From Planctomycetota bacterium (lineage in GTDB: Bacteria > Planctomycetota > UBA1135 > GCA-002686595): a stretch of DNA of 64,000 bases. The notes below the pieces were generated by a model, which worked only from the letters and a program-made list of their open reading frames with translations, was not told the DNA's origin and ran no database searches. Location of the stretch: assembly GCA_028278425.1 (NCBI GenBank), contig JANQEJ010000057.1, positions 1-64,000 of the forward strand, given 5' to 3'. The translations under genes and the position numbers were made by a program. Below are positions 1 through 64,000 of the stretch, piece by piece. Numbering within the stretch: the stretch's first letter is position 1; the number at the start of each line of letters is the position of its first letter.

Positions 1-1
1 C

Positions 2-26
2 CTAGAGGCCTGGCCGAAAAAGGGCC
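2..26 (+). repeat. left terminal inverted repeat of the IS
   Basis: The 25-bp left end matches the right end (1760-1784, inverted) at about 21 positions. It starts with CTAG. Confidence 0.8.
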
Positions 27-77
27 ACCGAGCCGCTAGAGTGCCGATGCTCTTCTTTGGAAGGACATCGAAGCACC

Positions 78-1784
78 ATGCTCGGAAAGAAGCCTGCTCA
101 AAGAGAGCTGTTCCGCCCGGACAACGCGCTGCTCGGCCACGTCGGCGCGGACTCGTTCTACGGTTTCTTGGCCCTTGAAGGGCCGCGTCTCTTCCGCGAC
201 GAGGACTTCGCGGAGCTGTACGGGGAGCGGGGCCGGCCGAGCGTGCCGCCCTCGCAGATGTGTGTTTTGCTGGTCCTCCAGGCCCGCGAAGGGGTCTCCG
301 ACCAGGAGGCGATCGACCGCACGGCGTACGACATCCGCTGGAAGGTTGCCCTGGGCGTCGAGCTCGAGGAGAAACTGTGCGCCAAGAGCACGCTCCAGCT
401 CTTCCGGGCGAACCTGCTCTTGAACGAGCGCTACGAGCGGCTCTTCGAGACGAGCGTGGCCGCCTGCCGGCGGCAGGGGCTTGGGGCCTCGAAGAAGCTG
501 GAGGTGGCCATCGACTCGACGCCGGTCTTGGGTCGTGGTGCGGTGAAGGACACCTACAACCTGGTCTCGGACGCGATTCGGAAGGTGGTCGAGGATGCTT
601 GCCGTCTCAAGGAGTGGGATCGGGACGAGCTCGTCGCCGAGCAGGGCCTGGGCCGGCATTTCGGGTCGAGCTTCAAAGGCGAATCCGATCTGGACTGGAG
701 CAACGCGCAGGAGCGGCGGGCGCTGCTCGCGCAGTTGGTCGCCGACGCTCGAGTCGCTCTGCAGCTTGCGAAGAAGGCCCTGCGAGGCTACGCCAAGGAC
801 TGGGCGGCGACGGGGCAGCTACGGGAGTCCCAGGCGCTGTTGAGCCGGATCCTCGCTCAGGACATCGAGGAGGAGCCGGAAGACGGCGGAGGGCCACGGA
901 TCCGCCAGGGGACGGCGCCAGGCCGCATCATCTCGACGACCGATCCCGAGATGCGGCGCGGTCACAAGAGCCATTCGAAAGGATTCGACGGCTACAAGGC
1001 CTCGCTGGTGGTCGAGACGGGAGACGGAGTGATCCTGGCGACGGGCGTGCAGCCGGGCAACGCGGCGGACCGAGAAGGTGCCGCGGAGCTGTTGATTTCG
1101 GCAGACAAGGTCACGCCCTCGAAGATCGGACGCCTGCTCGGTGACACGGCCTACGGGGACATGAACACTCGCCGCCGCCTCGAAGGTCTCGAGCTGGAGG
1201 TCGTCGCCAAGGCGCCGCCGGCGCCATCGAGGAAGGGGACCTTCAAGCGCGATCGATTCCGGGTGAGCGAGAGTCGGGGGCACGCCAGGTGCCCCGCAGG
1301 CAAACGCTCGAAGTACCGCAGCCGGACGCGCTCGAACGATGGGTGGAAGTACGTTTTCTCACGCATCGACTGCTCTCCGTGTCCGCTCCGAGATCAGTGC
1401 ACGACATCGCGCATTGCGGCCCGCACACTCACGGTGACGGAGGACTCGAAGGAGCTGGATCGCCACCGCAGGCACCAGCGCACGAAGCGCTTCCGCAAGC
1501 GATACCGACGCCGCATCGCCGTCGAGCACGCCATCGGGCGGCTCCAAGGGCTGGGGATCCGTCAGGCGAAGTACTTCGGAGCACGCAAGACCGCGATGCA
1601 GATCGCCATGGCCGCCATGGCCGCCAACCTCGGCCTCCTGGCCGCGTGCCTCGACCCCGAAGCCATCCTGCGCGCCTTGTCTCGGGCAGCCTTCGGCCTG
1701 ACCGCCCGAATCCGGCGATTCCACGAGACCGAAGTCGTCTCGATCGGCCTCCCAGAAATCGGCCTTTGTCGGCCGGGCCTCTAG
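78..1784 (+). CDS. IS1182-family (DDE) transposase
   Basis: A 568-aa transposase that would catalyse cut-and-paste movement of the surrounding element. The N-terminal part (FRPDNALLGHV to about residue 120) is the domain of unknown function typical of IS1182/IS5-like transposases. A DDE catalytic core follows: DSTPVLGRGAVKDTYNL holds the first Asp, LLGDTAYGD the second, and the C-terminal RRRIAVEHAIGRLQ carries the Glu. A Cys-rich stretch (CSPCPLRDQC) before the last motif is also typical of the family. The ORF track starts at a TTG at 57. ATG 78 is preferred because GGAAGGA lies about 12 bases upstream and it keeps the family start. The reading frame is intact, so the copy may be active. Confidence 0.9.
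   Translation: MLGKKPAQRELFRPDNALLGHVGADSFYGFLALEGPRLFRDEDFAELYGERGRPSVPPSQMCVLLVLQAREGVSDQEAIDRTAYDIRWKVALGVELEEKLCAKSTLQLFRANLLLNERYERLFETSVAACRRQGLGASKKLEVAIDSTPVLGRGAVKDTYNLVSDAIRKVVEDACRLKEWDRDELVAEQGLGRHFGSSFKGESDLDWSNAQERRALLAQLVADARVALQLAKKALRGYAKDWAATGQLRESQALLSRILAQDIEEEPEDGGGPRIRQGTAPGRIISTTDPEMRRGHKSHSKGFDGYKASLVVETGDGVILATGVQPGNAADREGAAELLISADKVTPSKIGRLLGDTAYGDMNTRRRLEGLELEVVAKAPPAPSRKGTFKRDRFRVSESRGHARCPAGKRSKYRSRTRSNDGWKYVFSRIDCSPCPLRDQCTTSRIAARTLTVTEDSKELDRHRRHQRTKRFRKRYRRRIAVEHAIGRLQGLGIRQAKYFGARKTAMQIAMAAMAANLGLLAACLDPEAILRALSRAAFGLTARIRRFHETEVVSIGLPEIGLCRPGL
1760..1784 (-). repeat. right terminal inverted repeat of the IS
   Basis: This is the inverted partner of the repeat at 2-26. 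It ends in CTAG and contains the stop codons of both the transposase and the convergent exported-protein gene. Confidence 0.8.
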
Positions 1785-2836
1785 AGCACGATGTCGACGA
1801 AAGCGGTGTTCGTCACCGTGGTCGGGACGAGCGTGACGGGATGGATCGCCACCGCCGCGTGGCGGAGCGTCACCCCGGCGTAGCTCGGCGGGCTCCCGGG
1901 CGGAAGGATCAGGCGCGCGCGCGCGTGGCCGATCGAGTCCAGCGTCCCGAAGTTGTCGTCGTACGGCGGCGTGTTGGGATGGGTCAGCGTCCAGACCAGG
2001 ACCGGATCGATCGCGAGCGGGAGCAGAACGCCCCCGCCGATCGGCGTCCCGGGCGACGCGGTGGCGGTGCTGCTGACCAGGAAGTAGAGCTCGCCGGCGT
2101 GGGCGGAGCCGAAGGTCATGTCCAGCGTCTGCTCGCCGCCCGCGCCGACCGCGACCGACGTCGGGTACGCGTCCAGCGGGCGGTGCTCGACGCCGAAGAA
2201 GTCGTCGACGAAGGGCCGGCTTCGCACCCAAACGCCCGCGGCCGACCCGGTCGGCGCGAAGGGCGTGCCGACGATGCCCGACGCGGTGTAGGTCCCGATG
2301 AGGTTGCCCACCGCGTCCTCGACGCGCGCCACCGCGAGATCGCCCGCTTCCTGCGTCCAGACGGTGAGCTGGCCGGCGGGGATCTGCGTGGGGAAGTCGT
2401 AGAAGACGGGCGTCGGCTGCGAGAACCACGCGCCGGCGTTGATCGCCGCGTGGAAGAAGATCCGGTCGAAGAACCCGTCGAGGTCGTTGTCCTGGATCAG
2501 GACCGCGACGCCGCTCCAACTGCTCGGGTCGAGACCGACGACGACGCCCGCTCCGAAGAAGTTGTCGGCGGGGTCGCGCTCGAACTCGATGCGCGCCTTC
2601 GCCTGCGTGTACGTCTGCGCGAAGGACGTGTGGTTCATCCACGTGTCGTTCGCGAACGGCACGTTCCCCTTGCAGAAGTTCGACTGGATGACGAGGTCGC
2701 CGTTTCCTTCGTTCCAGTCGGGGCCGAGGAAGGTCGAGTCCGGCCGGTTGAAATCGTCGAAGACGATCTGCTGGGCGGCGGCGGGAGCGGCGAGAACGGA
2801 GACGAGGAGGGCCGGGAGGAGGGGGCGTGTTTGCAT
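1781..2836 (-). CDS. exported beta-sandwich protein with shared C-terminal module
   Basis: A 351-aa exported protein with a clear signal peptide (MQTRPLLPALLVSVLAAPAAAQQ). Residues of about 25-220 (DDFNRPDSTFLGPDW onward) look like a LamG/concanavalin-type jelly-roll, as seen in many secreted glycan-related proteins. No catalytic site is evident. Residues of about 228-351 form a module (GGEQTLDMTFGSAHAGELYF, then PGTPIGG..LLPL, then PPGSPPSYAGVTLRHA) that recurs at the C-terminus of the FG-GAP proteins at 27686 and 50854. The stop codon lies inside the CTAG that ends the insertion sequence. Cell-surface or secreted location is inferred. The function is unknown. Confidence 0.75.
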   Translation of the reverse strand: MQTRPLLPALLVSVLAAPAAAQQIVFDDFNRPDSTFLGPDWNEGNGDLVIQSNFCKGNVPFANDTWMNHTSFAQTYTQAKARIEFERDPADNFFGAGVVVGLDPSSWSGVAVLIQDNDLDGFFDRIFFHAAINAGAWFSQPTPVFYDFPTQIPAGQLTVWTQEAGDLAVARVEDAVGNLIGTYTASGIVGTPFAPTGSAAGVWVRSRPFVDDFFGVEHRPLDAYPTSVAVGAGGEQTLDMTFGSAHAGELYFLVSSTATASPGTPIGGGVLLPLAIDPVLVWTLTHPNTPPYDDNFGTLDSIGHARARLILPPGSPPSYAGVTLRHAAVAIHPVTLVPTTVTNTAFVDIVL

Positions 2837-2929
2837 GAAGCGAGGGGTCTGGGGGCCGAAGGGGGATCGCTCAGCTTATCAGCGAGCGGCTCGCTCGTCG
2901 CCCGCGACCACCGCCCGAGGGAATGAGCG

Positions 2930-4342
2930 CTACCAGCGGTACCCGTTGACGCCGCCGTCCTCGTCGTTGTCGGTGTCGTACCAGGAGTCGAGCAGCTCGA
3001 ACCAGTTGTCGACGACGCCGTCGCCCCGTTTCGCGCCGTCGCGGCAGAAGGCGTAGTCGCCCGGCGCCGTTCGTCCTTTGCCGCCGCTCGGGTCGGGGTG
3101 GTACCAGCGGAACTTCCCCCAGGTGCGGCGACCGCGGTAGGTCGCGTCGCCGTCGGGGAAGACGATGTAGGCGCCGTTCTTGCCCGGCTCGAAGCCGTCG
3201 TAGCGCTTTCCTCCGAAGGAGCTGAGGACGAGCGCGTCGACCGCTTGCATCGCGGCCTCGGCTTTCTTGCGGACGTCCTCGTTAAGGGATCCTTCGGCGG
3301 CGATACGCCGCGTCAGGTCGTACAGGTCGAAGTACGGCATCGCGAGCCACGAGGGCTCGCCGGGGATGAAGTAGTTCATCGTCGGCTGGACGTCGCCTTC
3401 GCCGCGGATCGCCTCGACCGACGCCTTTGTGTCCGAGGCGGCGAGCGACCGGGCGAGCGCGTCGACGGCTTGCTTCGCGGCTTCCGCGCGGCCGAGGTCC
3501 ATGCACACCATCGCCTCTCGGGCCATGTGCTCCGCCCTGCGCGGATGCTGGGCGTGCCGGAGGCGCTCCGCCCCGGTCTCCTCGACGACGAGCCGGCCGA
3601 AGTCACCGGCGGTCATCTTTGCGGGATCGAGCCACGTCTCGCCTTCCGGCGCCGCGCCGGGACGAATGCGGCCGAACACGCGTTGCCACGGGAAGGGAAT
3701 GCCGGCGTTCGGCGTCGCGACCATCACGTCCGCCGAGAAGCGCCCGGTTCCGGGCCGCCATTGGTAGGCGTTCTCGACTGCGGCCATCGAGCACACGTCG
3801 AACACGAGGAGGTCCACGGACTCCTCGTCCGAGAGGACGCGCGTCAGCTCCGACGGCCAGAGCAGGTCGCTCGAGCCCTCGTCGGGACACCAGGAGTCCC
3901 CCCCGCCGTGGCTGTAGAAGACGAGCGCGTTCCGCTGCGCGGGAAAGGCCTCCTTGGCGAAGCGCAACGCCTTCTTGAGCGTGTGCGCGTCGCCGGTGTT
4001 CGCCTCGTGAGCCGAGTCGGTCGTGATCTCCGGAAACGCCGCGCCCCCGTTGACGCGCACCGCGCGCTCGCCGTCCAGGCGGTAAAGCCGGGTGTCCGCG
4101 AAGTCCTCTCCGAAGACGCCGGCGCGGCTCGAGTACTCGGGCGAGCGGTCGACGAGGAACAGCACCTCGACCGCGCTCCCGGCCGCGAACCCCTCGGCCA
4201 GGTCCGCCATGTCGGGCACGAAACTCTGCTCGCTGTCGTTGTCCGAGGCGCCGTAGAAGAGCACCGTCCACGCGCGTTCGGCGGGCGGGTCTTCGAACCC
4301 GGCGAGCAGGAGCGGAAGGAACAATGCGAGGGCGTGGGTCAT
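2930..4342 (-). CDS. clostripain-like (family C11) cysteine peptidase, exported
   Basis: A 470-aa protein with an N-terminal hydrophobic export signal (MTHALALFLPLLLAG). It has the clan CD caspase-like fold signature. RAWTVLFYGASDND is the first strand, VFYSHGGGDSW carries the catalytic His at about 145, and LLVFDVCSMAAVE carries the catalytic Cys at about 184, as in clostripain (usually Arg-specific). The C-terminal region includes an acidic DTDNDEDGG tail of calcium-binding character. It lies 4 bases downstream of the Lrp-type regulator and is probably cotranscribed. A peptidase role in the envelope or outside the cell is inferred. The substrate is not known. Confidence 0.82.
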   Translation of the reverse strand: MTHALALFLPLLLAGFEDPPAERAWTVLFYGASDNDSEQSFVPDMADLAEGFAAGSAVEVLFLVDRSPEYSSRAGVFGEDFADTRLYRLDGERAVRVNGGAAFPEITTDSAHEANTGDAHTLKKALRFAKEAFPAQRNALVFYSHGGGDSWCPDEGSSDLLWPSELTRVLSDEESVDLLVFDVCSMAAVENAYQWRPGTGRFSADVMVATPNAGIPFPWQRVFGRIRPGAAPEGETWLDPAKMTAGDFGRLVVEETGAERLRHAQHPRRAEHMAREAMVCMDLGRAEAAKQAVDALARSLAASDTKASVEAIRGEGDVQPTMNYFIPGEPSWLAMPYFDLYDLTRRIAAEGSLNEDVRKKAEAAMQAVDALVLSSFGGKRYDGFEPGKNGAYIVFPDGDATYRGRRTWGKFRWYHPDPSGGKGRTAPGDYAFCRDGAKRGDGVVDNWFELLDSWYDTDNDEDGGVNGYRW

Positions 4343-4346
4343 GGCG

Positions 4347-4820
4347 TTAGCTCTTCCCGTTGACGTCGACGCCGAGCGGCAGGTCGCCGCTCTCCTTCAG
4401 CGTCTTCAGAACGATCGTCGTCCGCGTCGAGCGCACCCCCTCCACGCCCGCGATCACCTCGCGGATCAGGCGGTGGAGGTCCGCGGTGTCCTTCGCCCGT
4501 ACCTTGGCGAGGTAGCAGTCCTCGCCCGCGACGTCGTGTAACTCGAGCACCTCGGGAAGCCGCGCAATCTCGTCGGCCGCGTGGAACTCGCCGAGCCGCT
4601 CGTCGGTCTGGAGGTGCAGGAAGGCGACCAGCCCGCGGTCGACCACGACCGGGTCGATCCGCACGGCGTAGCCCCGGACGACGCCCCGCTCTTCGAGCTT
4701 GCGAAGCCGCTGGTGGATGGCCGAGGGGGCCATCTCCAGGCGCCGGGCGAGGTCCGCGTTCGAGGTCCGCGCGTTCTCCTGGAGCAGGGCCAGGAGCTGA
4801 AGGTCCGTGGAGTCGATCAT
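4347..4820 (-). CDS. Lrp/AsnC-family transcriptional regulator
   Basis: A 157-aa protein with the two-domain Lrp layout. The N-terminal winged helix-turn-helix (DSTDLQLLALLQENARTSNADLARRLEMAPSAIHQRLRKLEERGVV) binds DNA. The C-terminal RAM ligand-sensing domain spans about 65-145 (FLHLQTDERLGEFHAADEI to GVEGVRSTRTTIVLKTLKE). The length fits the family (about 150 aa). The gene precedes the clostripain-like peptidase by 4 bases, so it is likely the first gene of that operon and may autoregulate in response to an amino acid. Release of amino acids by the peptidase would make a simple loop, but that is inference. Confidence 0.9.
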   Translation of the reverse strand: MIDSTDLQLLALLQENARTSNADLARRLEMAPSAIHQRLRKLEERGVVRGYAVRIDPVVVDRGLVAFLHLQTDERLGEFHAADEIARLPEVLELHDVAGEDCYLAKVRAKDTADLHRLIREVIAGVEGVRSTRTTIVLKTLKESGDLPLGVDVNGKS

Positions 4821-4913
4821 TCTCCGATTTTGCCCGAAGACGATCGAAAAGCCGCGATGTTTGCGGAATCGCCGTCAAATCATCTTCTGGGCGTCGGAGC
4901 GGCCGTTGAAACG

Positions 4914-5354
4914 TCAGCCGAGCCCTCCGGCCCGCGTGGTCATCCACAGGACCAGCGCTCCGCGCGCGCTCCACGCCAGCGTGCGGACCCAGTTGGTCCG
5001 GACGAGCCGCTGGATCGCCTCGGCGTCGTAGCCCAGCGCCAGCCGCGCGTGCTCCGGGACCGAGAGCAGGGCCGTGGCGAGCCAGATGACGGCCACGAGC
5101 CCCAGCCCGAGCCAGACCCACCCCGTCCCGACCCCCGCCGGTCGGGCCTGGAGCAAGAGCATGGCCGTCAGCGCCTCGAGCCCCATCAGCGGAGCCACGA
5201 GCCATCCGATGCGGGCGCAGTGCAACTCGTGATAGCGGACGAACCCCTCGCGGACCTCCGCCATCAGGGGGTAGTGCACGACCTGGACGATCCAGATGAG
5301 CCCGACCAGGGCCAGCGTCGCCAGGAGGTGCAGGGGCAGGACGAGATCGCTCAC
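4914..5354 (-). CDS. small four-helix integral membrane protein, unknown function
   Basis: A 146-aa protein with about four hydrophobic helices (LHLLATLALVGLIWIVQVVHYPL, IGWLVAPLMGLEALTAMLLL, WLGLGLVAVIWLATALL, and WSARGALVLWM). The polar motif VQVVHYPLM followed by FVRYHELHCARIGWLVAPLM is characteristic of a conserved, uncharacterised inner-membrane family. I recognise the pattern but no function. The two conserved His residues facing the helices could bind a metal or haem, which is speculative. It is divergent from the selenoprotein at 5445. Confidence 0.7.
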   Translation of the reverse strand: MSDLVLPLHLLATLALVGLIWIVQVVHYPLMAEVREGFVRYHELHCARIGWLVAPLMGLEALTAMLLLQARPAGVGTGWVWLGLGLVAVIWLATALLSVPEHARLALGYDAEAIQRLVRTNWVRTLAWSARGALVLWMTTRAGGLG

Positions 5355-5444
5355 GCGCTATCCTTCGGCCGGCCAAGCTCGACGGATTCGCCGGGGGCGG
5401 AGCGTTGCGTCCGGACGGGGCCGGCGCGCGAAGCCTCCAGTGCC

Positions 5445-5999
5445 ATGACGGGAATGCGTAACTTGGACCCCGCCATCCTGACGCTGCCCGTTTCCGGGAA
5501 GCGCCTCGGCGAGAGCAAGTCCCTCGGCGACCTCGTTCGCGAGCCGGCGATCCTGGCCTTCCTCCGCCACTGTGGGTGACTGTTCACCCGCGAATGGGTC
5601 GCCGACCTGCGCCGTGTGCGCGAACGGCATCCGGAGCTGCCGCCGATGGTCCTCGTGATGCAGGCGAGCGCCGATCGGGGGGAAAAGCTCCTGAGCGGAC
5701 TCTGGCCGGACGCGCCTTTCGTCTCCGATCCCGAGCTCAGGCTCTACACGGCCTTCGGGCTCGGCCGCGGTAGCCTGGGCGAGGTGATGGGACCGGCCAC
5801 GTGGCTCGCCGGCCTGCGCGCGCTGCGCAAAGGCCATTTCGTCGGCCGGCCGGTGGGGGATCCGTTGGTGCTTCCCGGTCTGTTCCTCGTGCACGGCGAC
5901 CGCGTGCTCTGGCGGCACGCCTTCGCCCACTCGGGCGACCAGCCGTCGGAGGAGGAGCTCCTCGCCGGCGTGCGAACGGCGCTCGCGAGCGCTCCGTGA
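5445..5999 (+). CDS. SelL-related peroxiredoxin-like selenoprotein (UGA = Sec45)
   Basis: The ORF track splits this gene into two pieces. Read through the in-frame TGA at 5577-5579, it gives 184 aa with the layout of the thioredoxin-fold AhpC/TSA-like (AAED1/SelL-related) family. LAFLRHCG-U-LFTREWVADLRRVRERH matches the family pattern in which U replaces the nucleophilic Cys of RHFGCxFCRE. After it come VSDPELRLYTAFGLGRGS, then GHFVGRPVGDPLVLPGLFLV and RHAFAHSGDQPSEEELL, all collinear with the family. The second Cys of the usual CxxC is Thr here. It probably reduces peroxides or disulfides in the cytosol. The alternative is a pseudogene with one nonsense mutation. The exact position of the TGA and the second selenoprotein in the window argue against that. 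Confidence 0.82.
5595..5628 (+). promoter_or_regulatory. candidate bacterial SECIS element after the UGA
   Basis: Two small hairpins lie at the distance expected for a bacterial SECIS. In the first, T-G-GGTC / GCC loop / GACC-T-G at 5595-5609, the loop opens with G about 21 nt after the UGA. In the second, GCCG..GCGC-CGTGT-GCGC..CGGC at 5601-5628, the loop is about 33 nt after it and has G second. They exclude each other, and a fold with SelB constraints is needed to choose. A third perfect hairpin, GGGTGA-CTGT-TCACCC, includes the UGA itself. Confidence 0.5.
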
Positions 6000-6002
6000 G
6001 CC

Positions 6003-6740
6003 GTGGCGCGGCGCGTGCTCTTCCTCGGCGGTAACGGTCACTGCGCCGCCCGCCTGCGGCCGGCGTGCGACGCGCTCGCGGCGCGCGGGTCCGACCTCGA
6101 GTTGGTCGACGCGAAGTACCCGGGCTTCGAGGGCCGCGCCCGCGCCGGGAGCCTCGACGAGTTTCTCACGGCTATTGAGGCGGAAGGGGAGCGCGCGCAA
6201 CCGTCGCTCGTGTACGGCACCGGGATCGGCGGCCTCTTCGCGCTCGCGCTCCGGGCGCGCGGCGCGCTGCGCGGGACGCCGATCGTGCTCCAGGGCGCCG
6301 TGCTCTGGGGCATCGAGCACCGCAGGTTCGCGCGCGTCATGCGCGGGTCGCTTCCGCACCTTCTGCAGCTCGCGCTGCGCACGCCCTTCGCGCGACGGCG
6401 GTTCCGCGCGAAGCACCTCGCCGGCGTCGAGCCGGACGCCGCGCGCGCGTTGTTCGACGGGTACGCCCGCTGCGCGGCGTTCCGCGACTTCTTCCGCTGG
6501 CTGCGGGCGCCGCTCCTGCGGTCGCTCGAGCGCGAGCTGCGCGAAGACCCGCGCTCGCTCGAGGGCATCGAGGCCTGGTGGGGCGAGCGCGACCGCGTCG
6601 TGGGGCTCGACGAGCTCGACTGCACCGAGCGCGCGCTCGGCGCGAGCTTCCGGCGCACGACCTTCGCCGAATGGGGCCACTACCCGATGCTGGAGGACCC
6701 GCGCGGGTGGGGAGAGGAGCTGGATCGTGCGGTGGCATGA
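6003..6740 (+). CDS. alpha/beta-hydrolase-like protein lacking the nucleophile Ser
   Basis: A 245-aa protein starting at GTG 6003, directly after the selenoprotein stop. The outline is that of an alpha/beta hydrolase. A first strand RVLFLGGNGHCAA is followed by a nucleophile-elbow-like YGTGIGGLFAL (residues 71-81), an acid-loop-like WWGERDRVV, and a C-terminal EWGHYPMLEDP with the usual His. The elbow reads G-T-G-I-G, so the Ser of GxSxG is Gly here and ordinary hydrolase chemistry is doubtful. The end overlaps the start of the PEP-domain gene by 14 bases, so the two are probably translated together and act together. The substrate is unknown. Confidence 0.6.
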   Translation: MARRVLFLGGNGHCAARLRPACDALAARGSDLELVDAKYPGFEGRARAGSLDEFLTAIEAEGERAQPSLVYGTGIGGLFALALRARGALRGTPIVLQGAVLWGIEHRRFARVMRGSLPHLLQLALRTPFARRRFRAKHLAGVEPDAARALFDGYARCAAFRDFFRWLRAPLLRSLERELREDPRSLEGIEAWWGERDRVVGLDELDCTERALGASFRRTTFAEWGHYPMLEDPRGWGEELDRAVA

Positions 6741-8826
6741 GCTTGAACGCTTCCGCGACGCCTCCGTCGCCAAGCTGGACAACCTGCGTCGCGCCGCCCG
6801 CGCCGGCGTGCGCGTTCCGCGAACGCACTGGACGCTCGCGCGCGACGTTCCCGCGGCGGGTTCGCTCCCGCCGCCCGCGCCCGGCGCGACGCCTTGGATG
6901 GTGCGCTCCGCCTCGCCCGAGGAGGACGGCGTCGAGGGCTCGGCGGCCGGACGATTCCACAGCGAGCGCGTGCCCGCGGGCGCCGACCTCGGCGACGCCG
7001 TGCGGCGCGTCGTCGCATCGCTCACGCGCGACGCCGCCGGCGCCCCGCGCGGCGCGGTCTTCGCGCAGCCCTTCGCGGAGGCCGAGCGGGCCGGCGTCGC
7101 CTTCTTCGACGGCTTCCATTACGAGCGCACCTGGGCGCCGGGCGACAACTTCGGTCTGACCTCCGGCGCGACGCGCGGAATCGTCGAGCGCGGCGATCTG
7201 GTGCGCGGCGAGCCGTGGAGCCGCTGGCTCGAGCGCGTCGCCGCCGTTTTCCCGGAGCTCGACCGCGTCGACCTCGAGTGGGCCGAAGACGCCGCCGGCT
7301 TCGTGCTGCTGCAGGCGCGCCGCGCGAAGTTCGAGGTGCGCGGCGACCCGCTCGTCAGCGTGGCGAACCACCGCGAGATCCTCGGCGAGGCTCCGAGCCC
7401 GTGGATCGTCTCCGCGCTCGACGAGGCCGGCCGCGCGGCGTTCGGCTGGTTCGGCGCGTGCGATCCCGCCATCGACCGCTGGGGTGAGCGCTACGCGCGC
7501 ATGGCCGCGGGGCGCGCCTGGATGGACTTCAGCGCCTTCTTCCGCGTGATGGACCGCTGGGGTCTGCCGCGCACCTTCGTCACCCAGGGCGTCGGCGGCG
7601 CGGCGAGCGGCCCGCTCGACTCGCGGGTCGTCTGGGGGCGGTTCCTGCGCAGCGGGCCGCGGCTGCTCCGGCTGCAGCTCGCCAACGTGCGGCTCGTGCT
7701 CGGCGTGTTCCGCGAGCTCGCGCGCGTCGAGCGCGCGGTACGGGCGGCGGAGGATCTCGCGGCCCTGCACGCGGCGACGGCGCTCGGGCTCGCAACGGCG
7801 CTGCGGGTGAATTTCGCGCTGGGCGGCGCGCTCGCCGGAGTGCAGCGCGTTCGGCGCGCGCTCGGCGTGCGCGGCGGCGCGCACGTCGTCACCGGCGACA
7901 TGGGACACGCCTACGAGGACCTGCGGCGGCTTCCCTCCGAGGAGCGCGGCCGAGCGCTCGACGCGTGGCTCGAGCAATTCGGCCATCGCGGTCCGCTCGA
8001 GAGCGATCCGCTGCACCCGCGCTTCGACGAGCTGCGCACGGCCCTGGAAGCGGACCTCGCCGGCGAAGCGCCGTCCGAGGAGGAGCGCGCCGCACGCGGC
8101 GGCCGCGGTCCGCTGTTCTGGTTCGAACGCCGGCGCGAGACCTTCCGCGACGAGCTGATGAAGGTCTGGCGCGAGCTCCGCCGGCGCCTCGTCGCGGAGG
8201 GCACGCGCCTGAGCGAGCGCGGCGAGCTCGCGAAACCGGACGACGTCTTCTTCCTCACGCGGACGGACCTCGACGGCGCGTCGCCGCCGGGCGAGGCCGC
8301 GCGCGCGAACCGGGCGAGCTGGGAGGGCACGCGCCACCTCGCGCTCCCGCACACCGCGCGTCTCTCCCGGATCGAAGCGCTCGCCCGCGCCGGGGAAGGC
8401 GACGCCCGCGCGCGCCCTCAGGCCGACGCGTGGAGCGGCATCGGCCTAACCGGCGAGCCCGTCGAGGGCCGCGTTCGCCGCGCCGAGGACCTCGCGTCGT
8501 TCCTGCGGGACGGAGCGGCCGAGCTCGGGCGCGGCGACGTGCTCGTCGTGCCCGCCCTGGAACCCTCGTGGGGCGTCCTCTTCGGCCGCGTGGGCGCGGT
8601 CGTTGCGGAGCTCGGCGGCGAGCTCAGCCACGCGTCCATTCTCCTCCGCGAGCTCGGGACACCCTCCGTTGTAAACTGCCTCGGCTGCTGGGGTTCCCTC
8701 CGCGACGGCGAGCGAGTGCGCGTCGATCCGCGCGCGGGCCGCGTCGAGCGCTCGGGCGGAGCCGCGGGAAAGCCCCGCGCGCCCGTCACGTCGAGCGCGC
8801 GCGGGCGAACCCCAGAGATTCACTGA
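6727..8826 (+). CDS. PEP/pyruvate-binding and PEP-utilising mobile domain protein
   Basis: About 699 aa from GTG 6727, the start that overlaps the previous gene. The longer track ORF begins in shadow sequence. The N-terminal ATP-grasp-like region contains MVRSASPEEDGVEGSAAGRFHSE, comparable to the VRSSATxED..SFAG motif of PEP synthase and pyruvate phosphate dikinase. VDLEWAEDAAGFVLLQARRAK resembles the end of that domain. The C-terminal swivelling domain has GGELSHASILLRELGTPSVVN with the phospho-carrier His. The middle is unlike PEP synthase and has no PEP-binding barrel. The layout resembles rifampicin phosphotransferase-type enzymes that phosphorylate a small molecule with ATP. The acceptor is unknown. 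Confidence 0.72.
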   Translation: MRWHELERFRDASVAKLDNLRRAARAGVRVPRTHWTLARDVPAAGSLPPPAPGATPWMVRSASPEEDGVEGSAAGRFHSERVPAGADLGDAVRRVVASLTRDAAGAPRGAVFAQPFAEAERAGVAFFDGFHYERTWAPGDNFGLTSGATRGIVERGDLVRGEPWSRWLERVAAVFPELDRVDLEWAEDAAGFVLLQARRAKFEVRGDPLVSVANHREILGEAPSPWIVSALDEAGRAAFGWFGACDPAIDRWGERYARMAAGRAWMDFSAFFRVMDRWGLPRTFVTQGVGGAASGPLDSRVVWGRFLRSGPRLLRLQLANVRLVLGVFRELARVERAVRAAEDLAALHAATALGLATALRVNFALGGALAGVQRVRRALGVRGGAHVVTGDMGHAYEDLRRLPSEERGRALDAWLEQFGHRGPLESDPLHPRFDELRTALEADLAGEAPSEEERAARGGRGPLFWFERRRETFRDELMKVWRELRRRLVAEGTRLSERGELAKPDDVFFLTRTDLDGASPPGEAARANRASWEGTRHLALPHTARLSRIEALARAGEGDARARPQADAWSGIGLTGEPVEGRVRRAEDLASFLRDGAAELGRGDVLVVPALEPSWGVLFGRVGAVVAELGGELSHASILLRELGTPSVVNCLGCWGSLRDGERVRVDPRAGRVERSGGAAGKPRAPVTSSARGRTPEIH

Positions 8827-8861
8827 CCGAGAGGGCCGGAAAGGAGCCCGTCAAGAACACC

Positions 8862-9611
8862 ATGAGCGAGTCCAACGTCATCCTCGTCACCGGCGCCACC
8901 TCCGGGATCGGCGCTGCCACCGCCAAGGCCTTCGCCGCCGCGGGCCACCGGGTCGTCCTAGCCGGACGCCGCGCCGACAAGGGCCTGGCCGTCGTGGACG
9001 CGATCCGCGCGGAGGGTGGCGAGGCGACCTTCTTCCCCGCGGACGTCTCCAACCCGGAGGAGGTCCAGTCGCTGGTCGACAAGACCCTGGAGACCTACGG
9101 TCGCCTCGACGCGGCGTTCAACAACGCGGGCGTGGAGGGAGACACCCTCGTGCCCTTCCACGAGCAGTCCGCGGAAAACTACCGGCACGTCTTCGACGTC
9201 AACGTCGAGGCCGTCCTGAACTGCATGAAGGCCCAGGTGCCGGCCATGCTCCAGAGCGGGGGCGGCGCGATCGTGAACAACGCCTCGATCGCGGGCCTCG
9301 TCGGCTTCAACGGGATGAGCGTCTACGGCGCGAGCAAGCACGCCGTCATCGGCCTGACCCGCAACGCCGCGCTCGAGTACGCGCAGCAGGGCATCCGCGT
9401 CAACGCCGTCGCGCCGGGTCCGATCGAGACCGAGATGTACGACCGCTTCGCGAACGACGAGGTCCGCGAGCAGATCAACACGATGGTACCGATGGGGCGC
9501 TCCGGGACGGCCGAGGAGGTGGCGTCCGCCGTCGTGTGGCTCGCGGACCCGGCCAACAGCTACACGACCGGCCAGGTGATCGCCGTCGACGGGGGCTTCA
9601 CGGCGCAGTAG
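8862..9611 (+). CDS. short-chain dehydrogenase/reductase (SDR)
   Basis: A 249-aa classical SDR. It has the NAD(P)-binding TGATSGIG near the N-terminus, then FNNAGVEG, catalytic Ser in NNASIAGLVG, the YGASK catalytic Tyr/Lys, and the PGPIETEM loop. It ends in TGQVIAVDGGFTAQ, which is typical of FabG-like family members. The length is standard. Arg in AGRRADKG after the second strand suggests NADPH preference. The start is ATG 8862, with AAGGAG somewhat far upstream. The track ORF before it is shadow. The alcohol or ketone substrate cannot be told from sequence. Confidence 0.9.
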   Translation: MSESNVILVTGATSGIGAATAKAFAAAGHRVVLAGRRADKGLAVVDAIRAEGGEATFFPADVSNPEEVQSLVDKTLETYGRLDAAFNNAGVEGDTLVPFHEQSAENYRHVFDVNVEAVLNCMKAQVPAMLQSGGGAIVNNASIAGLVGFNGMSVYGASKHAVIGLTRNAALEYAQQGIRVNAVAPGPIETEMYDRFANDEVREQINTMVPMGRSGTAEEVASAVVWLADPANSYTTGQVIAVDGGFTAQ

Positions 9612-9690
9612 CTGCATCGCATCCGCGGGTCCTGCATCTCGGCGCGCCCCGACGGCGGCGAGCTGCGCAACGTGCGCGGTCGATTCCGCA

Positions 9691-10977
9691 TCAAGGCATT
9701 CGAGCTGCCGTGGCCTCGTTCACGGAAGCGCGCAGCTCCGCCGAACGGGCGTGAGCTTCCAGGCCTTCCAGGCGCGCGAGCCGCGCCGCGTCCCGCGCCA
9801 GCGAGCTGGCCTCGTCGGTGTTCTCCGACGCTAGCCAGGTCCGGACGCGCAGGAGATCCAGCACGGAGAGCCCGCCCTGGAAGCGTGCCCCCCGGCCGGT
9901 CGGCAGCACGTGGTTCGGCCCGGCGCCGTAGTCCCCCAGCGCCTCGGCCGCGTTCGAGCCGAGGAACAGTGCGCCGCAATGCCGGACACGTCGCGCCGCG
10001 GCGGCGGGATCGGGCACGTGCAATGCGAGGTGCTCCGGAGCGAGCGCGTCCGCGACCTCCAGCGCTTCGTTCAGATCGCGCGCGACGACCGCGAAGCCGC
10101 GCTGCAAGGACTCCGCCGCGCAGGTTTCGCCGAGCTCTGTGAGCTGACGGGTGAGCTCGTCGTCGACCGCGTCCGCGAACGCCGGCGACGTCGTCACCAG
10201 GACCGGGAGCGCGTCGACGTCGTGCTCGGCCTGCGCGAGGAGATCCGCCGCCACCATCGCGGCGTCCGCGTCTCCGTCCGCGACGACGACGAGCTCCGAA
10301 GGTCCCGCGAGGCCGTCGATGCCGACGTCGCCGAAGACGATCTGCTTCGCCGCGGTCACCCAACGGTTGCCGGGGCCGCACACGAAGTCCACCGGCGGTA
10401 CGGACTCGGTTCCGTATGCGAGCGCGGCGACGGCCTGCGCGCCGCCGACCGCGAGGACCCGGTCCGCGCCCGCCACCGCCGCCGCGGCGAGCGTCACGGC
10501 CGCGGGCCGCGGCGAGGCGACGAAGACGCGCGCGACTCCCGCGGTTCTCGCGGTAACGCCGGTCATCAGCACCGAGGAGGGAAGCGGGAAGCGTCCGCCG
10601 GGAGCGTAGCAGCCGGCGCTCGCGACGGGCTCTAGCGTATGTCCCGCGCGACCGCCGGCGACGGGCACGTCGATCGGGCGCAGCGCGGCGCGCTGCGCCT
10701 CGGCGAAGGTCCGGATGCGATCGGCGGTGCGCTCCAGCAGGGCGTCGACCTCCCGTCCAACGATCTGACGCGCGCGGTCGAGCTCGTCCCGCTCGATCAC
10801 GAGCGGCTCTCCGGGCTCCAGGTCGCCCAGGCGCTCGGCATGCTCGCGGAGCGCTTCGTCCCCGCGCGACCGGACGTCGTCGACGATCGCGAGCGCGGTG
10901 GCGCGCGTCTCCCGGTCGACGGCGCTGCGCTGCGAGCGCGGAAGCTGATCGGGCGAGACTCGGCGCAGAGCGCTCAC
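9691..10977 (-). CDS. hisD: histidinol dehydrogenase
   Basis: A 428-aa enzyme that oxidises L-histidinol to L-histidine with two NAD in the last step of histidine synthesis. Family motifs are clear: PVASAGCYAPGGRFPLPSSVLM, the GPGNRWVTAAKQIVFGDVGIDGLAGPSE core, zinc ligands in QAEHDVDALP and PEHLALHVP, and the GDYGAGPNHVLPT loop. The start is GTG 10977, which overlaps the stop of the hisA-hisIE gene as GTGA. The track ORF reaching 12060 is mostly shadow. It is the last gene of the his operon and converges with the SDR gene. Confidence 0.95.
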   Translation of the reverse strand: MSALRRVSPDQLPRSQRSAVDRETRATALAIVDDVRSRGDEALREHAERLGDLEPGEPLVIERDELDRARQIVGREVDALLERTADRIRTFAEAQRAALRPIDVPVAGGRAGHTLEPVASAGCYAPGGRFPLPSSVLMTGVTARTAGVARVFVASPRPAAVTLAAAAVAGADRVLAVGGAQAVAALAYGTESVPPVDFVCGPGNRWVTAAKQIVFGDVGIDGLAGPSELVVVADGDADAAMVAADLLAQAEHDVDALPVLVTTSPAFADAVDDELTRQLTELGETCAAESLQRGFAVVARDLNEALEVADALAPEHLALHVPDPAAAARRVRHCGALFLGSNAAEALGDYGAGPNHVLPTGRGARFQGGLSVLDLLRVRTWLASENTDEASSLARDAARLARLEGLEAHARSAELRASVNEATAARMP

Positions 10978-12248
10978 GTCACACCTCCCGTTGCGGTCTT
11001 GGCGTCGCCGCGGCGGCGCGTGAGGCGCAGGGCGCGCGCGTCCAACTCGCTCTCGATCTCCGCGAGCGATACGCCGGCGCGCGCGGCGGCGACGAGCGCG
11101 AAGTAGAGAAGGTCCGCCGCCTCGTGCCGCACTTCGGACGTCTTGCCGGCATCGGCGAGCTCCGCCGCTTCCTCGACGAGCTTCGCGCGCAGGAGCTCGG
11201 CGTCTTCGAGGAGACGGCGCGTGTAGGAGCCCGCCTCGGCCGAGCCGACGCGTTCCGCCAGCGTTCGCTCCAGCTTGTCCAGACCGCGCCGCTCGCCCCA
11301 GCACGACGCCGCGCCGGTGTGGCAGAACCCCGCGCCGGCCTGCCTCACGGTGAAGCGCAGCACGTCGCGGTCGCAGTCGACGTCGAGGCGGAGCAGCTCC
11401 TGCGTGGCGCCGGACGATTCGCCCTTGCGCCAGAAGCCGCGCCGCCGCGATCGGTAGACGCCGCGGCGCTCGTCGATCGCGGCGCGCAGGCTTTCGAGGC
11501 TCGACCACGCGAGGCCCAGCGCGACGCCGCGCTCGTCGGTGACCACGGTCGGCCAGAGGCCGTCGGCGCGGTCGCTCCGCAGCGGCGCCGCGAACGCCTC
11601 CGCCAGGCCGAGGCGGCCAGTATAGAGCGCCATCCCCACCTGCGCGTCCGCGCCGAGCCGGTCGAGCGCGGCGACCTCCTCGGCCGTGGTCACGCCGCCC
11701 GCGATCGTGACGCGCGCGTCCCCGGCCGCCGCGACGAGCTCCTCGACGCGATCGAGCGCGGTTCCGCCGAGGCGTCCCTCGCGCTCGACGAACGTGACGA
11801 GGAAGCCGCCGGCGAGACCGCGGAGCTCGCGCAGGCGTTCGAGCGGCGCGCGGCCGGTGCCTTCGCGCCAGCCCTTGACGACGACCTCGCCGTGCTCGTT
11901 GTCGAGGGCGACGACGACGCGCTCGCGGGGAAGTTTGCTCAGCAGCGCCGGCTCCGCCGCCGTGCCGATCACGATCCGCTCGGCGCCGGCGTCGAGCCAA
12001 CGCCGCGCGGCGTCGTAGTCGCGGATTCCGCCGCCGACCCGGCAGGGGAAGCGCGCGCACAGGTCGCGGATCGGGCCTTCGTTGGAGCCCGTGCCGAGCG
12101 CGGCGTCGAGGTCGACCACCGCGATCGGTCCGACCGTCGCGAAGCGCTCCGCGATCGGAAAGGGATCGCCGGCGTCGAGCGCTTGCTCCCTTCCGCCGAC
12201 GAGCTGGACGGTCTTTCCGTTCGCAAGGTCGATCGAGGGGACGATCAC
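10974..12248 (-). CDS. hisA-hisIE: HisA-HisI-HisE three-domain fusion protein
   Basis: A 424-aa protein joining three histidine enzymes. Residues of about 1-225 are ProFAR isomerase (HisA), a TIM barrel with VPSIDLANGKTVQL, CRVGGGIRDYD and VTIAGGVTTAEE. Residues of about 230-320 are phosphoribosyl-AMP cyclohydrolase (HisI) with YRSRRRGFWRKGESSGATQ and metal ligands in VDCDRD, FCHTG and SCW. Residues of about 325-410 are phosphoribosyl-ATP pyrophosphatase (HisE) with LVEEAAELADA and HEAADLLYF. HisI-HisE fusions are common, but HisA joined to them is unusual. The HisI part resembles the fungal His4 type as I recall it. The start overlaps the hisF stop as ATGA. Confidence 0.9.
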   Translation of the reverse strand: MIVPSIDLANGKTVQLVGGREQALDAGDPFPIAERFATVGPIAVVDLDAALGTGSNEGPIRDLCARFPCRVGGGIRDYDAARRWLDAGAERIVIGTAAEPALLSKLPRERVVVALDNEHGEVVVKGWREGTGRAPLERLRELRGLAGGFLVTFVEREGRLGGTALDRVEELVAAAGDARVTIAGGVTTAEEVAALDRLGADAQVGMALYTGRLGLAEAFAAPLRSDRADGLWPTVVTDERGVALGLAWSSLESLRAAIDERRGVYRSRRRGFWRKGESSGATQELLRLDVDCDRDVLRFTVRQAGAGFCHTGAASCWGERRGLDKLERTLAERVGSAEAGSYTRRLLEDAELLRAKLVEEAAELADAGKTSEVRHEAADLLYFALVAAARAGVSLAEIESELDARALRLTRRRGDAKTATGGVT

Positions 12249-13000
12249 CGGCGCACCTCCAGCCCTTCGCGGGCCAGCGTTCCCTTCAGGTCGGCTACCG
12301 TGAGGTCGCCGTCGTGGAAGAGCGACGCGGCGAGCACCGCGCTCGCGCCCGCGCGCAGCGCCGCCGCGAGATCGCGCGCCGTCGCGGCGCCGCCCGAGGC
12401 GATCACGGGCACGTCGACCGCTGCACAGAGCGTCTCGAGCAGCTCCAGGTCATAGCCCTCGCGCGTGCCGTCGCGGTCCCAGCTCGTGAGCAGGACCTCG
12501 CCGGCTCCGCGGGCCTGGGCTTGCCGGGCCCAGTCGACGGCGTCGACGCCCGTTGGCTCCCTGCCGCTCCGCACCACGACCTCGAAGCCGCCCTGATCGT
12601 CGCGCGCCGCGTCGATCGCGACGACGGTGCACTGCAGACCGAAGCGCTCCGCGATCTCGCTCAGGAGCTCCGGCCGGGCGACCGCGGCGGTGTTGGCGGC
12701 GACCTTGTCGGCGCCCGAGTCCAGCAGCCGCGCCGCGTCGTCGACCGCGCGCACGCCGCCGCCGACGGTCAGCGGGATGCCGAGCCGCGCGCGCACGCGC
12801 TCGACGGTGCGCACCGCGTGCGCGCGCCCCTCCGGCGTCGCGGAGACGTCGAGCAGCACGATCTCGTCGGCGCCCTGGTCTTCATAGCGCTCCGCGAGCT
12901 CGGCCGGATCCCCGGCGTCGCGCAGGCCCTGGAAGCGGACGCCCTTGACCACGCGGCCGTCCTTCACGTCGAGGCAGGGGATGATCCGCGCGGTCAGCAC
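12245..13000 (-). CDS. hisF: imidazole glycerol phosphate synthase, cyclase subunit
   Basis: A 251-aa TIM-barrel enzyme that uses ammonia channelled from HisH to make imidazole glycerol phosphate and AICAR. It has the family N-terminus ARIIPCLDVKDGRVVKGVRF with the catalytic Asp, the phosphate loops LTVGGGVRAVDDA and VIASGGAATARDL, and the second catalytic Asp in VVAIDAARD. The start is GTG 13000, preceded by GGAGGT about 5 bases upstream, and it overlaps the 3' end of hisH by 7 bases. The upstream part of the track ORF is shadow. The length matches the family. Confidence 0.95.
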   Translation of the reverse strand: MLTARIIPCLDVKDGRVVKGVRFQGLRDAGDPAELAERYEDQGADEIVLLDVSATPEGRAHAVRTVERVRARLGIPLTVGGGVRAVDDAARLLDSGADKVAANTAAVARPELLSEIAERFGLQCTVVAIDAARDDQGGFEVVVRSGREPTGVDAVDWARQAQARGAGEVLLTSWDRDGTREGYDLELLETLCAAVDVPVIASGGAATARDLAAALRAGASAVLAASLFHDGDLTVADLKGTLAREGLEVRR

Positions 13001-13605
13001 GACGCACCTCCCGCGAGCCAGCGCGCGAGGAGCTCCCTGCCGAAGTCGCCGGAGAGCTCGGGATGGAACTGGCACGCGAGGACGTCGCCCCGCTCGAGCG
13101 CCGCGACGAAACGCCCGCCGTGGTCGGCGTAGGCGGCCGACCAACCGGGCGGCGCGTCGACGAAGCGGTAGGTGTTGGCGAAGTAGGCGTAGCCCCGCGC
13201 GAGGAGGTGCGCGCTCGCGTCGGGCTCGATCCGGTTCCATCCGAGCTGCGGACGGGTGACCGTGTCTGGAAAGCGGCGCGCGAAGCGGTCGACGACACCG
13301 AGCCCGGCAGCGTCGGGCGTCTCTTCGCTTCCCGCGCCGAGAAGCTGCAAACCGAGGCAGATCGCCAGGGTTGGTTTCCCCGCGTCGATGCGCTCGCGCA
13401 GCGCGTCGGCGAGCCCGTCGGCTTCGAGCGCCGCGAGCGCGGCGCCGAACGCTCCGACGCCTGGTAGGACGACGCGGTCCGCCGCGCGCACCGCGTCCGC
13501 CGACCGGGTGATCGCCGGACGCGCCCCCAATCGCTCGAGGCCGACCATCACGGAGGCGAGGTTCGACGTGCCCGTTCGCACGACGGCGACGTCGCGGCCG
13601 GTCAC
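12994..13605 (-). CDS. hisH: imidazole glycerol phosphate synthase, glutamine amidotransferase subunit
   Basis: A 203-aa class I glutaminase that supplies ammonia to HisF. The nucleophile Cys lies in AICLGLQLLG and the His-Glu pair in CQFHPELSG. The oxyanion strand region LPGVGAFGAAL is present. The start is GTG 13605, whose GTGA overlaps the hisB stop. The track ORF starts earlier in shadow sequence. The length is as usual for the family. The order hisB-hisH-hisF-hisA is retained. Confidence 0.93.
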   Translation of the reverse strand: MTGRDVAVVRTGTSNLASVMVGLERLGARPAITRSADAVRAADRVVLPGVGAFGAALAALEADGLADALRERIDAGKPTLAICLGLQLLGAGSEETPDAAGLGVVDRFARRFPDTVTRPQLGWNRIEPDASAHLLARGYAYFANTYRFVDAPPGWSAAYADHGGRFVAALERGDVLACQFHPELSGDFGRELLARWLAGGASC

Positions 13606-14183
13606 GCGAGCACCCCCTTCGTGCTCGGCACTTCGTCCGTGCCGTCGGAGGCGACGGCTTCGCGCAGCGCGAGGGCGAGCGCCTTGAAGGCCGCTTCGGC
13701 GCGGTGGTGGTCGTTCTCGCCCTTCAAGACGTCGACGTGGATCGCGGCGCGCAGCGCGAACGCGAGCGAGCGCAGCACGTGCCCGACGTTTTCGCAGGCG
13801 AGAGCGCCGAGCCGCTCGCGCCGCAGCCCGAGGTCGATCGCCGGCCACGGCCGGCCGGAGAGGTCGACGACCGCTCGGGCGAGGGCTTCGTCGAGCGGCG
13901 CGTAGGCCGAGCCGAAGCGCCGGATGCCGCGCCGCTCGCCCAACGCCTCGTCGATCGCGCCGCCGAGGGCCAGCGCGCAGTCCTCGGCCGTGTGGTGGTC
14001 GTCGACCTCGAGGTCCCCTTCGCAGGTCAGCGTGACGTCGAAGCGCGCGTGCTTCGCCAAGGCGGTCAGCAGGTGGTCGAGGAAGCCGATCCCGGTCCGG
14101 ACGCGCGCCTCGCCGCGGCCTTCGAGCTCGACGCTGACCTCGATCCGCGTCTCCGCGGTCTTTCGCTGGAGCTGCGCCTTCAT
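13602..14183 (-). CDS. hisB: imidazoleglycerol-phosphate dehydratase
   Basis: A 193-aa monofunctional IGP dehydratase. It has the full set of Mn-binding motifs: RTGIGFLDHLL, EVDDHHTAEDCALALG, ACENVGHVLRS and GENDHHRAEAAFKALA, with the C-terminal VPSTKGVL. There is no N-terminal histidinol-phosphatase domain, so the phosphatase of the pathway must be encoded elsewhere. Its start overlaps the hisC stop as ATGA, and its stop overlaps hisH. Confidence 0.95.
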   Translation of the reverse strand: MKAQLQRKTAETRIEVSVELEGRGEARVRTGIGFLDHLLTALAKHARFDVTLTCEGDLEVDDHHTAEDCALALGGAIDEALGERRGIRRFGSAYAPLDEALARAVVDLSGRPWPAIDLGLRRERLGALACENVGHVLRSLAFALRAAIHVDVLKGENDHHRAEAAFKALALALREAVASDGTDEVPSTKGVLA

Positions 14184-15217
14184 CCGAGCACCTCCGCGAG
14201 CGCCCCCGCGAGGCGCTTCATGTCCGCCGCGTTGCCGGGGCAGGTGATGCGCACCGCTCCGGCGAGCCTTCGGTTGTCCGGGAAGATCCGCACGGCGATC
14301 CCGCGCGCGGCGAGCCCGTCGCGCAAGTTCTTGGGGTTCGCGACGTCCGCCAGCACGAAGTTGGCCTGCGTCGGACGCGGTCCTGCGCCGAGGTCGCGGA
14401 GAAGCGCGGAGAGCTCGACGCGCTCGCGGCGAACGCGCTCGACGTACGCGCGCATCGCCCGCTCCCCGGTGCGCAACCGCGCCAAGGCGAGCGCCAGCGA
14501 GGGGCCCGCGACCGCGAACGGGCTTCCCGTCGCGCGCAGCGGCGTCACGAGCTCGCGCGGTCCCATCGCCCAGCCGACGCGCGCGCCCGCCAGGCCCCAG
14601 GCCTTGGAGAACGTCCGCACGACGATCACGTTCGGGAGCGCGAGCGCGGTCTCCGTGAGGTCCTCGTCGGCGAACTCGGCGTACGCGAGGTCGGCGAGCA
14701 CCGGCGCGGGCGCGAGCGCCGCCGCGACGCGGCGGAGGTCTTCGCCGGAGGCGACGGAGCCCGTCGGGTTGCTCGGGGACACGACCGCCGCCATGCCCAC
14801 GCGCCCGCGTGCCGCGTCGATCGCCGCGAGCACGCCCTCGGTCGGGAAGCGTCCGTCCGTCTCGGGAACCTCCCGGATCTCCGCGCCGGCCAGGTAGGCG
14901 TAGCGCGGGATCATCTCGAAGGCGGGTACGGCGACGGCCAGATCCCGTCCGCCGCCGAGGTAGGCGAGCGAAGCGCGGAAGAGCGCGTCGTCCGCTCCGG
15001 CCGTCACGACGACCTGATCGGGCGCGAGGCCGAAGCGAGCGGCGAGAACCTCCTCGAGCTCCGCTTGCTTCGGGTAACGGCGGACCCGTTCGGGATCGAT
15101 CCGCTCGTCCGGGAGCCAGGCGTCGATCCGCGGACCCTCGTTGGCGTCGAGGTACAGATCGATCGGCGCGTCCGAACGGGGCACCGAGTAGGCGGTGGGG
15201 TAGGTGCGCGTGAGCAT
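14180..15217 (-). CDS. hisC: histidinol-phosphate aminotransferase
   Basis: A 345-aa fold-type I PLP enzyme that converts imidazole acetol phosphate to histidinol phosphate. It shows LDANEGP at the N-terminus, the PLP-contacting SPSNPTG, the Schiff-base Lys in RTFSKAWGLAGARVGW, and the C-terminal Arg in GAVRITCPGN, which binds the substrate phosphate or carboxylate. It lies 10 bases after hisG and overlaps hisB. The length is typical. Confidence 0.93.
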   Translation of the reverse strand: MLTRTYPTAYSVPRSDAPIDLYLDANEGPRIDAWLPDERIDPERVRRYPKQAELEEVLAARFGLAPDQVVVTAGADDALFRASLAYLGGGRDLAVAVPAFEMIPRYAYLAGAEIREVPETDGRFPTEGVLAAIDAARGRVGMAAVVSPSNPTGSVASGEDLRRVAAALAPAPVLADLAYAEFADEDLTETALALPNVIVVRTFSKAWGLAGARVGWAMGPRELVTPLRATGSPFAVAGPSLALALARLRTGERAMRAYVERVRRERVELSALLRDLGAGPRPTQANFVLADVANPKNLRDGLAARGIAVRIFPDNRRLAGAVRITCPGNAADMKRLAGALAEVLG

Positions 15218-15227
15218 CGGTTTCCTC

Positions 15228-16106
15228 CTACGGGACGATCTGCGAGACCTGGGAGACGACGATGTCCGAGCCGCCGCGCGCCTTGACCGCGGCGACGAGC
15301 TGCGGAAGTCCCTTGCGCGGAACGGCCGCCTTCACGCCGTAGCCGCCGTTTCCGACGAGGGCCGCGACGGTGGGCTGCTCCATGCAGGGGAGCATCGCGC
15401 AGACGGCGTCGAGGCTCGCGGCCGGGACGTTCACCTCGAACAGCACGCGGCCGCGCGCCTCGATCACCGAGCGGACGATCAGGGCGAGCGCGTCGATCGC
15501 CTCCCGCCGCAGCGGATCGTCGAGCGCGCGCGGGTTCGCATAGAGCCGGGTGGTCGACGTCATCAGCTCGTCGACCACCTCCAATCCGTTCGATGCCAGC
15601 GTCGCGCCGGTCTGCGTGTTGTCGACGATGACGTCGGCGTCCTCCGGCGGGAAGACCTCGGTAGCGCCGAAGGTCCGCAGGAAGGTCGCCCGAAGCTCGC
15701 GCCGCCGGATCCACTCGCGCGTGAGCCGCTCGTACTCGGAGGCGACCACCAGTTCCCCGCCGTTGCTCTGCAGGCCCGCCTGCGCCAGCTTGCCGGGCGC
15801 CGCCGCGACGACGCGCACCTCGTCGAGCTCGGTGTCGACCAGCTCGACGAGATCCGCCTCCAGCTCGCAGACCCAGTCCGCGCCGGCGAAGCCGACGTCG
15901 CGCGAGCCGGCGTGGAGCATCTCGACGACGTTCTGCGGCTTCAAGAGCTTGATCTCGAAGCCGGAGATCGAGAGCTGGGGCCGGTAGTCGCGGGCGGTCG
16001 CCCGCACCTGGATGCCGGCGTCGCCGAGCAGGTCGACCACGCCCGCCTGCATGCGCCCTTTCGGAAGCGCCAGGCGGACGATCTCGGGGTTGCGTTCGGG
16101 GGTCAT
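15228..16106 (-). CDS. hisG: ATP phosphoribosyltransferase, long (HisG-L) form
   Basis: A 292-aa first enzyme of histidine synthesis, which condenses ATP with PRPP. The catalytic domain starts with IVRLALPKGRMQAGVVDLL and has the PRPP loop EDADVIVDNTQTGATLASNGL. The C-terminal region of about 215-290 (VLFEVNVPAASLDAVCAMLPCMEQPTVAAL) is the ACT-like regulatory domain of the long form. Feedback inhibition by histidine is therefore expected and HisZ is not needed. GGAGAG lies just upstream of ATG 16106. It is the first enzyme gene after the leader and attenuator. Confidence 0.95.
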   Translation of the reverse strand: MTPERNPEIVRLALPKGRMQAGVVDLLGDAGIQVRATARDYRPQLSISGFEIKLLKPQNVVEMLHAGSRDVGFAGADWVCELEADLVELVDTELDEVRVVAAAPGKLAQAGLQSNGGELVVASEYERLTREWIRRRELRATFLRTFGATEVFPPEDADVIVDNTQTGATLASNGLEVVDELMTSTTRLYANPRALDDPLRREAIDALALIVRSVIEARGRVLFEVNVPAASLDAVCAMLPCMEQPTVAALVGNGGYGVKAAVPRKGLPQLVAAVKARGGSDIVVSQVSQIVP

Positions 16107-16162
16107 CGGGCTCTCCGTCGGTGGTGAGCCCCCGGGCGCGAGCGCGCCGCCCCAAATGCAGC

Positions 16163-16184
16163 ACGCCGGCCCGAGGGCCGGCGT
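16163..16184 (-). terminator. attenuator hairpin of the his operon
   Basis: A perfect 10-bp inverted repeat, ACGCCGGCCC-TC-GGGCCGGCGT, lies between the leader peptide stop and hisG. On the coding (minus) strand it is followed by only a short ATTT, so the U-run is weak. Its position after a His-rich leader fits a transcription attenuator. A smaller upstream hairpin, GACC-TTCGG-GGTC, at the end of the leader could be part of the alternative fold. Confidence 0.65.
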
Positions 16185-16216
16185 GGCGGCGATCGATTCC
16201 TAAGCGTCGACGGCCA

Positions 16217-16279
16217 TCACCCGACCCCGAAGGTCGCGTGATGATGGTGGTGGCGCGGGAAAGCGATCGAGCGGGTCAT
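16217..16279 (-). CDS. hisL: his operon leader peptide with five consecutive His codons
   Basis: A 20-aa ORF, MTRSIAFPRHHHHHATFGVG, lies 110 bases upstream of hisG on the same strand. It was visible only as the tail of a longer track ORF. The five His codons in a row followed by a strong hairpin match the logic of enterobacterial hisL (MTRVQFK then seven His). Ribosome stalling when charged tRNA-His is scarce would favour an antiterminator fold. The start MTR is even the same as in enteric hisL. That similarity may be chance, but the position is not. Confidence 0.85.
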   Translation of the reverse strand: MTRSIAFPRHHHHHATFGVG

Positions 16280-16526
16280 CGAAGGCGCACGGTAGGGGCG
16301 TTTCACGGATTCGTCAAGCGGGTCGCGGACGCATTCGCAGGCGCCGCCGGCGGGGATGCGCCGGCATCCCGCATTTTTGGAGCGTGTGAGTCCGAAGGGG
16401 AACGCCCTCCGAACGCCTATCATCGGTGTTCCAGCGACCGGCTGCGCGCGCATCCCCCCGCCCTCGAAGCCCCGCCGGGGCCGCGTGGTCGCCTCGGCCA
16501 GAACACCCTCACCAGTCGTGAACGAG

Positions 16527-17708
16527 ATGAAGACCCTGCTGCTCGTCCTCGCCGGCTCCGCCGGGCTCGGCTCCCTCCTCTTCCAAGGCCAGGTCAGCGG
16601 TCGCAACGACGACCGCGCCGAACCCGGGACGCTGCCGGTCGAGGAGATTCGCGCTCGGCTCGAAGCGCCCGGTGCGCACGAGCCCTTCGTGCCGGAGGCG
16701 CCGCTCGGGATTCGCTCCGACCTTGCGGCCCTCATCCCCCCCGACAATCCCCTCACCCCGGCGAAGGTCGAGCTGGGCCGCCAGCTCTACTTCGACAAAC
16801 GGCTCTCGCGCGACGGAACGGTGTCCTGCGCGACGTGTCACGACCCGGCGCGCGGCTGGACGGACATCGCACGGGTGTCCACCGGCATCGACGGCCAGCT
16901 CGGCGGCCGCAGCGCGCCGACGGTGATCAACCGCGTGTTGGGGAAGACGCAGTTCTGGGACGGCCGCGCGGCCTCGCTCGAGGAGCAGGCGCTGGGTCCG
17001 ATCGGGAACCCGATCGAGATGGGCTTCAGCCCGGAGGAGGCGGCGAAGCGGCTCTCCGCGATCGAGGGCTACCGCATCCAGTTCGAGGCGGTCTTCGGCG
17101 AAGGGCCGACGCCGGACGGGATCGCCAAGGCGATCGCCTCGTTCGAGCGGACGATCCTCTCCGGTGGGAGCAAGAACGATTACTTCGAGCAGGCGCTGCC
17201 CTTTTTCGACTGGGAGCCCGAGGAGGACGAGGACCCCGACTTCGTTGCCCGCGTCGACCGCATCCTCGATCTGGAGAAGGCGCACCGGATGAGCGCCTCG
17301 GCCGAGCGCGGCCGCGAGCTCTTCTTCGGCAAGGCGAAGTGCTCCGCCTGCCACGTGGGCGAGGACCTCACCGACGAGTCCTTCCACAACATCGGAACCG
17401 GCATGGACGCGGAGAACCCCGACCTGGGTCGCTTCGTCGTCACCGGCGAGGAAGCGGACCAGGGCGCCTTCCGCACGCCGACGCTCCGGAACATCGCGCA
17501 AACCGCTCCTTACATGCACGACGGCAGCCTGCGGACGCTGCGCGAGGTGGTCGAGCACTACAACAAGGGCGGGACGAAGAACGCCTGGCTCTCCGAGAAG
17601 ATCTTCCCGCTCGGCCTGACCGAGCAGGAAAGGCAAGACGTCGTGCGGTTCATGGAGGAAGCGCTGACCGGCACGATCACCGACGTGGAAGTTCCTCGTC
17701 TGCCGTGA
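16527..17708 (+). CDS. dihaem cytochrome c peroxidase (CcpA/MauG-like)
   Basis: A 393-aa exported protein with two c-type haem sites, CATCH in the N-terminal half and CSACH in the C-terminal half, as in bacterial dihaem peroxidases. Family landmarks are ELGRQLYFDKRLSRDGTVSCATCHDPARGW, the SAPTVINRV segment, FFGKAKCSACHVG, and FRTPTLRNIAQTAPYMHDG with the distal haem ligand Met. The start is ATG 16527, giving the signal MKTLLLVLAGSAGLGSLLF. The longer track ORF has no signal at its start. It would detoxify hydrogen peroxide in the periplasm with electrons from a cytochrome or cupredoxin. Confidence 0.92.
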   Translation: MKTLLLVLAGSAGLGSLLFQGQVSGRNDDRAEPGTLPVEEIRARLEAPGAHEPFVPEAPLGIRSDLAALIPPDNPLTPAKVELGRQLYFDKRLSRDGTVSCATCHDPARGWTDIARVSTGIDGQLGGRSAPTVINRVLGKTQFWDGRAASLEEQALGPIGNPIEMGFSPEEAAKRLSAIEGYRIQFEAVFGEGPTPDGIAKAIASFERTILSGGSKNDYFEQALPFFDWEPEEDEDPDFVARVDRILDLEKAHRMSASAERGRELFFGKAKCSACHVGEDLTDESFHNIGTGMDAENPDLGRFVVTGEEADQGAFRTPTLRNIAQTAPYMHDGSLRTLREVVEHYNKGGTKNAWLSEKIFPLGLTEQERQDVVRFMEEALTGTITDVEVPRLP

Positions 17709-17732
17709 CAAGTCGGGACTAGCCGCTATCCT
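17705..17732 (+). promoter_or_regulatory. candidate promoter for the nitroreductase gene
   Basis: GTGACA and TATCCT are separated by 16 bases, about 60 bases upstream of ATG 17792. The -10-like block GCTATCCT also occurs before other genes in this window. This is a reading by eye only. Confidence 0.35.
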
Positions 17733-17791
17733 TCGCGACTCTTCATCTCGAACTCAACCCCTCACCGAACCAGGAGCTCTCCCTCAGCCCC

Positions 17792-18400
17792 ATGGACGTC
17801 TTCGAAGCGATCGAAACCCGCCGCGCCGTCAAGCACTTCGACCCGAACCACGAGATCAAGGAGGCGGAGATCACGCGGCTGATCGAGGCCGGGATGCAGT
17901 CTCCGACCTCGTTCAACATCCAGCACTGGCGCTTCGTCGTGGTCCGCGACCGTCAACTGCGTCAGGCGATCCGCGCCGTCGGCAACGACCAGGCGCAGAT
18001 GACCGACGCCTCGCTTCTGATCGTGATGACGGCCGACGTCGACGCCTGGAGGAAGGAGCCGCAGCGCTACTGGAGGAACGCTCCCGCCGAGGTGGCCGAG
18101 ATCCTCGTCAACTGGATGGGCCCGTTTCACGAGGGGCGTCCCGAGCTCCAGCGCGACGAGGCGCAGCGCTCGATCGGGATGGCGATGCAGACGATCATGC
18201 TCGCCGCGCGCGGCATGGGTTACGACTCCTGTCCGATGATCGGCTTCGACCAGGAAGCGGTCGCGAAGCTCATCCGTCTTCCCGAGGGCCACTGCATGGG
18301 CCCGATGATCGCCGTCGGGAAGCGCACCAAGGATCCCTGGCCGAAGCCGGGACAGCTCTCGATCGGCGAGGTGATGATCAACGATCGATTCCCCGAGTAA
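17792..18400 (+). CDS. nitroreductase-family flavoprotein
   Basis: A 202-aa FMN-dependent oxidoreductase. It has the N-terminal ETRRAVKHFDP with the FMN-phosphate Arg, MQSPTSFNIQHWRFVVV with the Ser/Asn flavin contacts, the central helix MAMQTIMLAARGMGYDSCPMIGFD, and a C-terminal MIAVGKRTKDPWPKP. The length and layout match the family. It reduces nitro compounds, quinones or related electrophiles with NAD(P)H in the cytosol. The physiological substrate cannot be told. It converges with the MFS gene. Confidence 0.9.
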   Translation: MDVFEAIETRRAVKHFDPNHEIKEAEITRLIEAGMQSPTSFNIQHWRFVVVRDRQLRQAIRAVGNDQAQMTDASLLIVMTADVDAWRKEPQRYWRNAPAEVAEILVNWMGPFHEGRPELQRDEAQRSIGMAMQTIMLAARGMGYDSCPMIGFDQEAVAKLIRLPEGHCMGPMIAVGKRTKDPWPKPGQLSIGEVMINDRFPE

Positions 18401-18409
18401 CTCGATCGC

Positions 18410-19774
18410 TCACGCGTCGGCTTCGCCGCGGATCGCCGCCTCGATCCGCGCGTGGCGCCGGCGGTCGATCGAGTAGGGGATCGAGAGCGCGGCCGCGAGG
18501 ACCATCAGGACGCCCGGCACGACGCAGTAGAGGAGGCGCAGCGTCCGCAGCACGTGCTCCGTCTGGGGGACGTTCGCGTCGTAGCCGCTGACGCCGAGAA
18601 TCCACAGGGCGACGCCGACGCCGACGGCGCCCGGCGCCTTGCGGGCGACGTTCCAGGCGCCGACGTGCAGGCCCTCGCGCCGGCCGCGGTGCCGTTCCTC
18701 GCCGAGGTCCACCGCGTCCGCCTGCATCGCGGACGGGAGGATCATCAGCCCCCCGAAGGGAATCCCGGCGAGCACGACCAGCCCGACGAAGGGGAGCGCG
18801 TCGCCCGAACCGAGCGCGGTCATGGCGAGATAGGCGACGGCGCTGACGAGAAGCGCCGTAATCCAGGCCGTGCGCTTCTCGAAGCGCCGGGCGAAGAGGA
18901 CCCACAGCGGCGCGCAGAGAATGCCGCTTCCGATGTAGAGCAGCATGTAGAGCTCGCCGTTGGCGAGCTCAAGCACGTAGCGCACGTAGAAGAGAAGGAG
19001 CGCGGCCCCCAGATTCGCGGCCATCGTGACCACGGCGAAGGCGCCGACGAGCACGAGGAACGGCCGGTTGTCGGCGAAGGCGCGGTAGAGCTCGCGGAGG
19101 CCGGTCGCGCCGGGACGCGCCGGCGCTCGCCGTCGCTCGCGCACCGCGAGGGCGCAGAACCAACAGCAGAGGACCAGGGGCGCGCCGTAGAGAAGCGCGA
19201 ACGTCCGCATCTTCTCTCGTTCGGCCGCGGCTTCGTCGCCGAGGCCGAAGAGCTCGCCGACGAGCGGCGGCGTCGCGAGAGCGACCAGGACGCCGATCAG
19301 ACCCAACGCCTCGCGCAAGCCGAGCACGCTCGTCCGCTCGTCGTAGCTCCGCGTCTCCTCGATGCCCATGGCCTCGTAGGGAACGACGACCAGCGTCCAG
19401 CAGAAGTAGACGAGGAACACCGCGACGATGAAGGCCGGCGTGCCGCTGCCGGCGGCGGGGGCGAGCAGGAGATAGATGGCGCCGGCCAGCGGGAGGCTCG
19501 CCAGCGCGATGAACGCGCGGCGCCGCCACCAGCGCCGGCGGATGGCATCGGAAACCGCTCCGATCGCCGGATCGCTCACCGCGTCGAAGATGCGCGCGGC
19601 GAGCAGAACCTGGCCCACCGTTTCGACGCGCAATCCGACGACGTCCGTATAGAAGCGTGGAACGAAGACGTAGAGCGGAAGGATGACGACCGAGAGAAAG
19701 AACGCCGGCGAGGCGTACGCGATGCGCTCGAGCGTCGAGAGCCGTTCGGAGCGGCCGGGCTCGTTCGTGGGCAT
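18410..19774 (-). CDS. MFS sugar-type symporter (GPH family, MelB-like)
   Basis: A 454-aa protein with about 12 membrane helices. The N-terminal half has the GPH pattern YTDVVGLRVETVGQVLLAARIFDAVSDPAIGAVSDAIRRRWWRRR, where the DxxxDP loop holds the cation-coordinating Asp residues of MelB-like symporters. WTLVVVPYEAMGIEETRSYDERT and the later PFGGLMILPSAMQADAVDLGE are also typical. The start is ATG 19774. The longer track ORF is shadow. It is divergent from the MBL hydrolase with only 45 bases between. The substrate is unknown; cation-coupled sugar uptake is inferred. Confidence 0.85.
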   Translation of the reverse strand: MPTNEPGRSERLSTLERIAYASPAFFLSVVILPLYVFVPRFYTDVVGLRVETVGQVLLAARIFDAVSDPAIGAVSDAIRRRWWRRRAFIALASLPLAGAIYLLLAPAAGSGTPAFIVAVFLVYFCWTLVVVPYEAMGIEETRSYDERTSVLGLREALGLIGVLVALATPPLVGELFGLGDEAAAEREKMRTFALLYGAPLVLCCWFCALAVRERRRAPARPGATGLRELYRAFADNRPFLVLVGAFAVVTMAANLGAALLLFYVRYVLELANGELYMLLYIGSGILCAPLWVLFARRFEKRTAWITALLVSAVAYLAMTALGSGDALPFVGLVVLAGIPFGGLMILPSAMQADAVDLGEERHRGRREGLHVGAWNVARKAPGAVGVGVALWILGVSGYDANVPQTEHVLRTLRLLYCVVPGVLMVLAAALSIPYSIDRRRHARIEAAIRGEADA

Positions 19775-19819
19775 CGCGCGCCATGCTATCCTCCGCGCAC
19801 GCCGGCGGAGCGACACGGA

Positions 19820-20572
19820 ATGCTCTTCGAGATCCTGAGACGCGGACGCGGGGCGAGGAGCGAGCCCTTCGAGATCGGCGGGACCGGCGTCTTCGGTCTG
19901 ACCAACCTCTTCGTCGAGCTGTACGCCGCGAAGGTGGGAAAGGCGGTCGTGCTCTTCGACACGGGCATGGATCCGCGCGGGCGGCCCGTCGATCGTCTGC
20001 TCGAGGCGCTCGGCGCGGAGCGCGGCGACGTGACCGACGTGTTCCTCACGCACTGTCACCCCGACCACGTGGCGGGGGCACCCCTCTTTCCCGCCGCGCG
20101 CGTACACGCCGGAGCCAGAGACGGTCCGCGGCTCACCGGGGAAGCGCCCCCGCGTCGCGCGGCCGAACGTTGGTTCCGCCGGCTGCTCCCCACGCCGGCG
20201 GTTCACGCGACCGATCTTCACGCCGGGACGGCCAGTGTCCGCGTGGGGGGTGAGTCCATCCGCGTCCTGCCCCTGCCGGGCGACACGCCCGGCGCGTGCG
20301 CGTTCCTCTTCCGCGGCATCCTCTTCGTCGGCGACGCGCTCGACCTGCGCGGCGGCCGGCTTCGTCCCGCCTGGGGTTACGCGACGGACGATGCCGCGGA
20401 GAACCTGCGGTCGATCGCCTCGCTGCCCGACCGGCTCGCCGAGCTTCCGCTCGACTTCGTCTGCACAGCGCACGGCGGCCCGACGCCGCAGGGGCAAGCG
20501 CGCGCGCTCTTGGCGCAGGCGGCCGACCTCGCGCGCGCCGCGCGCTCAGCGGAGGGAGCGGCGCCGGCGTGA
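19820..20572 (+). CDS. MBL-fold metallo-hydrolase
   Basis: A 250-aa metallo-beta-lactamase-fold protein with the dinuclear metal motif FLTHCHPDHVAGA, the preceding VVLFDTGMD, later Asp in LFVGDALDL, and a C-terminal DFVCTAHGG His. The third ligand His (usually GHTPG) is replaced in LPLPGDTPGACAF by Asp, which is unusual. It starts at ATG 19820, and its stop overlaps the P450 start as GTGA, so the two are probably cotranslated. A lactone, thioester or similar ester hydrolase role is possible. The substrate is unknown. Confidence 0.85.
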   Translation: MLFEILRRGRGARSEPFEIGGTGVFGLTNLFVELYAAKVGKAVVLFDTGMDPRGRPVDRLLEALGAERGDVTDVFLTHCHPDHVAGAPLFPAARVHAGARDGPRLTGEAPPRRAAERWFRRLLPTPAVHATDLHAGTASVRVGGESIRVLPLPGDTPGACAFLFRGILFVGDALDLRGGRLRPAWGYATDDAAENLRSIASLPDRLAELPLDFVCTAHGGPTPQGQARALLAQAADLARAARSAEGAAPA

Positions 20573-21870
20573 GCTCGCCGCCGGTCGCGCGCGGCCTGCC
20601 GCTCGTCGGGCACCTGTTCGACGTGCGCCGCGACCCGCTCGCCTTCTTCTCGAAGCTCACGGCCGAGCACGGCGGGCTCGCGACGTTCCGCGCGGGACCC
20701 TACCGGATCACGCTGGTCAACGAGCCCGATGCGATCCGCGACGTTCTGATGAACGACGTCGACCGCTTCCGCAAGGGATTCGGGAACGACCTGCTCGCGC
20801 CGCTGATCGGCCGGGGGCTCTTCCTCGCGGAAGGGGAGGCCTGGCGGCGCCAGCGCGAGGCGGTGCAGCCGCTCTTCCGCAGCGCGAACCTCGACCGGCT
20901 GGAGACGGAGATCGCGGCAGCGACGGAGCGTTTGCTGGACGCGTGGGCGTCCAGGGAGCGGAGCGGCGAACGGTTCGAGCTGCACGCGGAGCTGCGCGAG
21001 CTGACGCTCGCGATCCTGAGCGTCGGGCTCGTCGGTAGCGACGTCTTCGAGACCGATCCCGAGCTGCGCGACACGCTCGAGGAGGTCTGGCGCAACACGA
21101 ACGAGCGCGTCGCGCCGCGCTTTCCGTGGCTCCTCGCGCTGCAGCCGCGGCGCAACGCGCGGCACCGCCGCAGTCTGGCCAAGCTGCACGCGGCCATCCT
21201 TGCGGCGATTCGGCGGAGACGCGGCGCGCCGCAGCCCGAACACCTGGACCTCCTCTCGATCCTCCTCTCCGCGCGGCCCGGAGGCCGGGAGCTCGACGAC
21301 GACGCGGTCCGCGACGAGGTCCTGACCTTTCTCGTCGCCGGACAGGAGTGCACGGCGATCGCGCTCTCCTGGACGCTTTACCTCCTGGCGCGTCACCCGG
21401 AGGAGGAGGCGCGCGTGCGCGCTGAGCTCGGTGCAGGCGATTCGCCGGCCCTTCGAGCCGCGGTCGACGAGACGCTGCGGCTGTATCCGCCGGCCTGGCT
21501 CATGGCGCGCCAGAACGTCGGCGTCGAAGAGCTGGGCGGCCATCGCTTCCCCGCCGATTCGATCTTCTACGTCTCGCCCTGGGTGACGCACCGGGATCCG
21601 CGCTGGTGGCCCGAGCCGGCTCGCTTTCGCCCCGAGCGCTTCGGAGCCGGCGCTCCGAAGCCTCGCCCCTTCACCTACTTCCCGTTCAGCCTCGGGCCGA
21701 GGACCTGCGTCGGCCGGCCTCTCGCGCTGCGCATGACGGCGACGATCCTCCCGCGCATCCTGCGGCGCTATCGCGTCCAGCTCGCCTCGGGGGAGGCGGT
21801 TCGACCCGACCCCGGCCTGACGCTCCGTCCTCGCGGGGGGATCCCGGTCACGATCCACGCGGCGGGCTGA
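20569..21870 (+). CDS. cytochrome P450
   Basis: A 433-aa soluble P450 starting at GTG 20569 inside the MBL stop. It has N-terminal LPLVGHLFDVRRDPLAFF, I-helix LVAGQECTAIALSW (AGxxCT rather than the common AGxET), K-helix ExxR in DETLRLYPPAWLMAR, and the haem loop FPFSLGPRTCVGRPLA with the axial Cys. The upstream, shadow part of the track ORF is dropped. It would hydroxylate a lipid or other small hydrophobic molecule with electrons from a ferredoxin or reductase not seen here. Coupling with the MBL hydrolase suggests a shared substrate. Confidence 0.92.
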   Translation: MSSPPVARGLPLVGHLFDVRRDPLAFFSKLTAEHGGLATFRAGPYRITLVNEPDAIRDVLMNDVDRFRKGFGNDLLAPLIGRGLFLAEGEAWRRQREAVQPLFRSANLDRLETEIAAATERLLDAWASRERSGERFELHAELRELTLAILSVGLVGSDVFETDPELRDTLEEVWRNTNERVAPRFPWLLALQPRRNARHRRSLAKLHAAILAAIRRRRGAPQPEHLDLLSILLSARPGGRELDDDAVRDEVLTFLVAGQECTAIALSWTLYLLARHPEEEARVRAELGAGDSPALRAAVDETLRLYPPAWLMARQNVGVEELGGHRFPADSIFYVSPWVTHRDPRWWPEPARFRPERFGAGAPKPRPFTYFPFSLGPRTCVGRPLALRMTATILPRILRRYRVQLASGEAVRPDPGLTLRPRGGIPVTIHAAG

Positions 21871-21874
21871 GCTC

Positions 21875-22291
21875 TCATTCTCCCGTCGCCTCGCGAGGCG
21901 TCGTCGGCAGCCACGCGAGGAAGAGCAGAAGGCCGATGCCGAGCGCCGCGAGCGTCGCGCGCAGCCACGTGGCGTCGACCAGGTAGATCGAGACGCCGAA
22001 CGTCAAGGCGACCAGCCCGTAGGCCTTCCGCTTCGCCTCGCGCGGGACGGTGTGGTCGTGCTCCCACTGCCGGAGGTAGGGGCCGAAGACTCGGCTCTCG
22101 AGCAGGCGCCGGTGAAAGGCGGGCGAGGAGCGCACGAAGCACGGCGCGGCGAGCAGCAGGAACGGCGTCGTCGGGAGGACGGGCAGGAAGGCGCCGACCG
22201 CCGCCACCGCGGTCAACGCGATGCCGGCGGCGAAGAAGCACGCTCGCGAGAGGCCGCCCCGGGCGGGACGGTCAGGACGGGGGGAATGCAC
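21875..22291 (-). CDS. DUF454 (YbaN-like) small inner-membrane protein
   Basis: A 138-aa protein from GTG 22291. It has the DUF454 pattern AAVGAFLPVLPTTPFLLLAAPCFVRSSPAFHRRLLESRVFGPYLRQWEHDHTVPREAKRKAYGLVAL, with a hydrophobic helix before it and two after. Family members are small inner-membrane proteins of unknown function, E. coli YbaN among them. The long upstream track ORF is an antisense-frame shadow of the fasciclin gene. It ends 4 bases from the convergent P450 stop. Confidence 0.85.
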   Translation of the reverse strand: MHSPRPDRPARGGLSRACFFAAGIALTAVAAVGAFLPVLPTTPFLLLAAPCFVRSSPAFHRRLLESRVFGPYLRQWEHDHTVPREAKRKAYGLVALTFGVSIYLVDATWLRATLAALGIGLLLFLAWLPTTPREATGE

Positions 22292-22329
22292 GGCGTGCCA
22301 ACGTACATTCCCCCCTTCGGCTTCCGCGA

Positions 22330-23262
22330 CTAGTTCGACGGCGGAAGCAGCACCGCGTCGATGGCGTGGAACACGCCGTTCGACGTCTCGACGTTGGCCA
22401 CGAAGACCCGGGCCGCGTCCACGAAGACCCCGGAGGGTCCGGCCGTGAAGGTCAGGCTCTGCCCCTGGAGCGTCTGGGCCCCGGGCAGGGTGGCGACGTC
22501 GACCGCCAGAAGCTCGCGGCCCACGACGTGGTAGAGGAGGATGTCGGCCAGCGCCGGCGGGTCGGCGATCAGGCTCGAGAGCGTGCCGGGCGGAAGCTGC
22601 GCGAACGCGCGGTCCGTGGGCGCAAAGAGCGTGAACGGGCCGGGGCCCTGAAGCGCGCCGGTCAGGCCCGCGGTCTCGATCGCGAAGAGCAGGGTCGAGA
22701 ACTCGCCGGTCTTGGCGTTGAGGTAGGTCAGGTTGTCGACGAGGTCGAAGCTCGACGAACCGACGGCCTTGAAGCTCGGGAGCAGCACGTCGTCGATGAC
22801 GTGGATCACCCCGTTGCAGACGGCGAAGTCCGTCGCGACGACCTCGGCGTCGTTCACGAACACGCCGCCGTCCGTCGAGAACTTGATCCGCTCGCCGGCG
22901 AGCGTAAACGCGCCCGGTTGCGTCGTGACGTCGGAGGCGAAGGCCGCGCCGGGGGACACGTGGTACAAGAGCACCGTCGCGAGGGTCTCGGGGTTCGCCA
23001 GCAGGAAGCTCAGCGCGCCGGGCGGAAGCTTGTCGAACGCCTCGTTCGACGGCGCGAACAGCGTGAACGGCCCGTCTTGCTTGAGGGCGTCGGTGAGGCC
23101 GGCGGTTTGCACGGCGGTGACCAGCGTGCTGAAGTTTTCCGCCCCGGCGAGGGCGTCCACGATGTTGCCATCGCACGGCTCACCCTGCGCCGCGAGGGAA
23201 CCCGTGGTAAGGACGAGAGCGGAGGTGCCCGCGAGCAGCGAGCGACGAGCGGTAATGAACAT
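22330..23262 (-). CDS. exported protein with two fasciclin (FAS1) domains
   Basis: A 310-aa secreted protein with a signal peptide (MFITARRSLLAGTSALVLTTGSLAAQG) and two tandem FAS1 adhesion domains, residues of about 33-165 and 170-310. Each has the FAS1 blocks: FSTLVTAVQTAGLTDALKQDGPFTLFAPSNEAFDKLP with LLYHVSPG and NGVIHVIDDVLLP, and then FSTLLFAIETAGLTGALQGPGPFTLFAPTDRAFAQLP with LLYHVVG and NGVFHAIDAVLLP. The repeats look like an internal duplication. A cell-surface or matrix adhesion role is inferred from the fold. Confidence 0.92.
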   Translation of the reverse strand: MFITARRSLLAGTSALVLTTGSLAAQGEPCDGNIVDALAGAENFSTLVTAVQTAGLTDALKQDGPFTLFAPSNEAFDKLPPGALSFLLANPETLATVLLYHVSPGAAFASDVTTQPGAFTLAGERIKFSTDGGVFVNDAEVVATDFAVCNGVIHVIDDVLLPSFKAVGSSSFDLVDNLTYLNAKTGEFSTLLFAIETAGLTGALQGPGPFTLFAPTDRAFAQLPPGTLSSLIADPPALADILLYHVVGRELLAVDVATLPGAQTLQGQSLTFTAGPSGVFVDAARVFVANVETSNGVFHAIDAVLLPPSN

Positions 23263-23417
23263 GATCGACTCCAGGATCGAGGGGTTGAATGAGGGGCGGG
23301 GGGGAGGCGCGGCACGCGTGCGGCGGGACGCTTCCTCCCCGGTCGCTGCCCATTCGGGCTCGGTCCGGGGGCGGATTCAGGAGGCCGGGCAAATCCGCGG
23401 CGAACCGTGTGCGCCCG

Positions 23418-23768
23418 TCAGTCCTCGAGGATCCCCAGCGCCGCGTCGGGGCTCGGCCGGCCGATGGCAGCCCGGTCGCCGTGGACGAGCACGGGGCGCT
23501 CGAGGAGCTTGGGGTGCGTCGCGATCGCGTCGAGGATCTCGTCGTCGGTGGAGTCGCTCGAGAGCCCGGCGGCGGCGAACTCCGCCTCCTTCGAGCGCAC
23601 CATCCGCGCGGCGGGGGCGCCGAGTCGGGTGTGGAGCTCGGCCAGCTCTTGACGGCTGAGCGGGTCCTCGAGATAGCGTCGCTCGGTGAACTCGATACCG
23701 TGCTCTTCCAGCACGGCCTTGAGCGTGCGGCTCTTCGAGCACCGGGGGTTGTGGATCAGCGTAGGCAT
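23418..23768 (-). CDS. arsC: ArsC-type arsenate reductase family protein
   Basis: A 116-aa thioredoxin-fold protein of the glutaredoxin-coupled arsenate reductase family. It has the catalytic Cys10 in HNPRCSKSRTLKAVLEEHG, the FTERRYLEDPLSRQEL segment, MVRSKEAEF, and RPVLVHGDRAAIGRP near the C-terminus. The family also contains YffB/Spx-like proteins, but the RCSKSR loop and the RP motif favour ArsC. No arsenite pump is nearby. The start is ATG 23768. GGCTATCC just upstream (minus strand) resembles the -10-like motif seen elsewhere in the window. Confidence 0.88.
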   Translation of the reverse strand: MPTLIHNPRCSKSRTLKAVLEEHGIEFTERRYLEDPLSRQELAELHTRLGAPAARMVRSKEAEFAAAGLSSDSTDDEILDAIATHPKLLERPVLVHGDRAAIGRPSPDAALGILED

Positions 23769-23856
23769 GGGATCGGATAGCCTAGCGAGCCCGGTTCCCG
23801 AGACCGAGCGGCGAATGAAGGCCTCCCCCCACGACGCGTCCATCGAGACGTCCGGA

Positions 23857-25527
23857 ATGGCGTTGCGCGGGCGGGCGGCCGTAGCCGCCGTCGCGCTCAC
23901 GCTCTGGGGCGGACGGGCGTTCGCCCAGGAAGCGCAGCTCTCCCCCGACCTCGTCGCGCGGGTCGACGCGATCTTCGCCCGCTTTGACGCGGAGGACGCG
24001 CCGGGTTGCGCCGTCGGAGTCGTGAAGGACGGCGAGCTCGTCCTCGCGAGGGCCTACGGCATGGCCGACCTCGAGCAGGGGATCGCGCTCACGCCCGCCT
24101 CGATCTTCGAGCTCGCCTCCGAGTCGAAGCACTTCACCGCGGCGGCGGTGCTCGTGGCCGCGCGCGAGGGCGCGCTTTCGCTCGACGACGACCTGCGCAA
24201 GCACGTCCCGGAGATTCCGGACTACGGCCACACGATCACGCTCCGCCAGCTTCTGCACCACACGAGCGGGATCCGCGACTATGGGACGCTCGGGCTTCTG
24301 TCCGGCATCAACGGCTACCCGCGTACGGCGGACGAAGCGCTGGCGCTGCTCGCCGAGCAGCGGGAGCTGAACTACCGACCGGGCGAGCACTACTCCTACA
24401 GCAACTCGGGCTACTTCCTCCTCGGCGTGGCGCTCGAGCGCGCGACCGGCCGATCGCTGCGCGAGTTTGCGGACGAGCAGCTCCTCGCGCCGCTCGGCAT
24501 GAAGGACACGCACTTCGCCGACGACCGCTACGCGATCCTGCCCGGCCGCGCGGAAGGCCACGTCCGCCTCCGCAGGGGGGGCCTCGGCCGCGTCGGCGCG
24601 CCGGGCGAAGTGGTCGGCGCGGCCGGGATCGTCTCGACGGTCGAGGACCTCGCCCTTTGGGAGCGCGCGTTCCACGAAGGGACGATCGGCGGCGGCATCG
24701 TCCCGGACCTCCTGGTCCGCGGAGAGCTCAACGACGGCTCGGTGCTCCCCTACGCCGCGGGCCTGGTCGTCGAGGACTTCGACGGCATGCCCGCCGTCAG
24801 CCACGGCGGCGAGGGCGGCGGCTTCGGGTCGTTCCTCCTCCGCTTCCCCGACGTGGGGCTGAGCGTGATCTGCCTCTCCAACCGCTCGGGCAACGGCGTC
24901 CCGGGACTGGCTTGGCGGACCGCGGTCGCGTTCCTCTACGGTCCGTATCGTGAAGAGACGCTTCGGCGGCAGACGCGGTCCGAGCCGCCGGCCTACGTCG
25001 AGCTTCCCGACGAGAAGCTGCGACGCTGGGCGGGTTCCTACCGCGATCCCCGCACGCGGTCGATGCGGACGGTGTCGGTGTTCAACGGAAGCCTGGTCGT
25101 CCAGTCCGGCGGCGGGCGCTCGTTGCTCAAGCCGTTGAGCGAGACCCGCTTCCGGACCCCCGAGCCGGGGCAGACCGTCGTGGCGGACTTCCGCGACGAC
25201 GGGCTGCGCATCGAGGTGGAGGGACAGCACCCGTCCACGTTCCGGAGGATCGAGCTCGTCGATCCCGCGGAGGTATCGCTGGACGACTATGCCGGCGCTT
25301 ACCAGAACGAAGAGTTGCGGATCACCTGGACCTTCGAGACCCGCGACGGAGGCCTCTACTTCGCCGGCATCGGAGCGCCGCCGGAACCGCTCCAGCCCAC
25401 GACGCGCGACGAGTTCGAGCACAGCGCCGAGCTGCGGTTCACCTTCGAGCGCGACGATTCCGGTCGCGTGTCGTCCATGCTCGTGCACACCGACCGGGTC
25501 TGGGCGCTGCGTTTCGCGTTGAAGTAG
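23857..25527 (+). CDS. serine beta-lactamase-like hydrolase (class C/PBP4-like), exported
   Basis: A 556-aa exported protein from ATG 23857, where MALRGRAAVAAVALTLWGGRAFAQ is a good signal peptide. An in-frame ATG at 23815 would add 14 residues. The beta-lactamase/DD-peptidase domain has the SxxK motif in ELASESKHFTAA (Ser88, Lys91), YSN in HYSYSNSGYF, and HGG in VSHGGEGGGFG near its end. Residues of about 400-556 form a C-terminal beta-rich region of the kind seen in Esterase EstB/PBP4*-like proteins (WAGSYRDPRTRSM). It likely acts on D-amino peptides or esters in the periplasm. True beta-lactamase activity is not implied. Confidence 0.88.
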   Translation: MALRGRAAVAAVALTLWGGRAFAQEAQLSPDLVARVDAIFARFDAEDAPGCAVGVVKDGELVLARAYGMADLEQGIALTPASIFELASESKHFTAAAVLVAAREGALSLDDDLRKHVPEIPDYGHTITLRQLLHHTSGIRDYGTLGLLSGINGYPRTADEALALLAEQRELNYRPGEHYSYSNSGYFLLGVALERATGRSLREFADEQLLAPLGMKDTHFADDRYAILPGRAEGHVRLRRGGLGRVGAPGEVVGAAGIVSTVEDLALWERAFHEGTIGGGIVPDLLVRGELNDGSVLPYAAGLVVEDFDGMPAVSHGGEGGGFGSFLLRFPDVGLSVICLSNRSGNGVPGLAWRTAVAFLYGPYREETLRRQTRSEPPAYVELPDEKLRRWAGSYRDPRTRSMRTVSVFNGSLVVQSGGGRSLLKPLSETRFRTPEPGQTVVADFRDDGLRIEVEGQHPSTFRRIELVDPAEVSLDDYAGAYQNEELRITWTFETRDGGLYFAGIGAPPEPLQPTTRDEFEHSAELRFTFERDDSGRVSSMLVHTDRVWALRFALK

Positions 25528-25537
25528 CCGGCGGCTC

Positions 25538-27160
25538 CTAGGGCGCGTAGTAGGTCGGCGTCCCGGGCCCCACCGGCAGGCCGAAGCCGAACACCCACAC
25601 GTAGAAGAGCACGATCCACCCGAGGAGATACGCGATCGAGTAGGGGATCATCATCGAGACGAGCGTACCGATGCCAAGCTTGCGGTCGTAGCGCATCGCG
25701 AAGGCGAGGATCAGCCCGAAGTAGCTCATCATCGGCGTGATGATGTTCGTCGTCGAATCGCCGATCCGGTAGGCCGCCTGGATGACCTCGGGGCTGTAGC
25801 CGACGCTCATCAGCATCGGCACGAAGATCGGCGCGGTGACCGCCCACTGCGCCGACGCGCTCCCGAGCATCAGGTTGACGCAGCAGCACATCAGGATGAA
25901 CGGGATGAAGACCGCGGGGCCGGTCAGGTTCCACTCGCGCAGCAGGTCGGCGCCCACCACGGCCGTGATCGTGCCGAGGTTCGTCCAGTTGAAGAAGGCG
26001 ACGAACTGAGCGGCGAAGAAGACCAGCACGAGGTAGAGCCCCATCGAGCCCATCGCCTTCGCCATGCCGTCGATCACGTCGCGGTCGCTCCGCATCGATC
26101 CGGTCACGCGGCCGTACACCACCGCGGGCACGACGAAGAAGATGAAGATGAGCGCGACGACGCTCTTCAGCGCAGGGCGCAGATCCTGGACCAACGTCTC
26201 GTTCTCCGCCGGATCGCGAAGCCAGCCGTTTTCGGGAAGCGTCAGCGCGAGGAGGACCGCGGTCATTCCGGCCACGGTGAGCATCGCGAGCGCGAGGCCA
26301 CGCTTCTCCAGAGAGGAGAGCGCTCCCATCTCCTTGGTCGAGTCTTCCAGCCCCTCCTCCGCGCGGGAAGGGTCGTAGGCTCCCAACTTCGGCTCGACGA
26401 TCTTCGTCGTCACGAGCGTGCCGATCACCGTGATCAGAAACGTGCTCGCGATCATGAAGTACCAGTTCGCCGTCGGCAGGACTTCGTTGACCTCGCCCGG
26501 CGCGTACGAGGGATCGATCATCCGCGCCGCCTCGGTGGTGATCCCCGCGAGCAGCGGATCCACGGTGCCGATCAAGAGGTTCGCCGAGTAGCCCCCGGAC
26601 ACGCCGGCAAAGGCCGCCGCGAGGCCGACGAGCGGGTTTCGACCGACCGAGTGGAACACCACGGCGGCGAGCGGAATCAGCACGACGTACCCCATCTCCG
26701 ACGCTGTGTTGGAGATCACGGCCGCGAAGACGACGACCGCCGTGAGGAGGTTGCGCGGCGCGCCCAGGACCATCCAGCGAATGCCGGCGCCCAGGAGCCC
26801 GGCGCGCTCGGCCACCCCGACACCGAGCAGCGCGACCAGCACGGTTCCGAGCGGCGCGAACGACGTGAAGTTCGTCACGAGGCCCATGCCGATGCGGCGC
26901 AGCCCTTCGGGGTTGAGCAGACTCACCGCGCGGATCACGCCGTCGGGCGAGCGCCCCTTGACGCCCTCCGGGCGGGGATCGAGGACCTGCCACTCGAAGT
27001 AGCCGGCGATCCCGGAGAGCAAGAGGATCCCCGCGCAGATCAGCGCGAAGAGCGTCACCGGGTGGGGGAGCAGGTTTCCCAGCCACTCGACGAGATCCAG
27101 GAAGCGGGCGAACACACCGCGGCTCGGGCGGCCGGCGGGGGGCGGTTTGGGTGCAGACAT
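25538..27160 (-). CDS. abgT: AbgT-family transporter
   Basis: A 540-aa integral membrane protein of the AbgT family (p-aminobenzoyl-glutamate transporters and related sulfonamide exporters). Signature segments are NLLPHPVTLFALICAGILLLSG, FTSFAPLGTVLVALLGVGVAERAGL, SNTASEMGYVVLIPLAA, GVSGGYSANLLIGTVDPLLAGITTEAA and SASAQWAVTAPIFVPML. The length agrees with the family (about 510-550 aa). It probably uses an ion gradient to move folate breakdown products or dipeptides. No neighbouring folate gene helps to decide. It converges with the serine hydrolase. Confidence 0.92.
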   Translation of the reverse strand: MSAPKPPPAGRPSRGVFARFLDLVEWLGNLLPHPVTLFALICAGILLLSGIAGYFEWQVLDPRPEGVKGRSPDGVIRAVSLLNPEGLRRIGMGLVTNFTSFAPLGTVLVALLGVGVAERAGLLGAGIRWMVLGAPRNLLTAVVVFAAVISNTASEMGYVVLIPLAAVVFHSVGRNPLVGLAAAFAGVSGGYSANLLIGTVDPLLAGITTEAARMIDPSYAPGEVNEVLPTANWYFMIASTFLITVIGTLVTTKIVEPKLGAYDPSRAEEGLEDSTKEMGALSSLEKRGLALAMLTVAGMTAVLLALTLPENGWLRDPAENETLVQDLRPALKSVVALIFIFFVVPAVVYGRVTGSMRSDRDVIDGMAKAMGSMGLYLVLVFFAAQFVAFFNWTNLGTITAVVGADLLREWNLTGPAVFIPFILMCCCVNLMLGSASAQWAVTAPIFVPMLMSVGYSPEVIQAAYRIGDSTTNIITPMMSYFGLILAFAMRYDRKLGIGTLVSMMIPYSIAYLLGWIVLFYVWVFGFGLPVGPGTPTYYAP

Positions 27161-27224
27161 CGGCGCCCACGTTAGTCGATCGGAGGCCGCCGTGCCGATC
27201 CGGACCTGCTAGAGTGCCCGGCCC

Positions 27225-27677
27225 ATGGCGATCCACGGCGTCACCCCGGTCCTCAACGTCAGCGACGTCCCGAAGAGCTTCGCCTGGTTCGAGGCTCTGG
27301 GATGGGAGCGCGGGTTCTCCTGGAACCGCGGCGGCGTGATCGACGACGCGGCGGACCGCGACGAGCACGGCGTGGCGGACTTCGGCAGCGTCTGCGCCGG
27401 CGACAAGGCGACGATCTTCCTCTGTCTCGACGGCCAGGGCTCGCGCGGGACGGTGATGCCGAAGCACCCGGGCGATGACTGCACCGACGGCGTGTGGATG
27501 TCCTGGTGGCTCGACTCGGTCGAATCGCTCGAAGCGATGCACGCGAAGGCGACCGAGCTGGGTTACATCGTCACAATGCCGCCCCGGGACGAGCCCTGGG
27601 GCGTGCGCGAGTTCCACCTGCGCCACCCCGACGGCCACATGTTCCGTGTGAGCGCCGGGCTGGGCGAGGGGGGGTAG
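27225..27677 (+). CDS. VOC (glyoxalase/bleomycin-resistance) family protein
   Basis: A 150-aa vicinal-oxygen-chelate fold protein with two beta-alpha-beta-beta-beta halves. The first runs from THVLNVSDV-like ITPVLNVSDVPKSFAWFEALGWERGFSW. The second ends in PPRDEPWGVREFHLRHPDGHMFRVS, the common VOC ending that supplies a Glu metal or ligand contact. It may bind a drug or act as a small lyase or isomerase. The family does not allow a finer call. It is divergent from the AbgT gene and converges with the FG-GAP gene. Confidence 0.85.
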   Translation: MAIHGVTPVLNVSDVPKSFAWFEALGWERGFSWNRGGVIDDAADRDEHGVADFGSVCAGDKATIFLCLDGQGSRGTVMPKHPGDDCTDGVWMSWWLDSVESLEAMHAKATELGYIVTMPPRDEPWGVREFHLRHPDGHMFRVSAGLGEGG

Positions 27678-27685
27678 ACCGGCCT

Positions 27686-29317
27686 TCATTGGAGCAGGAG
27701 CGGGGTGGCGTTGCTGGCGAAGACCGCTGTACCGCCAGGGTCGACGACCAGGTAGGCGTGGTGGAGCACGAGTCCAGCAAGTGACGTCGAGCTTCCCGCG
27801 GGAACGGTAACCGCGACCTTGCCCGTTCCGCTCGAACCGAGCACGCCGCCCATCGGGTGGAGCAAGGTGAAGACGAAGTACACCGGCTCGAACGCGAGCG
27901 GGAGAACCACGGAGTCAATCGGGATGCCCGGCGTCGTACCGGCGCCCGATCCGAGGACGACGTAGGCGAGGCCGGCGAGGGAGAGCGGCGTCGTCAGTGT
28001 CAGCGTCTGGGTCCCGCCGGCCGAGAGCGATACCGCGTGGACGTCGGACGCGAGCGCGAGATCCGTCGTCGAGAGGATCCGTGCATAGCCCTTCTTGGCC
28101 GGCACGTCGTCGTGTCCAGGCGCCCCGACCGCGAGGTCGGTGCGTCCGTCCCCGTTCGCGTCGCCCAGACGGGCCAGCGCGGCTCCGAACCAATCGAAGG
28201 TCGCTTCACCGTGGAACGCGGCGAGGTCGAGGCCGCTCGCTCCCGACACGATCCGCACCGTGCCGGCTTCGTTGCCGCCTGCGTCCGACGAGGCCGCGCC
28301 GACGGCAACGTCGTCCCGACCGTCGCCGTCCACGTCGCCCGCGGCGGCCACGGCCCCGAGGTACTCCCCGCTCGAAGAGCCGGGCACGAGCAGGAGCACG
28401 CTCCCGTCGGAGCCGGCGCGCACCTCCGCCGCTCCCGAATCGATCCCCGCCGCGTCCGCGCCCGGCACGCCGAGGAGAAAGTCGTTCAGGCCATCGCCAT
28501 CCACGTCGCCGGCCTCGCCGACGTCGTTTCCGAGCTGGTCGCCGATGCCGGAGCCGTGGAAGGCGTGCAGCACGGCATCGCCGACGCCGGAGAACACGCA
28601 CGCGCTCCCGGCGTTGAAGGCTCCGACGTCCGAGAAAGGGACGCCGACGAGGAAGTCCGCGAACCCGTCCGAGTTCGCGTCGCCCGCCGCGCTCACCGCG
28701 GAACCGAAGAAGTCGCCCGCCGATCCGGCGAGCGCGCGGAGGACACTCCCGTCCACGCCCGAGTAGACCCGCGCACAGCCCGCGTTCAGCCCGGTGGAGT
28801 CCGCATACGGCGCGCCGACGAGGACGTCGGCGAACCCGTCGCCGTTCACGTCGCCCGCCCGGCTCACGGCATTCCCGAAGCGGTCGCCGGGCGCGTCGCC
28901 GCTCCACGCGTAGAGGAGGGTCCCGTCGCGTCCCGAGAACACTTTCGCGCTGCCCGCCTGCGGCGTGCCGAGCGGGGAGCCCACGACGAGATCGGCGAAT
29001 CCGTCGCCGTCGACGTCGCCCGCGCCGTCGACGGAGAACCCGAGCCAGTCCGAGGGAGAATCCCCTTCGAAGGCGAAGAGCTCCGTCCCGTCCGCGCCGG
29101 ACAGCACGCGCGCGAGACCCGAGGAGAAACCCACTCCATCCGCGTGTGGCGCGCCGACCACCAGGTCGGCGAAGCCGTCGCCGTTCACGTCTCCCGCCGC
29201 GCCCACCGCGGATCCGAAGCGACCGTCGGGAGTGTCTCCGTCGAACGTGAACAGATGATGCGCCGCCGGGTCCTGCGCCGGGACGGACAAAAGGCAAGCG
29301 AAGGCGAAACAGATCAT
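27686..29317 (-). CDS. exported FG-GAP repeat protein with shared C-terminal module
   Basis: A 543-aa secreted protein. After a short signal (MICFAFACLLSVPAQDP) there are seven or so integrin-like FG-GAP repeats, each with a calcium loop such as DVNGDGFADLVVGAPHAD, DVDGDGFADLVVGSP, DANSDGFADFLVGVP and DANGDGRTDLAVGAP. They should form a beta-propeller. Residues of about 425-543 are the module shared with the proteins at 1781 and 50854 (AVSLSAGGTQTLTL, TPGIPIDSVVLPLAF, LAGLVLHHAYLVVDP, VFASNATPLLL). The ribosome site GGAGAGG is inside a long inverted repeat just upstream. Surface or extracellular location is inferred. Confidence 0.85.
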   Translation of the reverse strand: MICFAFACLLSVPAQDPAAHHLFTFDGDTPDGRFGSAVGAAGDVNGDGFADLVVGAPHADGVGFSSGLARVLSGADGTELFAFEGDSPSDWLGFSVDGAGDVDGDGFADLVVGSPLGTPQAGSAKVFSGRDGTLLYAWSGDAPGDRFGNAVSRAGDVNGDGFADVLVGAPYADSTGLNAGCARVYSGVDGSVLRALAGSAGDFFGSAVSAAGDANSDGFADFLVGVPFSDVGAFNAGSACVFSGVGDAVLHAFHGSGIGDQLGNDVGEAGDVDGDGLNDFLLGVPGADAAGIDSGAAEVRAGSDGSVLLLVPGSSSGEYLGAVAAAGDVDGDGRDDVAVGAASSDAGGNEAGTVRIVSGASGLDLAAFHGEATFDWFGAALARLGDANGDGRTDLAVGAPGHDDVPAKKGYARILSTTDLALASDVHAVSLSAGGTQTLTLTTPLSLAGLAYVVLGSGAGTTPGIPIDSVVLPLAFEPVYFVFTLLHPMGGVLGSSGTGKVAVTVPAGSSTSLAGLVLHHAYLVVDPGGTAVFASNATPLLLQ

Positions 29318-29321
29318 CGAA

Positions 29322-29392
29322 GCCGGTCCTCTCCGGGGGGATGCGTTGCGCCCCGGAACGAACGCACGTCCCGGGGCGCGGAGAGGACCGGC
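29322..29392 (-). promoter_or_regulatory. nested inverted repeat covering the ribosome site of the FG-GAP gene
   Basis: A perfect 14-bp outer stem, GCCGGTCCTCTCCG / CGGAGAGGACCGGC (29322-29335 with 29379-29392), encloses an inner 9-bp stem, GCGCCCCGG / CCGGGGCGC (29348-29356 with 29371-29379). In the minus-strand transcript the 3' arm of the outer stem contains GGAGAGG, about 5 bases from the gene's ATG. The fold could terminate read-through from the SRPBCC gene, hide the ribosome site, or both. Confidence 0.6.
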
Positions 29393-29436
29393 CGGGGCTC
29401 GCTCCGGTTACACGCGAGCCCGCCGGAAATCCGTGT

Positions 29437-30243
29437 CTATGGCGAGACCGCCGCGAACTGCTCCTGGATCCATGCCTGCCACGGACCCTGGTCGCGCTCG
29501 ACGGTTTCCGCGGCGTCGTCGCCGTAGAGGTACAGCGCGAAGCCCACGAACACGCTTCCCGCCATCGTGAACGTGTTCAGCAACGCGACGCCCGGACCCG
29601 GTTCCGTCAGCCGCACGACCGCCTTGGGATGCTCGCCCTCGAACCGTTGCGCGACGACGCCGGCGAGCGGCGCCGCGCCCGCGGCGGACGTCCAGCTCGC
29701 GCCCTCCGCAACGCCGGCGAGGCCGAGGCCGTCCATGAGGCGCTCCCACACGCTCGTCTGGGTCCCCGCGCTGGGTTGCAGGACGCGCAGGATCGAGCAC
29801 GGCCGGCCGCGGAAGTGCTCGAGGTAGACCCGCAGGATCCCGAAGAACCCGGGCCATCCCTGCTCGATGCTCTCGAGCTCCTTGTCCCAGTCGTCGGTGT
29901 CCGCGAAAAGGCTGTGCACGACGCGCACGACGCACGTGTCGCCCGAACGCGACTCGACGAACCACTCGACGCCCACCGTGGGGGCCTCGGGGCCAAATGG
30001 CTTGCTTTCGCCCGCGAAGCTCCGCGGGGGATCCCACTTCGTCACCTTGCCGGCGGGCTGCATCCCGCCGCCCATGTCGAACGAGATCTGATCCCCTTCG
30101 CCGCCCTCCATCTCGGTCCGGGTGAACCAGCACGAGATGCCCGGCCCGGTGGCGATCGCCTCCCAGACCTCCTCGGGGGTTCCGGGGACCTCGACCTCGA
30201 CCTGGATCGAGCGCTTCCCGCTCTCCTCTTTCTTCACGCTCAT
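29437..30243 (-). CDS. SRPBCC (Aha1/START-like) domain protein
   Basis: A 268-aa protein from ATG 30243. The first 150 residues show an SRPBCC/Aha1-like fold (RSIQVEVEVPGTPEEVWEAIATGPGISCWFTRTEMEGGEGDQISFDMGG, then GTQTS-type and WPGFFGILRVYLEHFRG ends). The C-terminal part (about 170-268) appears to be a second, shorter copy of the same kind of fold. Its start overlaps the stop of the ArsR-like regulator as ATGA. That regulator-plus-SRPBCC pairing is common in bacteria and suggests a small hydrophobic ligand or stress role. The track ORF beyond 30243 is shadow. Confidence 0.82.
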   Translation of the reverse strand: MSVKKEESGKRSIQVEVEVPGTPEEVWEAIATGPGISCWFTRTEMEGGEGDQISFDMGGGMQPAGKVTKWDPPRSFAGESKPFGPEAPTVGVEWFVESRSGDTCVVRVVHSLFADTDDWDKELESIEQGWPGFFGILRVYLEHFRGRPCSILRVLQPSAGTQTSVWERLMDGLGLAGVAEGASWTSAAGAAPLAGVVAQRFEGEHPKAVVRLTEPGPGVALLNTFTMAGSVFVGFALYLYGDDAAETVERDQGPWQAWIQEQFAAVSP

Positions 30244-30836
30244 GACGTTTCCTTCGGTTTCTTGGGCAGGGGATGCGCGACGACCACGAGGCGATGGCTG
30301 CGCCCGCCGGGGGCCGAGGCGTCGTGATAGCGCGACGCGAGCCCGGTGACCGCCTCGGTGAGCTCCTGGGTGAACGCCGCGCGGTCGGCCGGCGAAGCGA
30401 AGCGGATCTCCGTGTCGATCGAGAGGGTGGCGAGCTCCTTCCCCGTCTCGATCGAGCCGCGCACGAGCTGGCTGACCTCGCGGACGACGCGGGCCGCCAG
30501 CGCGATGAGGTAGCGCGCCGAGAGGCGGTCCTTGCTGCGCTCCGGGTCGCTCGCGACGGGGCCGAGGGCCGTCGGGGAGACCACGTAGGACGAAGCGGTG
30601 GCGACCAGCCGCCGCTCGGTGAGCCCGCCCCATTTGCGCTTCTCCGCGACCCGCGCGAGCCCGTGGGCCTCGAGCGCCCGCAGGTGGTAGTTGACCTTCT
30701 GGCGGGGGAGGCCGACCCGCTGGGCCAGCGCGGCCGCCGAGATGGGCTCCGCCAGCTCGGCGAGGAGCTGCGCCCGTCTCGGATCCAGGGCGACGGCCGC
30801 CGCCGCGGGGTCCTCGATGACCTCGACGTCCAGCAT
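30240..30836 (-). CDS. ArsR-type helix-turn-helix regulator
   Basis: A 198-aa protein from ATG 30836. The track start at 30860 is a TTG inside the operator. Residues of about 1-75 are a winged HTH (DPRRAQLLAELAEPISAAALAQRVGLPRQKVNYHLRALEAHGLARVAEKRKWGG) with the ArsR/HTH_20 look. The remaining 120 residues form a helical and beta domain of unknown fold (RYHDASAPGGRSHRLVVVAHPLPKKP). It overlaps the downstream SRPBCC gene. A perfect palindrome lies 14 bases before the start and is a likely autoregulatory operator. No metal-binding Cys pair is seen. Confidence 0.85.
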   Translation of the reverse strand: MLDVEVIEDPAAAAVALDPRRAQLLAELAEPISAAALAQRVGLPRQKVNYHLRALEAHGLARVAEKRKWGGLTERRLVATASSYVVSPTALGPVASDPERSKDRLSARYLIALAARVVREVSQLVRGSIETGKELATLSIDTEIRFASPADRAAFTQELTEAVTGLASRYHDASAPGGRSHRLVVVAHPLPKKPKETS

Positions 30837-30850
30837 GGCGGCCAAAGGTA

Positions 30851-30876
30851 GCCTTGACAACTATTCTTGTCAAGGC
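30851..30876. promoter_or_regulatory. perfect palindromic operator with embedded promoter
   Basis: GCCTTGACAA-CTATTC-TTGTCAAGGC is a perfect 10-bp inverted repeat with a 6-bp centre, placed immediately upstream of the ArsR-like gene. Each arm contains TTGACA. On the minus strand TTGACA is followed 17 bases later by TACCTT, a possible -10, so a bound repressor would cover the -35. Transcription would start very close to the ATG. Confidence 0.72.
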
Positions 30877-30950
30877 GCGCTCCCATCCCAGGTGGCCTCA
30901 AGCGCCGCCGCCGCCGCGGCCGATGTTTCGACGCGGCTCCGCCCAAGCCC

Positions 30951-32861
30951 ATGGAATCCCAGCCTCACGAAGGTCTTCGTCTCGACCCCCGGGAGGAGGG
31001 GCCCCTCGAGAAGCTGCTCGCCTGCCTGGCGCGCATCTTTTCGACCGCCCCCCTCTATCCGCCCGGTCACACGCGCTACGACGCCGACGCGGCCATCTTC
31101 CTGGGCGAGGTCAAGCGGATCCTCGACGGGGCGCCGAGCTTCGTGCTCTACGTTGCGAAGGACGCCTTCCTCGTGCAGTCGGAGGTCGTCGAGCTGCGGT
31201 TCGCCGAGATCAAACGGCTCTACGAGTTCCTCGAGCCGCTCGCCATCGTCTGCGTCGAGATCGACGACGTCGCGACCGGCGACGACCTGCACGCGCTCGC
31301 GATGCGCGTCGTCCAGAGCAAGCAGAAGCTTTCGCTCGCGACCGGGCTTCAGCACCTCGACGTCGAAGCGATACCGGACACGATCCGCATCCACGAGCGC
31401 GAGTTCGGCCAGCGCACCGGCGCCATCCAGATCGAGTCCCTGAAGAGCGTCGAGAGGACGGTCGAGGGCCTGCGGGACCTCTACTCGAGCGACGAGGTCG
31501 CGCGGGAGGGCGACCAGATCCTGCGCAAGCTCTTCTCGGGCGTGGCGGAACGCGTCGACGTCGGCGCGCACCGCTACGGCCGCGGCGAGGGCAAGCTCGA
31601 GCGCTCGATCGACGAGATCCTTGAGGGCTGCGCGGCGGCGATCCGCGACTCGATGCGCGACGTGGCGGCCTCGGGCGGAGGGATCACCGACACGGCGAAG
31701 CTCTTCGAGTGCGCCGAGGCGGCCGTGGCGCTGGCGGACGACGTCAAGGGCGTCGGGCTGATGCTCGAGCTCGTGAAAGACTCGGAAGGCGCCGCGGGAT
31801 CTTCGGGTCCGGGCACCGAGGTGGTCGAGGACGACTCCAGGTACGAGCTTTCGCTGGAGGAGCTGGAAGCGCAGCTCCTCGAGCTCGCCGAGCTCGGCGT
31901 GCCGATCCACGAGGCCGACACGGACGACCCGGCGGAGTACCTGTCGATCCTGCTCCAGATCCTCTTCGCCTATCCCTCCGCCGGCGTGCTGCACGGGATG
32001 GGCACGTGCTTCGCCCGCTGCTTCTCACGGCCCATCGGCGAGGCCGAGCACGACGTGCTCGTGGCGGCGCTGGTGAGCCTGTTCGAGTCCGGCGACGAGG
32101 CCTTGGTCGACCGCTCGTTCCCGATCATCGCGAACGCGATCGGCCGCGACTCCTCCATCTCGGTCTGCGACCTCCTGGTCGAGGCGGCGCGGCGTTCAGC
32201 CGTGCCGGGGGTGCGCGAGATGATCTGGCCGCACGCCGTCGACGAGCTCCTCCTCGGCGGCGAGACAAAGAGCCAGACGATGCGCCGCAAGCTCTCCGGA
32301 TTGCTCGAAAACTCGTTTACCGAGAAGGGCGCCCGGCGGGTGACGCGCCTCCGTGCGATGCACCACGGGGCGTTCTCCTCGCACGTGTTCAGCCCGCCGA
32401 TGCCGGAGCTCTTTCCGCTCTTCGCGGACCTGCTCGAGGACAACCCGCCGAAGGAGCTCGGCAAGCGTCTCCTGCGCGGGTTGCAGGAGTCCCCGCCCCG
32501 CTGGGTCGGTGCCGAGGCGATACACGTGCACGGCAGCCCGGTCCGGGCCTGCCGCGCGTTCCTCGCCCAGCTCATGCGGGAGGGGGCGATGGAGACGGCT
32601 TCGCCCGAGCTCCGGAACATGGCGGCGGGCATCCTCTGCAACGGGCTCGCGGACCTCGCTCCCAAGCGCCGCGAGGAGGACTGGGTCGTGCCGGGCATCC
32701 TCGCGCTGGCCGCCCTGCCGGAGCGGAAGACGACGAAGCCGCTGCTCGAGCGCATCAAGCGCGAGCGCAAGCACCTCTTCAAACCGGTCTGGCCGGCGTC
32801 GTGCCGGAAGGCGGCGGCCGAAGCCCTGAAGACCCTGAAGGACGCCAAGCGCGCGGCCTAG
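30951..32861 (+). CDS. unrecognised 636-aa cytoplasmic protein, HEAT-like C-terminal half
   Basis: I do not recognise this protein. From ATG 30951 it is a soluble, acidic, mostly helical protein without signal peptide or membrane helices. Residues of about 15-180 (PLEKLLACLARIFSTAPLYPPGHTRYDADAAIFLGEVKRIL) have a counterpart in the first 150 residues of the next protein (LSNGISHGRLYYSNHPKVGAYAESFVVGLGSLLQ). There a short sensor-like domain precedes HD-GYP. The C-terminal 300 residues look like helical repeats (VLHGMGTCFARCFSRPIGEAEHD, NMAAGILCNGLADL). The gap to the HD-GYP gene is 2 bases, so a joint signalling role is inferred. Confidence 0.6.
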   Translation: MESQPHEGLRLDPREEGPLEKLLACLARIFSTAPLYPPGHTRYDADAAIFLGEVKRILDGAPSFVLYVAKDAFLVQSEVVELRFAEIKRLYEFLEPLAIVCVEIDDVATGDDLHALAMRVVQSKQKLSLATGLQHLDVEAIPDTIRIHEREFGQRTGAIQIESLKSVERTVEGLRDLYSSDEVAREGDQILRKLFSGVAERVDVGAHRYGRGEGKLERSIDEILEGCAAAIRDSMRDVAASGGGITDTAKLFECAEAAVALADDVKGVGLMLELVKDSEGAAGSSGPGTEVVEDDSRYELSLEELEAQLLELAELGVPIHEADTDDPAEYLSILLQILFAYPSAGVLHGMGTCFARCFSRPIGEAEHDVLVAALVSLFESGDEALVDRSFPIIANAIGRDSSISVCDLLVEAARRSAVPGVREMIWPHAVDELLLGGETKSQTMRRKLSGLLENSFTEKGARRVTRLRAMHHGAFSSHVFSPPMPELFPLFADLLEDNPPKELGKRLLRGLQESPPRWVGAEAIHVHGSPVRACRAFLAQLMREGAMETASPELRNMAAGILCNGLADLAPKRREEDWVVPGILALAALPERKTTKPLLERIKRERKHLFKPVWPASCRKAAAEALKTLKDAKRAA

Positions 32862-32863
32862 CG

Positions 32864-34333
32864 ATGAACACGGAAACGACCGCCGCCGAGGAGCTCGTCA
32901 CCGCGCTGAGCAACGGCATCTCGCACGGCAGGCTCTACTACAGCAACCACCCGAAGGTCGGGGCTTACGCGGAGTCGTTCGTCGTCGGGCTCGGCTCGCT
33001 CCTGCAGGAGCGCGGCAAGGACCGCTACTTCATCGGCGTCGTCGAGGGGCAGCTCGTCCAGGACGGGCGGTATCTCCTCGGCTCGACGATCGTCGCGCGG
33101 CGGCTGATCGAGTTCGCCGAGCTGCTCCACTGCGGCGGCTTCCTCTTCAAGGACCGCCTGAAGTCGCGCGAGGTGGTCGAGCTCTTCGGCCTCTACGCGG
33201 AGCTGAAGGAGGAGACGCAGAGCCTCGAGGAGGCCCGCGGCCTCCTGAAGTCGCGCGGCATCTCCAACATCGAGCTCTCGCCCGAGTACGAGCACGCCGG
33301 CTGGTTCGGCCAGTTCGTCTACGACGGCCAGGAGAACTGGGGCATCCCGAGCGTCACGCCGGACGGCGGGAACATGGTCCCGATCTACCAGACGCTCTTC
33401 CAGAAGGTGGAGGAGGCGCACAGTTGCACGAGCAGCGACAGTGCCTTCGACCTCGCCGGCACGCGCTCGATCTCCGAGAAGCTCGTGCAGACCGCGGACG
33501 GCGGCCACACGGACTTCCTGCGCAACATCCGCTATCCGGACTACGACAGCTACACCGTCGGGCATTCGGTCCGCGTCGCGCAGATCGCGGTGCTCGTCGG
33601 CAACCGGCTGGGCATGTCGCCGGAGATGTTGATGGAGCTCGGGACCACCGGGCTCCTCCACGACGTCGGCAAGTCGAAGATCCCCGAGGAGATCCTCTTC
33701 AAGCCGGGACGGCTCGACGAGGAGGAGCGCGAGATCGTCTCGCGGCACGCCGACCTCGGCGCGCAGGCGCTCGTCGAGCAGGGCGCGAGCCCGCTGGCGA
33801 TCGGAGCGGCCTGGGGACACCACGTGCGCCACGACCGGCGCGGGTATCCGAAGCTCCAGCACTGGGGCGTCACCGGGCGCATCACGGCGCTGCTTCAGGT
33901 CTGCGACGTCTTCGAGGCGCTGACCGCCATCCGGCCGTACAAGGCCGCGATGACGCCGCGGCGGGCGTACGAGACGATGCTGAAGGACCGCGAGGCTTTC
34001 GATCCCGCAGCGTTCCACGCGCTCGTGATGGCGATGGGGCTCTACCCCCCGGGGAGCGAGGTGTTGCTCTCCGACGGCACACGCGGGCTCGTGGTGGTGG
34101 CGGGCGACAGGATCGACCGGCCGCGCGTGCAGATCACGCACGAGGCGAACGGCGAGCCCGCCGGCGAGAGCGACCGCCGCATCGTCGACCTGGGCACCGT
34201 GACGACGCCGAGCTTCAAGGTGTCGAAGCTCCTGCTCGAGGGCGACGCGCAGTGGCTCGACGACAAGGTGCCGGACCTGCGCGAACCCGAGCTCGCCGAC
34301 TTCGTCTGCACGGGGCACCTGGCCACCGGCTGA
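32864..34333 (+). CDS. HD-GYP-type phosphohydrolase-like signalling protein
   Basis: A 489-aa protein. Residues of about 1-150 are an N-terminal domain that resembles the start of the preceding protein. Residues of about 215-390 are an HD-GYP-like domain: YTVGHSVRVAQIAVLVGNRLGMSPEM, GLLHDVGKSKIPEEILFKPGRLDEEEREIVSRHADLGA, WGHHVRHDRRGYP and LQVCDVFEALTAIRPYKAAM. The usual HHExxDGxGYP reads HHVRHDRRGYP, so two residues of the motif differ. Metal ligands His and HD are kept. Cyclic-di-GMP (or cGAMP) hydrolysis is plausible but not certain. It is translated from a start 2 bases after its partner. Confidence 0.82.
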   Translation: MNTETTAAEELVTALSNGISHGRLYYSNHPKVGAYAESFVVGLGSLLQERGKDRYFIGVVEGQLVQDGRYLLGSTIVARRLIEFAELLHCGGFLFKDRLKSREVVELFGLYAELKEETQSLEEARGLLKSRGISNIELSPEYEHAGWFGQFVYDGQENWGIPSVTPDGGNMVPIYQTLFQKVEEAHSCTSSDSAFDLAGTRSISEKLVQTADGGHTDFLRNIRYPDYDSYTVGHSVRVAQIAVLVGNRLGMSPEMLMELGTTGLLHDVGKSKIPEEILFKPGRLDEEEREIVSRHADLGAQALVEQGASPLAIGAAWGHHVRHDRRGYPKLQHWGVTGRITALLQVCDVFEALTAIRPYKAAMTPRRAYETMLKDREAFDPAAFHALVMAMGLYPPGSEVLLSDGTRGLVVVAGDRIDRPRVQITHEANGEPAGESDRRIVDLGTVTTPSFKVSKLLLEGDAQWLDDKVPDLREPELADFVCTGHLATG

Positions 34334-34334
34334 C

Positions 34335-35390
34335 CTAGAAGCCGGCGCCGTACTCGTTCTTCGGGTTGCGGTAGATCGAGTGCAGGTGGTCGAGCGGGTC
34401 GCCGCCGAGGTCCTGGCAGGCGTACTCGATGATCAGCGTCGGGCCGAGCAGCCGGTAGGAGACGTCGCTCGGGTTCTCGGTCGGGCCGCTCCACGCGAAG
34501 GTCATCTGGTGGACCTCCTTGTCCAGCGCGTCGAGGCGCCGGCCCGCGAACGGCTCGGGGAGGTTGGCGACGTACGCGCGGATGAGCTCGAGCAGGATGC
34601 CCCGCTGCGTTTCGTCGAGGCCGTCGCACTCGAGCCCGCTCGGCTCGGGCACGAACCCGTCGCGGCCGGCTCCCGCCGCGATGCGGCCGCGCTTCGGCTT
34701 GACGATCGCCTTCGCCCGCTGCTCGTCCGAGAGCGAGCTCACGAGCGCGAAGGCGTAGTCGACCTCGCCCCGCAGCGGGACGATCTCGGCTCCGTCGCGC
34801 TCGTAGGCGGAGGGCTGCGTTCCGATGAACGACGGCGAAAGGCTCACCTCGCCGCCGTCGAACGAGACGTTGACACCGATGTGGTGCCCGTCGAGCTGGA
34901 GCCCCCAGGCGCCGTCCGCCGAAGGCGTGCCGAAGAGGACGAGCCAGTAGTTCTCCGCGCCGAACCCGACGCGCGGCCGCCCGTCGCGGAGCAGCTTGTC
35001 GTCGGCGAGCAGGATGTCGCGCACCTTGTCGTACCCCTGCCGGCTGAGCACCGTCGCGAGCAGGTCGCACGCGCGCTCGAGCTGGCCGCGGTCGAGGTCG
35101 CCGAGGCGCACGCCGGGCTCGTCCGCGCCGGGAGGGACGTTGGTCCAATTACTCCGCTCGGAGCTGTCGAGTGCAAAGGTGCTCTCCGCGCGGCGCTCGT
35201 CGCCGAGCGCTTCGAGGAGCGCCTTGGCCGCGGCGGCCATGTCGGCGGCGGTTCGCGAGTTGGCGTGGGCCGGCTCGTACGTGGCGAGCACCTCGCTCGT
35301 CAGCGAGGGATGCTCCTCGAACGTCGGCGCGACGCCCAGGCTGCACGCGAGCAGCGCCAGGAACGAGGCGGGCAAAGCGATCTTCTTCAT
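34335..35390 (-). CDS. DUF3500-like lipoprotein
   Basis: A 351-aa protein from ATG 35390 with a lipoprotein-type signal (MKKIALPASFLALLACSLG, lipobox LLAC). The body shows the DUF3500 layout. WTNVPPG near residue 80 and GDLDRGQLERACDLLATVLSRQGYDKVRDIL are followed by the paired Gly/His motif GLQLDGHHIGVNVSFDGGEVSLSPSFIGTQPS, then PLRGEVDYAFALVSSLSDEQRAKA and a C-terminal FAWSGPTENPSDVSYRLLGPTLIIEYACQD. The family is widespread, exported and of unknown activity. The track ORF to 35900 is shadow. It converges with the HD-GYP gene with a 1-base gap. Confidence 0.82.
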   Translation of the reverse strand: MKKIALPASFLALLACSLGVAPTFEEHPSLTSEVLATYEPAHANSRTAADMAAAAKALLEALGDERRAESTFALDSSERSNWTNVPPGADEPGVRLGDLDRGQLERACDLLATVLSRQGYDKVRDILLADDKLLRDGRPRVGFGAENYWLVLFGTPSADGAWGLQLDGHHIGVNVSFDGGEVSLSPSFIGTQPSAYERDGAEIVPLRGEVDYAFALVSSLSDEQRAKAIVKPKRGRIAAGAGRDGFVPEPSGLECDGLDETQRGILLELIRAYVANLPEPFAGRRLDALDKEVHQMTFAWSGPTENPSDVSYRLLGPTLIIEYACQDLGGDPLDHLHSIYRNPKNEYGAGF

Positions 35391-35420
35391 GTCGGCCGTC
35401 CAGAGTAGAAAAGTCGGGTC

Positions 35421-35804
35421 ATGAACAAGCTGAGAATCGCCTGCGCCGTGCTGCTCGCGCTCCCGTTGCTCCTCTTCGGCGGCGGCTACTTCATCAAGCC
35501 GGTCAAGCCGCAGGGCAGCGGAGCCGGCGTCGACCTCCTGCTGGCGATGCGCGAGGGCGGCCTGATGACCTGGATCTGCGTCAGCCACGTGGTGGTCGGC
35601 GTGCTCCTCGTCATTCCGCGCACCCGCTTCTTCGGCGCGCTGATGCAACTCCCGATCACGCTCGGCATCGTTGCCTTCCACGCTGCGATGTTGCCGGAAG
35701 GGCTCGTCATGGCGGTTCCGATGCTCCTGCTGAACGTGGGCGCGATGGGGGAGCCGGACCGGCTGCGCGCGCTCGTCGGCGTCAACGCTGGAGGAGGACG
35801 CTGA
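35421..35804 (+). CDS. small four-helix membrane protein, DoxX-like in outline
   Basis: A 127-aa protein with four hydrophobic helices (IACAVLLALPLLLFGGGYFI, LMTWICVSHVVVGVLLVI, GALMQLPITLGIVAFHAAM and LVMAVPMLLLNVGAM). The size and helix spacing resemble DoxX-family membrane proteins, but the similarity is only in outline and no function is claimed. The 3' end overlaps the convergent FG-GAP lipoprotein gene by 23 bases. Antisense interference between the transcripts is possible. Confidence 0.65.
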   Translation: MNKLRIACAVLLALPLLLFGGGYFIKPVKPQGSGAGVDLLLAMREGGLMTWICVSHVVVGVLLVIPRTRFFGALMQLPITLGIVAFHAAMLPEGLVMAVPMLLLNVGAMGEPDRLRALVGVNAGGGR

Positions 35805-36900
35805 CGCCGCCGCCGAAGTTGGCGCTGACGACGTCGAGGCGTCCGTCCCCGTCGACGTCGCCGACCGCCACGGCGGAAGTGGAGGGAGGTCCGGCGCCAA
35901 AGGGGATCGACAGGACTTCGCCTCTGCGCAACAGATAGAGCCGGTCGCCGAGTCCGCCCAGCAGCACCTCGTCGCTGCCGTCCCCGTCGAGGTCCGCCAC
36001 CGCAGCGCCCCAGGCGCGGTCTGGCAGGGAGTGCGATTCGGACCGCCAGCCCGTGGAACCCCGCGTGAGCAGCAAGAGCGACGGATCGTCGTCGTGCGTC
36101 ACAGCCACCGAGACCCGTCCGCCGTCGGCCGATCCCACGGCGAGGAACCCCGGGCGCGTACCAGCGGGGATCACCTCGGGCGGGCCTAGCGATCCGTCTC
36201 CGTTTCCATATAGCGCGAGGACCGCGTTGCCGTGTAGATCGGGGCTCAACGCATCGACGACGCCGTCGCCGTTCACGTCCTTCAGGACGAGCCCTTCATA
36301 GGGGTGCACGCCCGCGGCGAACGGCGACCCGGGCGCATGCACGAAGTCGCCGGTCCCGTCGCCGAGGAGCACCGAGATCTCTCCGTGCTCGGACTGCGTG
36401 ACCCCGAGGTCGGCGTGGCCGTCCCGATCGACGTCGGCAATCGCGACGCTGTGCGTGTGCGGCGTCCCTCCGCGGCGCGGCGACACGGTGGTCCACCGCT
36501 CGAGCCTGCCGTCCCCGGTGCCCCGGTACAGGAATACGTCGTGCGAGTCGTGAGCGGCGACCGCCAGATCGGGACGCCCGTCGCCGTCGATGTCGCCCAC
36601 CGCCGTCTTGAGCCCCGTCCATCCGACGTCGATCCGCGGGTGACGGGCGACGAACGTCCCGTCTCCGCGGCCGAGGAGAACCGCGACGCCACCCCCGTCG
36701 TCGCCGAGCCCGGCGCAGGGCACGATCAGGTCGAGCCGTTCATCGCCGTCCATGTCGGCGAGCAACGGTTGGCCCACACGATCTCCCAATGAGACCGGCG
36801 AGCCGGCTGCGTGAACGAACGACGGCCGCGACTGCAGGCTCCTGCAGGCCGCAATCGCCAGCGCCGCCAGCAGCAGGTACAGGATACGCGCGCTGCCCAT
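35782..36900 (-). CDS. FG-GAP/VCBS-repeat lipoprotein
   Basis: A 372-aa protein with a lipoprotein signal (MGSARILYLLLAALAIAACRS, lipobox AIAAC) and six or seven FG-GAP-like repeats. Their calcium loops include DMDGDERLDLIVP, DIDGDGRPDLAVAAHD, DVDRDGHADLGVTQ, DVNGDGVVDALSPD, DLDGDGSDEVLLGG and DVDGDGRLDVVSANF. It should fold as a beta-propeller tethered to a membrane. Unlike the FG-GAP proteins at 27686 and 50854 it lacks the shared C-terminal module and ends with the last repeat. It may bind a ligand or partner at the cell surface. Confidence 0.85.
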   Translation of the reverse strand: MGSARILYLLLAALAIAACRSLQSRPSFVHAAGSPVSLGDRVGQPLLADMDGDERLDLIVPCAGLGDDGGGVAVLLGRGDGTFVARHPRIDVGWTGLKTAVGDIDGDGRPDLAVAAHDSHDVFLYRGTGDGRLERWTTVSPRRGGTPHTHSVAIADVDRDGHADLGVTQSEHGEISVLLGDGTGDFVHAPGSPFAAGVHPYEGLVLKDVNGDGVVDALSPDLHGNAVLALYGNGDGSLGPPEVIPAGTRPGFLAVGSADGGRVSVAVTHDDDPSLLLLTRGSTGWRSESHSLPDRAWGAAVADLDGDGSDEVLLGGLGDRLYLLRRGEVLSIPFGAGPPSTSAVAVGDVDGDGRLDVVSANFGGGVSVLLQR

Positions 36901-36957
36901 CGGTCCCGCTGACGATCCGGGTTCCCGCCTGTTAGCGGAAGACTAGACTTGCCGCCT

Positions 36958-38232
36958 ATGACCATCCTGCTCCTTCTGGCGCTTGCCAGCCTTGCATTCC
37001 TGCCCGCGCACTCCGAGCGCATCGCCATTCGCTGCGGCGCCCTGATCGACGGGCGCGCCGATCAACCGATCGAGAACGCGATCCTCTTCGTCGAGGGCGA
37101 CCGCATCACCGGCGTGCAGGCGGGCGGCGAGCTTCCCGACGCGAGCTACCGCGTGATCGACCTGCGGCCGGCGACGTGCCTGCCCGGCTTGATCGACGCG
37201 CACGCTCACCCGCTGATCAAGACGGACGACTACCAGGTGGATCACCTGCGGCGTTCGTCGGGCTACAAGGCGCTGCGCGGGCTCGCGGTCGTGCAGGAGA
37301 TGCTGAACGCCGGCTGGACGACGGTGCGCATTCCCGGCGACGCTGACGTGCACTACGCGCACTTCGACGTGCGCACGGCGATCCAGGAGGGGCTCTTCCG
37401 CGGGCCGCGCATCACCGGCGCGGGGCATTACCTCTCGATCACCGGCGGCGGCGGCGACGTGAACTTCGTCGCGCCCGAGCAGGTGATTCAGGCGGACGGG
37501 CTCGTCGTCGACGGTGTCGATGCGGTACGGCAGGCCGTGCGCGAGGAGGTCAAGCACGGCAGCGACTGGATCAAGGTGCTCGCGAGCGGCGCGATGATGT
37601 CCGCGGGCGACGACCCGACGCGCGCGCACTTCAGCCCCGAGGAGCTCGAGGCGATCGTCGAGGAGGCGACGCGGCTCGGCGTCCCGGTGGCGGCCCACGC
37701 GCACTCGGCCGAGGGCATCAAGCAGGCGGTGCGCGCCGGCGTGCGCTCGATCGAGCACGGCACGTTCGTCGACGACGAGGGGATCGCGCTGATGGTCGAG
37801 CGCGGCGTGTACCTCGTGCCGACGCTGTACGTCGGCGACTACTATCTCGAGGAGCAGCCGGAGAGCGACGCGCAGCGGAAGATGAACGAGCTGACGCGGA
37901 AGTACCGCGCCGAGCACTTCGAGCGCCTCGGCAAGGCGATCCGCGCCGGCGTCAAGATCGGCGTCGGCACGGACTACGTCGGCTTCCCGGTCGCGCAGGG
38001 CACGCGCGAGTTCGCGCTGCTCGTGGAAGCCGGGATGGCGCCGATGCAGGCGCTTCAGGCGGGAACGCGCGTCAACGCGGAGCTCCTCGGCTGGGAGGAC
38101 CGCGTCGGCACGATCGAGGCCGGTAAGCTGGCCGACGTCATCGCGGTGCCGGGGGATCCGCTCGCGGATCTATCGCTTCTCGAGCGCGTTTCGTTCGTGA
38201 TGCTCGGCGGCGAGGTGATCCGGAGCGAGTGA
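36958..38232 (+). CDS. exported amidohydrolase (imidazolonepropionase/prolidase-like)
   Basis: A 424-aa protein from ATG 36958 (the track start is a TTG three codons earlier) with signal MTILLLLALASLAFLPAHS. It is an amidohydrolase-superfamily TIM barrel with GLIDAHAHP (first HxH), the Lys in DWIKVLASG (carbamylated in the binuclear subtype), later metal His residues in VAAHAHSAEG and SIEHGTF, and the Asp in GVGTDYVGF. The C-terminal ADVIAVPGDPLADL sandwich is normal. Related enzymes hydrolyse Xaa-Pro dipeptides or cyclic amides. Export points to a peptide or other amide outside the cytosol. Confidence 0.9.
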   Translation: MTILLLLALASLAFLPAHSERIAIRCGALIDGRADQPIENAILFVEGDRITGVQAGGELPDASYRVIDLRPATCLPGLIDAHAHPLIKTDDYQVDHLRRSSGYKALRGLAVVQEMLNAGWTTVRIPGDADVHYAHFDVRTAIQEGLFRGPRITGAGHYLSITGGGGDVNFVAPEQVIQADGLVVDGVDAVRQAVREEVKHGSDWIKVLASGAMMSAGDDPTRAHFSPEELEAIVEEATRLGVPVAAHAHSAEGIKQAVRAGVRSIEHGTFVDDEGIALMVERGVYLVPTLYVGDYYLEEQPESDAQRKMNELTRKYRAEHFERLGKAIRAGVKIGVGTDYVGFPVAQGTREFALLVEAGMAPMQALQAGTRVNAELLGWEDRVGTIEAGKLADVIAVPGDPLADLSLLERVSFVMLGGEVIRSE

Positions 38233-38235
38233 CGG

Positions 38236-40092
38236 TCAGCGTGCGACCGGCAGCACGATTCCCGACGCTCTCGCGCCGCCGCGGAAGACGTTCAGCGTCG
38301 CTCCCGCGGCACCGGGTACCGTCTCCGTGTTGTCCGCGTCGGCGCCCATGAGGGCGATCCGGATGCGGTGCCCCTTGTTGAACAGCGTCGCGGTCGGGTG
38401 CAGATCGAGCACGACCTCCGTCGGCTCGTCGCGCGGCAGCGGCTCGCGGTCCTCCTCGAAGCAGCGCTGGTAGGGGAGCCCCAGGTTGTTCCAGGGCGCT
38501 TGGCTTCGCTTGCGGAGCGAGCCGCGGACCACGCCCTCGGTGACATAACGCGAGACGCCTTCGTCGTTCACCTCTTCCAACAGCACGTGCAGGTTGGTGT
38601 CGTCGGCCTCGCAGGTCACGTAGAGCGTGACGACCGGATGTCCGACGACGCTCGTGTCCTCTTCGAGCGGAGCGGTCGTCCACGTCAGCGACTTGGCGTC
38701 GTTCGCGGACATGTCGGGATAGACCATGAACTGCGCGGCGCCGACGGCGTTGTCCCAGCGCGACATGGCGCCGGTGGTCGTCGTCGGGTCGATCTCGTAG
38801 GCGTCGTGGCCGGCTTCTCTGGGCGCCGCCGTCGCCAACGCGCCGTCGGCGTCGAAGAAGAACTCCACCGGCTCCGCCTCGGGCACCGGCCAGGTCTCGG
38901 CGGAGCGCCAGCTCCACTCGCCGAGCTCGTCCATCAGCGCGTACTGCACCGGCGGGTCGTTCTCGACGCCGTTCTCGATGCCCTTCAGCCAGCGGTCGAA
39001 CCAGCGGTGTTGTTCGACGGCGGTCACGCGCTCGCGTTCTCTCATGGCCGAGCCGTCGGGTAGCGCTCCGTGCGACCACGCGCCGATCGTGAGCTTCTGC
39101 GGGCCCGCGTAGTTCGCGAACCAGAGCGTGACGTCCGTGGCGAAGACGTCGTACCAGCCGTTGATGTGGTGCGCCGGCACCTTCGCTGCGTTGATCGCCG
39201 CCAGGCGCGCCGAGGGGCCGTGCTCCATCCAAGTGAGACCCGGTGAGTCGTGGTCGCGCACGGGACCCGCGCCGTACTCGCCCATCACGTCCCAGTTGTC
39301 GACGTGCTCGGCCATCGCCGCTTCGAGCAGCGCGCCGTCGTCGTCGCCGTCCACCCGCGGCGCCGGCCACTCGGTGTCCAGGCTCTGCGTCAGCCCCGCC
39401 CAGTGGTTCATCATGTCCGAGCGATACGCGCCGCCCGGATAGATCACGTCGTACATGTCGAAGGCGGCGACGTCCGGGAAGATCGCCTTCAGCGCCGGCG
39501 GCGCGAGCGACGCGTTCATGTACTGCGTGATGCCGAGGTAGGACCCGCCCCACATGCCGACGTTGCCGTCGCACCACGGCTGCGCGGCGAACCACTCGGT
39601 GAGCTCGGCGGCGTCCTTCGTCTCCGCGTCGGAGAAAAGCCCCTCGAACCGCCCGAACGACGCGCCGCTCCCGCGCACGCCGGCGGCGGCGATCACGTAG
39701 CCGTGCCGGACGAGCACCTGCAGGCCGGAGAAGATGTCGACGTTGGACTCGACCGGCGCGGGCTCGTCCATCCCGCTGATCATCTGGATGACCACGCGCG
39801 GGTTTCGGTGGTAGCGCGAATGCGTCCAGATCACCGGCAGCGGCTCGTCGGTGACGACGCCGTCCTTCGTCGGCCGCGTGACGTCCACGGCGAGCTTGAC
39901 ACCGTCGCGCATCTCGACGTACCGCGACGTGGTCTCCCAGCCGTCGAAGCGCTCCACGGAGTAGCCCTCGTACCGCCCGAACTCGGAGACCCTGTCGTCC
40001 TGCGGTTCCGGCTGTGCCTTCGGCTCCTGTGCGACAGTGCCCGCACAGGCGAACAGAACGAGCGGGAGCGCGAGCAGCGAAACGCGGCGCAC
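38236..40092 (-). CDS. CocE/NonD-type serine hydrolase, lipoprotein
   Basis: A 618-aa protein from GTG 40092 with a lipoprotein-like signal (VSLLALPLVLFACAG). The alpha/beta hydrolase domain shows DGVKLAVDVTRPTK, AAAGVRGSGASFGRFEG, the nucleophile in GMWGGSYLGITQYMNAS, and a late His in GAWSHG. Residues of about 400-618 form the C-terminal jelly-roll of the X-Pro dipeptidyl-peptidase (S15)/CocE family (TNLHVLLEEVNDEG, LDLHPTATLFNKGHRIRI). It likely cleaves an acyl ester or dipeptide at the membrane. The long track ORF to 41736 adds antisense shadow of the FDH gene. It is 2 bases after FDH. Confidence 0.9.
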   Translation of the reverse strand: MRRVSLLALPLVLFACAGTVAQEPKAQPEPQDDRVSEFGRYEGYSVERFDGWETTSRYVEMRDGVKLAVDVTRPTKDGVVTDEPLPVIWTHSRYHRNPRVVIQMISGMDEPAPVESNVDIFSGLQVLVRHGYVIAAAGVRGSGASFGRFEGLFSDAETKDAAELTEWFAAQPWCDGNVGMWGGSYLGITQYMNASLAPPALKAIFPDVAAFDMYDVIYPGGAYRSDMMNHWAGLTQSLDTEWPAPRVDGDDDGALLEAAMAEHVDNWDVMGEYGAGPVRDHDSPGLTWMEHGPSARLAAINAAKVPAHHINGWYDVFATDVTLWFANYAGPQKLTIGAWSHGALPDGSAMRERERVTAVEQHRWFDRWLKGIENGVENDPPVQYALMDELGEWSWRSAETWPVPEAEPVEFFFDADGALATAAPREAGHDAYEIDPTTTTGAMSRWDNAVGAAQFMVYPDMSANDAKSLTWTTAPLEEDTSVVGHPVVTLYVTCEADDTNLHVLLEEVNDEGVSRYVTEGVVRGSLRKRSQAPWNNLGLPYQRCFEEDREPLPRDEPTEVVLDLHPTATLFNKGHRIRIALMGADADNTETVPGAAGATLNVFRGGARASGIVLPVAR

Positions 40093-40094
40093 GA

Positions 40095-42803
40095 TCAGGA
40101 GTCGCCGTTCGCCGCTTCGAGCCGCACCGGGCACACCTTCAGCTCCGCCGTGTCCGTGATCGGGTCGTAGCCCGACCCCGTCAGCGCGTTGATCGGCACG
40201 TCGTTGAAGCTGAAGCTGCAGAAGACGGTGCCGCGCGGCGACTTCTCCGTCGCGTGGACCTTGACCAGGACCTTCCCGCGGCGGCTCGTCATCACGGCCA
40301 TGCCGTCGTCTTCGAGCCCCCAGCTCTCGACGTCGTCGGGGTGAACCTCGACGAGCTCCTCGGGGACGAGGTACTGCGTGCCGACGGCGCGGCCGGTCAT
40401 CGTGCGCGTGTGGTAGTGCGCGAGTCTGCGCCCCGTCGTCAGCCAGACCGGGTACTCGTCGTCGATCGTCTCCGCCGGATCGCGGTACGACGGTGTCACG
40501 AAGAGCCCGCGGCCGCGCGGGAACTCGCCGATGTGCAGGACGGGCGTGCCGGGATGCCCCTTCTCGGGCACCGGCCAGTGGTGTTTGCCCTCCGCGACGA
40601 GGTCCCAGTCCAGCCCGTGGTAGGTGGTCGACACCTGGCACAGCTCGTTGAAGACGTCCTTGGCCGACTCCCACTCGAAGCCCGCGAACCCGAGCCGCTT
40701 CGCGATCTGCGACAGGATCCACCAGTCGGGCTTCGCCTCGCCCTGCGGCGGAACGGCGGCGCGCACGCGCTGCGGGCGGCGCTCGGTGTTCGTGAAGACG
40801 CCGTCGACCTCGCCCCAGGCGGCGGCGGGCAGCACGACGTCGGCGAGCTCGGCGGTCTCCGTGAGGAAGACGTCGATCACGACCAGGTGCTCGAGGCTCT
40901 TCAGGGCCTCTTCGCAGTGGTCGCGCTCGGGGTCGGACACGATCGTGTTCTCGCCGCAGATCAGCATGGCGAAGATCTTCTCGCCGCAGCGCTCGAGCGC
41001 GCGCACCTTCGTCATGCCCTTTTCGATGTCGACCTCGACGCCCCAGGCCTCCTTGAACTTCTTCTGGTGCGCGGGCTCGGTCACCGCCTGGAAGCCGGGG
41101 TAGTTGTTCGGCAGCGCGCCGCAGTCGCCGGCTCCTTGAATGTTGTTCTGCCCGCGCATCGGGTTGATGCCGGTGCCCTCGCGCCCGACGTTGCCGGTGA
41201 GCAGGACCAGGTTGCAGAGGGCCTGCACGTTGTCGACGCCGCAGATGTGCTCGGTGACGCCTAGGGTGTAGTAGACCGCGCCGCGCTCGGCGTTCCCGTA
41301 GAGGATGGCCGCCTCCTCGATGTCGGCTGCGGGGACGCCGGTGATCTCCTCGGCCCACTCCGGCGTGAAGGTCGAGAGGTGCTCCATCAGGGCCTCGATG
41401 CCCTCGGTCCGCTCGGCCACGAACTGCTGGTTGACCAAGCCCTCGCGCACGATCACGTGCGCCATCGCGCCGAGCAGCGCCACGTCGCTGCCGACCCGCA
41501 GAGGCAGGTAGACGTCGGCGATCTCCGCGAGCGGGATCCTCCGCGGGTCCGCGACGATGAGCTTCGCCCCGCGGCGCATCGCCTTCTTCAGCCGCGTCGC
41601 CGCGACCGGGTGCGCCTCGGTCATGTTCGTGCCGATGCAGAAGATGACGTCCGGCTTCTCCATGTCGCGAAGCGGATTGCTCATCGCTCCGCGCCCGAGA
41701 GTGGTGGTCAGACCGGCCACCGTGGGGGAGTGTCAAGCTCGGCTACAGTTGTCGACCTGGTTCGTCTGGAACCCGGCGCGGATGAACTTCTGGACGGAGT
41801 AGGCCGACTCGTGCGGCGCGCGCCCCGACGCGACCGCGTAGATCGCGTGGCGCCCGTGCTTCTCGCGCACGGCGGCGAAGCCCTCGGCAACGCGGTCGAG
41901 CGCCTCGTCCCAGGTCGCCTCGACAAACTTGCCGTCCTTGCGGACGAGCGGAGTGCGCAGCCGGTCCCGGTGCTGGACCCAGTCCCAGCCGAACTGACCC
42001 TTGACGCAGAGCGCGCCCTCGTTGGCCGGCCCGTCCATCGCCGGGTGGACGCCGACGACGGTCTCGCCCTTCGTCAGGATGTCGACGCTGCAACCGACGC
42101 CGCAGTACGGGCAGATCGACCGCGTGCGCTCGACCTCGCCCGGCGTGTCCTGGTGCTGCATCGAGCGCTTGTCGCCGAGCGCGCCGGTCGGGCACGTCTG
42201 CACGCACTGCCCGCAGAAGGTGCAGGCCGAGTCCTCGAGGAAGCCGCCGAATTCGGTCGTGATCTGCGTGTGGAACCCGCGGTTCGCGACGCTGATCGCG
42301 TAGTCGCCCTCCTGCTCCGCGCAGACCCGCACGCAGCGGTAGCACGAGATGCAGTGGTCGTAGTCCCGCAGGATCATCGGGTTCGGGTCGCTGGTGTGCG
42401 ACCGGCCCGATTGCTTGCCCTGGAAGCGCGAGCCGTCGGCCTCGTAGCGCACGGCGAGGTGCGCGAGCTCCTGCGACGCCATGCCGCGCAGCGGATCGAT
42501 CCGCGCGCCGCTCGGGTTCTCCGAGACGACGAGCTCCATCAGGGTCTTTCTGTGCTTCTCGAGCGCCTCGGTCCGCGTGCGCACGACCATGCCGGGCGTT
42601 GCCGTCGTCGTGCAGGACGCGACCGGGTTCGCGCTGCCCTCGACCTCGACCACGCAGAGCCGGCACGCCCCGAAGGCCTCGAGCCGGTCGTCGTAGCACA
42701 GCGTCGGCACCGTGTCCCCGTGCCGGCGCGCGACGTCGTACAGCGTCTCGCCCTCGGCGAACTCGACGGTCTTGCCGTCCAGGGTGATCGTGTTGCCGCT
42801 CAT
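40095..42803 (-). CDS. fdhA: selenocysteine-containing formate dehydrogenase, catalytic subunit (UGA = Sec357)
   Basis: The track breaks this gene at an in-frame TGA (41733-41735). Read as Sec it gives 902 aa. The N-terminal 215 residues are NuoG-like. A 2Fe-2S site (LCYDDRLEAFGACRLCVVEVEG) is followed by a Cys-rich Fe-S block (HCISCYRCVRVC, CTFCGQCVQTCP). The Mo/W-bis-MGD domain begins with ICPYCGVGCSVDI. VDNCSRA-U-HSPTVAGLTTTLGRGAMSNPLRD matches the active site of E. coli FdhH (ARVUHGPSVAGL..NGAMSN). It oxidises formate to CO2 and passes electrons through the fused NuoE-NuoF partner to NAD. The start is ATG 42803, overlapping that gene as ATGA. The cytosolic complex is inferred. Confidence 0.93.
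41703..41721 (-). promoter_or_regulatory. SECIS hairpin of the formate dehydrogenase gene
   Basis: In the minus-strand transcript GGTGG-CCGGTCTGA-CCACC starts about 12 nt after the UGA. The apical loop contains GGTCT, the same pentamer that tops the E. coli fdhF SECIS, about 18 nt after the UGA. The geometry and loop are those expected for SelB binding. Confidence 0.82.
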
Positions 42804-44425
42804 TTCAGGTGCGCCTCCACCTGCTCCGGGAAGTCGCGCAAAAGGCTCTCCGTGATCAGGGGAGCCGCGATCCCGAGGCCGCAGGCGCTCACGGCCGCCA
42901 TCGTACTCCCGATGTCGTGAACTTCGCTCTTCCAGGCCTCGGGATCGCTCGGCCCGGCCTCCCCGGCGAGCCGCTCGGTCAGCCGCTGCGTCCCGATCCG
43001 GCACGGGAAGCACTTCCCGCAGGACTCGTGGGCGAAGAAGGACATCGCCTGCCGGGCGACCTCGACCATGTCGCGGGAATCGTCGAAGACCATCACGCCG
43101 CCGGCGCCGAGGAACGAGTCCTTCGCGCGTAGGCTCGGCTCGTCCAGGGTGACGTCGAGGTCGGAGACGAAGCCGCCCGAGAGCCCCGCCATCGTGACCG
43201 CTTGAACGGTGCGCCCGTCCTCCGGCCCACCGGCCCAGTCGAAGAGCAGCGTCTTGAGCGGGAACCCGATCGGCACCTCGTAGTTCCCCGGCCACCGCAC
43301 GTCGCCGGACAGGCTGATGATCTTCGTCCCGGCGTGCTCCCCCTCCCCGAGCCCGCGGTACCAGTCCGCCCCGCGCGCGAGGATCGGCGGCACGGAGGCG
43401 AGGGTCTCGACGTTGTTGACCGCGGTGGGGGTGTTCTCGTAGCCGTGGGTGACCGGGTAGGGCGGCCGGTTGCGCGGGAAGGGGTGGCGGCCTTCCAGAC
43501 TATTAAGGAGGGAAGTCTCCTCCCCGCAGATGTACGCGCCCGCCCCGCGGCGGACGTAGACCTGGAAGTCGCCGAGCAGGTTCGCCTCCTGGGCTTCCTC
43601 GATCGCGCGCTCGAGGATCGCCTGGGTGTGCGGGTACTCGTAGCGCAGATAGATGAACCCCCGCGTCGCGCCGGTCGCCCGCGCGGCGATCGCCATGCCC
43701 TCGATCACCGCGTGCGGGTCGTAGTCCATGAGCACGCGGTCCTTGAAGCAGCCGGGCTCTCCCTCGTCGGCGTTGCAGACGATGGTCTTCGGCCCGCCGG
43801 GGGCTTCGGCGACGGCGCGCCACTTGCGCCCGGTGGGGAAGCCGGCGCCGCCGCGGCCGGCGAGACCGCTCGTGTCGACGACGTCGAGAACTTCGGCCGG
43901 TGTCTGCTCGTTCAGCGCGCGGGTGAGGGCCTCGTAGCCGCCGGTGGCGCGGTAGCCCGCGAGCGTCGCGCGATCGGGCTTGCGGATGTGCGCAAAGCAA
44001 CACTCCTCGAGCCCGCCCGGATTCGGCGGCGGCAGCGGCGTCGGCGCCTCGCGCAGACCTTCGCCGGGCACGCCGACGAGGTAGCGGTCGCCTTGGATGA
44101 CGGGCACGGGCTCGTCGCAGCGCCCGGCGCAGGGCATCGGCGTCGCGCCGTCGATCTCGGCGAGCAGCGCGTCGCAACCGCGCAGCTTGCAGATCGGCCC
44201 GTCGCAGACCCGCGCGCGGTCCCGGCCGCCGGGCTCGCGCGAGAAGTGGTGGTAGAAGGTGACCGTGCCGTAGAGGTCGGCCAGCGGGATGCGCAGCCCC
44301 CCTGCGACGGTCCGAAGAACTTCGTCGGACAGGTACCCATCCCGCTCGTGGAACGCGTGCAGGAGCGGGAGCAAGGGGGCGGGTTCGTCCCGCCAGCGGT
44401 CGATCAGGGCCTGGTCGGTCGGCAC
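42800..44425 (-). CDS. fdhB: NuoE-NuoF fusion, NAD-reducing subunit of formate dehydrogenase
   Basis: A 541-aa flavoprotein from GTG 44425. Residues of about 1-125 are NuoE-like, a thioredoxin-like 2Fe-2S domain with LYGTVTFYHHF, CDGPICKLRGC and MPCAGRCDEP. Residues of about 150-541 are NuoF-like with the NAD/FMN site SGLAGRGGAGFPTGRKWRAV, ADEGEPGCFKDR, GAGAYICGEETSLLNSLEG and the 4Fe-4S ligands ESCGKCFPCRIGT. In most soluble formate dehydrogenases these are two genes (fdsG and fdsB). It takes electrons from the catalytic subunit and reduces NAD. The catalytic gene overlaps its stop. No fdhD or accessory genes are in the window. Confidence 0.93.
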   Translation of the reverse strand: MPTDQALIDRWRDEPAPLLPLLHAFHERDGYLSDEVLRTVAGGLRIPLADLYGTVTFYHHFSREPGGRDRARVCDGPICKLRGCDALLAEIDGATPMPCAGRCDEPVPVIQGDRYLVGVPGEGLREAPTPLPPPNPGGLEECCFAHIRKPDRATLAGYRATGGYEALTRALNEQTPAEVLDVVDTSGLAGRGGAGFPTGRKWRAVAEAPGGPKTIVCNADEGEPGCFKDRVLMDYDPHAVIEGMAIAARATGATRGFIYLRYEYPHTQAILERAIEEAQEANLLGDFQVYVRRGAGAYICGEETSLLNSLEGRHPFPRNRPPYPVTHGYENTPTAVNNVETLASVPPILARGADWYRGLGEGEHAGTKIISLSGDVRWPGNYEVPIGFPLKTLLFDWAGGPEDGRTVQAVTMAGLSGGFVSDLDVTLDEPSLRAKDSFLGAGGVMVFDDSRDMVEVARQAMSFFAHESCGKCFPCRIGTQRLTERLAGEAGPSDPEAWKSEVHDIGSTMAAVSACGLGIAAPLITESLLRDFPEQVEAHLK

Positions 44426-44496
44426 GGAATGCGCAGATTAGCGAGAACGGGGGGAAGCTGCGCTTCGGAATCTGGCGTAGTCGGCGACAACGCGCA

Positions 44497-45141
44497 TCAC
44501 GGTTCCCGCAGGTCCCTCCCGGCGACGGCATCCCGCCTGCGACGCCGGAGAGCTCCCAGCAACTCCGACGCATGCGGCGCGAGGAGGAGACACGCCAAGA
44601 CCCCGGGGGCGAGAAACGTCGTGTTCGGGTCGCGGTAGAGCGGGTCCGAGAGCCCGTTCAAGAGCCGGTAGGCCGTCGGACCGACTTCGAGCAGCCGCTC
44701 CGAGTTGACTTGAATCCACGTGAACTCCCGCGCGACGGCGACGCCGATCCGCGTCAGGGCAATGGGGACGAGGAGCAGCTCGCCGACGACGAGGATCCGC
44801 AGGCGCAAACGCCAAGCCAGCGGCGTCGCGACGACGAGCGCGAAGAGAACCGCGGCGGGCAGGTACGCGATCATGTAGCTGCTCGAGGGCACGGCGAGAA
44901 ACCGCTCCGGGTGGTCGGCGTGATAGAGCCTCAGCTCGGCGTCGATCCAGGCGCGCTTCTGGTCGAGGACCTCCACGTGGAGCGCCCGGTTGCCGCCGAG
45001 CGATCCGAGGCACGTATCGACCACCGCCGCGTACGCCCGCACGAAGAGGTCGTCGACCAAAAGCCAGAGCAGAAGGAGACCGGTCCCCCAGGCGAGCAGA
45101 GCGCCGACGAACTTAACGAGCCCCATCGGTCGCTTCCGCAT
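44497..45141 (-). CDS. exosortase H-associated integral membrane protein
   Basis: A 214-aa protein with about five hydrophobic stretches (VGALLAWGTGLLLLWLLV, MIAYLPAAVLFALVVATPLAW, LRILVVGELLLVPIALTRIGVAV and FLAPGVLACLLLAP). It directly follows the exosortase H gene and overlaps it by 29 bases, or by 14 if ATG 45126 is used. An uncharacterised membrane protein next to exosortase H is a recurrent arrangement as I recall it, and it presumably assists sorting or substrate positioning. No catalytic motif is visible. The N-terminus MRKRPMGLVKF puts positive charge inside. Confidence 0.75.
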   Translation of the reverse strand: MRKRPMGLVKFVGALLAWGTGLLLLWLLVDDLFVRAYAAVVDTCLGSLGGNRALHVEVLDQKRAWIDAELRLYHADHPERFLAVPSSSYMIAYLPAAVLFALVVATPLAWRLRLRILVVGELLLVPIALTRIGVAVAREFTWIQVNSERLLEVGPTAYRLLNGLSDPLYRDPNTTFLAPGVLACLLLAPHASELLGALRRRRRDAVAGRDLREP

Positions 45142-45628
45142 CCAGCACGCGCATCGCCCACGCGGCCCACGCGACGAGAGCGGCGAGGATCAAGAGCCCG
45201 GGCCAGACGGTCATGTGGGCGAGCTCGAAGGCGCCGTGGAACTTCTCGCCGATGACGACGAGCGATGCGATCCGCACGACGTTGAGGCTCAGGAGCAACA
45301 CGGTCCCGACCAGAAGGCCCCAGGCGCGCTGACTCCAACGAGCCGGGAAGGGAAGAACGCCGGAGAAGAAGACCGCGAGGGGTTGCAGTCCATCGCAGCC
45401 GCGCTTGACCTCGATCGAGAAACCCGCCGTGGACAGGGTGCCGTCCGTCGCTTCGGCGGATCCGTCCAGCAGGCTCAGAAGCCAGGACGCGACCTCGGTG
45501 TTCCAGGCCAGGTAGCGGTCGAACCCGGCCGTACCCCAGACGAACCAACCCAGCAGGAGCTGGAACGTCCCGAAGAGCAGCAGGAATCCGGCGACGAAGA
45601 AGAAGACGCGAGCGCGCTGGACTTCCAT
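45113..45628 (-). CDS. xrtH: exosortase H (IPTLxxWG-CTERM sorting protease/transpeptidase)
   Basis: A 171-aa membrane protein with the exosortase catalytic triad: Cys78 in EVKRGCDGLQPLAVFF, Arg119 in LNVVRIASLVVIGE, and His138 in FELAHMTVWPG, each at the end of a hydrophobic helix. The short length fits the exosortase H subgroup, which is paired with IPTL-CTERM proteins. Such a protein is encoded divergently 164 bases away. It is expected to cleave the C-terminal signal in the inner membrane and pass the protein to an acceptor, perhaps an exopolysaccharide or the outer envelope. The companion membrane protein follows in the operon. Confidence 0.9.
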   Translation of the reverse strand: MEVQRARVFFFVAGFLLLFGTFQLLLGWFVWGTAGFDRYLAWNTEVASWLLSLLDGSAEATDGTLSTAGFSIEVKRGCDGLQPLAVFFSGVLPFPARWSQRAWGLLVGTVLLLSLNVVRIASLVVIGEKFHGAFELAHMTVWPGLLILAALVAWAAWAMRVLDAEATDGAR

Positions 45629-45792
45629 CGCAGGAGCTCATCCTAACTCCATTCCCGATCCAGAGCCCCCTGGGGCGGCTTCACCCGAGGCGAAGCGGCC
45701 GAAATACAAACTCCCCCCCAAAAGGGGCGGTGCGGCTTAGGCTAATCGCTATCGGCCAAACCGATTCCCACCCAAGTCCTCAGGAGGAACTC

Positions 45793-47028
45793 ATGAGAGG
45801 GAGAAAGCTTGCCCCCCTCGCGACGTGCGCCGTGGCCTTCGTTGCCATCGCGCCGCTGAGCCGGGCACAGACCGCGGTCGAGACGTGGACCGCGACGCAG
45901 ACGTTCGTCGTCAGCATGCCCGGCACGCCGGACGGCGGCGGCGGGATCGACTTCACCGGAACCCAGCCCGTGAACACGCTGGCTTTCACACCCGGCTCCG
46001 TGACGTTCGCCGGGGTGCCGGTCGACTTCTCCGGAACGGAGGCCTCGTTCCTCGCGACCAACTACGCGGGGACCGCGAACATCCCGGTGACGAGCGGTCC
46101 AGGGGTCGCGGGCGCGACGATCGACTGGGTGTCGTCGGGCGCGGTGAACTCGAACTGGACGTCCGACCTGTCGGGCGTGACCCTCGGCCCCGCGTTCTCG
46201 GCGTCCAATCTCGACGTCGTCGTCGGCAGCTCCTTCGACTTCGCCAACAACACTCCCAACTGGAGCTCCGGCGTCGTGCCCCAGCTTAACGGGGCGATCG
46301 TGGACGTGGACGGCACCAACCAGGTCACCTCCGTCGACCCGATCAACGGGATCGTCAACGTGTCGGGCAACGGGACCATCTTCGCGACCGCGCCGGTCGA
46401 GACGTGGACCGCGACGCAGACGTTCGTCGTCAGCATGCCCGGCACGCCGGACGGCGGCGGCGGGATCGACTTCACCGGAACCCAGCCGGTGAACACGCTG
46501 GCCTTCACGCCCGGCTCGGTCACGTTCGCCGGCCAGCCGGTGGACTTCTCCGGCACGGAGGCCTCGTTCCTTGCGACCAACTACGCGGGGACGGCGAACA
46601 TCCCGGTGACCGCCGGTCCGGGGGTTGCGGGCGCGACGATCAACTGGAGCTCGTCGGGCGCGGTGAACTCGACCTGGACGTCCAACCTGTCGGGCGTGAC
46701 CCTCGGCCCCTCGTTCTCGGCGTCCAATCTCGACGTCGTCGTCGGCAGCTCGTTCGGCTTCGCCAACAACACTCCCTTGTGGAGCTCCGGCGTCGTGCCC
46801 GAGCTCAACGGGGCGACCGTGGACGTGAACGGCACGAACCAGGTCACCTCCGTCGACCCGATCAACGGGATCGTCAACGTGTCGGGCAACGGAGCCATCT
46901 TCGCCACGCCCGCCCCGGCCGTGCCGACGCTTCCGGAGTGGGGGCTCATCCTGCTCGGCGTCGGGATCCTCGGCTTCGGCGCGCTCCTGCTCCTCCGCCG
47001 GCCGCGGGGAGCAACGGCCGCCGCCTGA
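45793..47028 (+). CDS. exported IPTL-CTERM protein with internal 173-aa duplication
   Basis: A 411-aa secreted protein from ATG 45793, with AGGAGGA 5-6 bases upstream. The signal peptide is followed by two near-identical 173-residue repeats (VETWTATQTFVVSMPGTPDGGGGIDFTGTQPVNTLAF...), then the sorting signal VPTLPEWG at about 377-384, a membrane helix (LILLGVGILGFGALLLL) and RRPRG. This is the canonical tripartite IPTL-CTERM tail recognised by exosortase H. The repeats are low in charge and rich in Gly, Thr, Ser and Asn, like fibre or adhesin domains. No enzyme signature is seen. It is probably a surface protein anchored or released by XrtH. Confidence 0.88.
   Translation: MRGRKLAPLATCAVAFVAIAPLSRAQTAVETWTATQTFVVSMPGTPDGGGGIDFTGTQPVNTLAFTPGSVTFAGVPVDFSGTEASFLATNYAGTANIPVTSGPGVAGATIDWVSSGAVNSNWTSDLSGVTLGPAFSASNLDVVVGSSFDFANNTPNWSSGVVPQLNGAIVDVDGTNQVTSVDPINGIVNVSGNGTIFATAPVETWTATQTFVVSMPGTPDGGGGIDFTGTQPVNTLAFTPGSVTFAGQPVDFSGTEASFLATNYAGTANIPVTAGPGVAGATINWSSSGAVNSTWTSNLSGVTLGPSFSASNLDVVVGSSFGFANNTPLWSSGVVPELNGATVDVNGTNQVTSVDPINGIVNVSGNGAIFATPAPAVPTLPEWGLILLGVGILGFGALLLLRRPRGATAAA
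45877..46914 (+). repeat. tandem duplication of 519 bp (173 codons) inside the IPTL-CTERM gene
   Basis: The block 45877-46395 is followed without gap by 46396-46914 with very high nucleotide identity (only scattered third-position and a few coding changes seen). The period is exactly 519 bp, so the frame is kept. Confidence 0.9.
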
Positions 47029-47101
47029 CGCGGAGACGCCTCTGCGTCCGTTCCTTCCCCGGAGCGCCGAGCGAGCGCTGATCCCGGTCTTCGGGGTCTT
47101 C

Positions 47102-48004
47102 GTGCTCGCCGGCGCGGTGCTCGTCCTTCGCCCGCGCGCCGGCTCGGAGCCGGTCGTGGAGGTCTTGCCGGCGCCGGCTTCGCACGCCGAGGGACCGGCG
47201 CCGGCCACGTCCGGGGCCTCCGGCGGATTCCCCGCGCCTGCCTGGCACGCGCAGGCGCCGACGCGGGCCACGTTCGAGGCCTCGATCGAGCCCGCTTCCG
47301 ACGCGCCTCTCCAGGAGCTCTTCGTCCGCGCCGGCCTGGCCCGCGCGAAACAGCTCCTCGAGAGCTCCTCGGGAAGCGTGCGCGCGCGCATGACGCGCGT
47401 CCTCGACCGCGGCGAAACGTACCGCTCCGAGCTGGAGCTCTCCTTCGAACGCCGCGCAGACGACGTCTTCGTCGAGCTCGGCGTCGAGCGCGACGTCACC
47501 GAGCCCTTCGCGTACAAGGCGCGGCTCGAGGGGCTCCAGATCGTCGAAGCCACGCTCGTCTCGGACGCGGGGGAGCAAAGCATCGGCTTCGCGGGCGACG
47601 TGCCGATCGCCCTCGGCGACATGCTCGTCCCCGACGTCCTCGCGCTCACCGAGGCGATTCGCAACGACGCCGTCGAGACGGTCGGCGTGCTCGCCGCGCT
47701 GAACTCGGACCCGCTGCTGGTCCTCCGCGCCGAGCTCGCCGAGGAAGGGGAGGTCGCCGCCGACCCGTCCGCGCCCGATGACCACCGGGCCGTGCGCGCC
47801 CTCCTCTACGTGGACAAGACCCGGTTCGTCCCGCAGGCCGTGCGGGTCTTCGACCGCAACGACCGACTCGTTCGCGTGTACGAGGGCTTCACCTTCCGGG
47901 AGGCGGACAGCCTGCTCGCGCTCTCCGGTCTGCGGGTGGCTTCGTTGCCGAACGGGAGCCACACGACCTTCCAGCTCGACGAGATCGAGCTCGGAGAGGA
48001 TTAA
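47102..48004 (+). CDS. signal-anchored protein of unknown function downstream of the IPTL gene
   Basis: The track gives 300 aa from GTG 47102. The frame is open upstream to a CTG at 47042 with GGAG 6 bases before it. Starting there would give RPFLPRSAERALIPVFGVFVLAGAVLVLRPRAG, a better signal anchor. After a Pro/Ala linker, the region of about 90-300 (LARAKQLLESSSGSVRARMTRVLDRGETYRSELELSFERRADDVFVELGVERD, then VRALLYVDKTRFVPQAVRVFDRNDRLVRVYEGFTF) has a strand pattern reminiscent of LolA/outer-membrane-lipoprotein-sorting folds. The similarity is weak and no function is assigned. It may belong with the IPTL/exosortase locus. Confidence 0.6.
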   Translation: MLAGAVLVLRPRAGSEPVVEVLPAPASHAEGPAPATSGASGGFPAPAWHAQAPTRATFEASIEPASDAPLQELFVRAGLARAKQLLESSSGSVRARMTRVLDRGETYRSELELSFERRADDVFVELGVERDVTEPFAYKARLEGLQIVEATLVSDAGEQSIGFAGDVPIALGDMLVPDVLALTEAIRNDAVETVGVLAALNSDPLLVLRAELAEEGEVAADPSAPDDHRAVRALLYVDKTRFVPQAVRVFDRNDRLVRVYEGFTFREADSLLALSGLRVASLPNGSHTTFQLDEIELGED

Positions 48005-48043
48005 GGCGTCGGCTCGACCGGTCCAGGTCGCGACCTCGCGGCT

Positions 48044-50611
48044 CTAGTCGGCCCTTTGCGCCGATCCCGCTTTCGCGGAGCCGGTAGCCGGTGCTCCCTT
48101 CTCGCCCGGCTCGCGCGGGTGGGCCGGCGTCAGCACGTCCTCGCCTTCGTCCTTTCCGGCGTGCGCGTCGGACTTGCCGTTGCTCCCCGGCCGCAGGCGC
48201 ATCAGGAGCCTGGACAGGCGTTGGCGCCACGGGCTCTGGAGTTGCGGGGTGGACTTCTTCCAGTCCGGGGAGAGGAGGTCTTCCATCACGAGCTTCGACG
48301 GCGTGTAGAAGGAGTGCACCATCACGAACTGGAGCTTCTCGTTCAGCGTTCGCTGACCCGTGTCCTCCTCGGCCTCGACCTCGACCTCGATCTCGTTGGG
48401 ACCCTTCGGACCGGTCGCGCCCTCCGCGACCGTTGCCTTCTCCGAGACCGTGTCGCCCTCGGCAACCGACGCGCTCTCCGCGACCACGTCGCTCACCGAG
48501 ACGTCTCCTTGTTCCGAAGCCGTCGCTCCCGAACCCTGGGGGGCCGCCTGTACGGTCGGAAAGCGCTGCTTGGCTTCGCGGAAGAGCTCTTCGAGCCTCT
48601 CCATGCGCTCCGTGGTCCTGCTGTCTCGAATGTGCTCGACGCACCGCCCGATCACGACGTCGGGGTCGATCGGGCGACGGCTTCGAAAGTCCTTGGGGAC
48701 GAGCTCGAGCGCGATGAGGGCGTTCCAGTCGAAGCGGCGCAGGAGCCGGCGGGCGCAGGCCCGCCGCTTCTCGACCGTCGTGTACAGCTCGGCCAACTCG
48801 GCGTCGAGGGCGTCCTTGTTGGCCTTGGCCAGGCTGGGGTCGCGGCTGTTGTTGTAGACCTGGCGGAGCTTGCTGCGCAGCGTCCTGAGGTAGTTGAAGT
48901 ACGCCAGCACGTTCACGAGGGGCTGGCGCGTCTGGAACTTCTTCGTGGCGAGCTTGTCGTTGATCCAGAGCAGGAGCCGGTCGTACAGGTTCGCGATGCC
49001 GATCGACTTGCCCGCCGGGCTCTCGAACAGGGTCGAGCGCAGGAGCGCCGTCGGCGTCACCGCGATGATCGACGCGGCCAGCACGCTGTCGTAGCGGACC
49101 TTGCCGGTCTCGGCCAGGTACACGTACAGGACGCCGATCAGGATGAGGTTCACGCCGATGAAGAGCAGCGAATACCGATTGAGCAGGTTGAAGATGCTGC
49201 CCTGATACCAGCGCCGGAGATCGAGGATGTTGAAGAAGACGACCGCGAAGAGAATCAGCCCGAGGTTGAAGAAGGGCCAGATGCCGTAGCAGCTATGGAG
49301 CAGCCGCACCTTCATCTCGAGCTTGGTGCGCAGATCGAAGGTCCGCTCGATGTTGATCGGCGTCAGGACGCCTTTCGGATTCTGTTCGTCGGCTGGATCG
49401 GCGCGATAGATCGTGGGGACAGCGATGTTCTCGGCGTCCGTGCCGAACTTCATGCCGGTCTGGCTGCCTTCGATCCTGCCGCTCAGCCGCTCGGTCAGCT
49501 CCGTCTTGAGCCGCGCGGGGTCTCCGCCCACCTCGTCGAGCGCGGCGAAGACGAGACGCGCCGTGTCGAAGGAGATGGCCTCGGCTTCGTCGACGAACTC
49601 CCTCGGCGGAATCAGGTCCGGCACCTCCTTCCGCGGTTCGAGGAGCGACAGGAAGTGGAAGCCCGGGTATTCCGCCGCGAGCCCCCGCGCGTCGAGGATC
49701 GTGAAGAAGATCGGCTTGTAGGGCGTCGAGGAGCCGTTCATGGTGAGGAAACGGCTGAGGATGCAGTCGATCTCCTCGCGCGAGCCGAACATGCCGACCG
49801 CTTCCGGCCGCTCGTTCAAGAGCTGGCGCACGCGGTCGTCGAGGTTCTCCCGTGCGTCGTACTGCAGCGGCAGGTACCCGTGCTTGAGGTCCATCGGGAG
49901 CGCCTTGCGGAAGGCGGCCTCGGCGCGCTCGCCGTAGGCGTTGTCCGCGTAGAGAACCGCACACGAGCTCACCCAGAACTTGCCGACGAAGTCGGCCATC
50001 TGTCGGACGCGCTCTCCGTCGCTCACGTTGGTGCGGAAGATCCAGTCCGCGGCCTTCCCGGCGCTCTTCAGCACCTCCGGCTTGATCTCCGCCGTGACCA
50101 TCGAGGAGACGACCGGGACCATGTTCTCCATCACGCCCGCGTCGTCGGCGTCCTCGGCCTCTCCCGCGACGTCCTCGTCCTCCGCGCCTTCGGCGTCGCC
50201 CGCGGGCTCAGCGTCCTCGGGGACGGCCTCCGTGAGCGCCTCTTCCTTCGCCTGCTCCTCGCGCAGCAGGGCGGCGGCCTCTTCGAGGATGCGGACGTAG
50301 ACGCCGCTGTCGGTCGGCCCGAGGACGGCGCGCACCCTGTCCTGCTCGAGCAGCGCCTGGAACTCGGTGAGCCCTTCGCGCTCGTCTCCGTAGGACCGGA
50401 CCACGAGCCGGATGCGGTCTTCCTTCTTGAGGACCCGGAGCGCGTTCTTGATGCCGCGCTCGAAGTTCGCGCCGGTCGGCGTGTTGATGCGCAGAACCCC
50501 GACCGGAATGCGCGTATCGTCGCCCGCGTCTTCCTCTCCTTGCGACGCCGCGGCGGGCGCGGCGAGCACGAGGAGGAAGACCGAAACGAGCCGAATCCAG
50601 CGTATGATCAA
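48044..50611 (-). CDS. membrane receptor-like protein with periplasmic-binding domain
   Basis: An 855-aa protein. A signal peptide is followed by residues of about 35-425 that look like a type I periplasmic-binding fold (Leu/Ile/Val-binding type): IPVGVLRINTPTGANFERGIKNAL, AVLGPTDSGVYVRILEEAAALL, MVPVVSSMVTAEIKPE, DWIFRTNVSDGERVRQMADFV, AVLYADNAYGERAEAAFRK. A 50-residue acidic insert splits it. Three or four membrane helices follow at about 460-560, then a 290-residue cytoplasmic tail with a Ser/Glu/Val-rich segment. No kinase, GGDEF or HAMP motif is seen. It may sense a small ligand outside and signal through an unknown tail. Confidence 0.65.
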   Translation of the reverse strand: MIIRWIRLVSVFLLVLAAPAAASQGEEDAGDDTRIPVGVLRINTPTGANFERGIKNALRVLKKEDRIRLVVRSYGDEREGLTEFQALLEQDRVRAVLGPTDSGVYVRILEEAAALLREEQAKEEALTEAVPEDAEPAGDAEGAEDEDVAGEAEDADDAGVMENMVPVVSSMVTAEIKPEVLKSAGKAADWIFRTNVSDGERVRQMADFVGKFWVSSCAVLYADNAYGERAEAAFRKALPMDLKHGYLPLQYDARENLDDRVRQLLNERPEAVGMFGSREEIDCILSRFLTMNGSSTPYKPIFFTILDARGLAAEYPGFHFLSLLEPRKEVPDLIPPREFVDEAEAISFDTARLVFAALDEVGGDPARLKTELTERLSGRIEGSQTGMKFGTDAENIAVPTIYRADPADEQNPKGVLTPINIERTFDLRTKLEMKVRLLHSCYGIWPFFNLGLILFAVVFFNILDLRRWYQGSIFNLLNRYSLLFIGVNLILIGVLYVYLAETGKVRYDSVLAASIIAVTPTALLRSTLFESPAGKSIGIANLYDRLLLWINDKLATKKFQTRQPLVNVLAYFNYLRTLRSKLRQVYNNSRDPSLAKANKDALDAELAELYTTVEKRRACARRLLRRFDWNALIALELVPKDFRSRRPIDPDVVIGRCVEHIRDSRTTERMERLEELFREAKQRFPTVQAAPQGSGATASEQGDVSVSDVVAESASVAEGDTVSEKATVAEGATGPKGPNEIEVEVEAEEDTGQRTLNEKLQFVMVHSFYTPSKLVMEDLLSPDWKKSTPQLQSPWRQRLSRLLMRLRPGSNGKSDAHAGKDEGEDVLTPAHPREPGEKGAPATGSAKAGSAQRAD

Positions 50612-50853
50612 GCGAGCAAGGCCTCGCAGCTATCCTGACGGTTGATGAGGGTTCACGCAAGTCGACCCGTTTCCAACCGCCCTCGCCCCAAGACGTTCGA
50701 CCGCTCCGCTCTATTCGACGGCGATCTACGCACTGTGGCTCTCTGAGGCACGCGGTGGGAGTCCGGCAAAATCTTCCGGGTCCCACGCGTCCGCCCTTCC
50801 CGAGCTTGCGTGGACGTGGGGGGCGCGTGTGCTCCGAACCGCGGAGGAACATC

Positions 50854-52470
50854 ATGCGACTTGCTTTCGCTCTCGCTCTCGCCACGACGCTGACGTGGGG
50901 TGCGAACACATCGGCCCAATGCGTGCTTCAGAAGCTGACGGTCGAGGGGAGCTACGGCTCGATCGGAAACCCCGAGGGGCGGGCGATCGCCGTCGAGGGG
51001 GACCTGATGGTGATCGGAATTCCCACCTTCATCTCCTATCCGACGGGGTGGCCGGGCGTGAGCGCCGGGGGAGCCGCGGTCTTCGAACGGACCGGCGGAA
51101 CCTGGGTGCAGACGGACGTGTTGCTCCCGAGCGATCCGGTGGACGAGAAGAGCTTCGGCTGGTCCGTGGCGATCTCCGGCGAGCGCGTGGTGATCGGTGC
51201 GCCGTGGGAGCTCGACGTGATCGGCAGCAAACCACCCGGAGACGTGTACGTCTTCGAACGCTCCGCCAACGGCTGGGTCGAGACCGCCAAACTCCAGGGC
51301 GCCGGTCTCGGTATCTACGCCAAGATGGGCTGGAGCGTCGACGTCGACGGCGACGTGATCGTCGCCGGTGCGCCCGGCAACCAGATCACGTCGTCCGCCG
51401 GGAGCGTCTTCGTCTTCGAGCTCCAGGGCGGGCTTTGGACCGAGACCGCCGCGCAGCACTGGCCCTCGTCCTCGGAGCAGCTCGGTGAAGCGGTCGCCGT
51501 CGAGGGGGACACGATCCTCGCCTGGGTCGAGTCCATGAACGCGCGCGTCGAGGTGCTCGCGCGAAGCGGCGCGACCTGGTCGATCGTCGACGAGATCGTT
51601 CCCGACGATCCCGAGCCCTTCGATGCCTTCGGATACTCCCTATCGCTCGACGACGATCGCGTGGCCATCGGCGCGCCGGATCGGGACGACGGGAAAGAGG
51701 ACTCCGGCGCGGCTTACGTGTTCGACCGCACCGCGGGCGTCTGGACGCAGACGGTCAAGCTGACCGCGAGCGATCGATCGGCGGAAGACGAGCTCGGACA
51801 CGTGGTCTCGTTGGATGCGGACGTGGTGTTGGTCGGCGCTCCCAACGGCGCCGATTTCTACGGAAGCGCCTACCTGTACCGCGAGTCCGGCGGCGCGTGG
51901 AGCGAGACCCAGGTGCTGGCGCCCGACGGCGAGCAGTACGACTTCTTCGGAACCGAAGTCGCGCTCGAAGGCGACGACATGTTCGTCCTGAGCCCCGACG
52001 ACGGAGGCGATCCCTCCCCCGGCCCAGGATCGGTGTACGCCTGGTCCGTGAGCGAGGCCGGCTGCCCGACGCTGCTCGGGCTGGACGCGAGCGTGTCGCT
52101 GTCGGCCGGCGGCGAGCAGCTCCTGCTCCTGGACGCGGGCGCGGCGCACGCGGGGCTGGTGTACCTGCTCCTCGGGACGAGCGCGGGCACATTGCCGGGG
52201 ATTCCGGTGGGCTCGGTCGTGCTGCCGCTGAATCACGACGGCCCCGGAGGCTATCTGCTGCACACGCTGGCGAACCCGAACAAAGCGCCGCTCGACAACT
52301 CGTTGGGCTTCTTCGACTCGGACGGACGGGCGAGCGCGCGCTTCCAGATTCCGCCGGGGACGACGCCGTTGCTGTCAGGCCTCGAGCTGCACCATGCCTA
52401 CGTCGTCCTCGACCCCGGCCTGGCAGCGGTGTTTGCGAGCGAGGCGGAGCCCGTGACCCTGGTCGACTGA
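50854..52470 (+). CDS. exported FG-GAP protein with shared C-terminal module
   Basis: A 538-aa secreted protein from ATG 50854 (signal MRLAFALALATTLTWGANTSAQ). Residues of about 30-410 are seven FG-GAP-like repeats of the AVEGDLMVIGIP / VDGDVIVAGAPGN / LDADVVLVGAPNGAD type found in extracellular beta-propellers. A GSVFVFEL or GSVYAWSV strand follows each. Residues of about 412-538 carry the module shared with the proteins at 1781 and 27686 (ASVSLSAGGEQLLLLDAGAAHAGLVYLLLG, GTLPGIPVGSVVLPL, ANPNKAPLDNSLGF, LHHAYVVLDP). It converges with the giant protein gene 7 bases away. The ligand is unknown. Confidence 0.85.
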   Translation: MRLAFALALATTLTWGANTSAQCVLQKLTVEGSYGSIGNPEGRAIAVEGDLMVIGIPTFISYPTGWPGVSAGGAAVFERTGGTWVQTDVLLPSDPVDEKSFGWSVAISGERVVIGAPWELDVIGSKPPGDVYVFERSANGWVETAKLQGAGLGIYAKMGWSVDVDGDVIVAGAPGNQITSSAGSVFVFELQGGLWTETAAQHWPSSSEQLGEAVAVEGDTILAWVESMNARVEVLARSGATWSIVDEIVPDDPEPFDAFGYSLSLDDDRVAIGAPDRDDGKEDSGAAYVFDRTAGVWTQTVKLTASDRSAEDELGHVVSLDADVVLVGAPNGADFYGSAYLYRESGGAWSETQVLAPDGEQYDFFGTEVALEGDDMFVLSPDDGGDPSPGPGSVYAWSVSEAGCPTLLGLDASVSLSAGGEQLLLLDAGAAHAGLVYLLLGTSAGTLPGIPVGSVVLPLNHDGPGGYLLHTLANPNKAPLDNSLGFFDSDGRASARFQIPPGTTPLLSGLELHHAYVVLDPGLAAVFASEAEPVTLVD

Positions 52471-52477
52471 AGGCGAC

Positions 52478-55400
52478 TCAGGGCAGCCGGAGCGAGACCT
52501 CTCCCCGAGCCCAGGAGGGAACCGTCGTCCTGCACGTCGCCGCCGTACCTGCCGCCGTCCTCGCTCGAACTTCGTATTCGCCGCGCGGTAGACCGCGCAA
52601 CGACAAGCTCCCGCCGTCGTCGGTGATCAGGGCGGTTCCTCCCGACGAGAGGACGCGGCCCGCTTCGACCCAATCTTCGACTTCGCCAGGGAATCCGAGC
52701 GACGCGACCTCGAGTGCCACGCGCGGCACGGCCTCTCCTCCGGCGCACAGGACGCGCACGACGAGATCTCCCGTCCGCACGAGCTGCACCACCTTCGGCT
52801 TCGTCCGAGTGCGCGTGGCTTCGACGAGCGCGTCGGCGGTCCAGTAGCCCGGCGCGCCGACCATCAGCCGGTACCTCCCCGGCCCCATGCGCGTCCACGC
52901 CACGCGGCCCTGCCGGTCGGGATGGCGGCGCGGCAGGCCGAAGCTCGAGCCCGGAAGCTCCAGGTAGGCCTTCACGCCCGTCACGGGCTCGGCGCCGTCT
53001 TTCAATTGCACGGCGACCGTGTAGCTCGTGTCGACCACGACGTCGACGACTTGATCGGGATCGGCGGGGACGTCCGCGGGAATTCCGAGGTGGGTCCCGA
53101 AGACCGGCTGGTAGACCACGAGGCTCAAGCGCCCGCACGGCGGCGCCTCGAGCGTGAAGTAACCGTCGCCGTCCGCGTCGACCTCGGTGGACCAGCCGCC
53201 GGCTCCTCCGCCTTCGCAATTGGCGTGGACCGACGCGCCCGGGATCGGATCGCCGGCGCTCGTGACGGCTCGAAAGCGAAAAGCCTGCGGCGTGCCGAGC
53301 ACGAGCGAGACCGTCTGCGGTCCGGGCGGCGCTAGAGCGACGCGCTCGCGCGCGACGGTGTCGCCGCTCGAGTCTTCGATCTCGAGGACGACCTCTTCTC
53401 CGGCGAGCGCGGGGAACACCGCCTTCCGCTCCTCCGAGAGCTCGGCCCAGACGAAGCTCGATCCCGAAGAGCCCTGGTGGTGAGCGCCGACGTAGGCGGT
53501 GTCGGCGAGATGGATGCCTTCCTTCTCTGGAACTTCCACGATGAGCTCCGTGCCAGCGTCCAATCGCCATTCGACGTGCCAGGGCTCCGCGTTGCTCAAG
53601 TTCCGCGAGAAGTACGACCAGCGGCCATCCGGGTGCTCGATATGGAAGAGGTAGTAGCCGTCGATGCACCCATCGAGCTGGACGAGGCCGTCGGAGGAAA
53701 ACCCCGTCGGCCCGAAGCGACGCATGCCGCTCGTCGAGAGCTCGAACGCTGAGAAGTCGGTGATCTCGTCCGACACGAGTTGCACCGTCATCGATCGCGT
53801 CGGATAGAGCGGCAGATCGCCGAAGTCCAGAAGCTGACCGGGGATCGGGACCGTCGAGACGTAATCCTCCTCGTAGTCGGGAGCGTTGACCATGAGCCGG
53901 GCGTTGCCCGGTGCAAAGGCTTCGGCGCGAAAGCGCCCGTCGGAGTCGACGGGATGCGGCGGCCCCCAGGCGGTGGTGAACTGGCCGCCGACGCTCGAGT
54001 AGACCTGGATCTCCGCGTCGTCGATCGGCAGGTACGTGTTCCCGTCGATCACCCGGCCGACGCCGACGACGGGGTCGGTCAGCTCGAGCTCCGCCCGAGC
54101 GACTTCGTCGGGACGGATGCGAACCGTGACGATCTCGCTCTGCGTGTGCTTCGGGCTGAAGGCGTAAAGGCTGATGACGCCCTCGGGCACGGTCTCGACG
54201 ACGAAGCGCCCGTCCTCGGCATCGTCGACGACGGTCCATTGGAAGTCGATGGGATGATCGTCCCAGTGGATGACGTCGTACTTGTCGACGGGCTCGCCTT
54301 TGTGCGTGACGACCACTTCGAGCTTGCCCGACCGGCCGAGCGCGAGCACGTACTCGTCCTCCTCCGGGGGAAGGCGGTAGGGCCCGAAGAAGCGGCGCTC
54401 GTAACCCTCCGCGTCGGCGAGGAAGCTGAACTCGTCTTCCTTCGGAAGACCGCCGATCTCGACGCGACCTTCCTCGTCGGCGTCGTACCAAGCGGACCAG
54501 TCTGGATCGTGCACGAAGGAACAGCAGGCGCGGGCCGTGCGAATCGGCTCTCCTTCCGCGTTCTCGATGCGGGCTGTGACCGATTCGCCGAACGTCGCCT
54601 CGATCGTGACGTCCACCGACCCGCCTTCGGATGGAACTTGGAAAGGAACGCGCTTCGCGAAGAGCCCTCCGCCGGCGAGCCGACAGTCCGCCTCTGCGGT
54701 ACGCGGCGAATGGAACTCGGCCGGGCCGAACGTCCCATCGTTTTCGACGGCAAGGCTACCGAGCTCCTCCCAATCCGAGTCGGTGTCGACGGCGACGCGA
54801 ACGAGCACGTCTTCCGGAAACGGCGGATCGTCGGCGAGGAACACGGTGCCCGAGAGCCGAAAGCCCGATCGCAGGACGAGCTCGAGCTCCTCCTTCTCGT
54901 GCGCCCACTTCGACGGCGATATGCGCGCGCCCTGTTTCGCCTGGGCCACGACCTGTTTCGGCGCTGCGGGGAGCAGGCAACGGCCGGCCTCGTCCGTCGT
55001 TTCGGTCCAGACGAACACACGTTGCGCGCGGACCTCCCAGGGATCGCGGGAGCTCTTGTGCTTGCCCCAGAAGAGCCCGCGAACCGTCACCGTCGCGCCG
55101 GTGGCGACGGCTCCCGAGGAATCGCGCACGGTAACGGAAACAGGTTTGGCTGGTTCGAGTCGCACCTCCCGCGCGACGAGGAGGTCCCGCCGATCGAGCA
55201 GCAAGAGCGGCTGGGCCATATGCCCCGCGTGCACGACCCAGATCACCGACGGCACCGCCGGTTCCCCCTGGGGCAGGTCGAACGCGAACTCTCCGTCGAG
55301 GCCCGACGTCGCGACGACCGACGCCTCGGCGATGGCCTCCCAGTCCTGGCTGCGCCAGGCGCGCTCCTGAAACTCGTCGCGAAGCTGCGTCCAAGTGAGC

Positions 55401-55702
55401 GTTGCGGCCGCGATGGGCGAACCGTCGGCGGAGATCACGCGGCCGCGGAGTTTCTCGGGGACAGCCGTGCGTTGGAGCGGCGCGTGAGGTTCCGTGGACT
55501 TCACTTGCCGCGGCGCGGCTGGCGGCCGGTTCCCGACCGCCCACGGCGGGGCTTCGTTGATCTCGGGGGTCGCTTGCTCCGACGGCGGAGCCGAGGGATG
55601 GGGAATCGCTGTTGGTTCCTTCGACTCGAAGGTGTGTCGAACCGCGATGGAGCACAGGATCAGTAGGAGAGCGAGGGAAAGGACAAAGAGTGAGGTCTTC
55701 AT
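52478..55702 (-). CDS. giant exported carboxypeptidase-regulatory-like protein, copy 2
   Basis: A 1074-aa protein from ATG 55702, N-terminal signal or anchor (MKTSLFVLSLALLLILCSIAV), then a Pro-rich linker and a chain of beta-sandwich modules of the carboxypeptidase regulatory-like/Ig-like type. The first is LRGRVISADGSPIAAATLTWTQLRDEF and others start at LSGTVFLAD, VGVGRVIDGNTYLPIDDAEI and LVVRVLCAGGEAVPRVALEV. It is a collinear relative of the protein at 56307 (VGGQFTTAW, NARLMVNAPDYEEDYVSTVPIPGQLLDFGDLPLY, VRTGDLVVR). No catalytic domain is present. An envelope or surface scaffold role is inferred. It is the last gene of the cluster. Confidence 0.8.
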   Translation of the reverse strand: MKTSLFVLSLALLLILCSIAVRHTFESKEPTAIPHPSAPPSEQATPEINEAPPWAVGNRPPAAPRQVKSTEPHAPLQRTAVPEKLRGRVISADGSPIAAATLTWTQLRDEFQERAWRSQDWEAIAEASVVATSGLDGEFAFDLPQGEPAVPSVIWVVHAGHMAQPLLLLDRRDLLVAREVRLEPAKPVSVTVRDSSGAVATGATVTVRGLFWGKHKSSRDPWEVRAQRVFVWTETTDEAGRCLLPAAPKQVVAQAKQGARISPSKWAHEKEELELVLRSGFRLSGTVFLADDPPFPEDVLVRVAVDTDSDWEELGSLAVENDGTFGPAEFHSPRTAEADCRLAGGGLFAKRVPFQVPSEGGSVDVTIEATFGESVTARIENAEGEPIRTARACCSFVHDPDWSAWYDADEEGRVEIGGLPKEDEFSFLADAEGYERRFFGPYRLPPEEDEYVLALGRSGKLEVVVTHKGEPVDKYDVIHWDDHPIDFQWTVVDDAEDGRFVVETVPEGVISLYAFSPKHTQSEIVTVRIRPDEVARAELELTDPVVGVGRVIDGNTYLPIDDAEIQVYSSVGGQFTTAWGPPHPVDSDGRFRAEAFAPGNARLMVNAPDYEEDYVSTVPIPGQLLDFGDLPLYPTRSMTVQLVSDEITDFSAFELSTSGMRRFGPTGFSSDGLVQLDGCIDGYYLFHIEHPDGRWSYFSRNLSNAEPWHVEWRLDAGTELIVEVPEKEGIHLADTAYVGAHHQGSSGSSFVWAELSEERKAVFPALAGEEVVLEIEDSSGDTVARERVALAPPGPQTVSLVLGTPQAFRFRAVTSAGDPIPGASVHANCEGGGAGGWSTEVDADGDGYFTLEAPPCGRLSLVVYQPVFGTHLGIPADVPADPDQVVDVVVDTSYTVAVQLKDGAEPVTGVKAYLELPGSSFGLPRRHPDRQGRVAWTRMGPGRYRLMVGAPGYWTADALVEATRTRTKPKVVQLVRTGDLVVRVLCAGGEAVPRVALEVASLGFPGEVEDWVEAGRVLSSGGTALITDDGGSLSLRGLPRGEYEVRARTAAGTAATCRTTVPSWARGEVSLRLP

Positions 55703-55898
55703 GACCCCACAGGGATAAGGGCGAAGGGACTTGGTAGCTATCCACGGCGGACCGGGTGACCACCTCAAGTCTGCCGTCAGAAACAACTTGCCGAAGTCTC
55801 AGCTCTCAGGACGATCGTCCAAGATCAGCTCCCGAGACGGCGAATTCCCCGATTCGCTAGCCGGTGTTTACTCGAAAGAGCACCGGGTGCAAGCGTGA

Positions 55899-55912
55899 TG
55901 GAACAAGTTCCA
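55899..55912. promoter_or_regulatory. 14-bp palindrome after the second small peptide gene
   Basis: TGGAACAAGTTCCA is perfect with a 2-bp centre and lies directly after the peptide stop, upstream of the giant gene copy 2. A possible operator; no T-run, so not a normal terminator. Confidence 0.35.
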
Positions 55913-55913
55913 A

Positions 55914-56099
55914 CTACCCGCCGTAGTCCGGGGGCGGTGTCTTCCTTACGGGCGGCGCCGGAGTGTCAGAGCTACTGCCCCGGGTCACCTCAGGCCCAAC
56001 CTGCGGAGGGGGCGGAGCGGCGTTCAGTAGCGGCGGCAACGCAGCGCCGAGCACGAACAGTAGAAGAAGGGATTGTCGAGTGATTCTCGAGAACGGCAT
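55914..56099 (-). CDS. small exported Pro-rich peptide, copy 2
   Basis: A 61-aa product from ATG 56099 with an excellent AGGAGG 6 bases upstream. The track has it only as the tail of an 86-aa ORF. It has an N-terminal export signal (SRITRQSLLLLFVLGAALPPLLNA) followed by a short charged and Pro-rich tail (PPPPQVGPEV, SSSDTPAPPVRK, PPPDYGG). The ending SSDTPAPPVRK..GG parallels SSTDTPPNRK..GGGG of the peptide at 59516, which also precedes a giant protein. The giant copy 2 follows after 211 bases. It may be a surface peptide or a partner of the giant protein. Confidence 0.62.
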   Translation of the reverse strand: MPFSRITRQSLLLLFVLGAALPPLLNAAPPPPQVGPEVTRGSSSDTPAPPVRKTPPPDYGG

Positions 56100-56277
56100 G
56101 GAGGTCCTCCTGCAACAAGGGATGGCGAAGTGGAAGCTCATCACGCCGGATGCCTTCTGGCGCCAGTTCAGCAAGGTCTGACTTGGCGTTCTGGTGGAAA
56201 CTCCCGATCCTCACAAGACTTAGAACACCAGTGAGCTTCTGCGGTGCCTCAGCTCGACTTGTAGCGACGAGACGAAT

Positions 56278-56299
56278 TCACCGGTTTGGATGCCGGTGA
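56278..56299 (-). terminator. hairpin after giant protein copy 1
   Basis: TCACCGG-8-CCGGTGA (7-bp stem) lies 8 bases after the stop of the 56307 gene. No T-run follows on the minus strand, so termination is uncertain. Confidence 0.4.
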
Positions 56300-56306
56300 T
56301 TTTGAC

Positions 56307-59300
56307 TCAAGGGACGCGAAGTTCGACCTCTCCGTCTCCTCCGGACGGGACTTCCACCTCGTGTCGTATCGTCTGTCCCGTCGACGACTCCGCCTGCACG
56401 ACGTAGTTCCCTCGGGGCAAGCCGCTGAGCCACAAGCTACCATCGCCCCGCGTCATCAGCGCAAGTTGGCCAGACGAGATCACGCGCCCCTCTGCGATCC
56501 AGGTGGGCACGTCTCCCGAAACTCCAAGGGACTGCACTTCGATCTCTAGGCCCGGGACTGGGTTGCCATCTGCCTTCTTGGCTCGGACGATCAGGTTCCC
56601 CGTCCGTACAAACTGGACTTGGTGCTCCTGCTTGGAAGTTCGCGTTGCCACGGCCACCGCTTCCGTGAACCAGTAACCCGGCGCGCCCGCCTTGAGCACG
56701 TACGATCCTGGCCCGAGCTGTGTCCACATCAGGCGTCCGTCGCTGTCCGGATACCGTGCCGGGAGATCGCGCCGGCTCTCGACGTGGGTGAGGAAGGCCT
56801 TGATGCCCGTTACCGGCTTGCCGCCGTCCTTCAGTCGAAAGCGGACGGAGTACGCCGGGTCGATCTCAACGTCGACGACTGCATTCTCGTCGGCAGGGAT
56901 GTTGACGAGGATCCCGTACTGATGTCCATAGTCGGGATGGAACACGGAGAGGTGGAGCGGGTCGCAGGGTGGGCTTTGCAGGCCGGCGATGCCCTCGTTG
57001 TCCGTGCGGGCTCGCGTCGCCCAACCAGTGGTGTCATCCTGACACCTCGCGTGGATGGAGGCTCCCGAGACGGGGCTCGACGCCGGATCCACAACGCGGA
57101 CTCGAACCGGCGAGGCGACCAATCGCAGAGAGGCAGTTTGCGGGCCAGGTGCGGCCAGCTCTTGGTTCTTACGGGCTAGGAGCTCCCCCGCCGCGTTTCG
57201 AACCTCGAGCACGCTCTCGTCCCCCAGGAGGGATGGAAAGACCGTCCGACCGTCCGACACCTTGGCTCGAGTCGATCGCGGACCGGAGCCCCCGCGGTGG
57301 TACGCCGTTACGGTGGTGTCCTTCGGTAGCGCCGAGCCGTCCGAACTCTCCAATTCGACGACCAGGTGCGTGCCCGTCGCCAGCTCCCAGTCCACTTCCC
57401 AGGGAGTTCCGTTGTAGAGGTAGCGGTAAAAGCTCGACGACGCTCCGCTAGGCGACAGGATTGTGAAGGAGTAGTACCCCGCAACGCAGCCTCGAAATTC
57501 GGCGATTCCTTCGGGCGAAAAGGCCTTAGCGGGGAAGCGACGAACTCCTCCGACCGAGACCTGGTATCCGGACAGGTCGATTGCATCCTCGGCGATCAGT
57601 CGAACAGAAAGCGAACGGGCCGCGTAAAGAGGAAGCGCACCGAAGTCGAGGAGTTGTCCGGGCAAGGGCGTTGCCGAGACGTAGTCTTCCTCGTAGCCCG
57701 GCGCGTTCACGATCAAGCGAGCGTTCTTGGGAGAGAAGCCGTTCACCCGAAAGCGGCCGTCGGAGTCCACTCCCTGCGGATCGCTCCACGGCGTCATGAA
57801 CTGTCCGCCCACGCTCGTGAAGGGTTCCACCGTCGCCTCCGGCAGCGGAAGAAAAGTCTGGCCATCGATGACCCTCCCGGTCCCCACGATCGGGTCGGGG
57901 AGGTCGAGGCTTGCCTCCGCCAACTCCGTTGAGCTCACGTGAACCGTCGCCGTGTCGCTCTGAGCGAATTCCTCGTTGTAGGCATAGAGATGAAGGAGCC
58001 CTTCCGGGACGGCCTCCAGCAGATAGCGTCCTCCCGGAGCGTCCTGGACGTCGAGCCATTGAAGATCGTAGGGCGAGTCGTCCCAGTAGATGAGCTGGAA
58101 GCGTTCGACCGGCTCGTCTCCATGTCGCACGACGACCTCGACGTCGCCTGCACTGCGCAGGGAGAGGACGATCGGCTCGGGATCCTCCCGCGGCAGCGGA
58201 TACGGACCGAAGATCCAGGTCTCGTACCCCTCCGCCTTGGTGTCCAGATTGAATTCGCCTTCACGGGGCAGGCCGGCGACTTGGACAAGACCTTCGTCGT
58301 CGGAATAGAACCACTCCGTTCGGTTGGGTTCCGACTCGAAGAGACCTTGTATGCCTGCTCCGCTGATCGGCTCACCGTCCGCGCTCTGCACGAGTGCGAG
58401 AGCGGCGTGGCCCTCCTCGGCGCTGATCGTAACGAAGACTGACCCGCCCTCGTCTGGAACTGCAAAGCGCGCGAGCGGTGCCAAGAGCCCGCCGCCTACG
58501 AGTCTGCACCATGCTTCTCCGGCGGGTGGAGCCTGGAAGACGAACGGGCCGAACTTGCCGTCAGGGCGAACCGCCAGGCTGCCCAGAGTCCGGTCTCCGT
58601 GGTCGGTGCGTGCTTCCACAAACACGGATGCACCGTCGGCGAAGGGAACGACTTCACCGGACAACGAAAAGCCGGACTCTAGAACAAGGTCCACCGAAGG
58701 AACGGCGCTCCCGGAGTACGTGGAAGAGACCTGGTCACCGTGGATGGCGCGAATCGACGCCTCATCGAGCATGGCGGGAAGGACGCAACGACCGTCTTGA
58801 TCCGTCGTCGCTGTGCGGAAGAAGACACGCTGGCTGCGGACCTCCCATTCGTCGCGGTGTCGTTCATCGCTCCAGAGGACGAAGCCGCGTTGCTCGACGC
58901 GTGCCCCGGGAATCGCGGTGTCCCAGGCGTCTCGGACTCTCACCCGGATAGAGTCCTGTTCCTCGAGTCGTATCGCCGGCTTCCCTAGCAAGTCTCCTTC
59001 GCTGAGCAGGAGAATACGAGCTGCTTCATTGCCGGAATGTGTTGCCCACAGTACAGAGGGGACAGGAGGCTCCTCGAGGGGCAACTGAATCGCGAATGCA
59101 CCAGTGGAGTCGGTAAGTGTTTCGATCGTCGCACGAGCCAGCCTCTCCCATTGCTGGCTCCGCCATGAGTTGACCGCAAACTCGTCTCGTAAGGGAGTCC
59201 AGGTTACGGAGACGCCTTCGAGAGGTTGGTCATCTGCGGTCAGGACACGACCTGTCAGGTGCGTGGTTGCAGTCTCTGCTCGCCGCTGACCAAGCGCGTC

Positions 59301-59498
59301 GCGAGCGGGCACAGCAAGAGCATCGGGAGCAGCTTCATCCGGCTGCGCGTCTCTCGTGGATGCGGCGGCTTCCGATGTGGCTGCTCCTACAGGTGCAGCG
59401 AGTGAAGAGTCGGTGTCGACTCTCGGCCAGGAGAACCACGATGCTGTCGCCGCGGCAGCCAAAAGGGCTCCAACGATCGCAAGGCGACTCAGCCTCAT
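56307..59498 (-). CDS. giant exported carboxypeptidase-regulatory-like protein, copy 1
   Basis: A 1063-aa protein with an N-terminal membrane segment (RLAIVGALLAAAATASWFSW) and an Ala/Asp-rich linker. A series of carboxypeptidase-regulatory-like and Ig-like beta-sandwich modules follows, starting LTGRVLTADDQPLEGVSVTWTPLRDEF, with later ones at LSGEVVPFADG, VGTGRVIDGQTFLPLPEATV and VRVVDPASSPVSGASIHARC. It is a paralogue of the 52478 protein along its whole length, for example NARLIVNAPGYEEDYVSATPLPGQLLDFGALPLY and AGAPGYWFTEAVAVATRTS. No protease motif is seen. It starts 17 bases after the small peptide gene. Its role at the cell surface is inferred. Confidence 0.8.
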   Translation of the reverse strand: MRLSRLAIVGALLAAAATASWFSWPRVDTDSSLAAPVGAATSEAAASTRDAQPDEAAPDALAVPARDALGQRRAETATTHLTGRVLTADDQPLEGVSVTWTPLRDEFAVNSWRSQQWERLARATIETLTDSTGAFAIQLPLEEPPVPSVLWATHSGNEAARILLLSEGDLLGKPAIRLEEQDSIRVRVRDAWDTAIPGARVEQRGFVLWSDERHRDEWEVRSQRVFFRTATTDQDGRCVLPAMLDEASIRAIHGDQVSSTYSGSAVPSVDLVLESGFSLSGEVVPFADGASVFVEARTDHGDRTLGSLAVRPDGKFGPFVFQAPPAGEAWCRLVGGGLLAPLARFAVPDEGGSVFVTISAEEGHAALALVQSADGEPISGAGIQGLFESEPNRTEWFYSDDEGLVQVAGLPREGEFNLDTKAEGYETWIFGPYPLPREDPEPIVLSLRSAGDVEVVVRHGDEPVERFQLIYWDDSPYDLQWLDVQDAPGGRYLLEAVPEGLLHLYAYNEEFAQSDTATVHVSSTELAEASLDLPDPIVGTGRVIDGQTFLPLPEATVEPFTSVGGQFMTPWSDPQGVDSDGRFRVNGFSPKNARLIVNAPGYEEDYVSATPLPGQLLDFGALPLYAARSLSVRLIAEDAIDLSGYQVSVGGVRRFPAKAFSPEGIAEFRGCVAGYYSFTILSPSGASSSFYRYLYNGTPWEVDWELATGTHLVVELESSDGSALPKDTTVTAYHRGGSGPRSTRAKVSDGRTVFPSLLGDESVLEVRNAAGELLARKNQELAAPGPQTASLRLVASPVRVRVVDPASSPVSGASIHARCQDDTTGWATRARTDNEGIAGLQSPPCDPLHLSVFHPDYGHQYGILVNIPADENAVVDVEIDPAYSVRFRLKDGGKPVTGIKAFLTHVESRRDLPARYPDSDGRLMWTQLGPGSYVLKAGAPGYWFTEAVAVATRTSKQEHQVQFVRTGNLIVRAKKADGNPVPGLEIEVQSLGVSGDVPTWIAEGRVISSGQLALMTRGDGSLWLSGLPRGNYVVQAESSTGQTIRHEVEVPSGGDGEVELRVP

Positions 59499-59515
59499 CT
59501 TCTTGAGACGCGTGC

Positions 59516-59719
59516 CTATCCGCCTCCACCGCCTCCGCCGCCGACGGTTCTCTTGGCGACCTTGCGATTTGGCGGTGTATCGGTACTTGAATCGCTTGGA
59601 CTCGCGGAGCTGTCCCCATCAGAGGGAGGAGGTGATGCACCGACTGCCCAGAGCGACGTTGTCGCACCGAGCAAGAGCACGACAAGAAAAGACACAACGA
59701 GGCGTCTAGAGCAGCGCAT
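59516..59719 (-). CDS. small exported Pro/Ser/Gly-rich peptide, copy 1
   Basis: A 67-aa product from ATG 59719 (the track shows it only as the end of a 128-aa ORF). Its start overlaps the 3' end of the TPR-like gene by 14 bases, so it is translationally coupled. It has an export signal (RRLVVSFLVVLLLGATTSLWAVGA), then PPPSDGDSSASPSDSSTDTPPNRK and a C-terminal run of eight Gly. The layout of signal, PPP, SS.DTP..RK and terminal Gly is shared with the peptide at 55914. It lies 17 bases before giant copy 1. No function is known. Confidence 0.65.
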   Translation of the reverse strand: MRCSRRLVVSFLVVLLLGATTSLWAVGASPPPSDGDSSASPSDSSTDTPPNRKVAKRTVGGGGGGGG

Positions 59720-60644
59720 GCAAGCACTCCCGGGGAAAGGGGCCCACGTTGTCCGCAAGCTGGAGGGCCAGTTCGCGGCGTTTCGGGGGCAAGGTCCATT
59801 GGCTTCCGTCACTAATCGTCCGGACGCGGTTCGCGGCATCCTCGAGGCGCCGTTTGGGTAGCTGATCGAGATCGGCGATAACGCTCGCTGCCTCGTGCAC
59901 ATCCTTGCCGTCGCCGAGCTGGAGATCTAGGTAGACGACATTCAGGAGATACTCGACTGAAATGCTGGGGTCGAGATCGCCCGCAAGCGCGATGCTTGCC
60001 GCTTCTTTGTATGCCGCGAGCGCCTCCGCGGGTCTACGTAGATCGGTTAGCGCCATACCGACGGTACCGAGTGCAGAGGCGCGGATTCGCGGTGAATGTG
60101 GCTCAGCGGCGACTTCTCGCCCCAACCTAACGGCGGAGTTGAACTGCCCCAGTGCACAGGTCTCAAACACCAAGTACGCGCGGGCGTTTGGCGCATCTTC
60201 GAGCTCGAGGGAGGCCCAGAGCAACCTCATACGAGAGGGCATTGTGGGCTCGCCTCTCGGCCGAATGAAGCGTTCCAGCACCAGCACCTCCGGCCTATTC
60301 TGTAGTGCCTCCGGCAGGGCGGCGAGCCGATCTCGCGCGATCCCTTCGAGCTGTTGCCGCGACTTCGTCATCACTCGTCGGTTACGCGCCGATGCCGGGT
60401 GCGCGAAGAACTCCGACAAGAAGGCTTCCCTCAACAGCCACGCCATCTCATGCCGGTGAACCTCCAGAAGCTTCTCCTCCGCCGGCAACAACCCCGTCCG
60501 CGAAGCCGCCACCTGCAAGCTCCCATCCCTCAACCCACAAAGCAACTTCCGCGGCTCCGTCAGGAACAACGACGCCCTCGGATCCTTCGACAGATCCGCG
60601 ATGACTTGCTCGAGGTCGGGATCGATGGGCGCAAGGTCAGCCAT
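59706..60644 (-). CDS. TPR-like helical protein of the giant-protein cluster
   Basis: A 312-aa cytoplasmic protein. Start ATG 60644 is chosen over the track start because GGAGG sits 5 bases before it and it overlaps the upstream gene stop (ATGGCTGA). Residues of about 60-290 are helical, with a TPR-like pair near the C-terminus (ASALGTVGMALTDLRRPAEALAAYKEAASIAL and VEYLLNVVYLDLQLGDGKDVHEAASVI). The N-terminal 60 residues (DPDLEQVIADLSKDPRASLFLTEPRKLL) are not recognised. It lies between the sigma-like gene and the small peptide in a coupled operon, which suggests a regulator or assembly partner. Confidence 0.62.
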   Translation of the reverse strand: MADLAPIDPDLEQVIADLSKDPRASLFLTEPRKLLCGLRDGSLQVAASRTGLLPAEEKLLEVHRHEMAWLLREAFLSEFFAHPASARNRRVMTKSRQQLEGIARDRLAALPEALQNRPEVLVLERFIRPRGEPTMPSRMRLLWASLELEDAPNARAYLVFETCALGQFNSAVRLGREVAAEPHSPRIRASALGTVGMALTDLRRPAEALAAYKEAASIALAGDLDPSISVEYLLNVVYLDLQLGDGKDVHEAASVIADLDQLPKRRLEDAANRVRTISDGSQWTLPPKRRELALQLADNVGPFPRECLHALL

Positions 60645-61263
60645 CCGGACCTCCTTCCTCGTTCCTCCGCTCTTCCATCGCAAGGAGGACCGCCTGCGAG
60701 GCTAGCCGAAGAGCCTCCCGCGCCTTGTCCGGCGGCCCATAGCCCTCGGCGACGTAACGGTTGAGCGTCTTGCCCGCGATCGCCACGGCGTAGAAGACGC
60801 GACGTTGATCGATCGGCAGGTTGTTCACGGTAAGACACACGAGCCGCGTGAGCTCCAATTCGATTCCGGAAAGCTCGGAGAACAAGCGATAGTATTCCAC
60901 CTCGGGCGATTCCGAGACGGGGAGCCGGCGGGATTCCTCCTGGTACTGGCTGATGCCGAGGTCCTTCGCCGACTTGATGATGCACCGGTCGAGCCATTCG
61001 CCGAGCGAGGGGGATCCCTCGTAGAACATCGACTCGAAGGCGACGCGCGCGAGGCAATGCTCGACGAAGGTCTTCGGGTTCAGGAGCAGCGCTTCGCGGG
61101 CCAGCGCGCCGAGCGCGCGCGGCAGGATGTCGAGCGGGTCGCCGTCGTGCAGGCGCCGCAGGATCTCGGGGGGAGAGCCGCCGCGGAGAATGTCGGAGCC
61201 GGGGAAGCGAACCTCATCGGAGGCCTTTCCCGTTTCGCCGGTTCCCTCTCTCCTTTCCTCCAA
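60637..61263 (-). CDS. sigma-factor-like/HTH protein of the giant-protein cluster
   Basis: A 208-aa protein starting at TTG 61263 with GAGGAG 6 bases upstream (no ATG or GTG fits). The C-terminal half has the flavour of ECF sigma region 4: NNLPIDQRRVFYAVAIAGKTLNRYVAEGYGPPDKAREALRLASQAVLLAM. Residues of about 85-110 (SLGEWLDRCIIKSAKDLG) resemble region 2.4. The match is by eye, and the family may be a divergent sigma-like or anti-sigma-like group. It is the first gene of the coupled run leading to the TPR-like protein, small peptide and giant protein, so it may control that run. Confidence 0.6.
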   Translation of the reverse strand: MEERREGTGETGKASDEVRFPGSDILRGGSPPEILRRLHDGDPLDILPRALGALAREALLLNPKTFVEHCLARVAFESMFYEGSPSLGEWLDRCIIKSAKDLGISQYQEESRRLPVSESPEVEYYRLFSELSGIELELTRLVCLTVNNLPIDQRRVFYAVAIAGKTLNRYVAEGYGPPDKAREALRLASQAVLLAMEERRNEEGGPDG

Positions 61264-61565
61264 GCTCTACTCCTCGTTGGGGATCACGGAGGATGCAGCC
61301 GCAAGGTAACGATGCGAGTCTAGGGCATCCCCTCCGCACCGGCAACGGCTCCTGAGACTCTCTCGACCGCGAATGGAGAACCGCTGACGCAGCTCGTTCC
61401 GTGCGACGAGCACAACACAACCTCGGACCATGGCCAGCCCGATCAGCTCAATAGGAACGCGGCTCAACGGGATGCACGCACGAGAAGGGCGAACGGTCGG
61501 AATCCTCGGCGATTCCTGCCGCCGTCGTCTGACCGAGCTCACCTAATCGGTTGAGCCGTAGACGG
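61264..61565. other. intergenic region upstream of the sigma-like gene
   Basis: About 300 bases without a convincing gene. It should hold the promoter for the minus-strand cluster. I see no clear -10/-35 pair, palindrome or terminator. Confidence 0.5.
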
Positions 61566-61856
61566 TTAGCGACTTGTCTCAGGGGCGGCTATTCCCGCCG
61601 AAAGCCGCCCCTGCCGGGAAGCCTGGAAGGCCATTGTCACCGCCGCTGCCGCGCCCATCTCCGCGCTGAGCGTCTCGATCACGTCCGTCACCGCCGCGTT
61701 CTCCGGCTCTCGATCGCTCGCGGGTTCAGAGTTGTGGTTGAAGAACAGGACGTAGTCGCGAAGCGTGAGGAGCGCGGTGGCCGTCCCCAGATCCGTCGCG
61801 TGAACTTGCTCTCGCAAGCTGGCGAAGCGCGTCGGGGCCTGCCGTGCGAGTCGCAC
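61566..61856 (-). CDS. hypothetical 96-aa ORF next to a G-tract
   Basis: A 96-aa ORF starting at GTG 61856, one base after a run of 15 G on the coding strand. The product (LREQVHATDLGTATALLTLRDYVLFFNHNSEPASD, then VTDVIETLSAEMGAAAAVTMAFQ) has amphipathic helices but no match I know. It lies 68 bases after the MKPI-type gene and could be part of that unit. Coding status is uncertain. A change of tract length would fuse it to an upstream GTG. Confidence 0.35.
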   Translation of the reverse strand: MRLARQAPTRFASLREQVHATDLGTATALLTLRDYVLFFNHNSEPASDREPENAAVTDVIETLSAEMGAAAAVTMAFQASRQGRLSAGIAAPETSR

Positions 61857-61857
61857 T

Positions 61858-61872
61858 CCCCCCCCCCCCCCC
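61858..61872. repeat. homopolymeric tract, 15 C (plus) / 15 G (minus)
   Basis: An uninterrupted run of 15 C on the plus strand, in front of the start of the 61566 ORF. No other run of this length was noticed. It may be a slippage site or an assembly length error. Confidence 0.85.
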
Positions 61873-61923
61873 GGAACGCACTACGGGCGACTCAGTTGTT
61901 CGGCAAGCCCGAGTCCGGCGCCC

Positions 61924-62586
61924 TCATTCGTAGATTCGCCTCTGTCCTTCCGGGCCAAAGATAACCGCGAGCGTCCTGCGCCATCCGTCGATCAGTTCTG
62001 GCTTCCTGGATGCTAGCGATTTCTTGAGTCTTTCATTTCTCGCTGCGTCCGCGCGGTGCTCGGCCTGACCTTGGGTCACGAGCCACCATTGCTCGTTCCA
62101 TTCCGTCATCGCATGGCGGAACTCCCGATACGCGACGAGGAACTCATCCAATTGACCCTTCAGAGGGATCTCTCCCAACGGTTCGATGACGTACGAGATG
62201 ATGGTCTCTTGGTCGTCGGGCTCGTACTGCCGGCCGAAGCCCTCTTTGAACATCAGCGCCAGGCCTTCACCGAGCTGGGACCGGTAGAAGTAACAATCGC
62301 GCTTGAGCTCATCGACTCGTTCCTCAAGGGCGAATACCTCTTCGTAGAGCGCGTTGATGGTTCCTTGTTTGCTCTCACATTCGCTGCAGGGTCCTTTGCT
62401 TTCCGCGGTCGGAACTGAAACCCTCCTCGACGGCGCCAACTGGAGTTCGATGCGGCTGGCCTTCGGAGTACCTGGGTCCGATGTGACAACCTGTTGTTGT
62501 CGAACAGCGGAGGAGCCTGGTTTCAAGGCAACGAATCCCAGGGCCAGAAGGGCGAGCCCTGCCAAGCTCAGCAAGATCGGCTTCAT
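61924..62586 (-). CDS. exported/anchored CxxC coiled-coil protein (MKPI family), copy B
   Basis: A 220-aa protein with a signal or anchor (MKPILLSLAGLALLALGFVALKPG), a 45-residue low-complexity linker, then CSECESKQGTINALYEEVFALEERVDELKRDCYFYRSQLGEGLALMF. This is a CxxC followed by a coiled coil. A helical C-terminal part (WWLVTQGQAEHRADAARNERLKKSLASRKPELIDGWRRTL) ends it. A clear paralogue (MKPIALSLAGLVLLALGF, CSACDSKQATINALYADIEALERRIDVLQRD) lies on the other strand at 63655. The CxxC could carry a metal or disulfide. The function is unknown. Confidence 0.72.
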   Translation of the reverse strand: MKPILLSLAGLALLALGFVALKPGSSAVRQQQVVTSDPGTPKASRIELQLAPSRRVSVPTAESKGPCSECESKQGTINALYEEVFALEERVDELKRDCYFYRSQLGEGLALMFKEGFGRQYEPDDQETIISYVIEPLGEIPLKGQLDEFLVAYREFRHAMTEWNEQWWLVTQGQAEHRADAARNERLKKSLASRKPELIDGWRRTLAVIFGPEGQRRIYE

Positions 62587-62628
62587 TATGTTCTATTCCA
62601 ACTCAGCGACGGGACGCCCCGCCGAATG

Positions 62629-62765
62629 TCAGGCGCTAATGGTCCAGTTTCCAGTCGTGTTGACCAGGTTGTACCGCGCAGCAAGAGCCGCCCTATCGGG
62701 CAACTCGGTCGTTTGGCAAAGCTGAGGCCGCCGGCTTAGCCCCGTCCCTGAAGTTGCGGAATCGC
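62629..62765 (-). pseudogene. decayed 3' remnant of the 63019-type gene
   Basis: Directly before the MKPI gene copy B the minus strand encodes ...RYNLVNTTGNWTISA-stop. This parallels the C-terminus DNVINTTGTWTIHP-stop of the intact gene at 63019. At the DNA level AACACGACTGGAAACTGGACCAT resembles AACACGACCGGAACCTGGACCAT. Farther upstream the likeness fades (NFRDG in another frame), so it is frameshifted or truncated. The track ORF 62629-62967 covers it but starts in unrelated sequence. Confidence 0.6.
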
Positions 62766-63018
62766 CGCATCTTAAGACTTCCCCAGTGCGCCGAACGGGA
62801 TGAAACAGAGCCAAGAATCCCGACAGCCGGATCAGATTGCGCGTGCCTTGTCCCAGAAACTCGTGCTCGCCCAACAGCCGATCGGGCCGTTGCGAGTGGG
62901 GAATCTGTTGGGGACAGAGCGGCGTGTGACCGCCCTGCCCATCGCTTGATCCGCAGATCCCAGCCAACCCCAGGGGGGACGCTGGGTATGCAGAACTTCA
63001 GCACCAAAGATCATAACG

Positions 63019-63591
63019 ATGCATGCACTCAAGCACCTGATCGCCATCCTGCTCGGGATGGTGGCGCTCTCGTTCATCTCGATGGCGGGGCAATCCTCCG
63101 ACACCGGCGGAGTGGAAACAGCCCACAACTGGACCGAAGATGAGATCGGGGATGAATCCTCGGGCACGTCCGGTGGCGGCTCAGCACTCACCAAGTCCAA
63201 CGACAAGGGCAAGCTCAAGTGGAAGTCCTGCTCCGGCAAGAAGACAGGGAGGCACCAGCACGACCCCCACGAGACCATCACCTTCTCGGGCGGTGCGAGC
63301 GGCTCGGCCCACGGCACAGGTTCGAAAACTACGGTCAGCGTCTCCGGCGGCGGCGAGGTTGAGGTCGGGAAACCCGATGGATCAGGCTCCGGCGACGCCG
63401 ATGGCTCTACCGTTTGCATCGACGGCAACAAGTCTAAGATCAACGTGAACGGAGAGGGGGTTACCATCAACTTCAATGACAAGCCCCACGACAATACCGT
63501 GAATGCCAAAGGCTCCGGCACGATCAATCTGAACGGCGCTCCTGGCGACAACGTGATAAACACGACCGGAACCTGGACCATCCATCCCTAA
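63019..63591 (+). CDS. small secreted beta-repeat protein, intact copy
   Basis: A 190-aa protein with an export signal (KHLIAILLGMVALSFISMAGQ). The body is rich in Gly, Ser, Asn, Asp and Lys with a short strand pattern (TVSVSGGGEVEVG, KINVNGEGVTINFND, TVNAKGSGTINLNG, NVINTTGTWTI). This suggests a small beta-solenoid or fibre of about 7-10 residues per turn. It has two Cys in SCSGKKTG and TVCIDG. A hairpin and then the MKPI-type gene copy A follow. The remnant at 62629 shares its C-terminus. Function and partners are not known. Confidence 0.65.
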   Translation: MHALKHLIAILLGMVALSFISMAGQSSDTGGVETAHNWTEDEIGDESSGTSGGGSALTKSNDKGKLKWKSCSGKKTGRHQHDPHETITFSGGASGSAHGTGSKTTVSVSGGGEVEVGKPDGSGSGDADGSTVCIDGNKSKINVNGEGVTINFNDKPHDNTVNAKGSGTINLNGAPGDNVINTTGTWTIHP

Positions 63592-63601
63592 CGCCTCACG
63601 C

Positions 63602-63627
63602 GGCGCCCTGCGGACCCGCAGGGCGCC
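63602..63627 (+). terminator. strong hairpin between the two genes of unit A
   Basis: GGCGCCCTGCG-GACC-CGCAGGGCGCC is a perfect 11-bp stem starting 10 bases after the stop of the 63019 gene. No U-run follows, so it may be a pause, processing or partial termination site that separates expression of the two genes. Confidence 0.55.
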
Positions 63628-63654
63628 GCCCCACGCAAGACTGACGATAGAGCA

Positions 63655-64000
63655 ATGAAGCCAATTGCACTGAGCCTGGCTGGACTCGTCCTTCTGGCCC
63701 TCGGGTTTATCGTGGTGGAGCGGGGCCCTTCGTCTGGCCAACAGGCAAGCGTCGTCCCGTCGGAGACACGAGAGACTCAGACAGGTCAACTCGTATCGGA
63801 AGCGATCGGGCCTGAACTGACCGAACCGATTCGGCTCCCCGTCTCGACCGCAGGAGATCTGCAACCCTGTAGCGCGTGTGATAGCAAACAGGCCACAATC
63901 AACGCGCTCTACGCGGACATCGAGGCTCTTGAGCGACGGATTGATGTCCTGCAGCGCGATCGCGTCTTCTACCAGTCCGTGGTTGGCGAGAGCTTGGCCG
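63655..64000 (+). CDS. CxxC coiled-coil protein (MKPI family), copy A, cut by window end
   Basis: This gene is not in the ORF track because it runs off the window. From ATG 63655 it encodes MKPIALSLAGLVLLALGFIVVERGP..., a linker, and CSACDSKQATINALYADIEALERRIDVLQRDRVFYQSVVGESLA. This is collinear with copy B at 61924 (CSECESKQGTINALYEEVFALEERVDELKRDCYFYRSQLGEGLA). The signal or anchor and the CxxC coiled coil are conserved, while the linker is not. The two copies are inverted relative to each other with the 63019 gene and its remnant between. Confidence 0.75.
   Translation, partial: MKPIALSLAGLVLLALGFIVVERGPSSGQQASVVPSETRETQTGQLVSEAIGPELTEPIRLPVSTAGDLQPCSACDSKQATINALYADIEALERRIDVLQRDRVFYQSVVGESLA

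Follow-up and report, generated by a model that had tools for sequence, protein, structure and literature searches.

An undescribed planctomycete operon with sigma-like and TPR genes and a recurring unit of a small peptide and a giant protein

Within the 64,000-nucleotide stretch of planctomycete DNA analyzed here (hereinafter the window), six genes follow one another on the minus strand. The first, S (60637–61263), opens with a TTG codon preceded by AGGAG and codes for an ECF-sigma-like protein of 208 aa. It overlaps by 8 nt with T (59706–60644), which encodes a 312-aa TPR protein (TPR Pfam matches among family members). The 67-aa peptide P1 (59516–59719), predicted to be exported and displaying a basic N-terminus, a hydrophobic signal and a Gly/Pro/Ser-rich mature part, starts 14 nt before T ends, the placement of P at the end of T being conserved across 38 loci, and 17 nt separate its stop from the start of G1 (56307–59498), a giant of 1063 aa that is predicted to be membrane-anchored (CarboxypepD_reg matches and an AlphaFold model). 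After 207 nt there follows a second peptide predicted to be exported, P2 (55914–56099; 61 aa), with an AGGAGG ribosome site directly upstream, and after another 211 nt G2 (52478–55702; 1074 aa), a paralogue of G1 with the membrane helix MKTSLFVLSLALLLILCSIAV, for which the start is taken as an ATG, a TTG at 55786 also being possible. A remnant of the 3′ end of T (56086–56112, minus strand; LQEDLHAVL) overlaps the start of P2. A hairpin with an 8-bp stem (56278–56299, no strand assigned) lies directly past the G1 stop; it is terminator-like on the plus strand and has no T-run on the minus strand. The original prediction had described this run of six genes, and the sizes, overlaps and gaps of about 200 nt that it gave are exact to the base.

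A candidate housekeeping-type promoter (61317–61345, minus strand) precedes S and comprises TTGCCG (61345–61340), a 17-nt spacer and TAGACT (61322–61317). With 8 of 12 consensus matches, it was read by eye and falls under the threshold of the promoter scan; in four relatives (loci L038, L063, L083 and L085), TTGACA or TTGACG with a similar spacer is found upstream of S. Between the genes of the operon the scan detects no sigma-70-type promoter, in agreement with the proposal that these genes are not separately transcribed, with the caveat that the same scan also misses the promoter read by eye. No sigma-autoregulated promoter common to all the operons was found, only housekeeping-type cores in some of them. 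When trained on the window, a gene caller that relies on codon bias finds S, T, G1 and G2, giving G1 a later start, and misses P1 and P2, both of which have ribosome sites. S, T, P and G constitute one operon.

The giants are collinear paralogues, as had been proposed, with 45.5% identity over 1058 codons (dN/dS 0.51/1.54), and the two peptides, which are 36% identical, do share the layout earlier noted for them. P2 starts inside the T remnant in the same register in which P1 starts inside T (ECLHALL-stop). Hence, the duplicated unit is T 3′ tail–P–G: the predicted duplication of the peptide–giant pair is real, and the 3′ tail of T was copied along with it. The extra copies in the window and in loci L039 and L069, which were found independently, all begin inside such a T 3′-end remnant. 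In both the window and L039 the joint copy of P and G leaves out the body of T, while L042 displays two P genes in tandem.

The AlphaFold model of S (mean pLDDT 92.6) recovers ECF sigmas as its top Foldseek matches in the PDB, with a best E-value of 3.3e-3 for the full chain. Region 4 alone reaches a TM of 0.77–0.83 to region 4 of SigmaE (2h27), and the full-chain TM is low because the placement of the domains differs. An alignment of the S profile to ECFs of the same genome spans both domains (E 1.5e-5), and 6 of 34 S family members match TIGR02937 (best 1.8e-4). The window S itself matches no family in Pfam or NCBIfam, with no curated cut-off met, and nothing was recovered for S in viral and defence libraries. 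Compared with ECFs from its own genome it is more acidic (mean net charge −4.5 vs −0.2), and no anti-sigma with a membrane helix adjoins it. Judged from these profiles and the predicted structure, S has a divergent form of the ECF-sigma fold. Given its acidity and the lack of curated-family scores, S cannot be taken to have promoter activity, and there are no data on RNA polymerase binding or control of the operon. Thus, of the "dedicated sigma-like gene" initially proposed, the sigma-like fold stands, while "dedicated" remains unproven because the core promoter is housekeeping-type in look and the S–T pair also occurs without P and G (see below).

Among the T proteins, 12 of 32 members have TPR Pfam matches (best 1.3e-10), and the best PDB profile matches are generic TPRs; a search for T in phages returned nothing. 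The AlphaFold model of G1 (mean pLDDT 84.5) predicts a transmembrane helix at residues 3–22, a disordered linker at 23–77 and β-sandwich domains from there to the end. Six CarboxypepD_reg stretches are detected in G1 (1.5e-36), and both giants pass the gathering cut-off of this family (PF13620; 32.3), G1 with 125 bits and G2 with 108.7 bits. Among PDB chains, the profile of G matches NOMO2 best (E 7e-7, about 127 positions), and the Foldseek matches, to the TIE protein, pilins, macroglobulins and adhesins, are generic. Most G N-termini read as uncleaved anchors, although by eye a cleavage site near residue 20 of G1 remains possible.

When genes are called in the surroundings of 80 S loci, two operon types emerge. 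The S–T–P–G type is found at 38 loci; these come from 17 genera, all in a single planctomycete family of GTDB, with strains Pla86 and Pla163 among them. The S–T–X type, at 25 loci from 18 genera of the same family, has a homologous S, usually a T and the same gene order, without P and without G, and codes for X, a degenerate NtrC-like GAF-AAA-Fis protein. A role of X as a working sigma-54 activator was rejected: ten such proteins yielded no GAFTGA match, and only two have a Walker A pattern. In the S tree, whose deep forks are weak, 28 rows including all 25 X-type loci form one starred clade (100/99), with the G-type rows outside it. Every G-type locus has a full-length T, whereas in many X-type loci T is short or missing. 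Queried with the window protein alone, 56 of 101 genomes yield relatives of S, none of them outside the GTDB family of the window; a 34-row profile extends this to 79 of 81 family genomes and 41 of 42 genera. In a phylum-wide sample, S matches beyond the family are weak and for the most part restricted to the C-terminal (region 4) part, and T matches at E<=1e-15 are seen only inside the family.

Across these loci, P is present in every S–T–G locus read and in no S–T–X locus, and every G whose junction was read has a P upstream of it. This was assessed with a strict small-ORF test, which calls for an ORF of 50–100 aa with a basic N-terminus, a hydrophobic core and a start at the end of the upstream gene. 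It is positive in 29 of 32 T–G gaps, as compared to 0 of 16 T–X gaps and 0 of 69 unrelated same-strand gaps (Fisher p about 3e-22), though the loci share descent and the p values exaggerate the strength of the evidence. Small ORFs do, then, recur before such giants, and the synteny of peptide and giant in relatives that was implied by the original prediction is borne out. Thus, P tracks G rather than T, given that the S–T–X loci lack P although most of them encode T-type proteins. Full-length G, surveyed in ten genomes, is always in S–T loci or in tandem next to another G, which does not establish its absence outside the family. One locus (L055, in genome G040) retains S–T–P with no remnant of G.

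The P peptides are 52–93 aa long and start just inside the end of T, with an overlap of exactly 14 nt (start at −13 nt) in 23 of 38 loci. By a home-made rule, 36 of 38 combine a basic n-region and a hydrophobic core with a possible signal peptidase site, and P accordingly looks exported on sequence features. The mature part is almost devoid of cysteine and is 17% Pro and 17% Gly; in genus g32, it shows the motif GGG..GSGS-(I/V/M)-P-(P/T)...P-COOH. The one close ortholog pair available (L038/L078) yields dN 0.063 and dS 0.334 (dN/dS about 0.19), with dN 0.051 and dS 0.451 for the mature part alone and 11 of 18 nucleotide changes in third positions. The codon-level selection on the peptide that the prediction required is, to this extent, purifying, and it rests on that pair alone; among paralogue pairs, dN/dS is about 0.2–0.8 with dS near saturation. 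P is a real, conserved gene, the function of which is only inferred. One could argue that the locus is an ordinary surface-protein operon, with P a fast-evolving small secreted protein of unrelated envelope role that is carried by linkage. The divergence of P paralogues (33–58% identical) and their low-complexity Gly/Pro composition would suit such a peptide; however, its strict presence with G and absence from T–X and other gaps, along with the repeated duplication of T tail, P and G, make this quite improbable.

The junction between P and G offers a further line of evidence. In 27 of 37 loci the distance from the stop of P to the start of G is −4 to +31 nt, and the mean SD run is 4.9 (strong) for P vs 2.8 (weak) for G. 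Moreover, the last residue of P is proline in 22 of 38 loci against 6.0 expected from composition (p 1e-9), while C-terminal proline occurs in 61 of 532 other genes (11.5%) and in 4 of 38 genes with Pro-rich tails. All four proline codons are used at this position, so the constraint acts on the residue itself, and Pro-ending P genes are closer to G (p 0.01). A motif common to the ends of P and G was considered and discarded: G is often Pro-ended too, its proline closing the last strand, with no association between the two. In E. coli, a C-terminal proline can slow release (PMC7246954). These features raise the possibility that P is mainly a leader, its translation being coupled to that of G, with slow release at the proline stop or an export-relieved SecM-like pause setting the amount of G and the peptide being a by-product. 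The RNA around the junction shows no structure above shuffles (mean z 0.005 over 38 loci; 2 of 38 below −2), ruling out a SecM-like hairpin at this site, and no common RAPP-type arrest motif was seen. Further, the known monitoring substrates precede Sec/YidC genes (PMC7897499), whereas G is neither. The purifying selection on mature P likewise speaks against a mere by-product, as does the retention of P where it is not adjacent to G, namely P2 of the window (211 nt), L044 (277 nt) and L042, which argues that the product of P matters. The junction data thus fit P-to-G translational coupling rather than a SecM-type hairpin switch, and we regard P as mainly a leader as unlikely, though it cannot be dismissed.

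The adjacency of T and P calls for comparison with the RRNPP systems, the five-point signature of which includes a propeptide of 10–100 aa adjacent to a TPR protein of 250–500 aa (PMC10075063). In shape the signature is met: the 52–93-aa propeptide has, judged from sequence features, a Sec-type signal, and its TPR partner, of 284–335 aa in P-bearing loci, is adjacent and overlapping. Under such a reading, P would be exported and trimmed, and a C-terminal piece would re-enter the cell and bind the TPR groove of T, freeing or blocking S, with G as the output. In its favor, the C-terminus is the constrained end of P, the G-less locus L055 keeps S–T–P, and T is full length whenever P is present but often short or missing in S–T–X. 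Two adjacent clusters in genome G040 are also pertinent: their T N-halves are near identical, whereas the TPR half of T varies along with P and G (overall identity of 77% for T, 42% for P and 45% for G). However, dS jumps inside T from 0.02–0.4 to about 1, so the difference reflects recombination and not clearly selection. From this and the duplications, it follows that the C-half of T, P and G travel as a module. RRNPP systems have been described from Firmicutes and their elements, and no homologue of Rap, PlcR, NprR, AimR, Rgg or PrgX is among the 60 best PDB matches of the T profile. Likewise, copies of P and G arise that lack the body of T, the absence of P from S–T–X is left unexplained, and peptide re-import is only inferred; a distance-matrix comparison of P with T gave no signal, although that test was powerless. 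On balance, we consider this peptide circuit improbable. That T–P is an RRNPP-shaped peptide–receptor pair in a phylum of Gram-negative type, linked to both a sigma-derived protein and a giant rod of the envelope, is about as doubtful; if true, no peptide circuit of this sort would have been described in Planctomycetota before, and this one would have multiplied and diversified inside individual genomes.

We instead tentatively favor, at somewhat less than an even chance, P as an exported partner of G that is made in coupling with it. S and T would be a cytosolic sigma-derived/TPR pair, and P and G an exported pair of a small peptide and a giant rod that its N-terminal helix anchors in the membrane. 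Ribosomes might enter P at the strong site inside the last codons of T and pass on to G, the own site of which is weak, such that both are made and sent to Sec together. Cleavage of the signal would release a Gly/Pro-rich peptide of 27–60 residues that may bind G as a ligand, cap or linker, the P-bound G then completing a structure that spans the periplasm or surface, while S–T might tune the operon or sense the state of the envelope. Consistent with P as partner are its tracking of G, the co-duplication of the two, the retention of P off the junction, the selection on its mature part and the SD pattern, to which the confinement of G to S–T loci or tandems in ten genomes, the g32 motif and the divergence of the G040 tandem can be added. 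Weighing against it, no contact between P and G has been shown, selection is documented in a single close pair, L055 has S–T–P without G, and neither binding of RNA polymerase by S nor its control of the operon is established. Co-variation of P and G beyond S and T is not seen in distance matrices (partial r −0.01), P being near saturation and the test powerless. The tie between C-terminal proline and a short P–G distance suggests a role in translation instead.

In terms of novelty, no family above cut-off in Pfam, NCBIfam, PADLOC or PHROGs covers S or P1, and T has only weak TPR matches. PADLOC models of known anti-phage defence systems do not match S, T, P1 or G1, and for a representative X the match is limited to the AAA/HTH part of RtcR-type models. 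No description of these parts together was found in the open-access literature, and to that extent the suggestion that this is not a known system holds. The broader claim of an undescribed envelope operon with sigma-like and TPR genes and a recurring peptide–giant unit is likewise supported by synteny, codon-level selection and the promoter scan, with the effect of P on G remaining an inference. Pla86 and Pla163 are, we presume, members of the shape-shifting 'Saltatorellus' clade. According to one description (PMC11481906), no other bacterial phylum has a cell biology that parallels that of this clade. With S in 79 of 81 sampled family genomes, and S, like T, not found as such outside, S is part of what defines the group. 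A conserved small exported-type peptide before a rod-like giant offers a concrete target for questions of envelope building and control, and P represents a large additional family of small proteins, of a type that gene callers readily miss.

What we have, therefore, is a four-part operon of no nameable known kind, the parts of which resemble known folds. S has the two-domain fold, region 4 superposition and weak family matches of ECF sigmas of the sigma-E/AlgU type (TIGR02937), but it falls below curated cut-offs, is more acidic, lacks an adjoining membrane-helix anti-sigma and is paired with T. As in Rap–Phr and PlcR–PapR of the RRNPP class, a TPR gene directly precedes, and overlaps with, the gene for a small peptide, here with a Sec-type signal judged from sequence alone; unlike those, the pair has a planctomycete host, matches no RRNPP sequence, comes with sigma-like and giant genes, and has a peptide that is missing in S–T–X. 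P recalls SecM, VemP, MifM and ApdA/ApcA in being short and exported-type, in ending just before the next start and in its terminal proline, and departs from them in having no visible RAPP-type motif, no junction hairpin and a downstream gene that is not Sec or YidC. Finally, G is a long β-sandwich stack with one membrane helix, comparable to the CarboxypepD_reg/CnaB-like rods of adhesins, pilins and eukaryotic NOMO, although there is no evidence of common function, its fold matches being partial and generic, no LPXTG being seen and its anchor being N-terminal.

The ECF repertoire of genome G000 is large: sigma-70 region-4 has 94 matches above the family cut-off across the whole genome. Contig C47 of genome G040 carries two clusters in tandem (L052 and L148) of the window's operon type S-T-P-G (divergent ECF-sigma-like protein, TPR protein, small exported-type peptide and giant membrane-anchored beta-sandwich rod). 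Their T genes are near identical over the N-terminal half while the TPR half has diverged, with a jump in dS, which makes them a mosaic produced by recombination. In the Pla86 locus L069, a 140-aa ORF (~5257-5679) between two P copies carries the T C-terminus, preceded by an apparent signal sequence of its own.

At L055 (G040 contig C36), S-T-P is present, with a 98-aa P ending in Pro, and neither G nor a G remnant lies downstream. In the window, an FG-GAP repeat gene (50854-52470, +; Pfam FG-GAP_2, 2.7e-54) is convergent with the giant G2, their ends 7 nt apart, and an 855-aa protein (48044-50611, -) combines a periplasmic-binding-protein-like N-terminus with membrane segments further along.

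The sister operon S-T-X lacks P and G and occurs in the window's own genome (L033:1643-4318, contig C337), at L050, L057, L070 and other loci. A ~455-aa membrane protein often comes next after X. At L031 (contig C128, same genome), amidase-like and serine beta-lactamase-family genes follow S-T, replacing both P-G and X. Among the ten X proteins scanned, GAFTGA had no match and the Walker A pattern was usually unmatched; X is a degenerate NtrC-like regulator of ~900 aa, with GAF, AAA+ and Fis HTH domains.
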